Positions 1 through 64,000 of a stretch of DNA of 64,000 nucleotides are shown in pieces. Within the stretch, counting starts at the first letter, position 1. Each line of letters begins with the position of its first letter. The position numbers were made by a program, and so were the translations under genes. The notes below the pieces were generated by a model. That model did no database searches and was not told where the DNA came from. It saw nothing but the letters and a program-made list of their open reading frames with translations. This DNA comes from Kineosphaera limosa NBRC 100340. GTDB taxonomy: Bacteria > Actinomycetota > Actinomycetes > Actinomycetales > Dermatophilaceae. The stretch covers positions 1 through 64,000 of the forward strand of contig NZ_BAHD01000004.1 in the NCBI RefSeq assembly GCF_000298215.1. The letters are read 5' to 3'.

Positions 1-357
1 CTCTCCGGCGACGACCGCGTCCTTGAGCCGGGCGACGTCCGGGGTCGAGCAGGTCCGGGAGACCTCATCGAGCCCGCGCGCCTGCGCCGGAGCCAGCGGC
101 ACCCCGGCATCGCGGCAGGACTGCTCGACCCACGCGGCGGTCTTGGGGTTGTCAGAGGCCGCGATGACTCCACGCTCCCGCGCTTCCATCACGACGGCCG
201 CCTGAAACGCCTTCGCCGCATTCACGATCTTCGCGGCCCCGGCGGCCAGCCCGGCCAGGTCGTCGCTACCCAGCCGGGTCAGATCGCCGGCGTGCTCCAG
301 CAGCGTCGCGGACCCGGCATCGAGCCAGGTCACGAGGTCCGCTGCGGTGGGTTCCAT
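1..357 (-). CDS. DUF222 / HNH-endonuclease-like protein, N-terminal part (runs off window edge)
   Basis: The minus strand reads openly from an ATG at 357 to the window edge (119 codons, no stop), so only the N-terminus is present. The start MEPTAADLVTWLDAG, the alanine/leucine-rich helices and the segment with ARERGVIAA and KTAAWVEQSC resemble the DUF222 domain that precedes an HNH nuclease domain in the very abundant actinobacterial 13E12-repeat family. The HNH part would lie outside the window and cannot be checked. Function in this family is poorly known; many copies look mobile. Third-position GC is high, as in a real gene. Confidence 0.65.
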   Translation of the reverse strand, partial: MEPTAADLVTWLDAGSATLLEHAGDLTRLGSDDLAGLAAGAAKIVNAAKAFQAAVVMEARERGVIAASDNPKTAAWVEQSCRDAGVPLAPAQARGLDEVSRTCSTPDVARLKDAVVAGE

Positions 358-505
358 ACGGGAAACACTATCGAACAGGATTTGTAGCAGCAACGCTACT
401 AATAGCTGAATTACGGTGCCGCGCAGAGAGATTCGAACTTGTAAAATCGGTTGTGAATTGCGCTGGGGCGCAGGCGATCTCAGGCGCAAGCAGGACGAAG
501 CGTGA

Positions 506-521
506 TGTGAGATGCATCACA
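506..521. promoter_or_regulatory. Perfect CRP/GlxR-type palindrome
   Basis: TGTGAGATGCATCACA has perfect TGTGA and TCACA arms around a 6-bp spacer, the canonical CRP-family site (GlxR or Crp in actinobacteria). It lies about 150 bp upstream of the minus-strand DUF222/HNH gene and just past the 3' end of the ABC cassette. The only gene it could control from a promoter position in the window is the DUF222 gene. The match is seen directly; binding is inferred. Confidence 0.6.
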
Positions 522-551
522 CACCATCATGAACCCCTGAGGGCGGGCGGT

Positions 552-1208
552 TCAGCGTGCGGCGTCGCGCCACGAGTACAAGCCCCACGCCAGCGCGGTG
601 AGCGCAACGGTGATCAGCAGGGGGGCGGGCTCGGTCGCCGGGCGCTGCAGGAGGGCCCAGGCCTCCGCGTCCCCGGTGCGGGGGTCGGTGCCGAAGACCG
701 CGCTGATACCCAGCAACAGCAGTGCCGGAGCCCAGGAGCTATCCCGGCCGAAGCGAACGAGAGTCAGGGAGGAGATGGCCATGACGAGGCTGATGTTCCG
801 AAGGGCCACGAGTACGGCGGAGTCGGAGAGCGCAGTGACGGTGAGTGCTGAGCCGTCCTCCCCGAAGTAGCCCACCACTGGGCTCGCGCCCGTGGCGACA
901 GCCACGACTCCACCGACCAGGGCGAACGCGGCCCACATGCCAAGCCACCACAGCGCCCGCGCCCGTCGCAAGAACGGGCTGCGGCCCTCGACCTGTGGCA
1001 TGGCGCTGAAGCAGGCGAGGCCCACGAGGGCGGGGGCCAGTGCGACCACAAGCGGGAACAGCGCGATGCCCAGCCCTTCGCGCATCGGTACCTCGATCGG
1101 ACCCGCCGGCATGAGCGTCAGTACCGCTGCGTGCGCCATCAAGAGTGGCAGCAGAGCCAGCCCCTGCCGAGATCGGCAGAAGAGCCACGGACCGCGTAGC
1201 GCCTTCAC
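552..1208 (-). CDS. Integral membrane protein, probable second permease of the ABC cassette
   Basis: 218 residues with about six hydrophobic segments (near 15-35, 45-65, 85-105, 125-150, 160-178 and 190-210) and no soluble domain. The GTG start at 1208 overlaps the TGA of the upstream reading frame (GTGA), indicating translational coupling. Its place as last gene after an ABC ATPase and another polytopic protein suggests it is a membrane subunit of an exporter. No family is recognised confidently and the substrate is unknown; lantibiotic-immunity-type or drug-type exporters with two unlike permeases have this layout. Confidence 0.6.
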   Translation of the reverse strand: MKALRGPWLFCRSRQGLALLPLLMAHAAVLTLMPAGPIEVPMREGLGIALFPLVVALAPALVGLACFSAMPQVEGRSPFLRRARALWWLGMWAAFALVGGVVAVATGASPVVGYFGEDGSALTVTALSDSAVLVALRNISLVMAISSLTLVRFGRDSSWAPALLLLGISAVFGTDPRTGDAEAWALLQRPATEPAPLLITVALTALAWGLYSWRDAAR

Positions 1209-2412
1209 GATGATGCGTTGTCGGGGACGCGAGCGGCCATCCCGCGACAGTGGCTCGCGAGCCGGGCGGCCTCACTGCGTGCCGTTTCGGGAGGAGCCTC
1301 GGGCCCTGACGATCGAGAGGCGGCGACAACGGCGTCGATGAGGTCCGGCGAGGGGGAAACTCCCTCCTCTGCGGCGGCCAGTGGGTCGCAGCCAGCCGCG
1401 TGCAGCAGCAGGTCGTGGGCGGCGTCCGGCGCGGAGAGGTAGGGCGGCGCCATCGTCATGGCCACGACGGTGTCGGAGGCCGGTCCTGACGACGGCAAGG
1501 GACGATGCGTGCGGCAGGTCGCGCATCCGGGACCGTCGAGACTACCGCGGCGTTCACGGCTACGATCATGGGCGCTACGTCGTACGCGGCCCGGGGGGAT
1601 TCGGCGAAGGTGCATACCGTGGGTGCGGTGCCGACGCAGACCATGGGTGGCGGTGAGGCGTCGGCGACCAAGTAGCGCTGCTGCGCTCCGATGCCCACCC
1701 ATACGTAGCCGGCCAGGAGGGCCACCGCGCAGACTGCTGTGGCCGCCTTGCCCCAGGCGGCTTGAGCCGACAGCGCGAGCAAACATGTAGCGGTGACCGC
1801 TAGAAACCACACGACCTGCCCGGACTGGAGGAAGCGGTTCACATGTTCACCAGGGAACTCCACGGCACCGGAGTACATCAGGGCGTGCCGTGACGTGAGC
1901 AGCCCACCGTAGGCGGGCACGACATAGAGGACTACCGCCAGCAGCGGCGGTGTGACGAATCGCGGCACCAGCCAGCCGACCAAGGTGCCGAGGGCTGCGG
2001 CGGCAAGGAGCACCAGCGTGGAGGAGTAGGCGATCCACGGATCGAACAACCCGAAGGAACCGTGCGCGCGCATCGCCAGCACCCAATGGGCAGCGAGGGC
2101 GACGGTGTGGGCCAGCACGAACCACGCCCACACGGCCAAGGTCCGCAGGGTGTGAAAGGCGAGCCGCGAACCCGGCGTCAGCACCAGGTCTTGGGCACCA
2201 ACGCGCCGATAGCGCAGTGAGTCGGCGGCAGCGGTGGCGGCGGCCAGCGGCATCGTGATGACCATGGCCGTCGACACGGACGCCGCAGCGATGCGCCACT
2301 CGTAGGAGACCTGAGTGCCGACCTGTCCGAGATTCAGGAGATGCACGAGCAGGGCTCCGGGAAAGGCGTACATTCCCGCGCTGCGGCGGAAGGCGATAAG
2401 GAAGGTGCGCAC
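1205..2412 (-). pseudogene. ABC transporter permease, interrupted by an apparent frameshift near 1490-1530
   Basis: From a GTG at 2412 (4 bp after the ATPase stop) the frame encodes a polytopic protein with about six membrane helices, then a soluble part containing APTVCTFAES, and stops at 1456. The sensible continuation lies in another frame ending at 1205: from about 1500 that frame has high third-position GC, encodes SDTVVAMTMAPPYLSAPDAA and a plausible hydrophilic tail, and its TGA overlaps the GTG of the next gene. The first frame after VSTVPDA looks like out-of-frame coding (Arg/Pro-rich). I therefore read a single gene with a one-base indel near 1490-1530, either a real mutation or a sequence error. 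Confidence 0.6.
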
Positions 2413-2415
2413 CGG

Positions 2416-3219
2416 CTACCTCTGCGTGCCGCTGGCGCGAGCGTCCGCGAGCACCTGCAGGTAGCTGCGTTCCATTCTGCTGCGACCATCGTCTCGAGAG
2501 GCCGGTGTTCCGCCGGGAGACAGGAACGCCGCGACGTCGCCGTCGAATACCGACGCCCCGTCGTTGAGTACCGTGACGTGATCGCAGATGCGATCGACAT
2601 CATCGATGATGTGCGTCGAGATGATGACCGTGGTCGTGTCTTTGAGGCTCGCCAAAGTCTCGCGGACTCCCACCCGCTGCTCGGGGTCAAGGCCAGCGGT
2701 CGGCTCGTCCAGGATTAGCAGGCGGGGCGAATGGACCATGGCCTGGGCGATCATCGCTCGCCGCCGTTGCCCGCCCGACAATTCGCCGATCTTCGCGCGT
2801 TCGCGATGTCCCAATCCAACGGCCTCCGCCGCGCGCCGACAGGCTGTCGATCGCTGATTGCGCGGAACGCGCCGCCACCACACCGTGTATTCGAGAAGCT
2901 CGCCCACGGTAAAGCTCGGTGGCCAACCTGCGTCCTGCGGCAGGTAGCCCACCGATTGCGCGGTCCCGTCGGCGGCCGACACCTCTCCAGACGTCGGCCG
3001 CCGAAGGCCGGCCACGATGGTCATCAGCGTTGTCTTGCCCGACCCATTGGCGCCTAGTAGAGCAGTGACGCCGCGCGGCCAATGAGCATTGACCATGTCA
3101 AGCGCCGGGATAGATCGCCGGGGGTAGGTAAAGCTGACATCGTTGATGTCGATGTGCTCGCTGGCAGCGCCCGTCACCACACGGACAACTCTCAAGACCC
3201 GAGGACAGGCAGTGTGGAC
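2416..3219 (-). CDS. ABC transporter ATP-binding protein
   Basis: Standard ABC ATPase: Walker A GANGSGKT, Q-loop in YLPQDAGW, signature LSGGQ, Walker B LLILDEPTAGLD and H-loop STHIID. The longest frame starts at a TTG (3252); I prefer the GTG at 3219, preceded by GGGGAG four bases upstream, but GTGs near 3177-3180 are also possible because the conserved domain begins at IDINDVSFTY. It is the first gene of a three-gene export cassette with two downstream membrane proteins, the first frameshifted. The domain is most like simple multidrug or bacteriocin-type exporters; substrate unknown. Confidence 0.9.
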   Translation of the reverse strand, partial: VHTACPRVLRVVRVVTGAASEHIDINDVSFTYPRRSIPALDMVNAHWPRGVTALLGANGSGKTTLMTIVAGLRRPTSGEVSAADGTAQSVGYLPQDAGWPPSFTVGELLEYTVWWRRVPRNQRSTACRRAAEAVGLGHRERAKIGELSGGQRRRAMIAQAMVHSPRLLILDEPTAGLDPEQRVGVRETLASLKDTTTVIISTHIIDDVDRICDHVTVLNDGASVFDGDVAAFLSPGGTPASRDDGRSRMERSYLQVLADARASGTQR

Positions 3220-3331
3220 ACGTTGCTCCCCTGAAAGCTCATGTGCGCGCAACTGGCGCGCCGTGTGTCCCCCCGGTACCGCAGTTGGTGGGTTAATCCT
3301 GCGCGCAGCGGGCCTCTAAGTCAACGACTCG

Positions 3332-3346
3332 CCTGGCGTTGCCAGG
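3332..3346 (-). terminator. Short hairpin after lutC
   Basis: CCTGGC-GTT-GCCAGG forms a 6-bp stem with a 3-nt loop about 40 bp past the lutC stop. No U-tract follows on the minus strand, so it is at best a weak terminator of the lactate operon. Confidence 0.3.
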
Positions 3347-3385
3347 GCAGAACGCCAATACTCGTGTGTGGCTCCTCGTGTGTGA

Positions 3386-4069
3386 CTACTCCGCCAGAAC
3401 GACGTGCAGGGTCCGCGGGCCGTGCACCCCTTCGACGCGCGACAACTCGATGTCGCTGGTGGCGCTCCCGCCGGAGATCCAGGTGCTGGGCTGGCCGGCG
3501 CGCAGGGCGGCGGCGGTGCGGGCCACGGCCTCCGGGACGTCGGAGACGACCTGGTCGGCGCGGATGACGCAGACGTGCACGTCGGGCACGAGCGATAGGG
3601 CGCGTCGGCCCTGGTCGGGGCCGTGGTCGAGCATGATCGTGCCGGTCTCCGCTGACCCGACGGCGCATGCCGTGACGACCCCGTCGGTCTCGTCCAGTTG
3701 CGCCCGCGACAGGCGCGGCTCGTCACCGCGCACCTCGATGCCCGCCGCCTCGATCGCCTCGCGCCACGAGCCATCGATGCCCGCGGGCAGCACGACGCTG
3801 CGCACCCCGTGCGCCTGCAGACCCGCGACGACCTTGGCCGGCACCTCCTCCGGAGCGCACCGCACCAACTCGGCCTTGTAGTCCACGACCCGGTCGATGA
3901 AGACCTCCAGCACGTTGCCCTCGCGGGTCGCCCGGCCGTACTCCCACGCGATCGGCGTGTCCTGCTCGACCGACGCGTCGGGCACGTCGACCAACGCGTG
4001 CCGGATCCGCGCGAGAATCTCGTCCTTGGCCGAACTGGCCGACGAACCGGCCGACGTCTGCGTGCTCAT
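3386..4069 (-). CDS. lutC: LutC-type lactate utilisation protein (LUD domain)
   Basis: 227 residues beginning MSTQTSAG; the longer in-frame extension to 4267 is a shadow of lutB. The protein has the LUD (DUF162) fold signature: VVTACAVGSAETGTIMLD in the middle and SDIELSRVEGVHGPRTL at the C-terminus. LutC works with LutA and LutB as the iron-sulfur L-lactate dehydrogenase complex that oxidises lactate to pyruvate and passes electrons to the quinone pool. Its ATG overlaps the lutB stop (TGATG), so translation is coupled. Last gene of lldP-lutA-lutB-lutC. Confidence 0.93.
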   Translation of the reverse strand: MSTQTSAGSSASSAKDEILARIRHALVDVPDASVEQDTPIAWEYGRATREGNVLEVFIDRVVDYKAELVRCAPEEVPAKVVAGLQAHGVRSVVLPAGIDGSWREAIEAAGIEVRGDEPRLSRAQLDETDGVVTACAVGSAETGTIMLDHGPDQGRRALSLVPDVHVCVIRADQVVSDVPEAVARTAAALRAGQPSTWISGGSATSDIELSRVEGVHGPRTLHVVLAE

Positions 4070-5664
4070 CACGCCTCTCCTCCACGCTCGCGCTTCCACC
4101 AGCTCCGGAACGACTCCTGCGGCGGAATCGGCACGTCGCGGGCGTTGGTCCACTTGCTCAGCGGCCACGGCAGCGGCCCCAGGTGGTCGGCCCGCTTGAG
4201 CACCAAACCACCGAGCCCGGCGGCCTTCGTCCCCGCGGCCCACCGACGCGAGTCGGCCATCATCCACGCCGCCGCCGTCATCGCCGCCGGCTCACCGTGC
4301 GCGATGAACGGCACGTGCCGGTTGCTGATCTTGCCCTTGGCCTTCTTGGCCTCCACGACCTTGTTGCGCATGTGCACGAGCAGGTCCGCGATGGGTATGC
4401 GCACCGGGCACACGTCCGAGCACGCCCCGCACAGCGAGGAGGCGAACGGCAACGTGGCGTCGACCGTCGACATCTGCGCGCCGACCCCTCGCAACTGCGG
4501 CGTGAGGATCGAACCGATCGGCCCCGGGTACACCGAGCCGTAGGCGTGCCCGCCGACCTTCTCGTACACCGGGCACACGTTCAGGCACGCCGTGCAGCGG
4601 ATGCAGCGCAGCGCCGCCCGACCCTTGGGGTCCTGCAGCACGTGCGTGCGGCCGTTGTCCAGCAGGATGACGTGCATCTTCTCCGGACCGTCGCCCTCGG
4701 TGGGGCCGGTCCACAGCGACGTGTACGGGTTCATCCGCTCGGCCGTCGACGAGCGCGGCAGCAGCTGCAGGAACACCTCGAGGTCTTCCAGCGTCGGCAC
4801 GATCTTCTCGATGCCGACGATCGTGATGAGCGTCTGCGGCAGCGTCAGGCACATGCGCCCGTTGCCCTCGGACTCCACGACCGCCAGCGTGCCGGTGTCG
4901 GCGACCGCGAAGTTCGCCCCCGAGATCCCGACCTTGGCGCGCAGGAACTTCTCGCGCAGGTGCAGCCGCGCCGCCCCCGCGAGGTTGCGCGGCTCGCTGT
5001 CCAGATCCTCCGGCGCGGGCTTGCCGTAGTTGCCCATCTCCGCGAGGAAGATCTCGCGCACCTCCGCGCGGTTGCGGTGGATCGCGGGCACGAGGAAGTG
5101 GCTCGGCCGGTCGTGCCCGAGCTGGACGATGATCTCGGCCAGGTCCGTCTCCCACGCCGCGATACCGTCGGCCTCCAACGCCTCGTTGAGCGCGATCTCC
5201 TGGGTGACCATCGACTTGACCTTGACGACCTCGTCGCCGACCTGCCCCGTGCCGTCGTAGGTCACGTCCTCGTCGGCCAACGCCTCCTTGACCAGGCGCA
5301 CCGCGATCTCGTTGGCCTCGGCCGCATCCCGCGCCCAGTGCACCACCGAACCCGCCGCCGTCAGCGACGCCTCCAACTGTAGCGCGTAGGTGTCGAGGTG
5401 GCGCAGCGTGCGGTTCTTAATGGCCTCACCGGCCAGCCGCAGATCTTCCCAGTGGTCGAGCTCGTCGACGACCCGCTGCCGCTTGGTGCGGATCGTGGTC
5501 ATCGCGTGGTGCAGGTTGCCGCGCTGCACCGGGTTCTCCAACTCGACCTTGGCCTGCGTGGGGAAGCCCGGAGCCTCGTGCAGCTCGCCCTCGGGCGGCG
5601 CGGGGGTCAGCCGCGGCTTGCCCTCGTAGCGGGGGGCCGGGTGGCCGGCGACGGGGATGCTCAT
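4069..5664 (-). CDS. lutB: LutB iron-sulfur lactate utilisation protein
   Basis: 531 residues from the ATG at 5664, which overlaps the lutA stop (ATGA); the extension to 5985 is a shadow of lutA. The N-terminal two thirds is a LUD domain (NFAVADTGTLAVVESEGNGR), followed by a two-cluster 4Fe-4S ferredoxin region (CIRCTACLNVCPVY and CGACSDVCPV) and a LutB C-terminal extension. It is the electron-carrying core of the LutABC L-lactate dehydrogenase. Length and domain order match the family. Confidence 0.95.
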   Translation of the reverse strand: MSIPVAGHPAPRYEGKPRLTPAPPEGELHEAPGFPTQAKVELENPVQRGNLHHAMTTIRTKRQRVVDELDHWEDLRLAGEAIKNRTLRHLDTYALQLEASLTAAGSVVHWARDAAEANEIAVRLVKEALADEDVTYDGTGQVGDEVVKVKSMVTQEIALNEALEADGIAAWETDLAEIIVQLGHDRPSHFLVPAIHRNRAEVREIFLAEMGNYGKPAPEDLDSEPRNLAGAARLHLREKFLRAKVGISGANFAVADTGTLAVVESEGNGRMCLTLPQTLITIVGIEKIVPTLEDLEVFLQLLPRSSTAERMNPYTSLWTGPTEGDGPEKMHVILLDNGRTHVLQDPKGRAALRCIRCTACLNVCPVYEKVGGHAYGSVYPGPIGSILTPQLRGVGAQMSTVDATLPFASSLCGACSDVCPVRIPIADLLVHMRNKVVEAKKAKGKISNRHVPFIAHGEPAAMTAAAWMMADSRRWAAGTKAAGLGGLVLKRADHLGPLPWPLSKWTNARDVPIPPQESFRSWWKRERGGEA

Positions 5665-6428
5665 ACGTGCTCCTCCTCGGTGCTCGCCAGGATCTGCGCC
5701 AGGTGGATCGGTTTGACGCCGGCGTGCTGGCGGTTCAGCACCCCGGTGATGTTCAGCAGGCACAGGTTGTCGCCCGCCACGAGGTACTCGGCGCCGGTGT
5801 CGGCGACGTGCCGGGCCTTGTCGCCGGCCATCGCCACGGAGACATCCGGGTTCTTCATCGCGAACGTGCCGCCGAAACCGCAGCAGCGGTCCGCGTCCTC
5901 CAGGTCGAGGATCGTGATGCCCCGGACCGCCGACAGCAACCGCATCGGCTTGTCGCCGACGTGCGCGATCCGCATCGAGTGGCACGTCGGGTGGTACGTC
6001 ACCTTGTGCGGAAAGAACGCCCCGACGTCGGTGACGCCGAGCACGTCGACGAGAAACTCGCTGATGTCGTAGGTGCGGCCCGCGACCTCGTGCGCGGCCC
6101 GCGCCAACCCGGCGTCACCGCCGTGCTCGGCGAGCATCTCGTGCTGGTGCCGCACGGCCCCCACGCAGCTGCCCGAGGGGCCGACGATGTAGTCGTACGG
6201 CCCGAAGGTGTCGACGTAGTTACGCACGAGCGGCACGCTCTCGGTGAAGTAGCCGCTGTTGGCGAACGGCTGCCCGCAACACGTCTGCTTCTCGGGGAAC
6301 ACGACCGTGCAGCCCAGCCGCTCCAGGATCTGCACCACCGCCTTGGGCGTGTCCGGGAACATCACGTCGTTGGCGCACGTGGCGAAGAGCGCCACACGGG
6401 GACTTTGCACTGCGGTGCCGGAGCTCAT
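5661..6428 (-). CDS. lutA: LutA, CCG-domain heterodisulfide-reductase-like protein
   Basis: 255 residues starting MSSGTAVQSPRVALFATC. Two cysteine-rich CCG domains are visible: TCCGQPFANSG in the N-terminal half and CCGFGGTFAMK in the C-terminal half, the typical LutA/GlpC/HdrB architecture that binds an unusual FeS centre. It follows lldP by 38 bp and overlaps lutB by 4 bp. Role: subunit of the lactate-oxidising LutABC complex. The start could also be a few codons upstream, but this ATG gives the family N-terminus. Confidence 0.95.
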   Translation of the reverse strand: MSSGTAVQSPRVALFATCANDVMFPDTPKAVVQILERLGCTVVFPEKQTCCGQPFANSGYFTESVPLVRNYVDTFGPYDYIVGPSGSCVGAVRHQHEMLAEHGGDAGLARAAHEVAGRTYDISEFLVDVLGVTDVGAFFPHKVTYHPTCHSMRIAHVGDKPMRLLSAVRGITILDLEDADRCCGFGGTFAMKNPDVSVAMAGDKARHVADTGAEYLVAGDNLCLLNITGVLNRQHAGVKPIHLAQILASTEEEHV

Positions 6429-6466
6429 GTCTCCATCCAAGCAAACATTGGGTGCTGTCGGGTCGC

Positions 6467-8206
6467 TCACGGCAGCATCCAGCTGAGCACGGGGGTGGAT
6501 TGCAGACCGACGATCAGGCACATGACCACGAGCAGGCTCAGGCTCCACCAGATGACCTTGCGGAAGATGTCGGCCTCGCGACCGAGCAGCCCCACGGCCG
6601 TGGCGGCGATCGTCAGGTTCTGCGGACTGATCATCTTGCCGACGACCCCGCCGGAGGTGTTGGCCGCCACCAGCAGCGTCGGGTCGATGCCGATCTCCTG
6701 CGCCGCGGTCTGCTGCAAGGTGGCGAACAGCGCGTTCGCGGACGTGTCCGAGCCGGTGACGGCGGTGCCCAGCCAGCCCAGCACGGGGGACAGGAACGCG
6801 AACGCGGCGCCGGTGCCGGCGATCCAGTGACCGATGGTGATCGTCTGCCCGGAGAGGTTCATGACGTACGCCAACGAGAGGACCGTCGCGACCGTCAGGA
6901 TCGCGAAGCGCATCTTGTGCGCGTTGAACGCCACGACCTTGGCCCAGTCGGCCAGGCTCACCCGGTAGGCGAAGGCGACGATGAGCCCGCAGATGAGCAG
7001 GATCGTGCCGGGACTCGACAGCCACGTGAACGTGTAGACGGTCGAGGAGTTAGGGGTGCCCGCCGCGGTGAGTACCTGACCGTCCAGGCCCGGCCACGGG
7101 ATCTTGAGATCGGTGGCGGTCAGCGCCGCGTTGGCCGCAGGGACGAGCTTGGCGACCGTGAAGAACGCGATGACCAGCAGGTACGGGAAGAGGGCCATGA
7201 AGATGCGCCCGCCGGTCAGCGGGGAGGTGTCCTGCCGGGTCTGGGTCGCGGTGGCCGCGCCTGCGCCCCCGCTGTGACCGGCGCCCGCCATCGTGCCGGT
7301 GGGGTCGTTGGGGTCGCTCGCGCCGAGCTCGGCGATCTCGCGCTGGTGCGCCTCGAACAGGGAGGCGCGGGCCTCATCGCGACCCTGCGGCTGCCAGAAG
7401 CGCAGCATGACGACGATCGCGGCCAGCCCGCACAGCGAGGAGATGATGTCGGTCAGCTCCATCGAGATGTACGTCGCGCTGATCCACTGGGTCACGCCGA
7501 AGACCGCGCCGGCCACGACCGCCAGGGGCCACGTCTGCCGCAGTCCGCGCTTGCCGTCGGTGAGGAAGGCGATGAACATCGGCACGAAGAACGCGATGAT
7601 CGGAGTCTGGTGGCCCACGTAGGCGCCGATCGTCGCCGGGTCGATGTGGGTGAGGCGGCCGGCCGTCAGGATCGGGGTGCCGATCGCGCCGAAGGCGACG
7701 GGCGCGGTGTTGGCCAGGAGCACGACGGTGGCGGCGCGCAGCGCCGAGAAGCCGACGGCCATGAGCATGACGCCGGTGATGGCCACGGGGGCGCCGAAGC
7801 CGGCGAGCGCCTCCATGAGGCCGCCGAAGCAGAACGCGATGACGATGGCCTGCACGCGCGGGTCGTCGGAGATGAGGTCGAAGACCTTGCGCAGGTCTTC
7901 GAAGCGGCCGCTGTGCACGGTGATCTCGTACAGCACGATCGCGTTGAAGACGATCCACATGATGGGGAACAGGCCGAACACGCCGCCCTGCACCGCGGAA
8001 CCGAAGGCCAGCAGCGGCGGCATCCGGTAGATGAGGATCGCGACGAGCAGCGCCACGCCCAGGGCCGTCAGGCCGGCGATGTGCGCCTTCCAGCGCAGCC
8101 CGCCGAGGGTGATGAAGATCGTCAGAAGAGGTAGGCAGGCGACGAGCGCCGACAGGGCCAACGACCCGCCGAGGGGGGCGAGGTCCGGCTGGTAGGCCGC
8201 GATCAT
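6467..8206 (-). CDS. lldP: L-lactate permease
   Basis: 579 residues, more than ten hydrophobic helices, with lactate-permease signatures such as FCFGGLMEALAGFGAPVAI and VTGSDTSANALFATLQ. The ATG at 8206 (MIAAYQPDL) has GGAG eight bases upstream; the frame continues to 8299 but that part crosses the operator and is not protein-like. It imports lactate (also glycolate) with protons. First gene of the lactate operon, divergent from the FadR-type regulator, with the operator between them. Confidence 0.95.
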   Translation of the reverse strand: MIAAYQPDLAPLGGSLALSALVACLPLLTIFITLGGLRWKAHIAGLTALGVALLVAILIYRMPPLLAFGSAVQGGVFGLFPIMWIVFNAIVLYEITVHSGRFEDLRKVFDLISDDPRVQAIVIAFCFGGLMEALAGFGAPVAITGVMLMAVGFSALRAATVVLLANTAPVAFGAIGTPILTAGRLTHIDPATIGAYVGHQTPIIAFFVPMFIAFLTDGKRGLRQTWPLAVVAGAVFGVTQWISATYISMELTDIISSLCGLAAIVVMLRFWQPQGRDEARASLFEAHQREIAELGASDPNDPTGTMAGAGHSGGAGAATATQTRQDTSPLTGGRIFMALFPYLLVIAFFTVAKLVPAANAALTATDLKIPWPGLDGQVLTAAGTPNSSTVYTFTWLSSPGTILLICGLIVAFAYRVSLADWAKVVAFNAHKMRFAILTVATVLSLAYVMNLSGQTITIGHWIAGTGAAFAFLSPVLGWLGTAVTGSDTSANALFATLQQTAAQEIGIDPTLLVAANTSGGVVGKMISPQNLTIAATAVGLLGREADIFRKVIWWSLSLLVVMCLIVGLQSTPVLSWMLP

Positions 8207-8278
8207 GAGCGCAACTCCGAGCTCTGTGAGGGTCCCGCGGGTGGGGACGACTAGGGTTCTGGAAAGGCCAACCCGGTT

Positions 8279-8293
8279 AATGGTCAGACCATT
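8279..8293. promoter_or_regulatory. LldR/FadR-type operator between lldP and its regulator
   Basis: AATGGTCAGACCATT is a palindrome with one unpaired central base and contains TGGTC-A-GACCA, the consensus recognised by GntR/FadR-subfamily regulators of lactate genes (LldR, PdhR, FadR). It sits 73 bp upstream of the lldP start and about 155 bp upstream of the regulator start, placed to control both directions. The sequence match is direct; repression relieved by lactate is known for LldR relatives and inferred here. Confidence 0.75.
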
Positions 8294-8448
8294 CGCCACC
8301 TACCGTAGAATGAGCGAGGGAAGGCCGTCAAGCGTTCGCGCACAGAATCCTCTGCGAAATCTGCGCAACCGACCGCAGGCATCGACGGGCGACCGTCGAG
8401 GCTCGGGCGTCGAAGCCCGGATCAACGATCGGAGAGGGTGGTGGCAGC

Positions 8449-9189
8449 GTGGCCGGCGCCGCGAAAGGAGCCTGGCAACCCGTTGCCCAGGCCAAGGCCT
8501 ACGAGCTGGTCGTCGACCGGATCGAGGAGCAGATCCTCTCCGGCGCCCTGCGCGTCGGCGACCGATTGCCGGCCGAGCGCGACCTCGCCTCGATGCTCGG
8601 GGTCAGCCGGGCCGCGGTCCGCGAGGCCATCCGCTCCCTGGAGGCCCAGGGGGTGCTCACCTCCGCGGTCGGGGTCGGGCGCGACGGCGGTACCACGATC
8701 AGCTCCCTCCCGAGTCAGGCGTTGACCAGGTTCCTGCGGTTGCATGTGGCGCTGGCCAACTTCCCGATGCCCGATGTCATCGAGGCCCGGGTCATGCTCG
8801 AGCGCGGCAGCGTGCGCCTGGCCAGCCGGCACGCGAACCCCGAGCAGCTCGCCCAACTGCGGGCCCTCATGGAGGCGATGGCGGCGCCGGAGCTGCCGCG
8901 CGAGCAGTTCAACGAACTGGACTTCGAGTTCCACATCGCGCTGGCCCAGGCGGGCGGCAACACGCTCGTGGCCGACATGACCACCGCCATCCGCGCCTCG
9001 ATGCGCGCCCCGATCCTCGGTGCCTTCCACCGCAGTGGCGATTGGCCCACCCTTGCGGCCGCCCTGGACCGGGGGCACCGCGACATCCTCGCCGCGGTCG
9101 AAGCCGGCGACGGCGACACCGCCGCGGCGGCCGTCGAGGCGCACATCCGCGAGGCCTACGACCTGCTGCTGTACTCCCGCGACGAGTGA
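8449..9189 (+). CDS. lldR: FadR-family (GntR/FCD) regulator of lactate utilisation
   Basis: 246 residues from a GTG preceded by GGAGAGGG. Residues about 20-85 are a GntR winged helix (LPAERDLASMLGVSRAAVREAI); residues about 95-240 form an FCD ligand-binding domain with the expected helix pattern and histidines (FEFHIALAQAGGN, DRGHRDIL) that usually bind a metal and a carboxylate effector. Position opposite lldP-lutABC with a TGGTCAGACCA site between them points to a lactate-responsive repressor. The symbol lldR is by analogy; it could also be called lutR. Confidence 0.85.
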   Translation: MAGAAKGAWQPVAQAKAYELVVDRIEEQILSGALRVGDRLPAERDLASMLGVSRAAVREAIRSLEAQGVLTSAVGVGRDGGTTISSLPSQALTRFLRLHVALANFPMPDVIEARVMLERGSVRLASRHANPEQLAQLRALMEAMAAPELPREQFNELDFEFHIALAQAGGNTLVADMTTAIRASMRAPILGAFHRSGDWPTLAAALDRGHRDILAAVEAGDGDTAAAAVEAHIREAYDLLLYSRDE

Positions 9190-9241
9190 GCGCGGGTCGA
9201 ATGACCGCACGGGATCACAGAGTCCAGCTACGGTCACGACC

Positions 9242-9355
9242 ATGGCGAGCGGCGGCGAGCACCGCAAGAGCGCGACCGCTGCGGTCTACGCAGTGGGCGT
9301 GGCAGAAGAGTTGGCGCGCGGCGACGAGGCCTTCGCGCTGCGCCTCGTGCGGTGA
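9242..9355 (+). CDS. Small ORF of unknown function, possibly a gene remnant
   Basis: 37 codons from ATG 9242 to TGA, with strongly GC-rich third positions and a helix-like C-terminus (AEELARGDEAFALRLVR). No clear Shine-Dalgarno sequence is present. It lies between the regulator gene and the convergent thioredoxin gene. It may be a real small protein, the start of a truncated gene (coding-like sequence continues past the stop), or chance. I recognise no family. Confidence 0.25.
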   Translation: MASGGEHRKSATAAVYAVGVAEELARGDEAFALRLVR

Positions 9356-9375
9356 GCTGATCGGGAGTCGCGGCG

Positions 9376-10047
9376 TCACTGAATCTGGGTCAGCACCTGT
9401 TCGATCTTCTCCTCCGAGACGATGCCGACGTGGGTGGCCCGCAACACCCCTTGGCGGTCGATGAAGAAGTGCGCCGGGATGCCCATGACGCGGTAGTTCG
9501 CCGCCAGCGCGGTCTGGGGATCCGGCACGTGCGCGAACGTCAGCCCCAGCCGGTCGGCGAACTGCTGCACGGTCAGGGTGTCCTCGGAAAGGTAGACGGC
9601 GACGACGGCCAGGCCATCCGGGTCGGCGGCGGCGTGGGCCGCCTGGATGTCGGGCGCCTCCACGCGGCAAGCCGAGCACCACGAGGCGCCGAACGTCAGC
9701 CACACCGGTCGGCCGCGCAGGGATGCCAGCGAGATCTCCGCGCCCTTCGTGGAGCGCACCGTGAAGTCCGGGGCGCTCTGCTCGAGCGCCGGCGCCGGGC
9801 CGGTTCCGCCGGTAAGTTGCACCGCCTCCACACCGCCCTGGGGGCCGGCCGCCGGGTCTGAGCCGGGGCGCACGAGGTAGGCCCCGACGGTCACCAGCAG
9901 CGCGGTCACGGCGAGCACCGCGATCGTGCCCGTGCGGCTGCCGCGCAGCTTGGCCCGCCAGTCCTTCTGGGGGACCGGGTCGCCGGCCTCGTCCGCGGCC
10001 GGAGGGGAGGGCCGGCCGGAGGCGGAGGTGTCCAGGTCGTTGGTCAT
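9376..10047 (-). CDS. TlpA/ResA-like membrane-anchored thioredoxin
   Basis: 223 residues. One N-terminal membrane anchor (about 41-59) is followed by an extracytoplasmic redoxin domain (about 88-223) with the active site W-CSAC (Cys124, Cys127) and a cis-Pro region GIPAHFFID. ResA/CcsX-type proteins reduce the CXXCH disulfide of apocytochrome c so that haem can be attached. Here it closes the ccdA-resB-ccsB-tlpA run and so very probably serves maturation of the NrfH and NrfA cytochromes. The distance to ccsB is 9 bp. Confidence 0.88.
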   Translation of the reverse strand: MTNDLDTSASGRPSPPAADEAGDPVPQKDWRAKLRGSRTGTIAVLAVTALLVTVGAYLVRPGSDPAAGPQGGVEAVQLTGGTGPAPALEQSAPDFTVRSTKGAEISLASLRGRPVWLTFGASWCSACRVEAPDIQAAHAAADPDGLAVVAVYLSEDTLTVQQFADRLGLTFAHVPDPQTALAANYRVMGIPAHFFIDRQGVLRATHVGIVSEEKIEQVLTQIQ

Positions 10048-10056
10048 CGCCGTGCC

Positions 10057-11028
10057 TCAGGCGTAGGAGTGCAGGCCACCGAGAAAAAGGTTGCCGAAGT
10101 AGGTGAACAGGATCGCGACGAAGCCCAGGATCAGCAGCCACGCGGCGCGCTCACCGCGCCAGTCGCGGGCGACGCGGGCGTGCAGGTAGGCGCCGTAGAT
10201 GAGCCAGGTGACCAGGGCCGCGGTCTCCTTGGGGTCCCAGCTCCAGTAGCGGCCCCAGGCGACATTGGCCCAGACCGCCCCGAGGATGATCATGACCGTC
10301 AGCAGCGGGTAGGTGACGATCGCGGAGCGGTAGCCGATCTCGTCGAGCAGTTGCCGACTCGGCAGACCGCGCCCGCGCACGTGCGGATGCACCAGGTACA
10401 TGACGGCCGCGCCGAACGCGACCGCTCCGGCACCGTAGGCCAGCACGGCGCAGGCCACGTGGATCGTCAACATCAGGTTGTTGTGCAACGCCGGTACAAG
10501 CGGCCGCACCTGCGCCTCGACCGTGTCGGCGTAGATGAGCATCGCCAACGCGACAGGCAACACGACGAGCCCGAGCATGCGCACCCGGTAACGCCACGCG
10601 AACAGCACGTAGGCCACGAGGATCCCCCAGGAGAACGCGACCGCGAACTCGTGCTGGTTGGCCCACGGCCCGTGCCCCGTGGTGATGGCGCGGGTGACGA
10701 GGTTGATGCTCAGGAAGATCGCGGCTAACTGCACGACCTTCTCGGCGTACCAGACGAGTCCGAAGGGCCGGTCGCTGGACCCCGCACCGCGGTCCGGGTC
10801 GTAGCCGACGACCGCGTCGAGCGGGTTGCCGAACTCATCGACCGCCTCCGGGCCAGTACCGGAGCCGGGGGTTGCGGGTCCGCCGGCCATGGCGTGGGAG
10901 CGGGGGCGTTGGGTCGAGCGGTCCTCCTCGTGCCGGCGATAGCGCACGGCGATGACGACGTGGGCCACGACGGCGATCGCGACCAGCCCGGTGGCCGCCA
11001 GGAGGGCGTATTGCGAGATGTCGAACAT
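10057..11028 (-). CDS. ccsB: Cytochrome c biogenesis protein CcsB/CcsA (haem handling, System II)
   Basis: 323 residues starting MFDISQYALL; the longer frame to 11319 is a shadow of resB. About eight membrane helices and the tryptophan-rich haem-binding motif WGRYWSWDPKE, diagnostic of the CcsA/CcmC/CcmF superfamily, lie in the C-terminal half. With ResB it forms the System II cytochrome c synthase that exports haem and ligates it to CXXCH motifs. It begins 11 bp after resB. Confidence 0.93.
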   Translation of the reverse strand: MFDISQYALLAATGLVAIAVVAHVVIAVRYRRHEEDRSTQRPRSHAMAGGPATPGSGTGPEAVDEFGNPLDAVVGYDPDRGAGSSDRPFGLVWYAEKVVQLAAIFLSINLVTRAITTGHGPWANQHEFAVAFSWGILVAYVLFAWRYRVRMLGLVVLPVALAMLIYADTVEAQVRPLVPALHNNLMLTIHVACAVLAYGAGAVAFGAAVMYLVHPHVRGRGLPSRQLLDEIGYRSAIVTYPLLTVMIILGAVWANVAWGRYWSWDPKETAALVTWLIYGAYLHARVARDWRGERAAWLLILGFVAILFTYFGNLFLGGLHSYA

Positions 11029-11039
11029 GTCCAGACCTT

Positions 11040-12653
11040 TCAGCCGGGGCGGTGGGTGGAGCTGGGCAGGTGGGCCGGATCCGCCGGGCCGGTGCGGCCG
11101 CGGGACTGCGCCACGACCTGAGCGACCATGCGGCGGAAGCGGCGTTCGTAGCCGATGTCGAAGCGGTCGGCGGAGGCGATGCGCACCCGCGACCGCGGCG
11201 CGCCCGGCACGTAGGAGGGATGGCCGGGTTCGATCGGGCGGACCCGTACCCACAGGCGGCGCTGCTTGACGAAGAACGTCAGCAGGAAGCCCACGGACAT
11301 CAGGCCTGCACCGATCCACACGACGATCGCGCCCCGGTCACGGGCCACCGACAGCCCGGTGAACTGACGCTCGCGGTGAAACGTGACGTTGAGTCCCTCG
11401 ACCTGCGAAGTGGAGCCCTGGTCCAACAGCGCGGAATCGGTGCGTTCGGTGGCCTCGACGGGCACGGCGTCGACCTGTACCTGGCCCGGCGCGACCAGTG
11501 CGTCGAGCCGACCGGAGGCGGCGGTGATGATCCACAGCTTCATGCCGTGCTCGGGCAGGGTCACCGAGCCGAAGACGTGCCGCTCGTCGTCGGTCGTGTA
11601 CTGCAGCGGCACCCCGCCGTCGAAGAGCACGGTGCCGGTTGTGTCAGTGATCCGCATCATCGCGGCGATGCCGAAGTAGGACTGGTAGATCATCACGCCG
11701 TCGTAGGCCAGCGGAGTGTTGACGCGGATCTCCTGGCGCGCGACCTGCCGGCCGCCGTCGAACAAGGTGATGTCGGAGACGAAGTCCATCGGCTGGCCGT
11801 CGGGGTGGTAGCTGTCGCTGAACGAGTTGACCTGGATCGTCAGGTCGGTGTCCTGCCCGACGGCCCGGCTCTGCCCCACGGTCACCGGAAACTCGTTGAG
11901 GCGGAATCCGAGGGCGGAGGTGATGAGCACCCCGAGCAGGATGACGACGAAGGCGGTGTGCGCGACGAGCGTGGAGAACGGGGCGTACCTGAAGCGGTCG
12001 GCGTAGCTGGACCGCTGCGGGTCCTTGGGGTTGCTCAGGATGCGGTAGTGGTGGGCGCGCAGCACGTCCTCGACGCCGGCTCGGGCCTGCTCGGGGGTGC
12101 CGGCGACGACGACATCCGCTCGGAGGCCGGCGTGGTCGAAGAAGCGTTCGCCGGCATGGGTGTGCGGGTGCATCGAGCGCTGCCACAGTTGCGGGCAGCG
12201 GTGCGCGGTGCACGCGATGATGCTCAGCGTCAGCATGATCGTGGTGATCTTGAACCACCACGATGCGAAGACGTGGTAGAAGCCCAGCGTCGCCAGGATG
12301 TCCGTCCAGCCGCCGTAGCGCGGGCGGTTGCGGTCGATCCACGAGGCGTAGGCCTCCGGGTCGCCACGCACCCCGTCGGGCGACTGCTGGATCATCGTGC
12401 CGACCAGCGTCAGGAACGCCATGAACAGGATGATCGCGATGGCCGTCTGCTTGTTGTAGAAGAACGCCACAGTCTTGCGGGCGATCCGGTGCAGCAGGCT
12501 TGAGCCACGCTTGCGGGGACCGCGGCCGCCGCCGCGCCGCGCGGTCGGTGGCGGCGGGGGTGTCTGGGGTGGCGGCGCCCCGGGACCGGAGCGCGAGTCG
12601 TCGATGGTGCGGGCGAGCACCTGCGGGCCGGCCAGGTCGACGGATCGGGTCAT
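11040..12653 (-). CDS. resB: ResB-like cytochrome c synthase subunit
   Basis: 537 residues from ATG 12653. A proline-rich cytoplasmic N-terminus (about 1-60) leads into three membrane helices, a large extracytoplasmic domain (about 210-455, including FRYAPFSTLVAHTAFVVILL and YDGVMIYQSYFGIA) and a last helix followed by a cytoplasmic tail. This is the ResB/Ccs1 architecture. It partners CcsB in haem ligation. The gene lies between ccdA and ccsB in the nitrite-ammonification locus. Confidence 0.92.
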   Translation of the reverse strand: MTRSVDLAGPQVLARTIDDSRSGPGAPPPQTPPPPPTARRGGGRGPRKRGSSLLHRIARKTVAFFYNKQTAIAIILFMAFLTLVGTMIQQSPDGVRGDPEAYASWIDRNRPRYGGWTDILATLGFYHVFASWWFKITTIMLTLSIIACTAHRCPQLWQRSMHPHTHAGERFFDHAGLRADVVVAGTPEQARAGVEDVLRAHHYRILSNPKDPQRSSYADRFRYAPFSTLVAHTAFVVILLGVLITSALGFRLNEFPVTVGQSRAVGQDTDLTIQVNSFSDSYHPDGQPMDFVSDITLFDGGRQVARQEIRVNTPLAYDGVMIYQSYFGIAAMMRITDTTGTVLFDGGVPLQYTTDDERHVFGSVTLPEHGMKLWIITAASGRLDALVAPGQVQVDAVPVEATERTDSALLDQGSTSQVEGLNVTFHRERQFTGLSVARDRGAIVVWIGAGLMSVGFLLTFFVKQRRLWVRVRPIEPGHPSYVPGAPRSRVRIASADRFDIGYERRFRRMVAQVVAQSRGRTGPADPAHLPSSTHRPG

Positions 12654-12664
12654 CGTCACGTTCC

Positions 12665-13555
12665 TCACAGACCGTAGGTGGGCAGCAGGCCGGTGAGCCG
12701 GCCGAAGAGATCGGCAATCATCGCGAACCCGAGCAGCACGAGCAGGCCGCCGCTGATCAGGCTCACGGTGGTGTGGTGCCCGGCGAGCGCGCGCATGCGG
12801 CGCTGCACCGCGTGGGCGCCCAGGGTGACCAGCACGAACGGAATGCCCAGGCCCAGGCAGTAGGCGAGCAGCAACACAATCCCCTGGCCCAGACTGTCTC
12901 CGGTCGACGCGAGCCCGATCACGGCGCCGAGGGTGGGGCCGATGCAGGGGGTCCACCCGGCCCCGAAGGCCAAACCCATGAGCAGCGAGCGGCGGTAGCT
13001 GGGACGCAGGGCCGCCGGGGCGGGAACGCCGGGCGGAGCAGCGGTCGCGACGGTGTCGGGGCGCTGCCCGCCGCGAGTCTCCGGGTGGCCGAGCGTTCCC
13101 CGGGGGTGGCCAGGGGAGTCACCGGCCGCCCGCAATACCGTGCTCATCGGCACGCGCACCTGACGACGCAGGAACGGCAGCTCGATGAGGCCCGCCACGT
13201 GCAGGCCCAGGACGACGATGACGACGCCGCCGACGATCCGCAGGGTGCCGCGGTAGGGGCCCAGCACGTGACCGAGCAGGCCGACCGAGGCCCAGACAGC
13301 GACGAACACGAGCGTGAAGCCGAGGACGAACACGACGGCCTGGGCCGCCGCGGCCCGGCGCAGTTGCCGCATCCGTGCCGCCGCGAGGTGATCGTCGATC
13401 CGCGACTCGGCGCTCCCCGCGGCCAACGCCTCCGCCTGCCCACCCATGAGGTAACTGACGAAGACCGGCACCACGGGTAGGAAGCACGGGGAGGCGAAGG
13501 ACAGCACCCCGGCGGCCACCACGAGCGGCAGCGCGAGGAGCGTCGAGGCGATCAT
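12665..13555 (-). CDS. ccdA: CcdA-type thiol:disulfide transporter
   Basis: 296 residues with six membrane helices and the paired cysteines of the family, one in SFASPCFLPVVPV near the N-terminus and one in GAGWTPCIGPTLG. It carries reducing equivalents from cytoplasmic thioredoxin to extracytoplasmic TlpA/ResA. Unusual is a long hydrophilic loop (about 148-190, Gly/Pro/Arg rich) between helices 3 and 4. The gene lies 6 bp after the TPR gene and 11 bp before resB. Confidence 0.92.
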   Translation of the reverse strand: MIASTLLALPLVVAAGVLSFASPCFLPVVPVFVSYLMGGQAEALAAGSAESRIDDHLAAARMRQLRRAAAAQAVVFVLGFTLVFVAVWASVGLLGHVLGPYRGTLRIVGGVVIVVLGLHVAGLIELPFLRRQVRVPMSTVLRAAGDSPGHPRGTLGHPETRGGQRPDTVATAAPPGVPAPAALRPSYRRSLLMGLAFGAGWTPCIGPTLGAVIGLASTGDSLGQGIVLLLAYCLGLGIPFVLVTLGAHAVQRRMRALAGHHTTVSLISGGLLVLLGFAMIADLFGRLTGLLPTYGL

Positions 13556-13561
13556 CGCGGG

Positions 13562-14575
13562 CTACTTGGTCGTGGAGGGTTCGGGCACGGTGCTCGGCGT
13601 GGCGGCCGGGCTCGTGGCGCCGGAGACCGGCGGGTGATTGGCGGGCATTCTGGCCATCCGCTCCAGGTGCGCCGTGGCGGTCTTGGCGATCTGAGAGCCG
13701 GGGGCGAGCTCGGCGACCTTGGTCCACTCGGCCTCCGCTGCCTTGACGTCGGCGGGAGTCTTGGACAGGTACAAGAAGCCCAGGTCGTAGTGCGCTTCAG
13801 CCACCTTGGGGTCGATGCGCAGCACCTCGCGCCATTCCTTCTCGGCCGCCGCCATGTTGCCCTGGTTGAACAGGCTGGCGCCCAGGGCCAGGCGGGCGTC
13901 GGTGTCGTTCGGGGTCACCTGCAGCACGGCCGTCTGCCAGTGAGCCGCCTGGGAGTAGTCCGCGGCCTGCACGTACATGTTGGCCAACTCCCGCATGGCG
14001 TCGGTGTCCTTGGCGTCGGCGGCCACCTTGGCCGCCAGCGCCTGGATAGCCTTGGGGTCGATCGGGATCGGGGTCTGGCCCATGCCCATCCCGGCCGCCA
14101 TGCCCTGCCCGCCGCGTGAGCCCATGTTCTGGTTCATGCCGGTGGCGGCCGCCTCCTGCTCGGCGGTGGAGGCCCGGTCGCCGAGCTGATACACCCCGAA
14201 CAGCACCCCAAGGACGATGACGACCAGCGCCATCACGGTGACCGGGGTGTTGGATTTCCGGGGTGCCGGCTGATACTGCACCGGCGGCGGCTCGCCGATG
14301 TCGCCGAGATCGCGCAGCGCCAAGGGGATGGCGTCGGCGGCCGCGCCGTCGGCGGTCAGGGCCGCATGGGCGACCTTGGCCGTGCGTTGTTGTTCCAGCG
14401 CCCAGGCGCGCAACGGCTGCGGCGCGTGCTCCAGATAGCGCAACAGGTCGTCGTGCAGCGCGTCGAGCTCGGCGTCGGTGATCTTGTGATCGACGCCGAA
14501 CCAGGCGCGTAGCCGCCCGTCCAGATCCGAGGAGGTGTCGCGCGGCTCGGCCCCGCCTGCTGCACCCGTGGTCAT
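13562..14575 (-). CDS. Membrane-anchored TPR protein of the cytochrome c maturation operon
   Basis: 337 residues from ATG 14575 (AGGAG eleven bases upstream); the longer frame to 14878 is non-coding upstream sequence. An N-terminal cytoplasmic segment is followed by one membrane helix (about 112-132), a Met/Gly-rich linker and TPR repeats (about 165-310; ANMYVQAADYSQAAHWQ and ASLFNQGNMAAAEKEW), with a Pro/Ser/Thr-rich tail. CcmH/CycH-like TPR domains hold apocytochrome c for haem ligation. First gene of the maturation operon, so a chaperone for NrfA/NrfH is the natural inference. Confidence 0.75.
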   Translation of the reverse strand: MTTGAAGGAEPRDTSSDLDGRLRAWFGVDHKITDAELDALHDDLLRYLEHAPQPLRAWALEQQRTAKVAHAALTADGAAADAIPLALRDLGDIGEPPPVQYQPAPRKSNTPVTVMALVVIVLGVLFGVYQLGDRASTAEQEAAATGMNQNMGSRGGQGMAAGMGMGQTPIPIDPKAIQALAAKVAADAKDTDAMRELANMYVQAADYSQAAHWQTAVLQVTPNDTDARLALGASLFNQGNMAAAEKEWREVLRIDPKVAEAHYDLGFLYLSKTPADVKAAEAEWTKVAELAPGSQIAKTATAHLERMARMPANHPPVSGATSPAATPSTVPEPSTTK

Positions 14576-14911
14576 GCCAATCCCTGCTCCTTCTTTCGCG
14601 GCCCTGCGAAATGTCGGTGCGAATGTGCTGCCCACCCACCCTCGCCGCGTCGTGCGGGCGCAACAATCCACCGGAGGGCATGGGCGGGGTAGACCTCTAT
14701 CGACCGCCGGGGGTACCGACCAGTCCATCGGGCGGTACATCAGGCGGGTACAGCGCGATCGGCCCGACGCGGGCCCGCACCGTGAAGCGGCGGTGCCGGG
14801 AGCATGCATCCCGACACCGCCGCCTTCTTCACGGGCCGCCACAGGGGCCACTGTGGGCCCGTGGTCCTGCATCGTCACCGTCGGGTGAGCCGCCCCCGCC
14901 GGTGACCGCTC
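14576..14911. other. Gene-free interval between nrfA and the maturation operon
   Basis: 336 bp without a convincing gene. It holds the nrfA-side hairpin (14780-14833), and closer to the TPR gene the likely promoter of the maturation operon. A CTCTATC element at 14695-14701 (GATAGAG on the other strand) also occurs in the nrfH upstream region. No coding-like frame stands out from the GC background. Confidence 0.6.
14780..14833 (-). terminator. Long imperfect hairpin downstream of nrfA
   Basis: CCGTGAAG and CGGCGGTG on the left pair with CACCGCCG and CTTCACGG on the right, with a small bulge, capped by a GCATGC-centred loop. The structure lies about 80 bp past the nrfA stop and is a probable terminator or mRNA 3'-stabilising structure that separates nrfHA from the maturation genes. 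Confidence 0.6.
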
Positions 14912-16482
14912 TCACGGTGTACCGGTGGCCCCGGGCGTGCCCGCAGGGCTCGGGGGTGCCGTGACCGTCGGGGTCGCCGGCGGGGTCGGTGTGGCCGTCG
15001 CGTTCGCCGGTTTGGGGCTGGGGGCCGGGCCGCTCTGGTCGGGCCCGTCCAGCTCCGCCGGCTCGGTCACCGTGCCCGCCAGCGCCGCCTGGCCCTTGCG
15101 CGCCGCGTCGATGGCGTCGGCGAAGATGCGACCGGACTCGGCCGGCGCGTGGAACCCGTAGGAGTTCTCCGAGTACAGGTAGTCGATGAAGAAGCTCGCC
15201 TTGCGGTGGTAGCTGCGGGCGACTTCGATGCGCTTGGCTTCGGTGCCGTCGGTCTGCGCCTTCTCCAGGTCGGTGATGAGCGCCAGCAGCGAATCCATCG
15301 CCACATCGCGGCTGTGGATGAATCGGTCCTGAATGGTCTTGACTCGGCTGTTCAGGTCGTCTTCGGACACGCTGTGGCAGGACTGGCAGGCATTGTTGAC
15401 CATGAGCAGCGGGCTGCGAATGTGGTGGTCGGTGAGTTTGACCGCTCCCTCCCGCTTGTACGGCATGTGGCAGTCGGCGCAGCCCACGCCGGCGGCGGCG
15501 TGGATGCCTTGCTGGGAGAGGTCGAACTCGGGGTGCTGAGCCTTGAGCATCTTGGTGCCCGTGGAGGGATAGACCCAGTCGATGTGATCGGTGGAGTCGG
15601 CCATGATCGAATCGACCGTCAGGCCCTTGCCCCACGGGAAGGTCAGCGTCTTGCTCTCGCCCTCGAGTAGTACTCGACGTGGCATTGCGCACAGACGAAC
15701 GTACGCATCTCCGCCGGGGTGGCGTCGCGGTTCACGTCGTAATCGGTGACGCCCTCATGTGCCTTGAGTTTTTTCATGCCTTCGGCGAATGCGGGGCGGG
15801 TGATGCGTAGTTCCATGGTGGTGGCGTCGTGGCAGTCGATGCAGGCGACCGGGTGCTCGGCGAGCTTGGTGGCCTCTTCGTAGGGCATCTTGTTCATGAT
15901 CTCGAAGCCCTTGTTGATGTCGCCGTCGCCGAGTTGCTTCATGACGGGGTAGGTGGAGGCGTGGCAGTTCAGGCACACGCCAGGCTGGTTGAACTCCAGC
16001 ACGCGGCGCGTCAGCCGCTGGTCCTCGAGCATGTAGGCGTGCCCGCGAGCCTCGCGGTAGGCCACGGAGAACGGGTACCCGGTCCACATCGTCACCAGCC
16101 GCGGATCGTGCTCCAGGCGACTCTCGGTGGCGGTCCGCGTGGTGCCGTCCGCCATCGTCACCTGCACGGGTTTGGAGCCCCCGTGATCCGTGGGGACCAT
16201 TTCGCTGGTCGCCTGCCACATCTGGTAATGCAGCGGGAAGTTCTTGCCCCATTCCGCCGGATCGTAGCTCTCGTCGGTCAGCTGTACCGTCTGGAAGGCG
16301 AACTGTTCGCCCTCGTGCCGACGTTCCAGAATGTTGACCAGCAGCGCGGTCATGCCCATCGTGACCAGGGCCACGACCAGCACGCTGCCGAGCAGCACAA
16401 GTCGTCGGCGGTTTCGGTGCGAACGATTCGTCTCGGGCGCCTTGGGTGCCGGCGTTGACCCGTTGTTCGTGGATTCGCTCAT
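14912..16482 (-). pseudogene. nrfA: Cytochrome c nitrite reductase NrfA, split by a one-base deletion
   Basis: Two frames together make a complete NrfA (about 523 residues). The first (stop at 15643) has a signal anchor (about 28-52), haem sites CLNCH, CIDCH and CAQCH and the conserved VEYY; the second (to 14912) has EGESKTLTFPWGKG, haem sites CADCH and CQSCH and a Pro/Thr-rich tail. At about 15671 the DNA reads TACTAC-TC-GAG; one added base restores a codon NTC (Phe if T) and the family motif YYFEGE. NrfA reduces nitrite to ammonium. The first haem site is CXXCH, not CXXCK. Start ATG 16482 has AGGTGA five bases upstream. Could be a sequencing error. Confidence 0.88.
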
Positions 16483-16491
16483 ACTCCTCAC

Positions 16492-16965
16492 CTACAGATG
16501 GCCGACGTTGCGGTGACAGGCCACGCACGACTGCGTCGTGCTGTGGACGCGGGGGGCGCGCATGTCCGAGGTGATGTCCGCGTGGCAGTACAGGCACGCG
16601 TTCTCGGTCACCTCGAGGTTGTGCGGCTTGATGCGGATGTTGTCGGGAAAGTCGCCCGTGGTCATGGCCAGCCCGTGGAAGAAGCCGTTCGTGGCTTTCG
16701 TGGCGTATTTTCCGACGATGTCGTGCGGAGCGTGGCAGTCGTTGCAGGTCGCCACTTTGCCGTGGCTGGAGGCCATCCAGCCGGCGTACTGATCGCGCAT
16801 CGTGTGGCAGTTGATGCAGGCCTGCGGATCGTTCGTCAGGTACGAGGCGCCGTTGGCATAGCCGAACGTGAACACGCCCACCCCCAGCAGCGACCCGATG
16901 ACGAACACGGCCAGCCCAGCCAGTGCTCGTTTGGCCGTCAGAAACCCTCTGAGTGCGGACGTCAT
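16492..16965 (-). CDS. nrfH: NrfH tetrahaem quinol dehydrogenase
   Basis: 157 residues from ATG 16965 (upstream ATGs at 16983-17001 possible; GAGGG precedes 16965 suitably). One N-terminal membrane anchor (about 14-34) and four haem sites CINCH, CNDCH, CLYCH and CVACH, the NapC/NirT/NrfH pattern. It takes electrons from menaquinol and feeds NrfA on the outer face of the membrane. The stop lies 10 bp before the nrfA start, so the two are one operon. Confidence 0.95.
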   Translation of the reverse strand: MTSALRGFLTAKRALAGLAVFVIGSLLGVGVFTFGYANGASYLTNDPQACINCHTMRDQYAGWMASSHGKVATCNDCHAPHDIVGKYATKATNGFFHGLAMTTGDFPDNIRIKPHNLEVTENACLYCHADITSDMRAPRVHSTTQSCVACHRNVGHL

Positions 16966-17064
16966 ACGTGCTGCCCTCATCGCCATCCGACCTCGCTCCA
17001 CGTGCGCGCGACTGCGCTCCTTGTGCTCAGGCTCTACTCAGGCGCGGCGAAAGACCATCCGTCG

Positions 17065-17085
17065 GGGGATAGAGAGCGGGTATAG
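17065..17085. promoter_or_regulatory. Candidate regulator-binding repeat upstream of nrfH
   Basis: GGGGATAG (17065-17072) and GGGTATAG (17078-17085) form a direct repeat with 13-bp periodicity about 100 bp upstream of nrfH and just past the response-regulator gene. The GATAGAG core recurs in the upstream region of the maturation operon. A NarL-type site is a possibility only; no consensus for this regulator is known to me. Confidence 0.25.
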
Positions 17086-17186
17086 GCCGCTGCTGTGCCC
17101 CTGGGGAGCAGGCGGACGGACGCGGTACAGCGGCAAGCGGTCGACTGGCCGGGGGAATCAGTGGACTTGACGCGGAACGGGTCGCG

Positions 17187-17885
17187 TCAGGGCATCGGGG
17201 CCGCGTTGCCCAAGCCGTGCCGCACGACGTAGGCGGCGGCTTGGATGCGGTTCTCCATGTGCAGCTTGTGCAGCGCGTTGTGTACGTGGTTCTTCACCGT
17301 GCCCTCGGTGATGTGCAGCTGGCGCCCGATCTGCCGGTTGGTCAGGCCCTCCGCGACCAGACGCAGGATCTCCAGTTCGCGCTCACTGAGGTCGGCCCGC
17401 TTGGGCGGCGCCGTCGGCGTCGGCGGGACCGCGGGAGTGCCGCGCACGTGCGAGAGCAGGCGGGAGACGAGGGCCGGGGACAGCGGGCTCTCGTCGCGCA
17501 TGCAGGCCCGGATCATGTCGAACAACTGATGGGGGCGCAGGTCCTTGAGCAGGTACCCGTGGGCGCCCTGACGCACCGCGTCGACCAGATGCTCGTCGTC
17601 TCCCACGACGCTGAGCATGAGCACCTTGGCGGCGGGAGCCTGCGCTCGGACCAGCCCCGCCGCCTCGATCCCGCCCATCACCGGCATCTCGACGTCGAGC
17701 AAGACCACATCGGGTTGGAGCTCACGGGCCTTCTCCACGCCGAGCAGCCCGTTGTCGGCCTGCCCGACCACGTGCAGGTCCGGCTCGTCCTCGATGAGGC
17801 AGGAGATCGCCATCCGGAACAACGGCTGGTCGTCCACGACGAGCACGCGGATGGGGTCCGTCGCCACGTCCATACATACGCTCAC
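17187..17885 (-). CDS. NarL/FixJ-family response regulator
   Basis: 232 residues from the GTG at 17885, which overlaps the kinase stop (GTGA) and has GGAG five bases upstream. Receiver domain about 10-125 with phospho-acceptor Asp in VVLLDVEMPVMGG and the switch lysine in YLLKDLRP; a linker rich in Pro/Thr; LuxR-type HTH about 165-230 (LSERELEILRLVAEGLTNRQ). Cotranscribed with the kinase and placed directly upstream of nrfHA in the same orientation, it is the best candidate regulator of nitrite ammonification. Confidence 0.92.
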   Translation of the reverse strand: MSVCMDVATDPIRVLVVDDQPLFRMAISCLIEDEPDLHVVGQADNGLLGVEKARELQPDVVLLDVEMPVMGGIEAAGLVRAQAPAAKVLMLSVVGDDEHLVDAVRQGAHGYLLKDLRPHQLFDMIRACMRDESPLSPALVSRLLSHVRGTPAVPPTPTAPPKRADLSERELEILRLVAEGLTNRQIGRQLHITEGTVKNHVHNALHKLHMENRIQAAAYVVRHGLGNAAPMP

Positions 17886-19390
17886 GCGCTGTCTCCGTTC
17901 TGGGCTCTTGGGAGGGTCCGGTGCCCCGGGCACGGCCGAGGCGGGCGGGCTGCCGCGGTGCTGTGCCGGATCTGGCAGTCGTCGCGGATCGGGCAGGGCC
18001 GGCAACAATCCAACGCGGCCAAGGTCGTCAACGGGCCCAGGCACTCACCGGCGTCGAGGGAGTGCGCGGCGGCCACCGCAACCGGTGAGCCCTCGCGCTG
18101 GCGGGGCAACAGCACACCCACGCTGGTACCGCAGCCCGGCTCGGAGTCGACCCGCAGGTGCCTGGTCGCGGCGGCGGCGCGCTCGCGCATCGTGTGCAGG
18201 CCGAAGCCGTCGCTGCGCCCCAGCTCGTGGGAGTCGAAGCCGCGACCGTCGTCCCGGACCACGACGAGCGTGCAGCCGTCCCGGGCATGTACGTGCACGG
18301 TCACTGCGTGCGCACGCGCATGCTTGCGCACATTGGTCAGGGCCTCCTGCACGAGCCGCAACACCTCGGCGCGTCGTGCCTGGGGCATGTCGATCAGGAC
18401 GTCGCCCTCGATGAGCAGGCGGGCCGGCACGCCGGCGGAACGCTCGAACGAGGCGACCGCACGTTGCAACGCCTGCGGCAGACCGCCCTCCGTTCGGGCC
18501 GTCTCGCGCAGCACGAAGATCGACTCGCGCACATCGGTGTGCGCCTCCCGGCAGATGTCGGCCAGCTCCCGCAGCTGCGCGCCGGTCGGTTCGTCGGCCA
18601 GTTCGGGCCGAGAGCCGATCGCCCACAGCCGCAGATGCGCGACCGAGAGCACCTGCGCCAGGCTGTCGTGCATCTCCCGGGCGATGCGCACCCGTTCGCC
18701 GAGCACTGCGGTGGTGTGCGCCGCGGCGATCATGCGGCCGTGGTCCTGGGCGAGCCCAGCGAGCCGCGCGAGGGCATCGAGCGTGCGCTGATCGCCGCGC
18801 TCGAAGCCGCGGCGGTGTCGACTGACCCACAGCACGGGACGCTCGAGCGCTGGTCCGTCGGTCGGGCTCTCGCCCTGGGCTCGAGCGTCGCTGCCGGTGA
18901 GCACATGTTTGTCGGCCGGGACCGGTCGCCGGGCAGCCGCCTCGCCGCCGGCCGCCATTCCCGCGTCGTCCGCTGCGAGCAGGGCCCTCGCGTGCCGCAG
19001 GATGAGTTCGGCGGTCCTGGCGGGAGCCTCTTCGCGGGATATCGCCTGCAGGATGTCGTTGAGCGACTCCAGTTCGCGGTTGCGGCTCAGCGCGAGGCGA
19101 TAGGCCCGCATGACGAATAAGAGGGCGGTGGCGGACAGCACGAACACCGCGAAATGCAGTCCGAGAACCCCGGCGTGCTCCTCCTCCAGCGGGAGGGCCT
19201 GTACGACCAGCGGGCCGAGCGCTTGCAGACCGACGATCGCCAGTACGGGGGCGGCGATGCCCACGACGATGAGCCGCCGCAGCCGCCCGTCGTCCCAGGC
19301 GGCAGCGGCCCGCGTGCGAGCAGAGGGCGGGGCAGCGGCTACGTTGCCGCCGCGCGCGTGGGTCCCCTTGCGTGCCCTGACCAGTGCCAC
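17882..19390 (-). CDS. Histidine kinase (HisKA_3 type) with a C-terminal Wbl-like cysteine cluster
   Basis: About 502 residues from the GTG at 19390 (the frame runs to 19570, but that part crosses a palindrome and is not protein-like). Two membrane helices (about 40-64 and 76-95), a GAF-like middle region, the phospho-acceptor motif REMHDSLAQ (His about 241) and a HATPase_c domain (EALTNVRKHA, DDGRGFD). After the ATPase domain a tail contains Cys450, Cys462-463, Cys466 and Cys472, i.e. C-X12-C-X2-C-X5-C, the spacing class of WhiB-like 4Fe-4S sites. This suggests redox, O2 or NO sensing. Coupled to the response regulator next to nrfHA. Confidence 0.88.
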   Translation of the reverse strand: MALVRARKGTHARGGNVAAAPPSARTRAAAAWDDGRLRRLIVVGIAAPVLAIVGLQALGPLVVQALPLEEEHAGVLGLHFAVFVLSATALLFVMRAYRLALSRNRELESLNDILQAISREEAPARTAELILRHARALLAADDAGMAAGGEAAARRPVPADKHVLTGSDARAQGESPTDGPALERPVLWVSRHRRGFERGDQRTLDALARLAGLAQDHGRMIAAAHTTAVLGERVRIAREMHDSLAQVLSVAHLRLWAIGSRPELADEPTGAQLRELADICREAHTDVRESIFVLRETARTEGGLPQALQRAVASFERSAGVPARLLIEGDVLIDMPQARRAEVLRLVQEALTNVRKHARAHAVTVHVHARDGCTLVVVRDDGRGFDSHELGRSDGFGLHTMRERAAAATRHLRVDSEPGCGTSVGVLLPRQREGSPVAVAAAHSLDAGECLGPLTTLAALDCCRPCPIRDDCQIRHSTAAARPPRPCPGHRTLPRAQNGDSA

Positions 19391-19429
19391 CGTCCGTGCC
19401 CCATCGTGAAACGAAAACCAAGGCTGAGG

Positions 19430-19452
19430 CCGTAACAATACCGACGTTACGG
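19430..19452. promoter_or_regulatory. Inverted repeat upstream of the kinase gene
   Basis: CCGTAAC and GTTACGG are perfect 7-bp arms around 9 bp, centred about 50 bp upstream of the kinase GTG and about 150 bp upstream of vapB. It looks like an operator of the two-component operon. It also argues that the kinase start lies downstream of it. Confidence 0.4.
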
Positions 19453-19588
19453 ACTGTGAGCGGGTCTGCGAACAGGCGTTATCCCAGGAAAGGCGCAGGG
19501 CTCGATAATAGGTCGCACCACCCCCAAAGACTCGAGCGCCAAACCGCCTTCGACGCCTGTTCAGCTGCAATGCTGCTAAATTGCTGCT

Positions 19589-19825
19589 ATGGGTGTCGCA
19601 ATGACTGTGCGAGACGTGCCGGAGCCGGTGCGGGACGAACTGGCCGCCCGGGCGGCGCGTGCTGGGCAGTCGTTGCAGGAGTACCTGCGCACGATGCTCG
19701 TCCGCAGCGCCTCGCGTCCAGACGTCGACGACGTCATCGCGCGGGCGCGGGCCCGCGTGGCGACGACGGGGTCGCGGGTGGACGCCGCCACCATCTTGGC
19801 GGCCCGAGACGCTGACCGTCGGTGA
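19589..19825 (+). CDS. vapB: VapB/FitA-type antitoxin
   Basis: 78 residues. The N-terminal half (MTVRDVPEPVRDEL and a helix through SLQEYLRTML) is a ribbon-helix-helix domain of the FitA/VapB class; the C-terminal part is a charged tail that would wrap the toxin. It ends with TGA overlapping the GTG of the PIN toxin. No Shine-Dalgarno is evident before either ATG (19589 or 19601), and GCAAT/ATTGC arms at 19567-19584 lie immediately upstream, a possible autoregulatory site. Confidence 0.85.
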   Translation: MGVAMTVRDVPEPVRDELAARAARAGQSLQEYLRTMLVRSASRPDVDDVIARARARVATTGSRVDAATILAARDADRR

Positions 19826-20232
19826 GTGCTGATCTCGTCTGCGACGCCTCCGCGCTGGTGGCGCTCCTGCTCGACGGGGGCCCAGACGGTGCGTGGGCGA
19901 GCCGCACCCTCGCCGGCGCGAACCTGGCCACCGCTGCCGTGTGCCGATTCGAGGCGGGCAATATCATCCGGCGCCACGAGGCCGCCGGTCTCATCGGCAG
20001 CGACCAGGCCGCGCTGGCGCACACAGATCTGCTGGATCTCGCGCTGACGGAGTGGCCGTACGAGACGCTCGCCGAACGGGCCTGGGCACTGCGGCCCAAC
20101 CTGACGAGCTATGACGCCTCGTACGTGGCGCTCGCCGAGTTGCTCGAGGTGCCATTGGTCACCCTCGACCGCCGCGTCGGTCGCGCCTCGGGTCAGGCAT
20201 GCACCGTGCTCACGCCGGAACAAGGAGCCTGA
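19822..20232 (+). CDS. vapC: VapC-type PIN-domain toxin
   Basis: 136 residues from GTG 19822. PIN signatures are present: Asp in LVCDASALVALLL, Glu in CRFEAGNIIRR, Asp in TSYDASYVALAE and Asp in LVTLDRRVGR, the acidic set that binds Mg in RNases of the VapC family. The 4-bp overlap with the antitoxin is typical of vapBC operons. Targets (often tRNA) cannot be read from sequence. Confidence 0.9.
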   Translation: MSADLVCDASALVALLLDGGPDGAWASRTLAGANLATAAVCRFEAGNIIRRHEAAGLIGSDQAALAHTDLLDLALTEWPYETLAERAWALRPNLTSYDASYVALAELLEVPLVTLDRRVGRASGQACTVLTPEQGA

Positions 20233-20358
20233 CCCCGCAGCGGTGCGGCCTTTCGGCGGCCGGCGGCGATGACGCGTACCCCCCAGTCGCGCAGCAGACC
20301 CCCGACTCAGGTCAAGCCTGGGCCGCGGTGGGGTGACTGATGCACGCCCCCCCTTGTC

Positions 20359-21270
20359 CTACTCGGGAATGAGGAGGTCGGCGTATGTCGGGACGGTCTC
20401 CAGCAGGTGCTGGTAGACGATCTGGATGCGGCGCACGTTGGCCAGGCTGGTCGTGGTCAGCAACCACTGCGATCGGCGCACGTCGACGCGGTCGGCAAGG
20501 ACCGGGACGAGCCGGGGGTCCTGCTCGGCGAGAAAGCTGGGGAGCAGTCCTATGCCGATTCCCTGGGCGGCTGCCTCGACCTGGGCGAAGACGTTGCTAC
20601 TGCGAAGCGCGAACTGAGGGGCCTTGATGACCTCGTGCATCACCCGTAGCTCGGGCAGGTCGAGTAGGGAGTCGATATACCAGATCATCTTGTGCTGAGC
20701 GAGGTCCGGCAGATCCGCGATCGGGGGGTGGGTGGACAGGTAGTCGGGTGCGGCATAAAGGCGCAGGGCGTAGTCGCACAGTTTGCGCGTGAGGAATCGG
20801 GGCAGTCGCGGGCGTTGGAGGGTCAGGGCGATGTCGAACTCGCCCACCCGGTAGCTGAGCAGTTGACTGGTGGTCAGCAGCTCGATGGAGATCTCCGGAT
20901 GTGTCTCGTGAAGCCGGGCCAGGGCAGGGGTGACCACTCGGGAGCCGAAGCCGTCCGTGGCGACCAGGCGTACCACTCCGGCCGCCGGCGTCGCCTCACC
21001 GCCGGTCGTCTCATCGAGGGCATCGTTTGCCGTCTCTTCGATCCGCTCGGCGTGGGGCAGCAGGCGCCGGCCGGGGTCGGTCAGCTCCCACCCGCTCTTG
21101 GTTCGCTCGAACAGCCGGACGCCGATGGCCTTCTCGAGTGCCTGGACCCGCCGCGAGACGGTCGTGTGCTCGACGCCGATGCGCTCTGCTGCGACGACGA
21201 GGCGGCCGTGCCGGGCGAGGGCCAGAAAGTAGCGGAGGTCCTGGAGGTTCAGGCCATCGTCGATCTGCAC
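20359..21270 (-). CDS. LysR-family transcriptional regulator of the catabolic island
   Basis: 303 residues from GTG 21270. An N-terminal winged helix (LNLQDLRYFLALARHGRLVVAAERIGVEHTTVSRRV) is followed by a periplasmic-binding-like effector domain (about 95-300). It is divergent from mmsB, and a TGCA-N4-TGCA element overlaps its own start codon; a matching pair lies upstream of the acyl-CoA synthetase 10 kb away. This points to a regulator that controls itself and both arms of the island, with an acyl-CoA or hydroxyacid as plausible effector. Confidence 0.9.
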   Translation of the reverse strand: MQIDDGLNLQDLRYFLALARHGRLVVAAERIGVEHTTVSRRVQALEKAIGVRLFERTKSGWELTDPGRRLLPHAERIEETANDALDETTGGEATPAAGVVRLVATDGFGSRVVTPALARLHETHPEISIELLTTSQLLSYRVGEFDIALTLQRPRLPRFLTRKLCDYALRLYAAPDYLSTHPPIADLPDLAQHKMIWYIDSLLDLPELRVMHEVIKAPQFALRSSNVFAQVEAAAQGIGIGLLPSFLAEQDPRLVPVLADRVDVRRSQWLLTTTSLANVRRIQIVYQHLLETVPTYADLLIPE

Positions 21271-21279
21271 TTATGCACA
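21266..21279. promoter_or_regulatory. Candidate LysR operator at the lysR/mmsB divergent promoter
   Basis: TGCACTTATGCACA contains palindromic TGCA-N4-TGCA and overlaps the lysR start codon, about 100 bp upstream of mmsB. The same element (14 of 18 bases over the extended window) occurs at 30964-30977. The two copies are seen directly; binding by the adjacent LysR protein is inferred. Confidence 0.5.
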
Positions 21280-21376
21280 GTAGCAGTGCTGTGATGCCTC
21301 TTGTCAGTGCAGGCATGCAGATCTCATCCTGAAGTGGCAGGCGGAAATCGAACGATTCTTCTCAGGAGGAAATGCA

Positions 21377-22264
21377 ATGGCGACCGTCGGGTTCATCGGT
21401 CTCGGCAACATGGGTGGCCCCATGGCGGCCAACCTGGTCATCGCTGGCCACCAGGTGGTCGGCTTCGACCTATCCGAGCAGGCTCGCGCCCACGCGCTAC
21501 AAGCAGGTGTCACCCTTGCCGACACGGTCAAGGGGGCGGTGGTCGACGCCGACGTCGTGATCACGATGCTGCCTACGGGCCGACACGTACGCGACGTGGT
21601 GCTCGGGGAAGACGGAGTGGCCTCACACGTGGCCCCGACAGCCCTCGTTATCGACTCCTCGACAATCGATGTCGCCTCCACCCGCGACGTTCACGAGGCG
21701 ATGGAGGCGCGCGGGCTCTCGTTCGTGGACGCCCCGGTCTCCGGAGGAGTGAGCAAGGCCTGCGCCGGCACCCTGACCTTCATGGTCGGAGGCTCCGATG
21801 ACGCCTTCGCTGCCGCGCTGCCCTACTTGGACGTCATGGGCGCCAACATCGTCCACGTCGGCGCCGGCGGCGCCGGGCAGGGCGCGAAGATCTGCAACAA
21901 CATGCTCTTTGGGACAACGCTCGTGGCCACGGCCGAGTCGTTCGCCCTTGCCGAGAAGCTCGGACTCGATCCCCAGAAGATCTTCGGGATCATCACCAGC
22001 TCCTCGGGTGACAACTGGGGCGTGCGCAACTTCTGCCCTGTGCCTGGCGTGGTCGACGGATCGGCGGCCGACGATGGCTACGCGGCACGGTTCGCGGCGG
22101 CCCTGATGAGCAAGGACCTCAGGCTCGCCCTCGATGCCGCCGGTGAGAGCGGAGTCGAGCTCCCGGTGTCCGGTCGCGCCAACGAGGTCTTCGCAGACCT
22201 GGCCTCGACCGAGGGGCACCTCGACGCCTCTGCCGTGATCCACGCGGTTCGCGGTCGCTCCTGA
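21377..22264 (+). CDS. mmsB: 3-Hydroxyisobutyrate dehydrogenase-type enzyme
   Basis: 295 residues from an ATG with AGGAGG in front. N-terminal Rossmann motif GFIGLGNMGGPMAANL, the substrate motif FVDAPVSGGVSKACAGTL and the catalytic lysine in GAKICNNML place it in the beta-hydroxyacid dehydrogenase family, closest to 3-hydroxyisobutyrate dehydrogenase (NAD+). It would oxidise 3-hydroxyisobutyrate to methylmalonate semialdehyde, or a related hydroxyacid such as 3-hydroxypropionate. First gene of a four-gene operon (mmsB, aldehyde dehydrogenase, CoA-transferase, enoyl-CoA hydratase). Confidence 0.88.
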   Translation: MATVGFIGLGNMGGPMAANLVIAGHQVVGFDLSEQARAHALQAGVTLADTVKGAVVDADVVITMLPTGRHVRDVVLGEDGVASHVAPTALVIDSSTIDVASTRDVHEAMEARGLSFVDAPVSGGVSKACAGTLTFMVGGSDDAFAAALPYLDVMGANIVHVGAGGAGQGAKICNNMLFGTTLVATAESFALAEKLGLDPQKIFGIITSSSGDNWGVRNFCPVPGVVDGSAADDGYAARFAAALMSKDLRLALDAAGESGVELPVSGRANEVFADLASTEGHLDASAVIHAVRGRS

Positions 22265-22353
22265 GCCCCCGGTTCGGTTGCAGCAACCGCACGCAACCGC
22301 AAGCAACAGCACGACGCGCCCGACCCGCACCCACGCCACGAAGGAGCACCACC

Positions 22354-23832
22354 ATGACCACCCAGACGATCGCCCCGGAGCTCTCCGCCATCGGTGACCA
22401 GCCCATGCTGGTCGCCGGGGAGTGGATCGAGGCCAGCGACGGCGACTGGATCGATGTTGTCAGCCCTCGCGACCTCACCACGATCGGTCGCGTCCCGCGC
22501 GGTGGCCCGGAAGATGTGCAGCACGCCGTCGCTGCGGCCGCGGCTGCTTTCCCTGCCTGGCGGGACACCAAACCCCGCACACGCGGCGACCTGTTCCGTC
22601 AGATCGCCGATGCGCTGGAGCCGCAGCTCGAGCGGATCGCGCGGCTCAACTCGCTGGAGAACGGCAACGACCTCAGAACTCAGACCCGCGGGGAGGCAGC
22701 GTTCGTGGTCGACTGCTTCCGCTACTTCGGCGGGGTCGCCACGGAGATGAAGGGCGAGACCGTCCCGCTGAGCTCAGGGGTCCTCGACTACTCGCGCCGC
22801 GAGCCGTGGGGTGTGGTCGGCGCGATCGTGCCCTGGAACGCCCCCTTGATGATGGCGGCCCTGAAGATCGCCCCGGCGCTCGTCAGCGGCAACACGATGG
22901 TCCTCAAGACGGCCGAGGACGCGCCATTGGCCGTGCTGGAGGTGGCCAGGATCTGCCAGGACTTCCTCCCGGCCGGAGTGCTCAACGTCCTCACCGGCTA
23001 TGGCGCCGAGGCAGGGGAGGCACTGATCAATCACCCCGACGTGGCCAAGCTGAGCTTCACCGGCTCGACTGGAGTCGGGAAGCGGATCATGAGGACGGCC
23101 GCGGACCGTGTCGTCCCGGTCTCCCTCGAGCTCGGCGGGAAGAGTCCCCAGATCGTCTTCCCAGACGCGGACCAGGACTGGGTCGTGGACGGAACCATCG
23201 CGGGGATGCGGATCTACCGCCAGGGCCAGTCCTGCACCGCAGGCTCGCGCCTGTTCGTGCACGAGGACATCCTCGACACCTACCTCGACAAGCTCACCAC
23301 CAAGCTGTCTCGGCTGGTGGTCGGCGACCCGCTGGACGAGGCCACCGATATCGGCGCCGTGGTCAACCAGCGGCAGTACGACAAGATCTGCGGCTACATC
23401 GCCGACGGCATCGCCCAGCCCGGGGCGGAGCTCGCCACCGGTGGGCTCCCGGACTTCGACGGGCCGGGCCTCTACATCCGGCCGACCGTCTTCGCCAACG
23501 TGAGCAACACCTGGCGCATCGCCGCCGAGGAGATCTTCGGCCCGGTCGCCTGTGTGATCCCCTGGCGCGACGAGAAGGACGTCGTGGCCATGGCGAACGA
23601 CACCCACTACGGGCTGGCCGGTTTCGTGTGGACCAAGGACATCGGCGCGGGACTCCGCACAGCGCACGCGCTCGAGGCCGGCTGGGTGCAGGTCAACCAA
23701 GGCGGTGGCCAGGTGCTCGGCCAGTCCTTCGGCGGATACAAGCAAAGCGGCCTCGGCCGCGAGTTCTCCCTCGAGGGCATGCTGGAGAGCTACACGACCC
23801 GCAAGCACATCTCGCTGAGCCTGGAGAGGTGA
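22354..23832 (+). CDS. Aldehyde dehydrogenase (NAD(P)+, non-acylating type)
   Basis: 492 residues, SD AAGGAG. Family residues are present: Asn in VPWNAPLMM, Glu in LELGGKSPQIV and the nucleophile Cys in GQSCTAGSR. The motif around the Cys is that of general or betaine-type dehydrogenases and not that of CoA-acylating MmsA. Beside mmsB it most likely oxidises the semialdehyde product to a free acid, which the next gene (CoA-transferase) could activate. Confidence 0.88.
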   Translation: MTTQTIAPELSAIGDQPMLVAGEWIEASDGDWIDVVSPRDLTTIGRVPRGGPEDVQHAVAAAAAAFPAWRDTKPRTRGDLFRQIADALEPQLERIARLNSLENGNDLRTQTRGEAAFVVDCFRYFGGVATEMKGETVPLSSGVLDYSRREPWGVVGAIVPWNAPLMMAALKIAPALVSGNTMVLKTAEDAPLAVLEVARICQDFLPAGVLNVLTGYGAEAGEALINHPDVAKLSFTGSTGVGKRIMRTAADRVVPVSLELGGKSPQIVFPDADQDWVVDGTIAGMRIYRQGQSCTAGSRLFVHEDILDTYLDKLTTKLSRLVVGDPLDEATDIGAVVNQRQYDKICGYIADGIAQPGAELATGGLPDFDGPGLYIRPTVFANVSNTWRIAAEEIFGPVACVIPWRDEKDVVAMANDTHYGLAGFVWTKDIGAGLRTAHALEAGWVQVNQGGGQVLGQSFGGYKQSGLGREFSLEGMLESYTTRKHISLSLER

Positions 23833-23839
23833 CTCGGTC

Positions 23840-25123
23840 ATGCAGATGCTGACGCAGACCGCCTCGGGGCCGCTTGACGGTCTGGTCGTGGTCGACCTGA
23901 GCCGGGCGCTGGCCGGACCCCATGCGGCCATGCTGCTCGGCGACCTCGGCGCCCGGGTCATCAAGGTGGAGGCGCCCGCCGGCGGCGATGAATCCCGACG
24001 CTGGGGTCCACCCTTCGTGGGTCCCGACGATGCGCGGGAGTCGACGTACTTCCTCTCGTGCAACCGGAACAAGGAGTCGGTGACCGCGGACCTGAAGTCG
24101 CCCGACGGTGTCGACCTGCTGACCCGGCTGGTGCAGGCCGCCGACGTCCTGGTCGAGAACTTCCGCCCCGGTGTGATGGACCGGCTGGGCTTCTCCCACG
24201 AACGGCTGCTCGAGCTGAACAGCCGCCTGGTCGTGCTGTCGATCACCGGCTTCGGTCACGATGGCCCCCAGGCCGGCCGACCGGGCTACGACCAGATCGC
24301 GCAGGGTGAGGCCGGGCTGATGGGCCTGACCGGCGAGGACCCGGACCACCTGGTGAAGGTGGGGGTGCCGATCGGTGACGTCCTGGCAGGCATCTACGGC
24401 GCGTACGGCGTGCTCGCGGCGCTCCAGGGCCGGGAACGCACCGGCAGGGGGGAGGTGGTGAGGACCTCGCTGCTGGCCTCCATCGTCGGGGCGCACGCGT
24501 TCCAGGGCACCCGCTACACCGTGGCCGGTGAGGTCGGTGCGGCCATCGGCAATCACCACGCGTCGATCGCGCCGTACGGGATGTTCCGTTGTGACGACGG
24601 TGCCCTCCTGCTCGCCATCGCCAACCAGGACCAGTGGGTGCGTCTGTGCGGTGTGCTCGGCACCGACGCCGAGCAGCGGGAGTTCGCGGACAACGCAGCC
24701 CGAATCGCGCACCGCGGCCGGTTGACGGCGCGGATCGAGGAAGCCCTGGCCGGCGCGCCGGTCGAGCACTGGCTCGAGCGCTTCGACGACGCCGGGCTGC
24801 CGTGCGGCAAGGTGCGGTCGCTCGATGAGGTGTACGACGACCCACAGACGGCTTCACAGGGCCTTGTCCTCGACGTCACGCACGAGTCGCTCGGCCAGAT
24901 CCGGATCCCCGGCCCTGCCGTCCGCTTCGACTCCAACAGCCGCGGCGCGCACCTCGCACCACCGCGGCTGGGCCAGCACGACGCGCCCGTACGGCGTTGG
25001 CTGGACTCTCTCGAACCCTGCCATGACACCGGCGCTCTGCCCGAGCCCGGGGCGACCGTTCTCGGCACGCCGGTCGACCTGACGGCGGTCCCAGCGGAGA
25101 ACGTCATCGTGCACGAGGGATGA
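23840..25123 (+). CDS. Family III (CaiB/BaiF-type) CoA-transferase
   Basis: 427 residues. N-terminal family motif [26 protein letters not shown], then [20 protein letters not shown] and [12 protein letters not shown], all typical of CaiB/BaiF transferases that move CoA between carboxylic acids through an aspartyl-CoA intermediate. It lies 7 bp after the aldehyde dehydrogenase. In this operon it could convert the acid formed from the semialdehyde to its CoA thioester, or activate the starting acid. Confidence 0.9.
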
Positions 25124-25185
25124 GGCAAGTGCAGGAACAGGACCAGTTGGTCATCGATTCAGACGCCAGAGCAAAGGAGACACCT

Positions 25186-25977
25186 GTGAGTGAAGACGTG
25201 AACCACGAGTTCGAGACCATCCGAGTGCGCCAGGAGGGACGGGTCGCGGTCATCACACTGCACCGGCCCGAGGCGCTCAACGCCCTCAACCAGATGCTGA
25301 TGCAGGAGACGGTGACCGCCGTGACCAGCTTCGACCGCGACCCCGAGGTCGGAGCGATCGTCATCACCGGCTCCGAGAAGGCCTTCGCGGCCGGGGCGGA
25401 CATCAAGGAGATGGCGCCCAAGACCTCCGTCGACATGTACCTCGACGACTGGTTCGCCGCCTGGGACCGCCTCGCGCAGGCACGCAAGCCGATCATCGCC
25501 GCGGTAGCCGGCTACGCACTCGGCGGTGGCTGCGAGCTGGCCATGGCGTGCGACATCCTCATCGCCGCGGACACGGCAAAGTTCGGCCAGCCGGAGATCA
25601 AACTCGGAGTCATTCCGGGCATCGGTGGGTCCCAGCGACTGACCCGTGCCGTGGGGAAGGCAAAGGCCATGGACCTGTGCCTGACCGGTCGGACCATGGA
25701 CGCCGACGAGGCCGAGCGCGCCGGCCTGGTGGCGCGCATCGTCCCGGCCGAGGAACTGCTCGCCACAGCCCTCACTGTCGCCGGGCAGATCGCAGGAATG
25801 TCGATGCCGGTCGCCATGATGGCCAAGGAGGCCGTCGACCGCTCGTACGAGACCACCCTCACCGAGGGCATCCGGTTCGAGCGCCGCCTGTTCCACTCGC
25901 TGTTCGCCTCCCAGGACCAGAAGGAGGGCATGGCCGCCTTCGTGGAGAAGCGAAGCCCCACCTTCGTGCACCGCTGA
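25186..25977 (+). CDS. Enoyl-CoA hydratase (crotonase family)
   Basis: 263 residues from the GTG at 25186, which has AAAGGAG seven bases upstream; an ATG at 25120 that overlaps the previous stop is an alternative adding 22 residues. Oxyanion-hole segments [10 protein letters not shown] and [12 protein letters not shown] and both catalytic glutamates (CELAMACD and [12 protein letters not shown]) are intact, so true hydratase activity is expected. Within this island it may hydrate methacrylyl-CoA, acrylyl-CoA or crotonyl-CoA to the 3-hydroxyacyl-CoA handled by the hydrolase at 27869-28945. Confidence 0.9.
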
Positions 25978-26011
25978 GGAAGCAGGGGCAAGGGAGCGTT
26001 AGCGCGAGTCA

Positions 26012-26068
26012 CGAGGACCTCCAGTGAGAGGGTGGGTGTGGTACCCGCCTCCGCACTGGAGGTCCTCG
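26012..26068. terminator. Perfect 15-bp inverted repeat after the enoyl-CoA hydratase
   Basis: CGAGGACCTCCAGTG (26012-26026) pairs perfectly with CACTGGAGGTCCTCG (26054-26068); the 27-nt loop is GC-rich and has its own GAGGGTGGGTG / CCCGCCTCC complementarity. It could terminate the operon, but there is no U-tract and it sits directly before IS debris, so an element end is an alternative. Confidence 0.5.
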
Positions 26069-26250
26069 CTATTCGTCTAAGCCTCGGCGTTCACAACCTG
26101 CCGGGGGAACTACACCTGGGCAGGCCGTCGCGGACTCACGACCATTCAGCGTGCTGTCCTGGCACCCCTGTGCGTCTTGCTGAGGTGAGACACCATTTTC
26201 TTGAGTTCCTTGCCTGTGCACGGGGCGGAGAAGGCAGAGACCTGAAGACG

Positions 26251-27048
26251 ATGACGTTGGCCGACACGACCCGGATCGACGATGGGATGACCCCGAGAGG
26301 TGACCGTCCGAAACGGCGTACTTTCACTGCCGAGTACAAGATGAGGATCGTGGCCGAGTACGACGCCGCGGAGCATGGCGCGCGTAGTGCGATCCTGCGG
26401 CGGGAGGGCTTGTACTCCTCCCACGTCATCGATTGGCGCAAGGCAGCCGCGGCCGGCGCGGTCGGCGCACCGGGCCCCAGGATCGCTGAGCGTCGTGACC
26501 GGGAGATCGAGCAGCTCACGGCGCGTGCGGAGAAGGCCGAGGCCGAGCTCGCCCGGACTCGGGCGGCGTTGGACATCGTGGGAAAGCACACGCGCTCCTG
26601 GAGACGCTCTCCGAGAGCACCGGCACGCGCAAGCCGCCGCCGCGGTGGCCCGGCCGCGGGGTCCGGTTTCAGCTCTACGTCGTGCTCGACATCTTCTCCC
26701 GCTACGTCGTGGCCTGGACCGTCCAGAACGGGTGAGGACTCCCAGATCGCCATGACGATGCTCGAAGACGCGATGGGCGTCCACGGCGTCCCCGAGGCGG
26801 TCCACGCCGACCGGGGCACCTCGATGACCTCGAAACCGGTTGCCCAACTGCTGCTCGATCTCGGCGTCGACCGGTCCCACTCCCGGCCACGGGTGTCCAA
26901 CGACAACCCGTTCAGCGAGGCCGCGTTCAAGACCCTGAAGTACGCGCCCGCCTTCCCCGACTCGTTCGGGTCGCTGGCCGCACCGAAACTGCCCAAGGCC
27001 GCGTGGATCAACCAGCCCTCACCGGAGGCTCTCATACAGACCGCGTAA
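26251..27048 (+). pseudogene. Decayed IS3-family transposase (copy A, internal deletions and frameshifts)
   Basis: ORF A part (about 26251-26590): HTH transposase with FTAEYKMRIVAEYDAAEHGA and LYSSHVIDWRKAA plus a leucine-rich linker ending LDIVGKHT. Then a deletion, and pieces of the ORF B DDE integrase core: FQLYVVLDIFSRYVVAWTV is out of frame (about 26668-26737), then after a one-base insertion ameliorated frame gives VPEAVHADRGTSMTSKPVAQ and SRPRVSNDNPFSEAAFKTLK, and a second deletion joins to the C-terminus WINQPSPEALIQTA. Not functional. The same element occurs in decayed form at 31009-31340. Confidence 0.85.
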
Positions 27049-27059
27049 CGAGACGAGTC

Positions 27060-27887
27060 TCAAAACTGCTTGACATCTTCCGGAGTGCGACGCTGCGGAG
27101 CATGGCGCGCGTGGCTCTCTCTCCGAGAGCACGAGCCCGTCAGCTTCTCTGTGTAAGGCATCCGGTTAGAGGTGTAGCCGAGCGTGCTGTGCAATCGTCG
27201 GTCGTTGTACCAGTCGACCCGGCTGGCGGTGGCGTACTCGGCGTCGGCGACGTTCTGGCACGGGCCGTCATCGAAGACGGTCGTGCGGATGCACTCGGTC
27301 TTGTAGAGGCCGATCACGCCTTCCATGCGGGCGTTGGTCGTAGGCGTCAGAGACCGACCCGATCGATGGCCGGACTAGCTCGGCCGCCAGGTGGTCGGTG
27401 AAGGCGCCGAGGTGGTTTACGACCCGGCATCGTCGTGCCCGATGAGTTCACCGGGGCACGACGGGCTGTCCGTGGCGGTCGCGCTGTCACAAGGCGATCC
27501 GCAAAGTACAACGACGAACTCGGCGGCATTGGTTCTCGTGGCGTTCCAGGCCACGAACATCCGCGGCGGACCCCGCGCAGGTCAAAGGTGCCTCTTGGCC
27601 CGGTCGGCTGGCGCCGGCCGGTGCGATCCAGGGTCCACGCCGCGGTCCCGGACCGCGTCCTGGACCGCGTCCTGGACCGCGTCCTGGACCGCGGCGTCGA
27701 CCTCGGCCTGCGCGACCCAGCGACGCAGAGACTCCTTGCCGACACCGACCTGCTTGGCCACCGCCTGCACGGCCGCCGTCGTCGTCGGAAACTCCGACCG
27801 ATGCTCCAACACCAGACGCAACGCTCGAGCCTTCAGCTCGGCAGCAATCACCGTCGGTGGACCAGCGTTCAGCTCAGCGGGGCCCAC
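27060..27887 (-). pseudogene. Decayed IS3-family element on the minus strand (orfA plus orfB 3' fragment)
   Basis: An orfA-like HTH part (27582-27887: LKARALRLVLEHRSEFPTTT and KESLRRWVAQAE) reads towards an orfB fragment: LVRPSIGSVSDAYD (about 27355-27400), a frameshift, then GVIGLYKTECIRTTVFDDGP and WYNDRRLHSTLGYTSN (27140-27326). The central part of orfB is missing. The orfA end overlaps the stop of the hydrolase gene by about 19 bp, so insertion occurred at that gene's 3' end. A short stretch at 27088-27115 repeats sequence from copy A (26364-26385). Confidence 0.8.
27651..27693. repeat. 12-bp tandem repeat inside the IS remnant
   Basis: GACCGCGTCCTG is repeated three times in a row (27651-27686) followed by a partial copy. 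On the minus strand it encodes a VQDA repeat in the orfA remnant, likely a slippage expansion in non-functional sequence. Confidence 0.8.
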
Positions 27888-28945
27888 TCGTCCTCGGGGG
27901 CGAGGGGAGCGAAGATCGCGTCGAGGACTTCGTGGCCGACGGCCGCACCGGTGCGCGGCTCCCAGATCGGTGCGTTGTCCTTGTCCACCAGTCGCGCACG
28001 GACGCCCTCGGCGAAGTCGTGGCCTGCGACCAGACGCGTCGCGAGTCGATACTCCTGCTGCATCTCGTCGGCGAAGCTGGCCATCTGCGCGCCGTCGCGG
28101 AGTTGCCGGAAGGTGACCTTGAGGCTCAGCGGTGAGGCCGAGGACAGCGTCGCGAGCTGGTCGAGTGCCCAGTCGGAGCCGTCTGCTTCCAGGGCTGCGA
28201 CGATGGATTCGATGCTGTCGTGAGCAAAGAGATCGTCGATTCGGTCGCGGTTGTCGGGGACGAGTTTCTCGATGGGCGGCACATTCTCGGTGTTGAGCTC
28301 GAAGAGCACCTTCTGCAGCGCTTCTCTCGGGTCGGGCTCGTTGGCAGCGGATGCCATATGCGCGCGAGCCGCGGGGAGCGCGTGAGCCGGTAGGTAATGG
28401 GTTGCGATGCCGGCTTCAAGACAGTCGCCGGCCCTCAGTTGACTGCCGGTCAGCGCGAGCCACATGCCGATCTCGCCCGGCTTGCGGGGGAGATACCAGC
28501 CTGCGCCGACATCGGGGAAGAGCCCGATCTTGACCTCTGGCATGGCGTAGACGGTTCGCTCGGTGGCTATGCGGAAGCTAGCCGGGCTGGCCAAGCCGAC
28601 CCCGCCGCCCATGGTCACCCCGTCCATCAGTGCGATGACCGGTTTGGGGTAGGAGAACAGGAGATGGTTCAGGCGGTACTCGGCGAGGAAGAAGGCACGA
28701 GCAGCGACGCCATCACCGGCCCCGCTCTGTGCGAGTAAGCGCGTGTCGCCGCCGGCGCAGAAGCCCCGGGTTCCCTCGGCGTGGTCGATGAGGACGACAC
28801 GCACGTTGTCGTCCTCCCGCCAGGTCAACAGCGCCTGGATCATCGTTTCGCACATCGACGTGGTGAGCGCGTGTAGCCGGGACGGACGGTTCAGTGTGAT
28901 GTGTCCGAGGCCCGCAGAGGCGGAGGTCAGAACGTCAGTGGTCAT
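27869..28945 (-). CDS. 3-Hydroxyisobutyryl-CoA hydrolase (HIBCH-type crotonase)
   Basis: 358 residues from ATG 28945. Crotonase core with GFCAGGDTR and GVTMGGGVGL, and the HIBCH-specific stretch PEVKIGLFPDVGAGWYLPR, followed by the long C-terminal helical region typical of the hydrolase subgroup; length fits HIBCH (350-380) and exceeds a simple hydratase. It would release 3-hydroxyisobutyrate (or 3-hydroxypropionate) for the mmsB product. It lies downstream of the acyl-CoA synthetase, same strand, 164 bp apart; an IS remnant abuts its stop. Confidence 0.88.
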   Translation of the reverse strand: MTTDVLTSASAGLGHITLNRPSRLHALTTSMCETMIQALLTWREDDNVRVVLIDHAEGTRGFCAGGDTRLLAQSGAGDGVAARAFFLAEYRLNHLLFSYPKPVIALMDGVTMGGGVGLASPASFRIATERTVYAMPEVKIGLFPDVGAGWYLPRKPGEIGMWLALTGSQLRAGDCLEAGIATHYLPAHALPAARAHMASAANEPDPREALQKVLFELNTENVPPIEKLVPDNRDRIDDLFAHDSIESIVAALEADGSDWALDQLATLSSASPLSLKVTFRQLRDGAQMASFADEMQQEYRLATRLVAGHDFAEGVRARLVDKDNAPIWEPRTGAAVGHEVLDAIFAPLAPEDEWAPLS

Positions 28946-29109
28946 TTCATGCCTAACGGTAGTGGGCGGACCGCATTGCCACTTCGGGCTCAGCGGTGCA
29001 ATAGGACGTGAATCGTGACGAACGGGGAGCCGCGAAGCCTGCTGGGCTCGACCCTCCGCCAGCGCATCGCCTCGTCGGCGGGAGGTGCTCGGTGCCCCGG
29101 AGGGCGCGC

Positions 29110-30837
29110 TCACTGCTCGGTCCGGGTGACGGCCGTCGTGACCATCGGCGTGGCGACCTCGGCGCGGCGCTGGTCGCGAAGCGCGAACCGTTGAATCTTG
29201 CCGCTGGCGGTCTTCGGCAACTCGGCGACGAAGTGGACGGTGCGAGGGTAGGCGTGCGCGGCGAACTTCTGCTTCACCAACTGCTGCAGATCGTTGACCA
29301 GTGCATCGGACCCGGTGACGCCGGCACGGAGCACGACGAAGGCCTCGAGCACTTCTCCGCGAAGGTCGTCGGGAACCCCCACGACCGCGGTTTCCACCAC
29401 GTCCGGGTGTGAGGCGAGCACGCTTTCGACATCGAACGGTCCGATTCGGTACCCGGCCATGATGATCACATCGTCATCGCGTGAAGAGAAGCGGAGGTAG
29501 CCCTCCTCATCCGCGCTTCCGGCGTCCCCGGTGTAGTACCAGCGGCCGTCGTCGCTGAACCGTTCTGCGGTCTTGGTGGGGTTATCGGCGTACCCGGTGA
29601 ACCACATCAACGGGCTGTGTAGGACGTCGACTGCAACCCGACCGACGGTGCCTGCCGGGGCGATCTCATCTGCCTCGTCACGGAGAACCTCGACAGACCA
29701 CCCGGGCATCGGGTGCCCCATTGATCCGGGCCGCACTGGCGCAACGATGTCGGGGTGCCAGCCGTTGACCACACACATCCCCAGCTCGGTCTGTCCGTAG
29801 CAGTCGTGGATCGGCGCACCTAGGGTGTTCTGGGCCCAGGCCACCAAGTCCGGGTTGAGCGGCTCGCCCGCGGATGAGCACCGCCGTAGCACCAGATCGG
29901 AGGGCGCCGCCTCGGGCTCGCTGCGCATCACCCGGTACACGGTCGGGGCCGTGGTGAAGTTGGTGACCCTGAAGGTGGCCAGCATCCGATAGGTGAGCTC
30001 GGCGGAGAAGCCGGCGTGCAGCAGGATGTTCGGACGCCCGGCGGCGAGTGGCGCGATGATGCCGTAGTAGAGCCCATAGGCCCATCCCGGGTCTGCCGCA
30101 TTCCAGTACACGTCGTCCGGCTCGAGGCCGATTCCGTACTCAAGGTAGGTCCGGAAGGAGGCGATGGCTCGAACTGGGATCGAGACGCCCTTCGGGGTTC
30201 CCGTGGTCCCAGAGGTGAACAAGCGGACGAACTCGGCGTCGCCGCCGACGCTGAGAGCTTTGGCGCGCGGGTCGTCCGAGCGGTGCCGGGCAAGCAGTTC
30301 CGAGAAGGTGAGCTCTGCCTTCTGGGCGCCAGGGCCGACGACGATGGTCTGCCAGAACGGTTCGGCGGGCATGTCGACTCCAGGCTGTAGCTTCACCGCT
30401 TGGTCGGCGTCGACCACAACGAGCTTGGCCCCACTGTTGTGGAGTCGGGACGCGATCGCCGGCGGCGCGAAGGCGGTGAACAGCGGAACGTGAACGGCAC
30501 CCCGACGCCAGATCCCGAGAAGGGTAGCCACCAGGTCGCCGGATTTGCCCATCAGGGTTGCTACGCGGTCGCCGGGCCCGATGCCAAGCTCGGCCAGTGC
30601 GACCGCGAACCGCCGGGAGCGCTCCTGGAGGTCGCCGTAGCTCAATTCGTGGGTCGACAGGTCCGCCTCGACCACGGTGAAGGCAACCGCGTCGGCGGGG
30701 TGGGTGTCGCACAGGAGCTCGCCCAGACATGCGTCTGGGACGCCATAAGTGGCGAGCAGCTCATCGACTCGCTTGCGGGGATCATTCGTCGGGTGATCCT
30801 TCTCTCGGGTCGGGGCCGAGGTTCCGTCATGCAACAC
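29110..30837 (-). CDS. Acyl-CoA synthetase (AMP-forming, acetyl/medium-chain type)
   Basis: 575 residues from GTG 30837 with GGAGGT six bases upstream. ANL-family motifs in order: FTSGTTGTPKG (P-loop), YGQTELGM, WYYTGDAG, RDDDVIIMAGYRIGP hinge and LPKTASGKIQR with the catalytic lysine. The overall pattern resembles acetyl-, propionyl- or butyryl-type synthetases. It would activate a short carboxylic acid to its CoA ester as entry step to the island. Upstream are two LysR-box-like sites. Confidence 0.9.
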   Translation of the reverse strand: MLHDGTSAPTREKDHPTNDPRKRVDELLATYGVPDACLGELLCDTHPADAVAFTVVEADLSTHELSYGDLQERSRRFAVALAELGIGPGDRVATLMGKSGDLVATLLGIWRRGAVHVPLFTAFAPPAIASRLHNSGAKLVVVDADQAVKLQPGVDMPAEPFWQTIVVGPGAQKAELTFSELLARHRSDDPRAKALSVGGDAEFVRLFTSGTTGTPKGVSIPVRAIASFRTYLEYGIGLEPDDVYWNAADPGWAYGLYYGIIAPLAAGRPNILLHAGFSAELTYRMLATFRVTNFTTAPTVYRVMRSEPEAAPSDLVLRRCSSAGEPLNPDLVAWAQNTLGAPIHDCYGQTELGMCVVNGWHPDIVAPVRPGSMGHPMPGWSVEVLRDEADEIAPAGTVGRVAVDVLHSPLMWFTGYADNPTKTAERFSDDGRWYYTGDAGSADEEGYLRFSSRDDDVIIMAGYRIGPFDVESVLASHPDVVETAVVGVPDDLRGEVLEAFVVLRAGVTGSDALVNDLQQLVKQKFAAHAYPRTVHFVAELPKTASGKIQRFALRDQRRAEVATPMVTTAVTRTEQ

Positions 30838-30920
30838 CGTGATACCTCCATGTACTTGTAGCAGTGGTCGAGACTGTGCGAGTCGGGCCTAGGCTCGCTG
30901 GCCTGTCACCAGCCTCTCTC

Positions 30921-30977
30921 TGCGAACATGCACATAGCAACTGGCAAAGAGGCAGATGTGCTGTGCAAATATGCACA
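30921..30977. promoter_or_regulatory. Two candidate LysR sites upstream of the acyl-CoA synthetase
   Basis: TGTGCAAATATGCACA (30962-30977) is a symmetric TGTGCA-N4-TGCACA site, and TGCGAACATGCACA (30921-30934) is a one-mismatch TGCA-N4-TGCA site 43 bp away. Both share ...ATGCACA with the site at the lysR start (21266-21279). They are 84-140 bp upstream of the GTG, a normal place for LysR activation. Confidence 0.5.
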
Positions 30978-31008
30978 CTATGGCTCCGGCGATCACCTTC
31001 GGATCAAT

Positions 31009-31340
31009 GAGTCGTGGCCCCGTTGGACATTGTTGGAAAGCACACGCGCCTTTGGGGAGACGCTCTCCGAGAGCACGGGCACGCCGAAGCCGCAGCTGTG
31101 ATCAGCCCCGCTGTCGAGGAGTTGGCTGGGCACACGAGCATCAAGCAGGCGTGCGAGCTGCTGGGCCGTGCCCGAGGCAGTCACAACCGGGCCAAGCGGC
31201 CCAGGGCGCACGGGCCCGCGTTGAGGCGGGTCGCAGGCCGGCAGCCCACCCCGAACAGCTCGGCAACCGCCCGCCCCAGGCACCGAAGCCGCCAAGGGCC
31301 GCGTGGATCAACCAGCCCTCACCGGAGGCCCTCGGGCCTC
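31009..31340 (+). pseudogene. Decayed IS3-family transposase (copy D)
   Basis: Contains LDIVGKHTRLWGDALREHGH, ISPAVEELAGHTSIKQACELLGRAR (start of orfB) and the 3' piece WINQPSPEAL, with everything between deleted. The pieces LDIVGKHT, the CTCTCCGAGAGCAC stretch and the WINQPSPEAL end also occur in copy A (26251-27048), in the same orientation, but the deletions differ, so the two copies decayed independently. Confidence 0.8.
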
Positions 31341-31376
31341 GGCTCCCGCGCCATCGATCTGGCAGCTGAACCCCGC

Positions 31377-32612
31377 TCAGGCCTTGGGGGTCAGCTTGAG
31401 GATTTGGCCGTTGTTGCCGTCGGTGAGTGCCCAGATGGCACCGTCGGGGCCTTGCTCGAGCTCGCGGATGCGCTGACCCATGTCCCACTCGTTGGCTTTG
31501 GTGGCCTGCGTGCCCTCGAGCTGCACCCGCGAGATCGACTGGCCCGACAGGCCTCCGATGAGCGCGTCGCCCTGCCAGTCGGCGAACTGCTCGCCGGTGT
31601 AGATGAGCAGGTTGCCGGGGGAGATGGCCGGCACCCAGTAGGCGGCCGGTGGGGTAAAGCCGTCGCCGTCGGCGTGGTCGGGGATGTCCTGACCGGAGTA
31701 GTGCCGGCCCTGGGAGGCGCTCGGCCAGCCGTAGTTCTGGCCCTGGGTGATGAGGTTGAGTTCGTCGCCGCCGCGCGGTCCCATCTCGGTGGACCACAGG
31801 TTGCCGTCGGGGTCGAAGGCGATGCCGAGGGGGTTGCGGTGCCCGTAGCTCCAGATCTGCGCGCTGACCCCGCCGCGGTCGGCGAACGGATTGCCCTGTG
31901 CGGGGCTGCCGTCGGGGTTGAGCCGCACGATCGTGCCGAGGGTGTTGCCCAGGTCTTGGGCCGGGTCGAGCTTCTGCCGGTCACCGGAGGTCACGAACAG
32001 GTGCTGGCCGTCGGGGCTGAACGCCATGCGGTGCCCGTAGTGGCCGTTGCCGCTGTCCTTCGGCTCCTGGCGCCAGATCACCTCCAGGCCCTCGAGCGCC
32101 GAGCTGTCGGCGGCCAGGGTGGCGCGCCCGACCGCGGCCCCGCTGCCACCGTCTCCGGACTCGGCCCAGCTCAGGTAGACGTGCCGGCTCTGCTCGAAGT
32201 CGGGAGCCAGCACCACGTCCCCCAGCCCGCCCTGCCCGGCGTGCACCACCTGCGGGGTGCCGGTCACGGTGCTGTTCTGACCGGTCGCGGGGTCGAAATG
32301 CGCCAGAGTGCCGCTGCGTTGGGTGATGAGCGCGGTGCCGTCGGGCAAGAACGTCATGGCCCACGGCTCGGAGATGCTCGCGACCTCCTCGATCACGAAC
32401 GGGTCGTCCGGGTCGGCGGGACCGGAGCGGGGCTGGTCCGTCTGGCCGGGGGTCGCCGGGGTCGCCGGGGCCGCCGCGCCGGGGGTGCCGGGCGCTGCCT
32501 CGCCACCGGTGCCGCCGTCGGCGCAACCGGCGACGGCGCCCAGGGCACCGAGAGCGGCGACGGCGATCAGGGCTCGGGGCGTGCGCAGCGAGGTCGTCGT
32601 TCGAGGTGACAT
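31377..32612 (-). CDS. Lipoprotein PQQ-dependent sugar dehydrogenase-like protein (YliI/Asd family)
   Basis: 411 residues. Lipoprotein signal with lipobox AVAGC (Cys30), then a Gly/Pro/Thr linker, then a six-bladed beta-propeller of the glucose/sorbosone dehydrogenase family: ISEPWAMTFLPDGTALI, YGHRMAFSPDGQHLFVTSGD, GHRNPLGIAFDPDGNLW and GGDELNLITQGQNYGWPSAS. Such enzymes oxidise aldoses with PQQ at the outer membrane face. Whether this cell makes PQQ cannot be told from the window. Divergent from rpsO; IS debris follows its stop. Confidence 0.9.
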   Translation of the reverse strand: MSPRTTTSLRTPRALIAVAALGALGAVAGCADGGTGGEAAPGTPGAAAPATPATPGQTDQPRSGPADPDDPFVIEEVASISEPWAMTFLPDGTALITQRSGTLAHFDPATGQNSTVTGTPQVVHAGQGGLGDVVLAPDFEQSRHVYLSWAESGDGGSGAAVGRATLAADSSALEGLEVIWRQEPKDSGNGHYGHRMAFSPDGQHLFVTSGDRQKLDPAQDLGNTLGTIVRLNPDGSPAQGNPFADRGGVSAQIWSYGHRNPLGIAFDPDGNLWSTEMGPRGGDELNLITQGQNYGWPSASQGRHYSGQDIPDHADGDGFTPPAAYWVPAISPGNLLIYTGEQFADWQGDALIGGLSGQSISRVQLEGTQATKANEWDMGQRIRELEQGPDGAIWALTDGNNGQILKLTPKA

Positions 32613-32822
32613 GTCACCACGCTACGGGGCGGGCCTGAAAGACCCCTCACAACGACCTCCCGGCACGCTCCCAGTTGGGCGCCGATCCTGCCGATTAGGG
32701 CTGCCGTGGCACCCGCTGGTAGCCTTGCTGATTGCCGTGTTCCGGCCGCGGATTGAGAGCGCCTGGGGGAGTCGCCCCCGGAGCACCGCGCAACGAGAAC
32801 CCCTAGAAGGAGTGTCTGCCCC

Positions 32823-33092
32823 GTGCCCCTGGATGCCCAGACCAAGCAGAAGATCATGTCCGAGTACGCCACCGCAGAGGGCGACACCGGCTCGCCCGAG
32901 GTGCAGGTCGCGCTGCTGACGCAGCGGATCAAGGACCTCACCGAGCACGCTCGGGAGCACAAGCACGACCACCACAGCCGCCGCGGGCTGCTGCTGCTCG
33001 TCGGCCAGCGCAAGCGCCTCCTGCGCTACCTGGAGACGACGGACATCGAGCGCTACCGTTCGCTCATCAAGCGACTGGGTCTGCGTCGCTGA
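32823..33092 (+). CDS. rpsO: 30S ribosomal protein S15
   Basis: 89 residues from GTG 32823, with AGAAGGAG upstream. Sequence carries the S15 hallmarks [15 protein letters not shown] and [18 protein letters not shown]-type rRNA-binding stretch; full family length. It binds 16S rRNA helix 20-22 in the small subunit. Followed by pnp with a strong hairpin between, the conserved rpsO-pnp arrangement. Confidence 0.98.
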
Positions 33093-33108
33093 TCACGACA
33101 CCGCATGC

Positions 33109-33139
33109 GAGGGCGGTTCCCGCGAAGGGAACCGCCCTC
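33109..33139 (+). terminator. Strong hairpin between rpsO and pnp
   Basis: GAGGGCGGTTCCC - GCGAA - GGGAACCGCCCTC is a perfect 13-bp stem with a 5-nt loop, 17 bp after rpsO and about 165 bp before pnp. There is no U-tract. It is either an attenuating terminator or the processing hairpin by which RNase III and PNPase control pnp mRNA in other bacteria. Confidence 0.8.
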
Positions 33140-33302
33140 CGCGCATGTCACGACACAGTTTTCCGCCCCTCGCGCCACGCGCCGGGGGAGGGAGCCCGGG
33201 GTTGAGCCCGGGCGTCGGGGCCAGCGCGCCTCGACACCACGAAGGAAAGGCACGTGCACAACGACGATGTGCGTAGCTGAGTTTGAGAGAAAAGGAGGAC
33301 CC

Positions 33303-35819
33303 ATGGAGGGTCCAGACATCACCGTCGCCGAAGCCGTCATCGACAACGGTCGCTTCGGCACCCGCACGGTCCGGTTCGAGACCGGGCGCCTGGCCAAGCA
33401 GGCGGGTGGCGCCGTCATGGCCTACCTGGATGACGACACCGCACTGCTGTCGACGACGACCGCCGGCAAGCACCCGCGCGAGGGCTTCGACTTCTTCCCC
33501 CTGACCGTCGACGTCGAGGAGCGCATGTACGCCGCGGGCAAGATCCCCGGCAGCTTCTTCCGTCGCGAGGGCCGTCCGAGCACGGACGCGATCCTCACCT
33601 GCCGGCTCATCGACCGGCCCCTGCGCCCGACCTTCACCAAAGGCCTGCGCAACGAGGTTCAGGTCGTCATCACGGTCCTGAGCCTCAACCCCGACCACCA
33701 GTACGACGTGCTCGCCATCAACGCCGCGAGCGCCTCGACCCAAATTTCCGGCCTGCCGTTCTCCGGCCCGATCGGCGGCGTTCGCGTCAGCCTCATCGAC
33801 GGCCAGTGGGTCGCCTTCCCGAACTTCTCCGACATCGAGCGCTCGGTGTTCGACATGGTCGTCGCCGGCCGCGTGGTCACCGCCGCCGACGGCAGCGAAG
33901 ACGTCGCGATCATGATGGTCGAGGCCGAGTCCACCGACTCCACCTGGGACCTGGTCAAAAACCAGGGCAAGGACGCCCCCACCGAGGACGTCGTGGCCCA
34001 GGGCCTCGAGGCCTCCAAGAAGTTCATCGCGGCCCTGTGCAAGGCGCAGGCCGAGCTCGCGGCCACGGCCGCCAAGCCCGTGCAGGAGTTCCCGCTGTTC
34101 CTGGACTACCAGGACGACGCGCTGGCCGCCGTCTCGGACGCCGCGACCGGCAAACTGCGCGAGCTGCTCTCGATCGCCGGCAAGGCCGAGCGCGAGGACG
34201 CACTCGACGCCTTCAAGGACGAGCTGAAGGCCGACCTGGCCGGCGAAGGCAAGCCCTTCGAGGGTCGCGAGAAGGAGATCTCCGCGGCCTACCGCTCGGT
34301 GCAGAAGCAACTGGTGCGCGAGCGCATCCTCACCGACAAGGTGCGTATCGACGGCCGCGGCCTGGCCGACATCCGGGCTCTGGGTGCCGAGGTCGAGGTG
34401 CTCCCGCGGGTGCACGGTTCGGCGATCTTCGAGCGCGGCGAGACCCAGATCATGGGCGTCACCACGCTGAACATGCTGCGCATGGAGCAGCAGCTCGACA
34501 CGCTGTCTCCGGTGACGCGCAAGCGCTACATGCACAACTACAACTTCCCGCCGTACTCCACCGGTGAGACCGGCCGCGTGGGCTCGCCCAAGCGCCGCGA
34601 GATCGGCCACGGCGCGCTCGCCGAGCGGGCGCTCATGCCGGTGCTGCCGACCCGCGAGGAGTTCCCCTACGCCATCCGGCAGGTCTCCGAGGCGCTCGGT
34701 TCCAACGGGTCGACCTCCATGGGTTCGGTGTGTGCCTCGACCCTGTCGCTGCTCAACGCCGGTGTGCCGCTGCGCGCCCCGGTCGCGGGCATCGCGATGG
34801 GCCTGGTGTCCGCCGACATCGATGGTCAGACGCAGTATGCGGCGCTGACCGACATCCTCGGCGCCGAGGACGCGTTCGGTGACATGGACTTCAAGGTCGC
34901 CGGCACCCGCGAGTTCGTCACCGCCATCCAGCTCGACACCAAGCTCGACGGCATCCCGGCCACTGTGCTGGCCGGCGCGCTGACGCAGGCGCGCGACGCG
35001 CGGCTGCACATCCTCGACGTCATGAACGAGGCGATCGACGCCCCCGACGAGATGTCGGTCTACGCCCCGCGCGTCATCAGCGTGCAGGTGCCCGTCGACA
35101 AGATCGGTGAGGTCATCGGCCCGAAGGGCAAGATGATCAACCAGATCCAGGAGGAGACCGGCGCCGACATCTCGATCGAGGACGACGGCACCGTCTACAT
35201 CGGCGCGACCGACGGACCCTCGGCCGAGGCCGCCCGTGCGCAGATCAACGCGATCGCCAACCCGACGATGCCGGAGGTCGGCGAGCGCTTCCTCGGCACC
35301 GTCGTCAAGACGACGACGTTCGGCGCGTTCGTGTCGCTGCTGCCCGGCAAGGACGGCCTGCTGCACATCTCCGAGGTGCGCAAGCTCGTCGGCGGCAAGC
35401 GCATCGACTCCGTCGACGACGTGCTCAAGATCGGCCAGAAGGTGCAGGTCGAGCTCAAGGAGATCGACCCGCGCGGCAAGCTGAGCCTGGCCGCCGTGCT
35501 GCCCGAGGGCGAGTCCGGCGCCTCGGCCGAGCCCGAGGCCGAGGCTCCCGCCGAGCGGGCGCCGCGCGCCGAGCGCAGCGACCGTGGTGAGCGCGGTGGT
35601 GAGCGCGGTGGTGAGCGTGGTGGCGACCGTAGCGACAGCGGCGAAGAGCGGGAGGGTCGCGGCGAGCGTTCGCGCGGCCGCAACCGTCGCCGCGGCGGGC
35701 GTCGCGGCGGTGGCGAGGAGTCGGGCGCCGAGACCGGCACCGAGACCCCCGAGTCCGACGCGCTCGTGCAGGCTCACGGCGACGACCAGGCCGCCCTGGC
35801 GACCAGCGAAGACGCCTGA
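33303..35819 (+). CDS. pnp: Polyribonucleotide nucleotidyltransferase (PNPase)
   Basis: 838 residues from ATG 33303 with AAAGGAGG upstream; the frame's extension to 33105 is leader. Two RNase PH domains (about 10-150 and 330-550; [20 protein letters not shown] and SDIRALGAE-type core), an all-alpha linker, KH domain ([20 protein letters not shown]) and S1 domain ([20 protein letters not shown]). The C-terminus adds about 100 residues rich in Glu/Arg/Gly including [16 protein letters not shown], common in actinobacterial PNPases. 3'-5' phosphorolytic RNA decay; core of the degradosome. Confidence 0.98.
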
Positions 35820-35841
35820 GTCACTAGCTGATCCAGCGCGA

Positions 35842-35879
35842 AGGCGGGCCTGCATCCCATTCGGGGTGCAGGCCCGCCT
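35842..35879 (+). terminator. pnp terminator
   Basis: AGGCGGGCCTGCATCCC pairs with GGGGTGCAGGCCCGCCT (one T-G wobble) around a 4-nt loop, 22 bp after the pnp stop; CGTTTGG follows. A strong factor-independent-type hairpin. Confidence 0.85.
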
Positions 35880-35921
35880 CGTTTGGCGTCTGGGGCCCGT
35901 CGGGCGCCCGCGGCAAAATGT

Positions 35922-36039
35922 GTTTGTGGTGAACTAATTACATGGTCGGCCCGGTGGCGTTTCCGTCGGGTCTCTGACCTGCGGCGCAGCGAAAGGGGTC
36001 GCTCGCCGTCGGGGGGCATGTCATTAGTTCGCCACAAAC
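35922..36039. repeat. 118-bp element with 23-bp imperfect terminal inverted repeats (MITE-like)
   Basis: The left end 35922-35944 (begins GTTTGTGGTGAACTAAT) matches the reverse complement of the right end 36017-36039 (which ends ATTAGTTCGCCACAAAC) at 21 of 23 positions. The 72 bp inside are GC-rich and non-coding; the arms are much AT-richer than their surroundings. No clear target duplication is visible. It could be a miniature transposable element or a regulatory structure upstream of the FkbM gene. Confidence 0.6.
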
Positions 36040-36149
36040 CCAAAACGGCCGAGGGCTCTGCGGGCCTCGCCGATCGCCATGCTCTGGTAGCAGCTAGGCC
36101 GCGGCGCGAGTCAACCTGTGGGGCGGTGGCGGCGGGTAGCGTGACCGGG

Positions 36150-37211
36150 ATGAACGTGAACCGCCTCAGGGGGATGGCGGTGGCCTCGGGTCGCCGGACG
36201 TTTCGCGCGCTACCGATTCGGTACCGGAGCAGGCTGCGGACGCTCACGGAACAGCGCCTGGGGAGCAAGGTGGAGCTGCGTCGCGTCGCGCTGACCCAGC
36301 AGGCGCCCGTCGGGTTGCGGCCCGCGTTGGCGCCGGTCGTCATCGAGGCGCCCGATGAGCTGTTCATCCCCAAGGCGCTCATCAAGCGCGGGCTCGTCGG
36401 CTACGAACCCTTCGCGCTCGAGACGTTTTTGGCCGTCCTGGAGGCGGCAGGCCCGGGCGCGGTGCTCGACATCGGCGGCAACGTCGGGCTGTACGGGCTG
36501 CTCGCCTGTGCGCACGGCGGCCGGGAGGTGCACTCCTTCGAGCCCACCCCGCTGGTGGCGGCCGCCGCGCGCCGATCGGCCGCGGTCAGCGACCTGCGGC
36601 TGCACGTCCACGAGGTCGCCGTCGGCGACGGGGTCGGGCCGGCCACGCTCTACATCTCCGACACCTCGGACGCGTCGAACTCGCTCAACCCGACGTTCCG
36701 GCGTCACGTGCAGGAGGTCGTGGTCCCCGGCACCACGGTGGACGCATTCGTGGCCAAGCGCCGGATCGCCCCGGCGGTCATCAAGATCGACACCGAGTCG
36801 ACCGAGGCCGCCGTGCTGCGCGGCGCCCGCACCACCATCGAACGCCACCGCCCCTGGATCCTGCTCGAAGTCCTGCCGGCCCGCAGCCGGGGCGGTGAGC
36901 TCGACGCGGCGATGACCGATCTCGGGTACAGCTACTACCCGCTTCGCTCCGCCGGCCGCATCGAACCGGTCGAGCACATCGAGGGAGCCGCCGGCGGCGC
37001 CGACATGTACCTGCTCTCCCCGCGGCCGATGCGCTGGCCCGACTGGCAGCGCGTCGAGGGCTGGCGCCAGGCACTGACCGGAGTCACGGTGACACACGAA
37101 CACGTCGACGTCGCCGCCCGCCTTCTGGACGACGTGCTCGTCACTGCCTGCCGCACCGGGGCGTCGCAGCCAGCGGCCGCCGCCCCGGCGCGCCATCCCA
37201 CCCCGGCGTAG
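36150..37211 (+). CDS. FkbM-family SAM-dependent methyltransferase
   Basis: 353 residues from ATG 36150; the frame continues upstream through the inverted-repeat element, which is not coding. Rossmann motif I is VLDIGGNVGLYGLLA, followed by HSFEPTPLVAAAARRS and the FkbM-typical IKIDTESTEAAVLRGA. The family methylates hydroxyls of sugars or polyketides (FkbM itself acts on FK506). No glycosyltransferase or cell-wall genes are adjacent, so the substrate is unknown. Convergent with the DHOD-like gene. Confidence 0.88.
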   Translation: MNVNRLRGMAVASGRRTFRALPIRYRSRLRTLTEQRLGSKVELRRVALTQQAPVGLRPALAPVVIEAPDELFIPKALIKRGLVGYEPFALETFLAVLEAAGPGAVLDIGGNVGLYGLLACAHGGREVHSFEPTPLVAAAARRSAAVSDLRLHVHEVAVGDGVGPATLYISDTSDASNSLNPTFRRHVQEVVVPGTTVDAFVAKRRIAPAVIKIDTESTEAAVLRGARTTIERHRPWILLEVLPARSRGGELDAAMTDLGYSYYPLRSAGRIEPVEHIEGAAGGADMYLLSPRPMRWPDWQRVEGWRQALTGVTVTHEHVDVAARLLDDVLVTACRTGASQPAAAAPARHPTPA

Positions 37212-37244
37212 CACCACCCCCACCACATCGCCGAAGGTCATACC

Positions 37245-37286
37245 TTCCGGCGAACTTCAGAGTTCCTTCTATGGCTCTGGCCGGAA
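37245..37286. terminator. Two-part hairpin between convergent genes
   Basis: TTCCGGC pairs with GCCGGAA and, inside after a one-sided 6-nt bulge, CAGAG pairs with CTCTG. It lies between the FkbM stop and the DHOD-like stop and may terminate both transcripts weakly. Confidence 0.45.
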
Positions 37287-37332
37287 AGTAGGACTCTCGG
37301 GAAAGGGGTGCGCCATTCGGGAAGGGCGCGAG

Positions 37333-38343
37333 CTAGAGGCGGCCGTAGACGTTCTTGGCCTTCTCCAGGGCGGAAACGTAGCCGGCGCGCTCGTAGGCAT
37401 TGGCGTCGACATCGGTGGGCACCGCGAGCAGGCCGCGTGCGGCGTCCAGAGAAGCGAAGTTCTTGCGGGCCAGCCACGTCTCCAGACCGTTGAGCAGCGC
37501 GCGGGTGTGGTCGGGGCCGTGGCGCAGCAGCGACGACGTGGTCATCGCGACATCGGCGCCGGCCAGCAGGTAGCGCACCACGTCCTCCCACGTCTCCACG
37601 CCGCTGGTGCCGGCCAGGCTTGCCTGCACCCGCCCGCGCAGCGCCGCGATCCAGGTGCGCGGCAGCCGGCCGTCGTTGGGTGTCGACAGGTACACCCCGG
37701 AGGAGGTCTCCACGGCCTCCACATCGACCTCCGGCTGGAGGAAGCGGTTGAACAACACGAGCCCGTCGGCGCCCGCCTCGTCGAGGCAGACCGCCAGCTG
37801 CCCGATCGAGCTGAGGTAGGGCGACATCTTGACCGCCACCGGGATCGAGACGACGTCTTTGACCGCGGTGAGGATCTCGATGTGCCGCTCCTCGACCTCG
37901 CGGCCGCTAGTCGTCACGTCGCCCGGCACGAGGTAGATGTTCAGCTCGATCGCGTAGGCGCCCGCGTCCTGCATGCGCCGCGCGAAGTCCGTCCAGCCGC
38001 CCGCGTTCGACCCGTTGAGGCTCGCGATGATCGGCACATCGACCGCGCTGACCGAACGCTCCAGCAGGTTCAGGTAGCGGTAGCTCAGTCCGCTGGCGCT
38101 CGCGCTGGGCGTCGGGAAGTACGACAGCGACTCGGCGAACGACTCCGACCCCAGCTCCTCGAGGAGCGCGTCCTTGGCCGCCTCGTGCCGCAGCTGCTCC
38201 TCGAAGAGCGAGTAGAGCACGATGGCGCCCACTCCGCCGTCAGCCAGCGCGCGCACGCCGTCGAGGTTCTGCTGCAGCGGGCCCGCCGAGGCCACCACCG
38301 GATTACGCAGGGTCAGCCCGAGATACTGGGTGCTCAGGTCCAT
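37333..38343 (-). CDS. Dihydroorotate dehydrogenase-like flavoprotein of the PFOR operon
   Basis: 336 residues from ATG 38343, 1 bp after the nifJ stop. A DHOD-type TIM barrel: N-terminal STQYLGLTLRNPVVASAGP, IIASLNGSNAGGWTDFARR, ELNIYLVPGDV, VAVKMSPYLSSIGQLA and GVETWEDVVRYLLAGADVAM. Compared with PyrD, the orotate-binding loop is changed and the context is nifJ rather than pyr genes. Such DHOD-like proteins recur next to nifJ in actinobacteria and cyanobacteria, role unknown. A true PyrD is unlikely. Third gene of the GltD-like/nifJ/DHOD-like operon. Confidence 0.85.
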   Translation of the reverse strand: MDLSTQYLGLTLRNPVVASAGPLQQNLDGVRALADGGVGAIVLYSLFEEQLRHEAAKDALLEELGSESFAESLSYFPTPSASASGLSYRYLNLLERSVSAVDVPIIASLNGSNAGGWTDFARRMQDAGAYAIELNIYLVPGDVTTSGREVEERHIEILTAVKDVVSIPVAVKMSPYLSSIGQLAVCLDEAGADGLVLFNRFLQPEVDVEAVETSSGVYLSTPNDGRLPRTWIAALRGRVQASLAGTSGVETWEDVVRYLLAGADVAMTTSSLLRHGPDHTRALLNGLETWLARKNFASLDAARGLLAVPTDVDANAYERAGYVSALEKAKNVYGRL

Positions 38344-38344
38344 G

Positions 38345-41910
<3,566 letters not shown>

Positions 41911-41914
<4 letters not shown>

Positions 41915-43758
41915 CGGCGCTGTCCTGTCTGCGAGGTGTTGGCCGGGGCATCGGGGTGTACCGGCTCGTCGAGGTTCTCGGGCAGGCCCGGTACGTCCAT
42001 CCGCTCGCCGGCGGCCACCGCGAAGCGGGAGGCGGCCACGACGGCGGCCTCGATGCCTGCGCCGCCGCCGGGTGTGATGGCACCCGGGGGAGTCAACGGT
42101 CGATCCGGATGGCCGTCGACGACCATGTCGATCGCGTGCACGGGGCACTGTTCGTAGCACGTGCCGCAGCCCGTGCACTTGTCGTAGTCGTAGCGGTACC
42201 GGAAGCCCTTGCCGAGCTTGATGATGGCGTCCTCCGGGCAGGAGCCCAGGCAGCCGTCGCACTCGATGCAGTTGCCGCAGCTCAGGCAGCGCCACGCCTC
42301 CGCGGTGGCCTCGTCGGTGTCGAAGCCGCCCACGACCTCCTCGAAGGCCGCGGTGCGGGCGGCCGGGTCGAGCTCGGGCTGGGCGCCCCGCTTGTGATCG
42401 CCGAAGTACCACAGGTGCAGCTCGTCGAGCTCCACGACCGGGTGCTTGGGCCGCTCCGGCACCGGTACCGAGCGCAGCCACGCGTCGATGGTGCGGGCCG
42501 CCTTCTTGCCGTGCCCGACACCCACCGTCACCGTCCGCTCCGAGGGCACCGCGTCGCCGCCGGCGAACAGGCCCGGGACGTCGGTCATCAGCGTCCGGGT
42601 GTCGACCTGCACGACGTCACCGTCGAAGCGCAGGCCGGGGATCGTGTGCATGAAGGCCGTGTCCGCCTCCTGGCCCAACGCCAGGATGACCGTGTCGGCC
42701 TCGAGCTTCTCGAAACGCCCGGTGCCGCGCGGCTTGCCGTCGTCGTCGAGCTCCATGATCTCGACCGTCAGGTCGTCGTCGACGTCGGTGATCGTGCGCA
42801 GCCAGTTCATCGTGATGCCCTCGCGCTCGGCGTCGGCGGCCTCCTCGGCGTGCGCCGGCATCTGGTCGCGGGTGCGGCGATAGACGACCATGCTCTCTTC
42901 CACGCCCAGTCGCTTGGCCACGCGCGCCGCGTCCATCGCCGTGTTGCCGCCGCCGTAGACCGCGACCCGGCGGCCCAGCACCGGGCGCTCGCCCGAGGCG
43001 ACATCACGCAGGAAGCTCACCGCGTCGACCACCTTGCCGGCGTCGCGCGCGGGGATGTCGACCCGCTTGGACAGGTGTGCCCCCACCGCGACGAAGACCG
43101 CGTCGAAGCCGCCCTCGCGCTGCTCCGCGAGCAGGTCGGTGACGTTGTGCTCGGTGACGATGCGCACCCCGAGGTCGACCAGCCGGCCGATCTCGGCGTC
43201 GAGCACGTCGCGCGGCAGCCGATACTCCGGGATGCCGTAGCGCATCATGCCGCCCGGTTGCCGGGAGGCGTCGTGGATCTCGACGTCGTGCCCGCGGCGG
43301 CGCAGGTGATAGGCCGCCGACAGGCCGCTGGGGCCGGCGCCGACGATCAGCACCCGGTAGCCGCTCTCCTGCGCGGGCGGGACGAACGACCAGCTCTGCT
43401 CGATGGCCGTGTCGCCCAGGAAGCGCTCGACCCCGTGGATGGAGATCGCGGAGTCGAGGCCGGCGCGATTGCAGGCGGTCTCGCACGGGTGGTAGCAGAC
43501 GCGGCCGTGGATGGCCGGGAACGGATTGTCCTGGGTCAGCTGGCGCCAGGCGGCCTGCGGGTCGCCGGCCTTGATGAGCCGCAACCACTCCTGGATGTTC
43601 TCGCCCGCGGGGCAGCCCGCATTACATGGCGGTAAGAGGTCGACGTAGACGGGCATCCGATTTCGTACCGGCGCGACCCGCCCGGCGGATGACGCCAGAT
43701 CGGGTAACCGGGTGACGTCTCGGGCAGGTGCGCTGATCGTTGGGTCGGAGTCGACCAT
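41911..43758 (-). CDS. GltD-like FAD/NAD(P) oxidoreductase with ferredoxin domain
   Basis: 615 residues. N-terminal 4Fe-4S region (PPCNAGCPAGENIQEWL, CYHPCETACNR), FAD motif VLIVGAGPSGLSAAYHL, NAD(P) motif RRVAVYGGGNTAMDAARV, second FAD motif VPGLFAGGDAV, and a C-terminal ferredoxin-like module (CLSCGNCIECDGCLGSCPED, then CTGCGTCYEQCPVH). This glutamate-synthase-beta-like fusion lacks a partner gltB here; upstream coupling to nifJ suggests that it moves electrons between reduced ferredoxin from PFOR and NAD(P)H. First gene of the operon. Confidence 0.88.
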
Positions 43759-43918
43759 TCGTCATCCTCGCTCGTCGTTGATGTCGAAGAAGGCGGTCCA
43801 GGGTGCCTGGACCCTGGCGTGAACCTAACTGGGGGGTGGTGTGATCGGCAGGGACCAATGACCCGCGTTCACCCTCGGCAGGCCGTCGGCGGCGACCTAC
43901 AACGAGGTGCTCCAGTTT

Positions 43919-43954
43919 TTCATCAACATCGCCGCTTCTTCATCAACATCGCCG
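43919..43954. repeat. 20-bp tandem duplication in intergenic sequence
   Basis: TTCATCAACATCGCCG occurs at 43919-43934 and 43939-43954, 20 bp apart, between the GltD-like gene and the DAACS transporter. Without the duplication, plus-strand frames read like the tail of a membrane protein (LQFFINIAVLLPLTLVGL), so the interval 43870-44010 may be the decayed 3' end of a gene. Confidence 0.5.
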
Positions 43955-44015
43955 TGCTTCTGCCGCTGACCCTGGTCGGTCTGCGCCGGCATCGTCGGCT
44001 GCGTGGCGGGGTCGG

Positions 44016-45350
44016 TCAGTGCGCGGCGACCGGCTCGCGGGTCTCGACGCGGCTGGGCTCGGCGTCGGGCTCCTGGGTCAGCTCCACCGGGCGGGCGTTG
44101 TAGACGTCGCGGTCGAGGATCCCCTGGCGGGCGGCGACGAGCGTCGTCATCGCGGCCTGACCGGCGACGTTCGTCGCGGTGCGCATCATGTCGAGGATCG
44201 GGTCGATCGCCAGAAGCAGGCCGGCGCCGGCCAGCGGCAGGCCGAGCGTGCTCAGCGTGAGCGTCAGCATGACGATCGCGCCGGTGAGCCCCGCGGTGGC
44301 GGCGGATCCCACGACCGAGACGAAGGCGATGAGCACGTAGTCACCGATCGACAGCGGCACCCCGAAGATCTGCGCGACGAAGATCGCGGCGAGGGCCGGG
44401 TAGACCGCGGCGCAGCCGTCCATCTTCGACGTCGCGCCGAAGGGAATCGCGAAGGAGGCGTACTCGCGCGGCACCCCGAGGCGCTCGATCGCCACACGCT
44501 GCGTCAGCGGCATCGTGCCGACCGAGGAGCGTGAGACGAAGGCGAGCTGGATCGCCGGCCACGCGCCGGCGAAGAAGCGCATCGGGTTGAGCCGGCCGAA
44601 GACCGACAGGAGCAGCGGGTAGACGAGGAACATCACGATGGCGCAGCCGACGTAGACGTCGATGGTGAAGGTCGCGAGCGGCGCGAGGAGGTCCCAGCCG
44701 TACTGCGCGACGGCGGCGCCGATGAGGCCGAGCGTGCCGATCGGCGCGAGGCGGATGACCCACCACAGCGCCTTCTGGGTGATCTCCAGGAGGGCGGCGT
44801 TGACGGCGAGGAAGGGCTCGGCCTTTGCGCCCAGGCGCATCGCGGCGAAGCCGACGACGACGGCGAGGAAGACGATCTGCAGCACGTTGCCCTCGACGAA
44901 CGCCTCGACGGGGTTCGTCGGGACGATGCCGACGAGGAAGTCGGTCCAGCCGCCCTGCTTCTGCGGGGCCTGGGCGCCGGCGACGTCGAGCGAGACGCCC
45001 TGGCCGGGATTCGTCAGCAGGCCGAGGCCGATGCCGATGCCGACGGCGATGAGCCCGCTCAGGGCGAACCAGCCGAGCGTCGCTGCGGCGAGGCGGGCGG
45101 CGTTCTTCAGGTGCGCCAGCTGGACGATGCTCGCGACGATCGCGGTGAAGACCAGGGGCGGCACGGCGAGCTTGAGCAGCTGCACGAAGAGCGACCCGAC
45201 GGTGTCGAGGGTGCCGGTGAGCCAGTCGAGCTGGGCCGCCCGAGCGAGGAAGCCCAGGGCCAGCCCGAGGACGAGCGCCAAGAGGATCTGGGCCCCGAAG
45301 GACGGCAACGGAATCCGCCGACGAGAAGGAGGCGGGGTGGTAGCGGTCAT
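44016..45350 (-). CDS. Dicarboxylate/amino acid:cation symporter (DAACS family)
   Basis: 444 residues with eight membrane helices and re-entrant loops. Family signatures: serine-rich loop AFVSRSSVGTMPLTQR (normally SSxATLP), the motif FAIPFGATSKMDGCAAVYP and the C-terminal DPILDMMRTATNVAGQA with the substrate- and Na-binding Asp and Asn. It imports C4-dicarboxylates or acidic/neutral amino acids. The change from ATLP to GTMP in the first loop hints at a different substrate. Single gene, divergent from dapB. Confidence 0.9.
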   Translation of the reverse strand: MTATTPPPSRRRIPLPSFGAQILLALVLGLALGFLARAAQLDWLTGTLDTVGSLFVQLLKLAVPPLVFTAIVASIVQLAHLKNAARLAAATLGWFALSGLIAVGIGIGLGLLTNPGQGVSLDVAGAQAPQKQGGWTDFLVGIVPTNPVEAFVEGNVLQIVFLAVVVGFAAMRLGAKAEPFLAVNAALLEITQKALWWVIRLAPIGTLGLIGAAVAQYGWDLLAPLATFTIDVYVGCAIVMFLVYPLLLSVFGRLNPMRFFAGAWPAIQLAFVSRSSVGTMPLTQRVAIERLGVPREYASFAIPFGATSKMDGCAAVYPALAAIFVAQIFGVPLSIGDYVLIAFVSVVGSAATAGLTGAIVMLTLTLSTLGLPLAGAGLLLAIDPILDMMRTATNVAGQAAMTTLVAARQGILDRDVYNARPVELTQEPDAEPSRVETREPVAAH

Positions 45351-45472
45351 GACAAAGCTCCGGTCGATGCGACATTGGGGATGACGGGCACAACCAGCGA
45401 CCCGCGCGATCTCTTCCCGGGGCGCTCCCAGGTACTTCTGACGCCCGTCTCAGCGTGTCGTCCCTCTCGTGA

Positions 45473-46322
<850 letters not shown>

Positions 46323-46324
46323 TG

Positions 46325-46364
46325 CGAAGCGCCACCCCACCGGTTCGGGTGAGGTGGCGCTTCG
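46325..46364. terminator. Bidirectional terminator between dapB and ybdD
   Basis: CGAAGCGCCACC (46325-46336) pairs perfectly with GGTGGCGCTTCG (46353-46364); the loop contains CACC/GGTG that can extend the stem. Located between convergent genes, so it may serve both. Confidence 0.75.
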
Positions 46365-46390
46365 TGTAGAGCAGAGCAGGTGATCCGACG

Positions 46391-46594
46391 TCAGCAGCAG
46401 CGGGTCGCGGGATTGCGCTCCATGTCGTCGTACTTCTCCCGCCAGAACTGCTTGACGGTCGGCACCGGCGCGCCCGGGTGGGTCCGCGCGAGGTGCTCGA
46501 CGTAGCGCTCGTAGGCGTCCGCGCCGGTCATCCCGCGCCAGTACCAGCGCAGGGCACCGGCGTAGCGCTGGGCGCGGGACAGGACGGCGGTCAT
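46391..46594 (-). CDS. ybdD: YbdD/YjiX-family small protein
   Basis: 67 residues starting MTAVLSRAQRYAGALRWYWRGM, then DAYERYVEHLARTHPGAPVP and KQFWREKYDDMERNPATRCC. This matches the short DUF466 (YbdD/YjiX) proteins encoded after cstA/btsT in many bacteria and thought to assist pyruvate transport. It follows cstA by 44 bp in the same direction. Confidence 0.88.
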   Translation of the reverse strand: MTAVLSRAQRYAGALRWYWRGMTGADAYERYVEHLARTHPGAPVPTVKQFWREKYDDMERNPATRCC

Positions 46595-46638
46595 GCCCCC
46601 ATCATGCGCCCGGGCCTCGTGTGCCGCCATCGGCGCGG

Positions 46639-48921
46639 TCATTGATGAGTCCGCCCGACGGGAGTCGGGTCGAGTCCGGCGTCCTTCCACTCGGCGAGGA
46701 CCTCCTTCTCCGCGTGCGAGGGTACGAAGGAGCGCGGCGCGAAGATGTGGGAGTCGACGTGCGGCTCCTCACTGGTGGTGGCCTGACCCGACTGCACGGC
46801 GCGCACGCACGCGTACATGGCGGCCGCGAAGACGATGAGCACGAACACCGCGTAGATGATCGACAGCGTGCCCTGCACCGCGGTATTGCGGATGACCACG
46901 TCGATCTGCTCGGGAGTGCGCGCCGCCTGGAAACTCTGTTGTCCCGCATTGCGCGCGGCAATCGCGGCGTTACGCAATGACCAGTACCCGATCCGCGGGT
47001 CGGCGCTGAAGATCTTCTGCCACGAGGCGGTCATCGTCACGAGCAGCACGAACGCCATCGGCAGCCCGGGGATCCACGCCCAGCGATACAGGCCCTTCTT
47101 CATCGTGATCGTGAAGACCAGGCACAGCGCGACGCCGGCCAGCAGCTGGTTGGCGATGCCGAACAGCGGGAACAGCATGTTGATGCCGCCCAGGGGGTCG
47201 GTGACGCCCATGTACAGGATCGAGCCCCACGCCACGACGACGATCGCGGAGCACAGCCAGGCGCCGCCGCGCCACGAGGCGTCCTTGAACTTGCCGAGGC
47301 CAGGGATGTTGCCGATCGCGTCGGAGAACATGAACCGCGCCACGCGGGTGCCGGCGTCGATCGTCGTGAGAATGAACAGCGCCTCGAACATCACGGCGAA
47401 GTGGTACCAGAACGCCTTGTTGCCCAGCAGCGGGATCTGGTGCATCACCTCGGCCATGCCCATCGCCAGCGTCGGCGCGCCGCCGGTGCGGGAGATGATC
47501 GAGTGCTCCTCGACGTCGATGGCGGCCTGCGCGAAATACGAGGGGTCGATGTCGGGTAGCCGCTCGCCGGCCTGGTTCACCAGGTTCAAGCCGTTGGTGT
47601 AGGCGGCCGCGGTCTCCGGAGTGGGGACCGCCTGGCCCATGCCCGTCACTCCAGCGGGGGCGTTCATCGCGAAGTAGAGGTGCTGGTCGAGCACGCACGC
47701 GGCGACGAGCGCCATGATCGCCACGAAGCTCTCGGTGAGCATGCCGCCGTAGCCGATGACGCGACCCTGCCCCTCCTTCTCCATGAGTTTGGGGGTAGTG
47801 CCTGAGGAGATGAGCGCGTGGAAGCCGGAGATCGCCCCGCACGCGATGGTGATGAACAGGAATGGGAAGAGCTGGCCGGCGAACGCCGGACCAGTTCCGT
47901 CGAGGGCGAAGTGGGTGACGGCGGGCATCTGGATGTCCGGGTTCACGACGACGATGGCGATCGCGAGCATGGCGATCGTGCCGACCTTCATGAACGTCGA
48001 CAAGTAGTCGCGCGGCGCCAGCAGCAGCCACACCGGCAGCACGGAGGCGGCGAAGCCGTACGCGGCCAGGCACAGCGCCAGGGTCGGCTTGCTGAGTGTG
48101 AACAGCGGCGCGAGCGTTGCGGAGTCGGCGACCCACTTGCCGCCGATGATGGCGAGCAGCAGCAGCGCGACGCCGATGGTGGAGACTTCGCTGACCTTGC
48201 CCGGGCGCAGGAACCGCAGGTAGACACCCATGAAAAGGGCGATCGGGATGGTCATCGAGATGGAGAAGACCGCCCAGGCGCTCTCGGCGAGGGCGCCGAT
48301 GATGACCACGCCGAGCACCGCGATGATGATGATCATGATCGTCAGCACACCGACGATCGCCGCCCAGCCGCCGACGGGACCGAGCTCTTCGCGGGCCATC
48401 TGGCCCAGGCTGCGCCCGTTTCGGCGCAGCGAGAAGTGCAGCACCATGTAGTCCTGCACCGCCCCGGCGAAGATCACGCCGAAAATGATCCACAGCGTTC
48501 CCGGCAGGTAGCCCATCTGCGCGGCCAGGACCGGCCCGACGAGCGGTCCGGCGCCGGAGATCGCGGCGAAGTGGTGCCCGAAGAGGACCCGCCGGTCCGT
48601 CGGCATGAAGTCCTTGCCGTTGTCGTGAATCTCGGCGGGGGTGGCCCGGGTGTCGTCGGGCTGCAGCAGCTTGCGCTCGATGAGTCGGGCGTAGAAGCGC
48701 AGCGCGATGAGGTAGCTGCCGACGGCGGCCAGCACGAACCACATCGAGCTGACGTGCTCACCGCGGACGATGGCGAGCATGGTCCATCCGGTAGCGGCGA
48801 TCACCGCGATGATCGCCGAGGTGATCTTGGCCCGGGTGGTGATGCGAGTCGACTCGATGACGGCGACCGGGGGGCGGTCCGGATCCGTGCGGATCGTTCG
48901 GACCTCGTTGTCCACTGACAT
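46639..48921 (-). CDS. cstA: Carbon starvation protein A / pyruvate transporter
   Basis: 760 residues with about 16-18 membrane helices. CstA signatures: FGHHFAAISGAGPLVGPVLA near the N-terminus and the long conserved hydrophobic core; C-terminal charged tail. CstA and its relatives BtsT/YjiY import pyruvate (and possibly peptides) during carbon limitation. ATG 48921 is the natural start. With ybdD it forms a two-gene operon; the pyruvate it brings in could feed PFOR encoded 5 kb away. Confidence 0.93.
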   Translation of the reverse strand: MSVDNEVRTIRTDPDRPPVAVIESTRITTRAKITSAIIAVIAATGWTMLAIVRGEHVSSMWFVLAAVGSYLIALRFYARLIERKLLQPDDTRATPAEIHDNGKDFMPTDRRVLFGHHFAAISGAGPLVGPVLAAQMGYLPGTLWIIFGVIFAGAVQDYMVLHFSLRRNGRSLGQMAREELGPVGGWAAIVGVLTIMIIIIAVLGVVIIGALAESAWAVFSISMTIPIALFMGVYLRFLRPGKVSEVSTIGVALLLLAIIGGKWVADSATLAPLFTLSKPTLALCLAAYGFAASVLPVWLLLAPRDYLSTFMKVGTIAMLAIAIVVVNPDIQMPAVTHFALDGTGPAFAGQLFPFLFITIACGAISGFHALISSGTTPKLMEKEGQGRVIGYGGMLTESFVAIMALVAACVLDQHLYFAMNAPAGVTGMGQAVPTPETAAAYTNGLNLVNQAGERLPDIDPSYFAQAAIDVEEHSIISRTGGAPTLAMGMAEVMHQIPLLGNKAFWYHFAVMFEALFILTTIDAGTRVARFMFSDAIGNIPGLGKFKDASWRGGAWLCSAIVVVAWGSILYMGVTDPLGGINMLFPLFGIANQLLAGVALCLVFTITMKKGLYRWAWIPGLPMAFVLLVTMTASWQKIFSADPRIGYWSLRNAAIAARNAGQQSFQAARTPEQIDVVIRNTAVQGTLSIIYAVFVLIVFAAAMYACVRAVQSGQATTSEEPHVDSHIFAPRSFVPSHAEKEVLAEWKDAGLDPTPVGRTHQ

Positions 48922-49132
48922 AGGTGGCTCCTGCTGGCGGCGGAAGCCGCGATCACACAGGGATCGTGGCTAACGGACCCGCGAAGCGTAGACCTCTGTG
49001 CGGTCGCCCGTATCTGCTGGAGCCCTGATGTCAGGCAATTCGAGACGAATCTGTGTCTTTTGGGGGGACGTGCCTCGATGAGGGCTCGAAATGCGAGTCA
49101 GGAGAGGGTGTTCGGTCCGGTGGTGCGGTCGG

Positions 49133-49456
49133 TCAGGGCAAGCCGAGCAGTCGCAGCCCGGCGGCCGTCGCGGCGCCGATGATGACGACGAGGATGAACG
49201 GCGCCCGCAGCAGGAGGGCCCCGATGGCGACCGCAACGGCGATCGCACGCGAATCGAGGACGAGGCTGCTGCCGTCATCTCCCGAGCCGACGAACGTCTG
49301 CACACCGACGAGCGCCGCGAGCAGCGCGACGGGCAGCAGCGCGGTGACGCGGCGCACCCGCGGGGCCTCGAGCACGCGGTGCGGCACGATGTAGCCGGCG
49401 AACTTCAGCACGTAGGCCAGCCCGCAGGCGATGAGGACGGTGGGCCACAGGCTCAT
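49133..49456 (-). CDS. azlD: AzlD-family branched-chain amino acid exporter small subunit
   Basis: 107 residues with four hydrophobic segments; ACGLAYVLKFAGYIVPHRVL and the C-terminal APFILVVIIGAATAAGLRLL fit AzlD. The ATG at 49456 overlaps the azlC stop (ATGA). AzlC and AzlD together export branched-chain amino acids or analogues. Confidence 0.88.
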   Translation of the reverse strand: MSLWPTVLIACGLAYVLKFAGYIVPHRVLEAPRVRRVTALLPVALLAALVGVQTFVGSGDDGSSLVLDSRAIAVAVAIGALLLRAPFILVVIIGAATAAGLRLLGLP

Positions 49457-50313
49457 CGGTCGCGGCCCTCCTTCGCCTCCGGGGCGGCCGTGGTGTCAGT
49501 GGTGTCAGTGGTGGCAGCGTCGACAGGGTCGGTATCGCCCATCGGAGTCGGTGCGGCGTCCGCTTCGCCGGAGTCGGCTGGGGCGCCTCTGGAGGGTGTG
49601 GGCAGGCCGACGAGGGCGACGAGCGCGGCGAGCAGCACAGGCACCCCCGGCGGCACGAACGCCGAGAGCCCCACGGCCAGGAGCAGCGCCACCAGCGCGA
49701 CCCCGCGCGTCAGGTGGCTGTGCAGCCGGGGCCACAGCAGCGCGCAGAACGCGGCGGCCGCGGCGGCGTCGAGCCCGTACTGGCGCGGATCGCCCATCGC
49801 GTCACCGAGCACGGCCCCGATGGCGGTCGTGAGGTTCCACAGCACGAAGACGGCAGCGCCGGTCCACCAGAACCCGATGCTCGAGCGCGCCGTGTCGGGT
49901 TGGCCGACGGCCACCGCGGTGGACTCGTCGATCGTCCAGTGGGCGCCGAGCAGTCGCCGCCAGCCGCGCAGATCGAGCAGGCGGCTGATCTCCAGGGCGT
50001 AGAGGCCGTTACGAACCCCGAGCAATGAGGCCGTGGCGGTGGCCGACAAACCGCCGCCACCGGCTCCGATGATCCCGACGAAGGCGAACTGCGAGCCGCC
50101 GGTGAACATGAGCAGCGACAGCGCGATGGTCTGCCAGACGCTCAGCCCGGCAGCGACCGACAGCGCGCCGAAGCTGATGCCGTACGCCCCGGTGGCGATG
50201 CCGACAGAGAGTGCCTGGCGCTTGGTCGCGGCGGCACCGGAGGGGGTGCCGTCAGCATCGTGGGAGTGGTCTTGGTCGCGCTTGCGGTGACGTCCCTGAT
50301 GGGCCCGGTTCAC
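49453..50313 (-). CDS. azlC: AzlC-family branched-chain amino acid exporter large subunit
   Basis: 286 residues. AzlC core about 35-230 with GAYGISFGALSVAAGLSVWQ, MFTGGSQFAFVGIIGAGG and HWTIDESTAVAVGQ. N-terminal 30 residues are His/Asp/Arg-rich and the C-terminal 50 are Ala/Asp/Thr-rich, the latter from a short DNA repeat. Start overlaps the upstream GNAT stop, giving a GNAT-azlC-azlD operon. Could also be annotated BrnF-like. Confidence 0.9.
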   Translation of the reverse strand: MNRAHQGRHRKRDQDHSHDADGTPSGAAATKRQALSVGIATGAYGISFGALSVAAGLSVWQTIALSLLMFTGGSQFAFVGIIGAGGGGLSATATASLLGVRNGLYALEISRLLDLRGWRRLLGAHWTIDESTAVAVGQPDTARSSIGFWWTGAAVFVLWNLTTAIGAVLGDAMGDPRQYGLDAAAAAAFCALLWPRLHSHLTRGVALVALLLAVGLSAFVPPGVPVLLAALVALVGLPTPSRGAPADSGEADAAPTPMGDTDPVDAATTDTTDTTAAPEAKEGRDR

Positions 50314-50924
50314 TCGTTACCGGCCGCGGGCTGCAGGGAGGCGCCGAGCCGGACCTCCAGCAGGGTGCCACCTGCGTCGTCGACGATCCGTTCGCGGCGG
50401 GCGCGGTCGGGGTCCATCCCGGCGCCCTGCAGGAACGCGCGCATGTGCGGGGCCTCCATCGGCACCCACGTCGTCAGCCAGGTGAACCCGGCCCCGCGGG
50501 CCTCGTCGACGACCGCGTTCAGCAGCCGCGAGCCGTGCCCCTGGCGGCGGGCGCGCGGGTGCACGGCGAGGGTGGCCAGGTCGGCGGTTTCCTCGTCGCC
50601 GTCCTGATCGTCACTGGGGCCGAACGCGGCGAGCCCGACGACCTGGTCTCCGGCGCAGGCCACCAGGAGGCGGTGGCGGGGGCTGGGCGGCTCGGTGAGC
50701 GCCTGCCGCCACACCCCGGCCAGATCCGCCTCGGAGAGGCCCGCGATGGCGGTCAGGGCGGGCGCCGGGAGCACGCCGGCATAGTCGGTGCGCATCGACT
50801 GCAGCTGCACGAGCCCGACGGCGGGAGCGTCGGTGGGGCGGGCGCGTCGAACGGAGGCGTCGGCCAGCGGTCCGGGCGGGTGCGCGTGGCCCTCATGCCC
50901 CTCGTGGTTGTCGCAGGAGGTCAC
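50310..50924 (-). CDS. GNAT-family N-acetyltransferase with His-rich N-terminus
   Basis: 204 residues. The GNAT acetyl-CoA loop is LAVHPRARRQGHGSRLLNAV with the preceding beta-4 TADLATLAV. The first 17 residues hold Cys4 and five histidines (in CDNHEGHEGHAHP), a possible metal site. It is coupled to azlC by an ATGA overlap, so acetylation of an amino acid or analogue linked to export is conceivable. Substrate unknown. Confidence 0.85.
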   Translation of the reverse strand: MTSCDNHEGHEGHAHPPGPLADASVRRARPTDAPAVGLVQLQSMRTDYAGVLPAPALTAIAGLSEADLAGVWRQALTEPPSPRHRLLVACAGDQVVGLAAFGPSDDQDGDEETADLATLAVHPRARRQGHGSRLLNAVVDEARGAGFTWLTTWVPMEAPHMRAFLQGAGMDPDRARRERIVDDAGGTLLEVRLGASLQPAAGNE

Positions 50925-51059
50925 CGAGTCATCCTGACATGCGCGGCGGCACGGCTGCGCACCCGCTCATCGCCGCTCCGGGCAAGGTGCCGGGAGTCGT
51001 GCGCCGGGCGTGCAGCCGGTGTGAACCTCCGGTGAAGCGGGGCGCTTAACGTCACGGCC

Positions 51060-51395
51060 ATGACCGATATCGCAGCCGCCCGTGCCGCCCTCGACGACGC
51101 CCAGACCCTGCTCGAACAGAGCCAGGCCGACCTCACCAAGCTGACCGAGATCCAGTCCTGGCTGCCTGAAGCGGCTGAACGCATGCGCGCCCTGGAGGAT
51201 TTCTACCGCGGGCCCGGCTCGACGCACCTTGACACCACCCTGGCCGCCGACCCGCAGGCGCAGACGCCGCCCGTCGTCAACGAGGACGCCGTGTGGGAGG
51301 TGGCCGTCGGGTGGGACGACGGCGTCCAGCGCCTGCTGCGCTTCGCCACGGCCGAGATCACCGCTCACCTCGACCGCCCCGGAGGCTACTGCTGA
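51060..51395 (+). CDS. DUF4298 domain protein
   Basis: 111 residues. An N-terminal helical hairpin (about 5-50) and the motifs LEDFYRGP and VWEVAVGW-type C-terminal segment are typical of DUF4298, small proteins of unknown function. A short ORF start is supported by coding bias; SD is weak. Divergent from the GNAT operon. Confidence 0.7.
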   Translation: MTDIAAARAALDDAQTLLEQSQADLTKLTEIQSWLPEAAERMRALEDFYRGPGSTHLDTTLAADPQAQTPPVVNEDAVWEVAVGWDDGVQRLLRFATAEITAHLDRPGGYC

Positions 51396-51505
51396 CGTCG
51401 CGGGTGGCAACCGGTGCGGCCGTAGGTTGGGCGATGGACCCCTGTTCGGCGATCGAGCAGGGAAAGGGAGGCCAACGCCCAGCCTGATCTGCCTAGGCTC
51501 CTGCT

Positions 51506-52261
51506 ATGCCCAGGGACGACGCCCACGCCGAACCGGCTCCGGACCAAATGACCGACCTGCCTGGGGTGATCTCCCAGATCGGAGAGGTGCGCAGGCACCT
51601 GCAGCGGTTCATGTCCAGCTACCAGTTCGCGATCCACGAGGTCGAGACGAAGGTGCGGATTCTCTCCGAGGAGTTCCAGCTGCTGCACCTCTACAACCCG
51701 ATCGAGCACGTCACCACCCGTCTGAAGTCGCCGGAGAGCGTCATGGCCAAGGCCCGCAAGCGGGGCGTCGGGCCCGACACGGAGGCGATTCGCCGCGAGA
51801 TCCGGGATATCGCCGGCGTACGGGTGGTGTGCAGCTTCGCCAGCGACGTGTATCGGGTGCAGCAGCTGCTCTGCGCCCAGTCCGACATCGAACTCATCCA
51901 GCTCAAGGACTACATCGCCCAGCCCAAACCCAGCGGCTATCGCTCCCTGCACGCGATCGTCGAGATCCCCGTGTTCCTCTCCGACGAGACCGTGCGAGTG
52001 CCGGTGGAGATGCAGTTCCGCACGATCGCCCAGGACTTCTGGGCCAGCCTGGAGCACAAGATCTTCTACAAGTACGAGCGTGCCGTGCCCGACCAGCTGA
52101 GCGCGCGACTGCAGGAGGCTGCCGTCACTGCCGCGCGCCTCGACACGGAGATGGAACAGCTCTCCAACGAGATCGGCGAGCTCGGTGACGACGTGGCATC
52201 GATCACCGAGGACACCCTGCGGGAGTTCCTCGGTCTCATGTCGCGCGCCCCCCGCAGCTGA
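51506..52261 (+). CDS. Small alarmone synthetase (RelQ/RelP-type GTP pyrophosphokinase)
   Basis: 251 residues. A single RelA_SpoT synthetase domain: PESVMAKARKRG substrate loop, RREIRDIAGVRVVCSFASDVY, KDYIAQPKPSGYRSLHAIVE and VEMQFRTIAQDFWASLEHKI. No HD hydrolase, TGS or ACT domain, so it is a stand-alone (p)ppGpp/pGpp synthetase. The C-terminal helical stretch (about 205-250) fits the tetramerising helix of RelQ/RelP. Confidence 0.92.
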   Translation: MPRDDAHAEPAPDQMTDLPGVISQIGEVRRHLQRFMSSYQFAIHEVETKVRILSEEFQLLHLYNPIEHVTTRLKSPESVMAKARKRGVGPDTEAIRREIRDIAGVRVVCSFASDVYRVQQLLCAQSDIELIQLKDYIAQPKPSGYRSLHAIVEIPVFLSDETVRVPVEMQFRTIAQDFWASLEHKIFYKYERAVPDQLSARLQEAAVTAARLDTEMEQLSNEIGELGDDVASITEDTLREFLGLMSRAPRS

Positions 52262-52265
52262 ACCG

Positions 52266-53045
52266 TCAGGCCAAGAGGCCTGCGATGCCGACACCGGTGA
52301 CGGCGATTCCGCTGGCCAGCGAGAGGACGATGACGCCGAGCCGGGCGACCCGCGGCGGGATGCGCCTGGCGACCGGCTCTGCAGCCAGGGTGCCCACGAT
52401 CGTTGCGACGGCGGCGGCGACCCAGCCCCACCACGGCCACGCCGGGGCGCCGCCGGGCGCGATGACCTGCCGCTGCGCCAACGTCACCAGCGACACGACG
52501 ACCCAGAACGGCTGCATCGTCGCCGAGAACGACGGGCCGCTCCACCGGCTGAGCATGCTGTAGACGGTGATCGCCGGAGCGCCGAGGGCCACCAGCGAGT
52601 TGAGAAAGCCGATGGCCGCGCCCGAGCCCGCCCGCACGGCCGGCCCGTCGATGACGTGGTCGGCGCGCGCGAACCGCACGGAGACGATGACGGAGAGGAT
52701 GGCGGCGGTCCCGACCCCGACGCGCAGCACATCGGCGTCGGAAGTCCGTGCGACCAGCAGTCCCGCCGCGCCCGCGATCGCCGCGAACGGGGTGAGCCAG
52801 CACCACCGGCGCCAGTCGATGTCCCGCCACAGGCTCGGCACCATGAGCGCGCACGCCAGCGCCGCGAAAATGTTGACGACCAGCACGGCCGCCAGCGGGC
52901 CGGCCACGATGGCCACCACCGGCGCCATGATGATGCCGAAGCCCATGCCGACGACCCGCTGCGCGATCGTCGCGATGACGAGCGATGCGCACGTGATGAG
53001 TAGGCCTAGCTCCGGTGACACCCGCACATCCAACAGGTCGCCCAC
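52266..53045 (-). CDS. TauE/SafE-family sulfite/organic anion exporter
   Basis: 259 residues with seven to eight membrane helices, two repeated halves with the TauE pattern ([20 protein letters not shown] in the first, [21 protein letters not shown] in the second). These proteins export sulfite, sulfoacetate or similar anions; the substrate cannot be fixed. Divergent from the paa operon. Stop is 4 bp from the convergent alarmone synthetase stop. Confidence 0.88.
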
Positions 53046-53121
53046 CGCCCGGGCAAACCGCGCCCAACCGCGGCCACGCCGATTCCCACAGGATCCGACG
53101 TATAACAGCCCTCGGCAATCC

Positions 53122-53157
53122 TTGCGTTTTTGTGTAACAGATCGTCATACTGGGCCG
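53122..53157 (+). promoter_or_regulatory. paa promoter, apparently giving a leaderless paaA mRNA
   Basis: TTGCGT (53122-53127) and CATACT (53146-53151), 18 bp apart, lie so that transcription would start at about 53157-53158, the first base of the paaA ATG. No Shine-Dalgarno precedes the ATG. Leaderless mRNAs are common in actinobacteria. Confidence 0.5.
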
Positions 53158-54237
53158 ATGTACGGCAACGACTTCATCGCTCCCGACGACGCGAGCGAGG
53201 CGCCCCTGAACGCCGCGCAAACGCCCGAGTATGCGGCAGCCGCCACAGAGGCTGCGACGGTCGACGACCGGCGCGCCCAGGCCGGTCACCCGTCCTTCGA
53301 CGCCCTCATCGCCGCCGACCTGCGGGTCGAACCCCGCGACGACATGCCGGAGGAGTACCGCTCGACGCTCATCCGACAGATCGCCCAGCACGCCCACTCC
53401 GAGATCATCGGGATGCAGCCCGAGGGCAACTGGATCACCCGCGCGCCCTCGCTGCGCCGCAAGGCGATCCTCATCGCCAAGGTGCAGGACGAGGCCGGTC
53501 ACGGGCTCTACCTGTACAGCGCCGCCGAGACTCTGGGCGTCGACCGCGCCGAGCTGCTCGACAAGCTGCACGAGGGCAAGCAGAAGTACTCCTCGATCTT
53601 CAATTACCCCACGCTGACCTGGGCCGACAACGGTGCCATCGGCTGGCTCGTCGACGGGGCCGCCATCATGAACCAGGTGCCGCTGTGCCGCTGCTCCTAC
53701 GGGCCGTACAGCCGCGCGATGATTCGCGTCTGTAAGGAGGAGTCCTTCCATCAGCGGCAGGGCTTCGAGATCCTGTGGACGCTGATGCGCGGCACCCCCG
53801 AGCAGCAGGCCATGGCCCAAGACGCGGCGAACCGCTGGTGGTGGCCCTCGCTCATGATGTTCGGTCCGCCCGACTCCGGCCAAGACGCCTCCAAGGGGCA
53901 CACCGCGCAGTCGATGGCCTGGGGCATCAAGCGGTTCAGCAACGACGACCTGCGCCAGAAGTTCGTCGACATGACGGTCCCGCAGGCGCAGCGCCTCGGG
54001 CTCACGCTGCCCGATCCGGACCTGAAGTGGAACGAGGAGCGTGGCCACTGGGACTTCGGCCCCATCGACTGGGACGAGTTCTGGCGGGTGCTCAAGGGAG
54101 ACGGCGCGTGCAACGCCGAACGCATCGCGCACCGGCGTCGCGCTCACGACGAGGGTGCCTGGGTGCGGGAAGCCGCCACGGCCTACGCCGCCAAGCACGA
54201 CGCCAGCCGCGCCGCCGCGCAGGAGAGTGCCGCATGA
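53158..54237 (+). CDS. paaA: Phenylacetyl-CoA 1,2-epoxidase catalytic subunit A
   Basis: 359 residues from ATG 53158 ([11 protein letters not shown]); the long upstream extension is antisense to the exporter. Ferritin-like diiron ligands are visible: Glu in [18 protein letters not shown] (111-115) and EESFHQRQG (194-202). PaaA with PaaC forms the catalytic heterodimer that epoxidises the ring of phenylacetyl-CoA. About 30 residues longer at the N-terminus than the E. coli protein. First gene of paaABCDE. Confidence 0.95.
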
Positions 54238-54539
54238 GTTCGGATCAGTCGGTCGCGGAGCGCAGCTGGCCCCTGTGGGAGGTCTTCGTGCGCGGCAAGC
54301 GGGGCCTGTCGCACGTGCACGCCGGTTCGCTGCACGCCCCCGACGGGCAGATGGCGCTGCGCAACGCCCGCGACCTGTACACCCGCCGCTCCGAGGGCGT
54401 GTCGCTGTGGGTCGTCAAGGCCGCCGACATCATCGCGAGCAGCCCCGACGAGAAGGACGCCTTCTTCGACCCGGCCGCCGACAAGGTCTACCGCCACCCG
54501 ACCTTCTACGACGTGCCCGAGGATGTCGAGTACCTGTGA
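54234..54539 (+). CDS. paaB: Phenylacetyl-CoA epoxidase subunit B
   Basis: 101 residues, ATG overlapping the paaA stop (ATGA) with GAGAG upstream. [21 protein letters not shown]-type N-terminus, [12 protein letters not shown] and [11 protein letters not shown]-type ends match PaaB, a small bridging subunit of the PaaABC(E) complex. Confidence 0.95.
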
Positions 54540-55378
54540 ATCGACTCGAAACCACGACGAGCACCAACGAACCCACGCCGCCGGCCCAGGCGGGAGTGGC
54601 GGTCGACACCAGCCTGCCGACCGGCGACGCGCTGACGGCCCGCTACCTCCTGCAACTGGCCGACGACGCCCTCATCTACGCCCAACGCCTGGGGGAGTGG
54701 GTCGCGAACGCCCCGCAGATCGAGGAGGACATGGCGTTGGCCAACGTCAGCCTCGACCTCCTCGGGCAGGCCCGGGTGCTGCTGACCCGCGCCGGTGAAC
54801 TCGACGGCACCGGGCGCACCGAAGACGACCTGGCCTACTTCCGCGACGAGCGCGAGTTTCGCAACGTGCACCTCGTCGAGCAGCCGCTCGGCGACTTCGC
54901 CGACGAGATGGCCCGGATGCTCGTGTTCGCCGCCTATCAGGCGCAGCTCTACGCGGCCCTCGTCGACAGCGCCGAGCCGACCCTGGCGGGCGTCGCGGCC
55001 AAGGCGGTCAAGGAGGTTGACTACCACCGCGACCACGCGACCCAGTGGGTGCTGCGACTAGGCGACGGTACGAGCGAGTCCCACGAGCGCATGCAGGCCG
55101 CCCTGACGCGGGTGATGCCTTATGTCGCAGAGCTTTTCGCCGACGACCCGGTCTCTGTTGCCGCCGCCGACAGCGGAGTGGGCGTGTTGCCGTCGTCGCT
55201 GCAGGAGGCCGCGTGGCGACACGTCGAGGCCACCGTCGAGGGCGCGACCCTGACGATGCCGGACGAGCCGCGCCACCGCACTCGCGGCGGCCGCGACGGC
55301 ATCCACTCCCGCCCGATGGGCTACCTGCTGGCCGAGATGCAGCACGTCGCCCGCTCGCATCCCGGGGCGACGTGGTGA
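54536..55378 (+). CDS. paaC: Phenylacetyl-CoA epoxidase structural subunit C
   Basis: 280 residues from GTG 54536, overlapping the paaB stop. Ferritin-like fold without a complete diiron site; LADDALIYAQRLGEWVANAP, EEDMALANVSLDLLGQAR and EVDYHRDHATQWVLRLGDGT are PaaC signatures. It pairs with PaaA and stabilises it. Longer frame upstream is a shadow of paaA/paaB. Confidence 0.95.
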   Translation: MNRLETTTSTNEPTPPAQAGVAVDTSLPTGDALTARYLLQLADDALIYAQRLGEWVANAPQIEEDMALANVSLDLLGQARVLLTRAGELDGTGRTEDDLAYFRDEREFRNVHLVEQPLGDFADEMARMLVFAAYQAQLYAALVDSAEPTLAGVAAKAVKEVDYHRDHATQWVLRLGDGTSESHERMQAALTRVMPYVAELFADDPVSVAAADSGVGVLPSSLQEAAWRHVEATVEGATLTMPDEPRHRTRGGRDGIHSRPMGYLLAEMQHVARSHPGATW

Positions 55379-55929
55379 GCGCCGTCGACGTCGCCCCGGC
55401 AGCCGGCGAAGCCCGGTCGCCGGTCGATGACCGGCTCGCGGCCGCCGTCGAGCAGGCGATCCGCGACGTGCCCGACCCCGAGATCCCGGTGCTCACCCTC
55501 GACGACCTGGGCATCGTCCGCGAGGTGCGCGTCGACGCAGACAGCGGGACCGTCGACGTGACGCTGACGCCGACCTACTCCGGCTGTCCCGCGACCGAGG
55601 TGATCGCCGGCGACGTGGCCCGCGCCATCACCCGACACGGGCTGCGGCCGCGGGTGGTGACCCGGCTGGCGCCGCCGTGGACCACCGACTGGATGAGCGA
55701 GCGCGGCCGAATCCGGCTGCGGGAGTTCGGGATCGCGCCGCCAGCACCCGGCGTGGCCACCCGTGGCTCCCGGGTGCAGGGGTTGAGCCTTTCGGTGCGG
55801 CAGGTCGCCTGCCCCCGCTGCGGCAGCGAGAGCACCGAACAGATTGCCCGGTTCGGCTCGACGCCGTGCAAGGCCCTGCGTCGCTGCTTGGACTGCCGGG
55901 AACCGTTCGACGAGTTCAAGCCGCTCTAG
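55375..55929 (+). CDS. paaD: PaaD, iron-sulfur assembly factor of the epoxidase
   Basis: 184 residues from GTG 55375 that overlaps the paaC stop (GTGA). N-terminal MIP18/DUF59 domain (IRDVPDPEIPVLTLDDLGIV, LTPTYSGCPATEVI) and C-terminal zinc-ribbon-like pair CPRCGSE and CLDCREPF. PaaD is needed for maturation of the PaaE FeS cluster. The longer frame to 55045 is a shadow. Confidence 0.93.
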   Translation: MSAVDVAPAAGEARSPVDDRLAAAVEQAIRDVPDPEIPVLTLDDLGIVREVRVDADSGTVDVTLTPTYSGCPATEVIAGDVARAITRHGLRPRVVTRLAPPWTTDWMSERGRIRLREFGIAPPAPGVATRGSRVQGLSLSVRQVACPRCGSESTEQIARFGSTPCKALRRCLDCREPFDEFKPL

Positions 55930-56028
55930 CCACAGCCGACGCCCGCCGGCCCACGTCGGCAGCCATGCCCGACCGTCGGTGCCAGGCACCATCCGCCCGC
56001 CCGCATACCCGTGATCGCAGGAGATCTC

Positions 56029-57144
56029 ATGGCCGGACTGACCACGCCCGCCAAGCGGCGACGTCCGCAATTCCACACGCTGACCGTCGCCGAGACAGAA
56101 CGGCTCACCGACGACGCAGTCGCCGTCAGCTTCGTCATTCCGCCGGAACTGAGGGAGGCTTTCGCCTTCGAACCGGGCCAGCACCTCACGCTGCGGGCCA
56201 CCATCGACGGCGACGACGTGCGCCGCTCCTACTCGATCTGCCGATCGCCAGCGGACGCCACCGCGCGCGGCGAGCTGCGGGTCGCCGCCGCCCGCGTCGA
56301 GGCGGGCGTCATGTCGAACTGGCTCAACGACGCGGTGGCGGCCGGCGACGAGGTGCAGGTGATGGAGCCCATGGGCACCTTCGTGACCCCGCAGGCTTCC
56401 GGTCCGCGCCATCACGTGGCGATCGCCGCCGGCTCGGGCATCACCCCCGTGATGTCCCTGCTGACCGCCGCCCTGGAGGGGAACGAGGACGACACGGCGA
56501 CGCTGATCTTCGGTAACCGGCGCACGAACTCGATCATGTTCCTCGAAGAGCTCGCGGACCTGAAGAACCGCTACCCGCAGCGCTTTCGACTGATCAACGT
56601 GTTGTCCCGCGAGGCTCAGGACGCCGAACTGCTCTCCGGGCGGCTCGACGCCGCGCGACTGCGGCGGATCCTCACCAGCCTGGTCCCGGTCGCCACCGGC
56701 GACGAGTGGTACCTGTGCGGGCCGTTCGGGATGGTGGAGGCGGCGCAGCAGGTGCTGGGCGAGTTCGGCGTTGACACCTCCCACGTGCACTTCGAGATCT
56801 TCCACGTCGACGAGCCGGGAGCCCGCCCGGCGCGGCGGATCATCGTCGAGGAGGGCGCGCCGCCGCAGGCCCGAGTCACCGTCAACCTCGACGGGAGATC
56901 GACGGTCGTCGACATGCCGTCGGTGGAGGAGACGATCCTCGACGCGACGCTGCGGGCCCGACCGGATGCGCCCTTCTCCTGCACCGGAGGGGTGTGCGGC
57001 ACCTGCCGCGCCCGCGTGGTCGCCGGGGAGGTGCGGATGGACCGCAACTACGCCCTGGAGCCGGACGAGGTGGCCGCCGGTATCGTGCTGGCCTGTCAGA
57101 GCCACCCCGTGAGCGACCAGGTGACGCTCGACTACGACGCCTGA
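56029..57144 (+). CDS. paaE: Phenylacetyl-CoA epoxidase reductase subunit E
   Basis: 371 residues from ATG 56029 (AGGAG five bases upstream; GTG 56011 also in frame). FAD domain with RRSYSICRSP, NAD(P)-binding domain with AAGSGITPVMSLL and WYLCGPFGMV, and a C-terminal plant-type [2Fe-2S] ferredoxin domain with cysteines in FSCTGGVCGTCRARV and LACQSHP. Transfers NADPH electrons to the PaaA diiron centre. Ninety-nine bp after paaD; the rest of the paa pathway is not in the window. Confidence 0.95.
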   Translation: MAGLTTPAKRRRPQFHTLTVAETERLTDDAVAVSFVIPPELREAFAFEPGQHLTLRATIDGDDVRRSYSICRSPADATARGELRVAAARVEAGVMSNWLNDAVAAGDEVQVMEPMGTFVTPQASGPRHHVAIAAGSGITPVMSLLTAALEGNEDDTATLIFGNRRTNSIMFLEELADLKNRYPQRFRLINVLSREAQDAELLSGRLDAARLRRILTSLVPVATGDEWYLCGPFGMVEAAQQVLGEFGVDTSHVHFEIFHVDEPGARPARRIIVEEGAPPQARVTVNLDGRSTVVDMPSVEETILDATLRARPDAPFSCTGGVCGTCRARVVAGEVRMDRNYALEPDEVAAGIVLACQSHPVSDQVTLDYDA

Positions 57145-57213
57145 CTCGACCTCACCCGCTCCCAGCAGTGCGCCCGGGTCGGGCGAGTGGTCCGCCGGGT
57201 GAGGGACGCCCGG

Positions 57214-58671
57214 TCAGTCGCTGGCGCGGTGGGCGCCGGTGGGCGGGTCGTCGGGTGACTGGACCGGGATGGCGGCCGTGGGGTCCGGTACCTGCTTGGT
57301 CGCCGACCGCGCGAGCAGCACTGCGCGGGCGATGATCGCGGCGGCCAGCAACCAGCCCAGGGCGTTGGCCCAGATGGAGTGCGCGATGAACACCAGCGCC
57401 ATCGCCGCCAGGGTCGGTACCAGGTAGACGAACGCGCGAACCATGTAGCCGACGAAGCTGGGCATCTGCACGCCCCGGCTCTCGGCGACGGCCTTGACCA
57501 TGAAGTTCGGGCCGTTACCGATGTAGGTGATGGCTCCGCAGAAGACCGCGCCGAGGCTGATCGCCACCAAATACGGCTCGTACACGCCCGCGACCGCGGG
57601 CTCGCCGCCGAGTTCTCGGGCCATTTCGAAGAACGTCACATAGGTCGGGGCGTTGTCCAGCACGGCGGACAGGCCGCCGGTGAAGATGAAGAAGGTCATC
57701 TCGTTGAGCGGCAGGTTGGGAGCCACCTGGCTCAGGTAGCGCAGCGCCGGCATCATCGTCAGGAAGATGCCGATGAACAGGGCCGCCACCTCCGCGATCG
57801 GCCCCCAGTGGAAGGCGTTGTCGAGGAAGCGGGCCGATCTCGGCCCGGTGAAGTACGAGATCGCCGCCGTCGTCAGCATGATGATTTCGCGCCAGGGGAT
57901 CCACGCGGCCAGGCTCGCGTGGCCCTCCTCGATCGCGTGCAGGTCGACCGAGGGGGCGAAGGCCACCGAAGCGACGATGACGGCGAGAAACAGGAAGTGC
58001 ACCGCGCCGCGGATGTGCATGGGCTCGACGTGCGCACGGTCCGCGCGGATCGCCGACCCCGGCTCGCGGGCGTGCAGCCGCTTCTCGATGCCGTAGTACG
58101 TGATGAGCAGCAGGATGTTGACGAACAGCCACATCGGGAACAGCGAGAACGTCCAGGTGAACGGCACGCCGCGGAGCATGCCGAGGAACAGCGGCGGGTC
58201 GCCCAGCGGCGTCAAAAGGCCGCCACAGTTGGCGACGATGAAGATCGCGAAGATCACCGTGTGCGAGCGGTGCGTGCGGTCGGCGTTGGTGTTCAGGATC
58301 GGCCGGATGAGCAGCATCGCCGCGCCGGTCGTACCGATGAAGCTGGCGATCCCGCCGCCGACTGCCAAGAAGGCCGTGTTGACCAGCGGGGTGGCCCGCA
58401 GATCACCGGCCAGGAAGATGCCTCCGGAGATGACGAAGAGGGCTAGCAACAGGGTGATGAACTGGAAGTACTCCAGCAAGGCGTGCGCCACGGTGCCGGT
58501 CTCGCCACCGATGAGAAACCACAGCGCGACCGGGACGCCGAGGATCAGCGCGACCCCCAGTTGCACCTTCTGGTTCTCCCAGCGGTGGGCGACGGCCGGC
58601 ACCAGGGGAGCGACGGCAATCGTGCCCAGCATCAGGACGAAGGGAATGATGCCCCACCACTGAACTTCCAC
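57214..58671 (-). CDS. Ion transporter of the NhaD/CitMHS_2 (sodium:proton antiporter-like) family
   Basis: 485 residues from GTG 58671, chosen because AGGAG lies seven bases upstream (VEVQWWGIIPF); the frame continues to 58740. About 12-13 membrane helices; conserved patches IGTTGAAMLLIRPIL, ANCGGLLTPLGDPPLFLGML, FTGGLSAVLDNAPTYVTFF and GAITYIGNGPNFMVKAV match the arsenite-permease/NhaD superfamily members annotated as sodium:proton antiporter or citrate-type transporter. Single gene convergent with paaE. Actual substrate uncertain. Confidence 0.85.
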   Translation of the reverse strand: MEVQWWGIIPFVLMLGTIAVAPLVPAVAHRWENQKVQLGVALILGVPVALWFLIGGETGTVAHALLEYFQFITLLLALFVISGGIFLAGDLRATPLVNTAFLAVGGGIASFIGTTGAAMLLIRPILNTNADRTHRSHTVIFAIFIVANCGGLLTPLGDPPLFLGMLRGVPFTWTFSLFPMWLFVNILLLITYYGIEKRLHAREPGSAIRADRAHVEPMHIRGAVHFLFLAVIVASVAFAPSVDLHAIEEGHASLAAWIPWREIIMLTTAAISYFTGPRSARFLDNAFHWGPIAEVAALFIGIFLTMMPALRYLSQVAPNLPLNEMTFFIFTGGLSAVLDNAPTYVTFFEMARELGGEPAVAGVYEPYLVAISLGAVFCGAITYIGNGPNFMVKAVAESRGVQMPSFVGYMVRAFVYLVPTLAAMALVFIAHSIWANALGWLLAAAIIARAVLLARSATKQVPDPTAAIPVQSPDDPPTGAHRASD

Positions 58672-58867
58672 GCTGCTCTCCTGATTCGTCACACCGTTGG
58701 CTCGGCACAGTTGCCGCGCGGCGTAGCGGCGAAGCCGCAACCGTATGGCCGGGGAGCCTAGAGGGTCTGGCCATGGTCAGGAGGCTGAGTATGCCCTGAC
58801 ACGCGATCTGTGTCCGCGTTGTGACCGTGCCCCGTTTCTCACCGATGTCGCAGCCGCTGATGCAGGC

Positions 58868-60895
58868 TCAGCCGGCGGGCCCGTCGCCGGCCGCTCCGGC
58901 CGGTGCGCTCTCCTGCTGGCTCACCTGCAGGAGGCCCACCGGGGCGGGTGGGCGCTCGATGCCCGCCGCCGCGTAGACCTCCGGCTCGTCCAGCGTCTCC
59001 TTCTTCAGCAGGGCCTCGACGATGGCGTCGAGTTGCCCGTGGTGCGCACGCAGCTTCGTCGTGGCCTCGGCGTAGCACTCCTCGACGATGCGACGCACCT
59101 CGGCGTCGGCGATCGACAACATCTCGTCGGAGAAGCCGGCTGCCCGCGGATCGCCCTCGGCGGGGTAGATCTGCACGGGCCCGACCTTCTCGGACATGCC
59201 CCAACGGCCGACCATCTGGCGAGCGATGGCGGTCGAGGTCTGCAGGTCCGACTCCGCCCCGGTCGTGACGACGTCGAAGACGACATCCTCGGCGGCCATC
59301 CCACCCAGCGCCCCGACGATGCGGCCCCGCAGGTACTCGCGGTCGTAGCCGTACCGGTCGACGTCCGGGGTCGACAGGGTCACCCCCAACGCGCGACCCC
59401 GGGGAATGATGGAGATCTTGCGGACCGGGTCGGCGCCCGGCTGCAGCATGCCGAGCAGAGCGTGCCCGGCCTCGTGATAGGCGGTGCGGCGGCGCTCGTC
59501 CTCGGGCATCACGACATTGCGGGCGGCGCCCAACTGCACCTTCTCCAGCGCCTGGGAGAACAGGGACTGGGTGACGAACTTCTCGCCGCGCCGGGCGGCC
59601 AACAGCGCTGCCTCGTTGACGAGGTTCGCCAACTCGGCGCCGGTCATGCCGGGTGTGGAGAGTGCGACGGCCCCCAGGTCGACGTCTTCGGCGAGCGGCA
59701 CCTCTCGGGTGTGCACCATGAGGATCGCCAGGCGTCCGGCGGCGTCGGGGGAGTGGACCATGATCGTGCGGTCGAATCGGCCCGGCCGCAGCAGCGCCGG
59801 ATCGAGCACCTCGGCGCGGTTCGTCGCGGCGAGCACGATGACCCCCTCGGAGCCGCTGAAGCCGTCCATCTCGGTGAGGATCTGGTTGAGGGTTTGCTCG
59901 CGTTCGTCGTGCCCACCGAGGGCGCCGGGGCCGCCGCGGGCCCGCCCTATGGTGTCGATCTCATCGATGAAGATGATCGCGGGTGCGACCTTGCGGGCCT
60001 CACCGAACAGTTCGCGCACCCGCTGCGCGCCGACTCCGACGATCATCTCGATGAACTCGCTGGCGCTGGCACTGAAGAAGGGGACGCCTGCTTCGCCGGC
60101 GGTGGCCCGGGCCAGCAGCGTCTTGCCCGTGCCGGGCGGACCGGCGAGCAACACGCCCCGGGGGGCCCGGGCACCCAGGGCGGCATACCGGTCGGGATCG
60201 CGGAGGTAGTCGACGATCTCGTCGATCTGATCCTCGACCTCATCGATGCCGGCGACGTCGGCGAAGGTGACGCGCACGGTCTCGGGGTCGACGAGTTTGG
60301 ACTTGCGGCCGCCACCGAACAGGCCGCCACCCGCGCCGCCCATCATCGACTGCTGCCGGCGGAACATCCACACGTAAAAGGCGATGAGCAGCAGGATCGG
60401 CAAGAACGCCGAGAGCATGTTGCCCAGCAGCCCGCGCTGCTCGACGACCGGCGTGGCGCGCACGATCGTGCCCTGCTGCTCGAGGGTGGCCAGCAAGTTG
60501 TCCTGGGCGAACGTCGGGCGCTCGGTCTGGAACAGCGTGTAGGCGCGGTTCTCATTGGTGGCGCTGGTGGCCTGCTCGCGCAATTCGCCCTGGATCGTGT
60601 CGCCCTTGGCGTAGACCTCGGTGACATTGCGGGCGGCGACCTGCTGGTTGAACTCGGTGTAAGGGATCGTCACCACGTCGTTGCGGACATCGAACCAGGA
60701 GGCGACCAGGAAGCTGCCCAAGTACACGAGCAGCATGGTCAGCAGCACATTGCGCCACTTGATCTTGGGCGATCGCCGCTTTCCGTCGGAGCCGTCGGCG
60801 CGCTCGGGATCCTCCGGCACACCCTCGGTGCGCCATGGCCGCCAGTGCTGGTCGGCCGGGGTGTCCCCCTCGCCTCGTTTGCGCTGCTCGGCCAT
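58868..60895 (-). CDS. ftsH: FtsH-family ATP-dependent membrane zinc protease (divergent pore loop)
   Basis: 675 residues. Cytoplasmic N-terminus about 45 residues, membrane helices about 49-67 and 158-177 around an extracytoplasmic domain, AAA+ module with Walker A GPPGTGKT (252-259), Walker B IIFIDEID (307-314), arginine finger LRPGRFDR, and M41 zinc protease with HEAGH (474-478) and acidic third ligand in [14 protein letters not shown]. The pore motif reads EMIVGVGA where the family has MFVGVGA; Ile285 replaces the substrate-gripping Phe. Could be a second, specialised FtsH copy. Single gene upstream of dfrA-thyA. Confidence 0.92.
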
Positions 60896-61028
60896 CGCGC
60901 CTCCCTGATCTGACCGCTGATCTACCTGTTGTGGCCCGCGCCCGCCGACGGGGAGCCGGTGTCACCGAATCGGAGCGGATGCGGTGACTCGAGCCTAGGA
61001 GCGGACACCGACACCGTGGGGCTCGTCG

Positions 61029-61598
61029 TCACCCGCTTTGTGCGCTCGAACGCGCCCGGCTGCCCCCTGCCACGCCCACCTGCGCGCTGTCCGGCTGCCC
61101 GCCGTCTCGGCGCACGTAGGTGACGAAGGAGTAGCCGTCGCGCTGCTCGTGAGCGCTCTCGCGCCAGGTCGCCGGATCGATGGCGGGAAAGAAGGTGTCG
61201 CCGTCGGGTGCCGCGTCGATGTGCGTGACCTCGAGGCGGGTCGCCACCGGCATCGCCTGGGTATAGATCTGGCCACCGCCGACGACCGCGATCGGCACGC
61301 CGTCGGTAGCGGCCAGCTCCAGCGCCGCGCCCAGGTCGAGGGCCGATTCGACGCCCTCGTGCCGCCAGGATCGGTCGCGGGTCACAACGATCGTGCGCCG
61401 CCCCGGCAGCGGCCGCCCGATGGCCTCGAACGTCTTGCGGCCCATGACCATCGGGTGGCCCATCGTTAACGCCTTGAACCGCCGCAGGTCCTCCGGCAGG
61501 TGCCACGGCATGCCGCCGTCGGCGCCGATGACACCGTTGGCCGCCACCGCGGCAACGAGCACGACCTCCGAGGTGGTCAGGCTGCTCATGCCATTCAT
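61029..61598 (-). CDS. dfrA: Dihydrofolate reductase
   Basis: 189 residues from ATG 61598, overlapping the thyA stop (ATGA); ATG 61589 also possible. DHFR motifs: [24 protein letters not shown] with the catalytic acid in [28 protein letters not shown] and [14 protein letters not shown]-terminal extension of about 25 Gly/Ser/Ala/Arg residues beyond the usual end looks non-conserved. Reduces dihydrofolate made by ThyA; the coupling fits that link. Confidence 0.95.
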
Positions 61599-62413
61599 AC
61601 GGCGATCGGGGCTTTGATGCCCGGGTGCGGGTCGTAGGCCTGCAGCTGGACGTCCTCGATGACGAAATCCTCCAGCCGGCGACGCTCGGGGTTCAGCGCC
61701 AGCGTGGGCAGCGGGCGCGGGTCTCGGCCCAGCTGCTCGCGGGCCTGCTCCAGGTGGTTGAGGTAGAGGTGCGCGTCGCCGATCGTGTGCACGAAGTCGC
61801 CGACCAACAGGTCGGTGACCTGGGCGACCAGGTGCGTCAGCAGCGCGTACGAGGCGATATTGAAGGGCACCCCGAGGAAGACATCGGCGCTGCGCTGGTA
61901 CAGCTGGCAGCTCAGCCGCGCGGGGCCATCGGGCTCGTGGCGATCAGGGGCCACGTAGAACTGGAACATCGTGTGGCAAGGGGGCAGCGCCATCGCATCG
62001 ACCTCCGCGGCGTTCCAGGCCGAGACGATGTGCCGCCGCGACTGCGGGTTGGAGCGAATCGACTCCACGACCCCGGCGATCTGGTCGATGGTGCGGCCGT
62101 CCGGCGCCGGCCACGACCGCCACTGGTGCCCGTAGACCGGCCCCAGGTCGCCGTCCGCGTCGGCCCACTCGTCCCAGATCGTGATGCCGTGCTCCTGCAA
62201 CCACCGCACGTTGGTGTCGCCGCGCAAGAACCAGATGAGCTCGCCGACGATCGAACGCAGGTGCAGCCGCTTGGTCGTCAGCGCCGGAAAACCGGCGCTC
62301 AGATCGAACCGCATCTGGTGCCCGAAAACCGACAGCGTGCCGGTGCCGGTGCGGTCACCCCGCTCGACGCCCTCGTCGAGAATTCGGGTCATCAGGTCCA
62401 GGTATTGCTCCAT
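61595..62413 (-). CDS. thyA: Thymidylate synthase (ThyA)
   Basis: 272 residues from ATG 62413. Catalytic cysteine is Cys146 in [46 protein letters not shown] and [13 protein letters not shown] are classical ThyA. Makes dTMP from dUMP with methylenetetrahydrofolate, forming dihydrofolate. Operon thyA-dfrA. Many actinobacteria use ThyX instead or in addition. Divergent from the PNPOx-like gene with a 100-bp shared promoter region. Confidence 0.97.
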
Positions 62414-62514
62414 GCGCCACAGAGTAGGTCGCAACACCGACAAGGTTCGGCACGCGCCACTCGTTGCTCGTCCGCCCGGCGCGCCGGCGACGACGGGGAT
62501 GCCATGCTCTGACC

Positions 62515-63177
62515 ATGGCATCTCTCGATCGGCTGACCCGGCACCCGGAACGCGGTAGCGACGACCGCGACGACCTCTTCGCTCTGCTGGACGCGCAGTG
62601 GTTCGGCACGTTGTCGACGGTGACCGCCGATGGACAGCCCTGGGCCGTACCGATGCTGTACGCCCGCGACGGGGAGCGCATCCTGATCCACGGATCGACC
62701 GGTGCCGGGGCCCTGCGCGCGGTCGCGGAGGGCGCGCCGGCGGTCTTCAGTGTCATGAGCGTGCAGGCCCTCGTGGTCGGCCACACGACGTTCGAATCGT
62801 CGGTGAACTACCGCTCCGCCACCATTCGCGGGCACCTGCGCCGCGCGACGGAGCAGGAGCAGGCCCAGGCGTTGGACACCCTTTCCGATGCCGTGATCCC
62901 CGGGCGCACCGCCGAGGTTCGACCGATGAACCGAAAAGAGTTGGCGGCCACCAGCGCCTGCGTTCTCGACATCGTCGACGGCGATTGGCTCTACAAGACC
63001 CGCACCGGTTGGCCCAGCGACGCCACGGCCTCCAACTCCGGCGAACACCCGAGCTGGGCGGGGATCGTGCCTGTTCAGACCACCTATGGGCAGCCGGAGC
63101 CTGCCCCCTGGGTGCGTGCGTCGCAGGTGCCGGTCCCGGCGTCTGTCCGCCGGCTCGGCCAGACCCCCACAACGTGA
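62515..63177 (+). CDS. Pyridoxamine 5'-phosphate oxidase-like flavin-binding protein
   Basis: 220 residues from ATG 62515. Split-barrel FMN-binding fold: [59 protein letters not shown] and the C-terminal [13 protein letters not shown]. The pattern is that of the PNPOx-like/NimA-like family (as in PA1210-type proteins), which use flavin or bind haem; true PNPOx activity is unlikely. A strong terminator follows. Confidence 0.85.
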
Positions 63178-63249
63178 CCGCGGTCACTTCTGCGAACTTT
63201 CTTGTTTCAGGGTGTAACGCAATCGGGGGGTGGCGCGATGACCCCATTG

Positions 63250-64000
<751 letters not shown>

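Follow-up and report, generated by a model that had tools for sequence, protein, structure and literature searches.

The sensor kinase encoded beside nrfHA in the 64,000-nucleotide stretch of Kineosphaera limosa NBRC 100340 analyzed here (the window) is, in the explanation that we favor as a whole, an ordinary membrane-bound NarX/NarQ-like (HisKA_3) kinase that controls nrf, and its cysteine-bearing C-terminal tail is probably lineage-specific filler in which the cysteines are incidental. Because the tail is unshared by the relatives examined and is not of the WhiB type, it is most likely an extra confined to this lineage. The catalytic anatomy of the kinase, the order of the genes, the overlap of the kinase frame with the regulator, and the absence of the tail from the relatives examined are established directly (Table 1).

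Table 1. Features of the nrf-linked kinase locus in the window
Feature	Position	Strand	Details
HisKA_3/HATPase_c sensor histidine kinase	17882..19390	minus	~502 aa from likely GTG at 19390
Cysteine-bearing C-terminal extension of the kinase, residues 510-562 + stop	17882..18043	minus	No family or PDB match; none in relatives examined
NarL-type response regulator (Response_reg + GerE)	17187..17885	minus	GTG start in kinase stop overlap
nrfH, NapC/NirT-type cytochrome c	16492..17001	minus	Cytochrom_NNT 4.8e-16
nrfA, cytochrome c552 nitrite reductase	14912..16491	minus	Two overlapping frames, 15643-16491 and 14912-15685
TPR, CcdA/DsbD-like, ResB, cytochrome c assembly, thioredoxin-like: c-type cytochrome maturation	9376..14878	minus	Outer ORF limits; starts uncertain

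The kinase ORF (17882-19570, minus strand) encodes 562 residues when read from its first TTG at 19570, and comparison with the kinase of Piscicoccus intestinalis suggests that the internal GTG listed in Table 1 is likely the better-fitting start. The protein belongs to the HisKA_3 sensor histidine kinases, as it combines a DHp domain carrying an EMHDSLAQ-type His motif (Pfam HisKA_3, PF07730, residues 292-357, 2.7e-13), which is invariant across 23 aligned sequences, with an HATPase_c domain (PF02518, residues 402-491, 1.8e-11). Pfam recognized no sensor domain in the N-terminal region of the kinase, in which two apparent helices and a short loop can be made out by eye. The look of the kinase alignment suggests a GAF-like linker, although neither the window kinase nor the two Austwickia kinases searched have a Pfam GAF match. 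In NCBIfam the kinase reaches 100.2 bits for NarQ (cut-off 553) and 87.9 bits for NarX (cut-off 578), far below both cut-offs, and it is accordingly not an equivalog of either protein. The NarL-type regulator encoded next to it scores 187 bits against NCBIfam NarL, below the equivalog cut-off of 250.

The genes on the minus strand run in the order kinase, NarL-type regulator, nrfH, nrfA, TPR protein, CcdA/DsbD-like protein, ResB, and cytochrome c assembly protein. The placement of the kinase next to nrfHA in the original prediction is thus borne out, with nrfH and then nrfA downstream of the response regulator. The thioredoxin-like label within the maturation region was read from the sequence alone. 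Just past the point where the kinase ORF begins, an ORF on the opposite strand (19822-20232, plus) encodes a PIN domain (Pfam PIN, 9.3e-11) and may be a VapC-type toxin. Farther away, a transposase-like ORF at 26032-27048 (plus strand) has weak, below-cut-off rve and HTH_Tnp_1 matches and is probably the remnant of an insertion sequence.

The tail beyond the ATPase domain reads CLGPLTTLAALDCCRPCPIRDDCQIRHSTAAARPPRPCPGHRTLPRAQNGDSA, followed by the stop, and occupies exactly 18043-17882 of the minus strand. It is rich in Pro, Ala, and Arg and lacks Trp. Its cysteines fall in the pattern C510-X11-C522-C523-X2-C526-X5-C532 with a sixth at residue 547 (codon starts 18043, 18007, 18004, 17995, 17977, and 17932). 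The codon positions confirm the C-X11-CC-X2-C-X5-C spacing that had been described after the ATPase domain; the earlier list of cysteines holds as to spacing and gains Cys547, which it had not included. Open random 53-codon stretches contain six or more cysteines with a frequency of 0.07% when drawn by shuffling the tail and 0.23% when drawn at the window's composition, and a C-X5-35-C-X2-C-X5-C pattern with a frequency of 0.012%-0.042%, giving by simple arithmetic a chance expectation of up to about 0.05 over 122 kinase tails. The cysteine pattern is therefore rare for one named tail and less so, and not extreme, over the many tails scanned. The tail gave no match at E up to 10 to Pfam, NCBIfam, or PDB sequences, in searches in which the Pfam and NCBIfam filters drop most matches above about 0.1. 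No description of this arrangement appears in the titles and abstract openings of the open-license PMC papers listed by searches on Wbl proteins and kinases, C-terminal redox cysteines, and Fe-S kinases.

Tail conservation was assessed over a broad pool of relatives. The kinase was matched in 16 of 58 relatives (E 1e-20), in two of the genus's three genomes (the remaining one being 83% complete), in 20 of 186 genomes of the family, and in 28 of 394 genomes of the class (E 1e-25), the last with two further matches without a locus; a search of genome contigs with the kinase gave 75 loci. Pooling these loci yielded 130 distinct kinase cores, including paralogues from the window's own genome. The pool excludes loci that had been retrieved for unrelated purposes (L102-L137, L156-L158) as well as three loci without a match at E 1e-8 (L098, L100, L101); loci with identical tails were counted once, and eight cores with an unreadable end were dropped (L002, L005, L037, L056, L061, L084, L088, L091). 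Among the resulting 122 distinct readable kinases, 116 have no cysteine after the ATPase domain and five have one; the window kinase, with six, is the only one of the 122 with two or more. Its tail is also the longest of the set, at 70 residues by the measure used for this comparison, the next being 45.

The same holds for the kinases most comparable to that of the window. The nrf-linked kinases of P. intestinalis, Austwickia, Mobilicoccus, and others, whose family we take to be the Dermatophilaceae, have the same core in the same place beside a regulator and nrfH, but the cysteine cluster is absent from all 14 with a readable end: 12 have no tail cysteine and two (L144, L148) have a single one, in contrast to the six of the window kinase. 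Piscicoccus intestinalis, which appears to be of the same genus as the window's genome, is the closest species whose kinase was compared. Its kinase is 51% identical over residues 59-498 of the window kinase and ends in 29 cysteine-free residues after the aligned core. When the window tail was compared with the P. intestinalis sequence from the ATPase domain to the regulator, similarity was non-significant both as DNA (p 0.29) and in three frames (p 0.13-0.74). When 297 genomes of the order were searched with the tail itself, 251 of them had matches at E up to 1, and the best of those listed, the tail's own match excepted, has an E of 0.003 per genome, which is chance level given the 297 genomes searched. 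By eye, the 29 loci returned besides its own contain no shared cysteine tail on a kinase. The original prediction had proposed conservation of the four cysteines in homologous kinases as a check and named their loss from homologues with an intact core as refuting it. That outcome was observed: the core of the kinase is retained in homologues, the sister species included, but the cysteines are not. The cysteine conservation by which an Fe-S or zinc-binding tail might be recognized was found in one kinase of the 122, that of the window. This absence from relatives is no proof of an absence of function.

The tail had been interpreted as a Wbl-type redox module gained at the C-terminus of the kinase, and this proposal fails when profile, spacing, and motif are compared. 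Features shared by Wbl proteins include four invariant cysteines and a G[V/I]WGG motif (PMC6282962, in part). The window genome contains six Wbl genes with first cysteine spacings of 21, 22, 22, 27, 28, and 29. The tail resembles them in its cysteine order, C...C-X2-C-X5-C, but its first spacing of 12 (or 11) lies outside their range of 21-29. The G[V/I]WGG motif is full in four of the six, reads GVWGA in one, and is lacking in one; the tail has neither the motif nor any Trp. Scored against a profile of the six Wbls the tail reaches 7.3 bits, versus 31.5-73.9 bits for each Wbl when left out and scored against the other five. The tail nevertheless outscores 974 of 1000 shuffles with the cysteines fixed and all 1000 full shuffles, which indicates that the letters around its cysteines are slightly more like a C-X2-C-X5-C knuckle than random letters would be, and its likeness to the Wbl knuckle appears weak and local. 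One tail-search locus besides its own contains CSSCPVATSCPVQ, which resembles the Fe-S knuckle of RecB/AdnB-like nucleases, so that C-X2-CP-X4-C is not specific to Wbl proteins. Profile score, first spacing, missing G[V/I]WGG, and the lack of a Pfam match (PF02467) at E up to 10, where weak matches are mostly filtered out, rule out membership of the tail in the Wbl family, and it is highly improbable that a true Wbl domain has been fused to the kinase. The tail may work like a redox module, though not as a Wbl.

Two further readings of the tail have to be set against filler with incidental cysteines. The tail could be in part an artefact of assembly or frame, in which an indel near the kinase end brings a between-gene stretch into the kinase frame. 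A sequencing error or true frameshift does occur near the kinase, since the contig's nrfA is broken into two frames where P. intestinalis has an uninterrupted nrfA; a neighboring frame has a stop at 18045; and in P. intestinalis the kinase stop lies 91 nt before the regulator (L027 7348-7441). That species is, however, the exception in a survey of 15 orthologous loci, 10 of which were assessable (five were not located by the script): the other nine have a start-stop overlap with the regulator, as ATGA. In the window the kinase stop likewise overlaps the GTG start of the regulator, as GTGA, with GGAG 7 nt upstream, and because the tail ends in this overlap its frame is probably right. The kinase frame also has the best codon-usage score of the six frames over residues 510-562, where comparison with shuffles lends weak support (synonymous p 0.01, all codons p 0.035); the signal is non-significant in the last 30 codons (p 0.15-0.19), and a between-gene stretch gives p 0.05-0.08 in the same test. 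On balance, we regard an artefact as rather unlikely. The tail could otherwise be a lineage-specific switch, four or five of its cysteines binding Fe-S or zinc or forming disulfides and thereby tuning the kinase by O2, NO, or redox state. A cysteine count and a C-X2-C-X5-C spacing that are both rare by chance fit this reading, as do the precedents considered below, namely Caulobacter FixT, NreB and AirS, and the four pre-DHp cysteines common to three Austwickia kinases at the same nrf locus. It is opposed by the lack of conserved cysteines in the 121 other readable tails, by the lack of a match to any known motif family, and by the absence of detectable similarity to the corresponding DNA and peptides of P. 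intestinalis, and we consider it unlikely, if the stronger of these two readings. Its most specific form, a cluster gained within one species beside the ATPase domain that binds metal or forms disulfides and lets redox state or NO act on the kinase at its catalytic end, where relatives such as Austwickia have cysteines in the pre-DHp linker instead, appears quite improbable.

Comparison with characterized sensors shows how far these precedents extend. Caulobacter FixT binds Fe-S via a four-cysteine motif that most Caulobacter sequences retain and FixT proteins elsewhere lack, although one of the four cysteines, C64, is widely conserved; inhibition by FixT in vitro needed the motif and not the cluster (sections of PMC7078487). 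As this lineage-restricted motif binds Fe-S and matters, lack of conservation alone is indecisive for the window tail. Both are found in two-component proteins, but the FixT motif lies in a receiver domain and was tested at the bench, whereas the window tail is a kinase extension known from its sequence. NreB and AirS are oxygen- or redox-responsive kinases that hold Fe-S by N-terminal cysteines (PMC4601167, in part), and the window kinase, which has no cysteine in residues 34-339 and hence none from its likely start up to residue 340, is not a sensor of this type. As in NreB and AirS, the cysteines of the Austwickia kinases precede the catalytic part. Three Austwickia kinases from the nrf locus (L011, L147, L144; 47-83% identical) have four cysteines in common in the GAF-like region, at sites of the form GxCL, C[IV], C, and CPA; they also share a cysteine in the linker before this region and another in the DHp domain. 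In the alignment the window kinase lacks the cysteines before the DHp domain but has the DHp cysteine. By eye, approximately 9 of 24 rows of the kinase alignment have a cysteine at one of the Austwickia sites. These cysteines are better conserved than those of the window tail, and an Fe-S or thiol sensor would more plausibly be sought in them.

The association of the kinase with nrf, unlike its tail, is shared by relatives. Gene order in P. intestinalis is the same as in the window from the kinase to the CcdA-like gene. The family search (E 1e-30) matched the kinase in 19 genomes besides the window's own, and nrfH lies beside the regulator in the fetched stretch in 13 of these (L139, L140, L011, L147, L144, L146, L150, L149, L148, L151, L152, L153, L154); in the other six the regulator is present, with no nrfH in the fetched stretch. 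With a Propioniciclava MAG (L032) as the fourteenth, kinase, NarL-type regulator, and nrfH occur together at 14 distinct loci besides the window's in which the kinase end is readable. The fetched DNA includes nrfA at seven of these, as seen in longer loci with identical tails, and does not extend far enough to show it at the rest. At a further locus, in Mobilicoccus caccae (L091), nrfH and nrfA are present and the kinase end is unreadable; that kinase (5866-6984) has no single frame running through the whole ATPase domain, possibly because of a frameshift. Since the kinase/regulator/nrfH/nrfA cluster is common to relatives, gene order indicates that the pair likely controls nrf. Of the earlier interpretation, the tie between sensor kinase and nitrite ammonification therefore stands, and the Wbl-type module does not. 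The split of nrfA in the window (14912-16491) reflects an indel introduced by sequencing or else a genuine pseudogene, and in the latter case nrf would be non-functional in this genome.

In the explanation of an ordinary kinase with a filler tail, a signal would be received through the two putative membrane helices and the GAF-like linker suggested by inspection and alignment, and the kinase would phosphorylate the NarL-type regulator, which would in turn act on nrfHA. Nitrate or nitrite increases the expression of nrf in E. coli by way of NarX-NarL and NarQ-NarP (PMC12285233, in part). The window pair likewise joins a HisKA_3 kinase and a NarL-type regulator tied to nrf, but falls under the equivalog cut-offs and lacks an N-terminal sensor-domain match; by analogy, it may answer nitrite, nitrate, or a related signal. 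Beyond the ATPase domain the tail would be a fast-evolving, probably disordered extension, kept open in frame by its terminal GTGA overlap, through which translation of kinase and regulator would be coupled, and its cysteines would have no function. Counting against filler are the presence of six cysteines in 53 residues, the score above most cysteine-fixed shuffles on the Wbl profile, and the lack of the overlap in the nearest relative, P. intestinalis.

As the evidence stands, the kinase of the window serves mainly as a warning against taking a cysteine motif seen in a single sequence for a domain. Were the tail a working redox switch, it would mean that a sensor kinase can acquire Fe-S or thiol control behind its ATPase domain, and can do so within a single genus. 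The pair of nrf-linked kinase and regulator, which accompanies nrfH at the 14 other loci, is a useful lead on the control of nitrite ammonification in actinobacteria.
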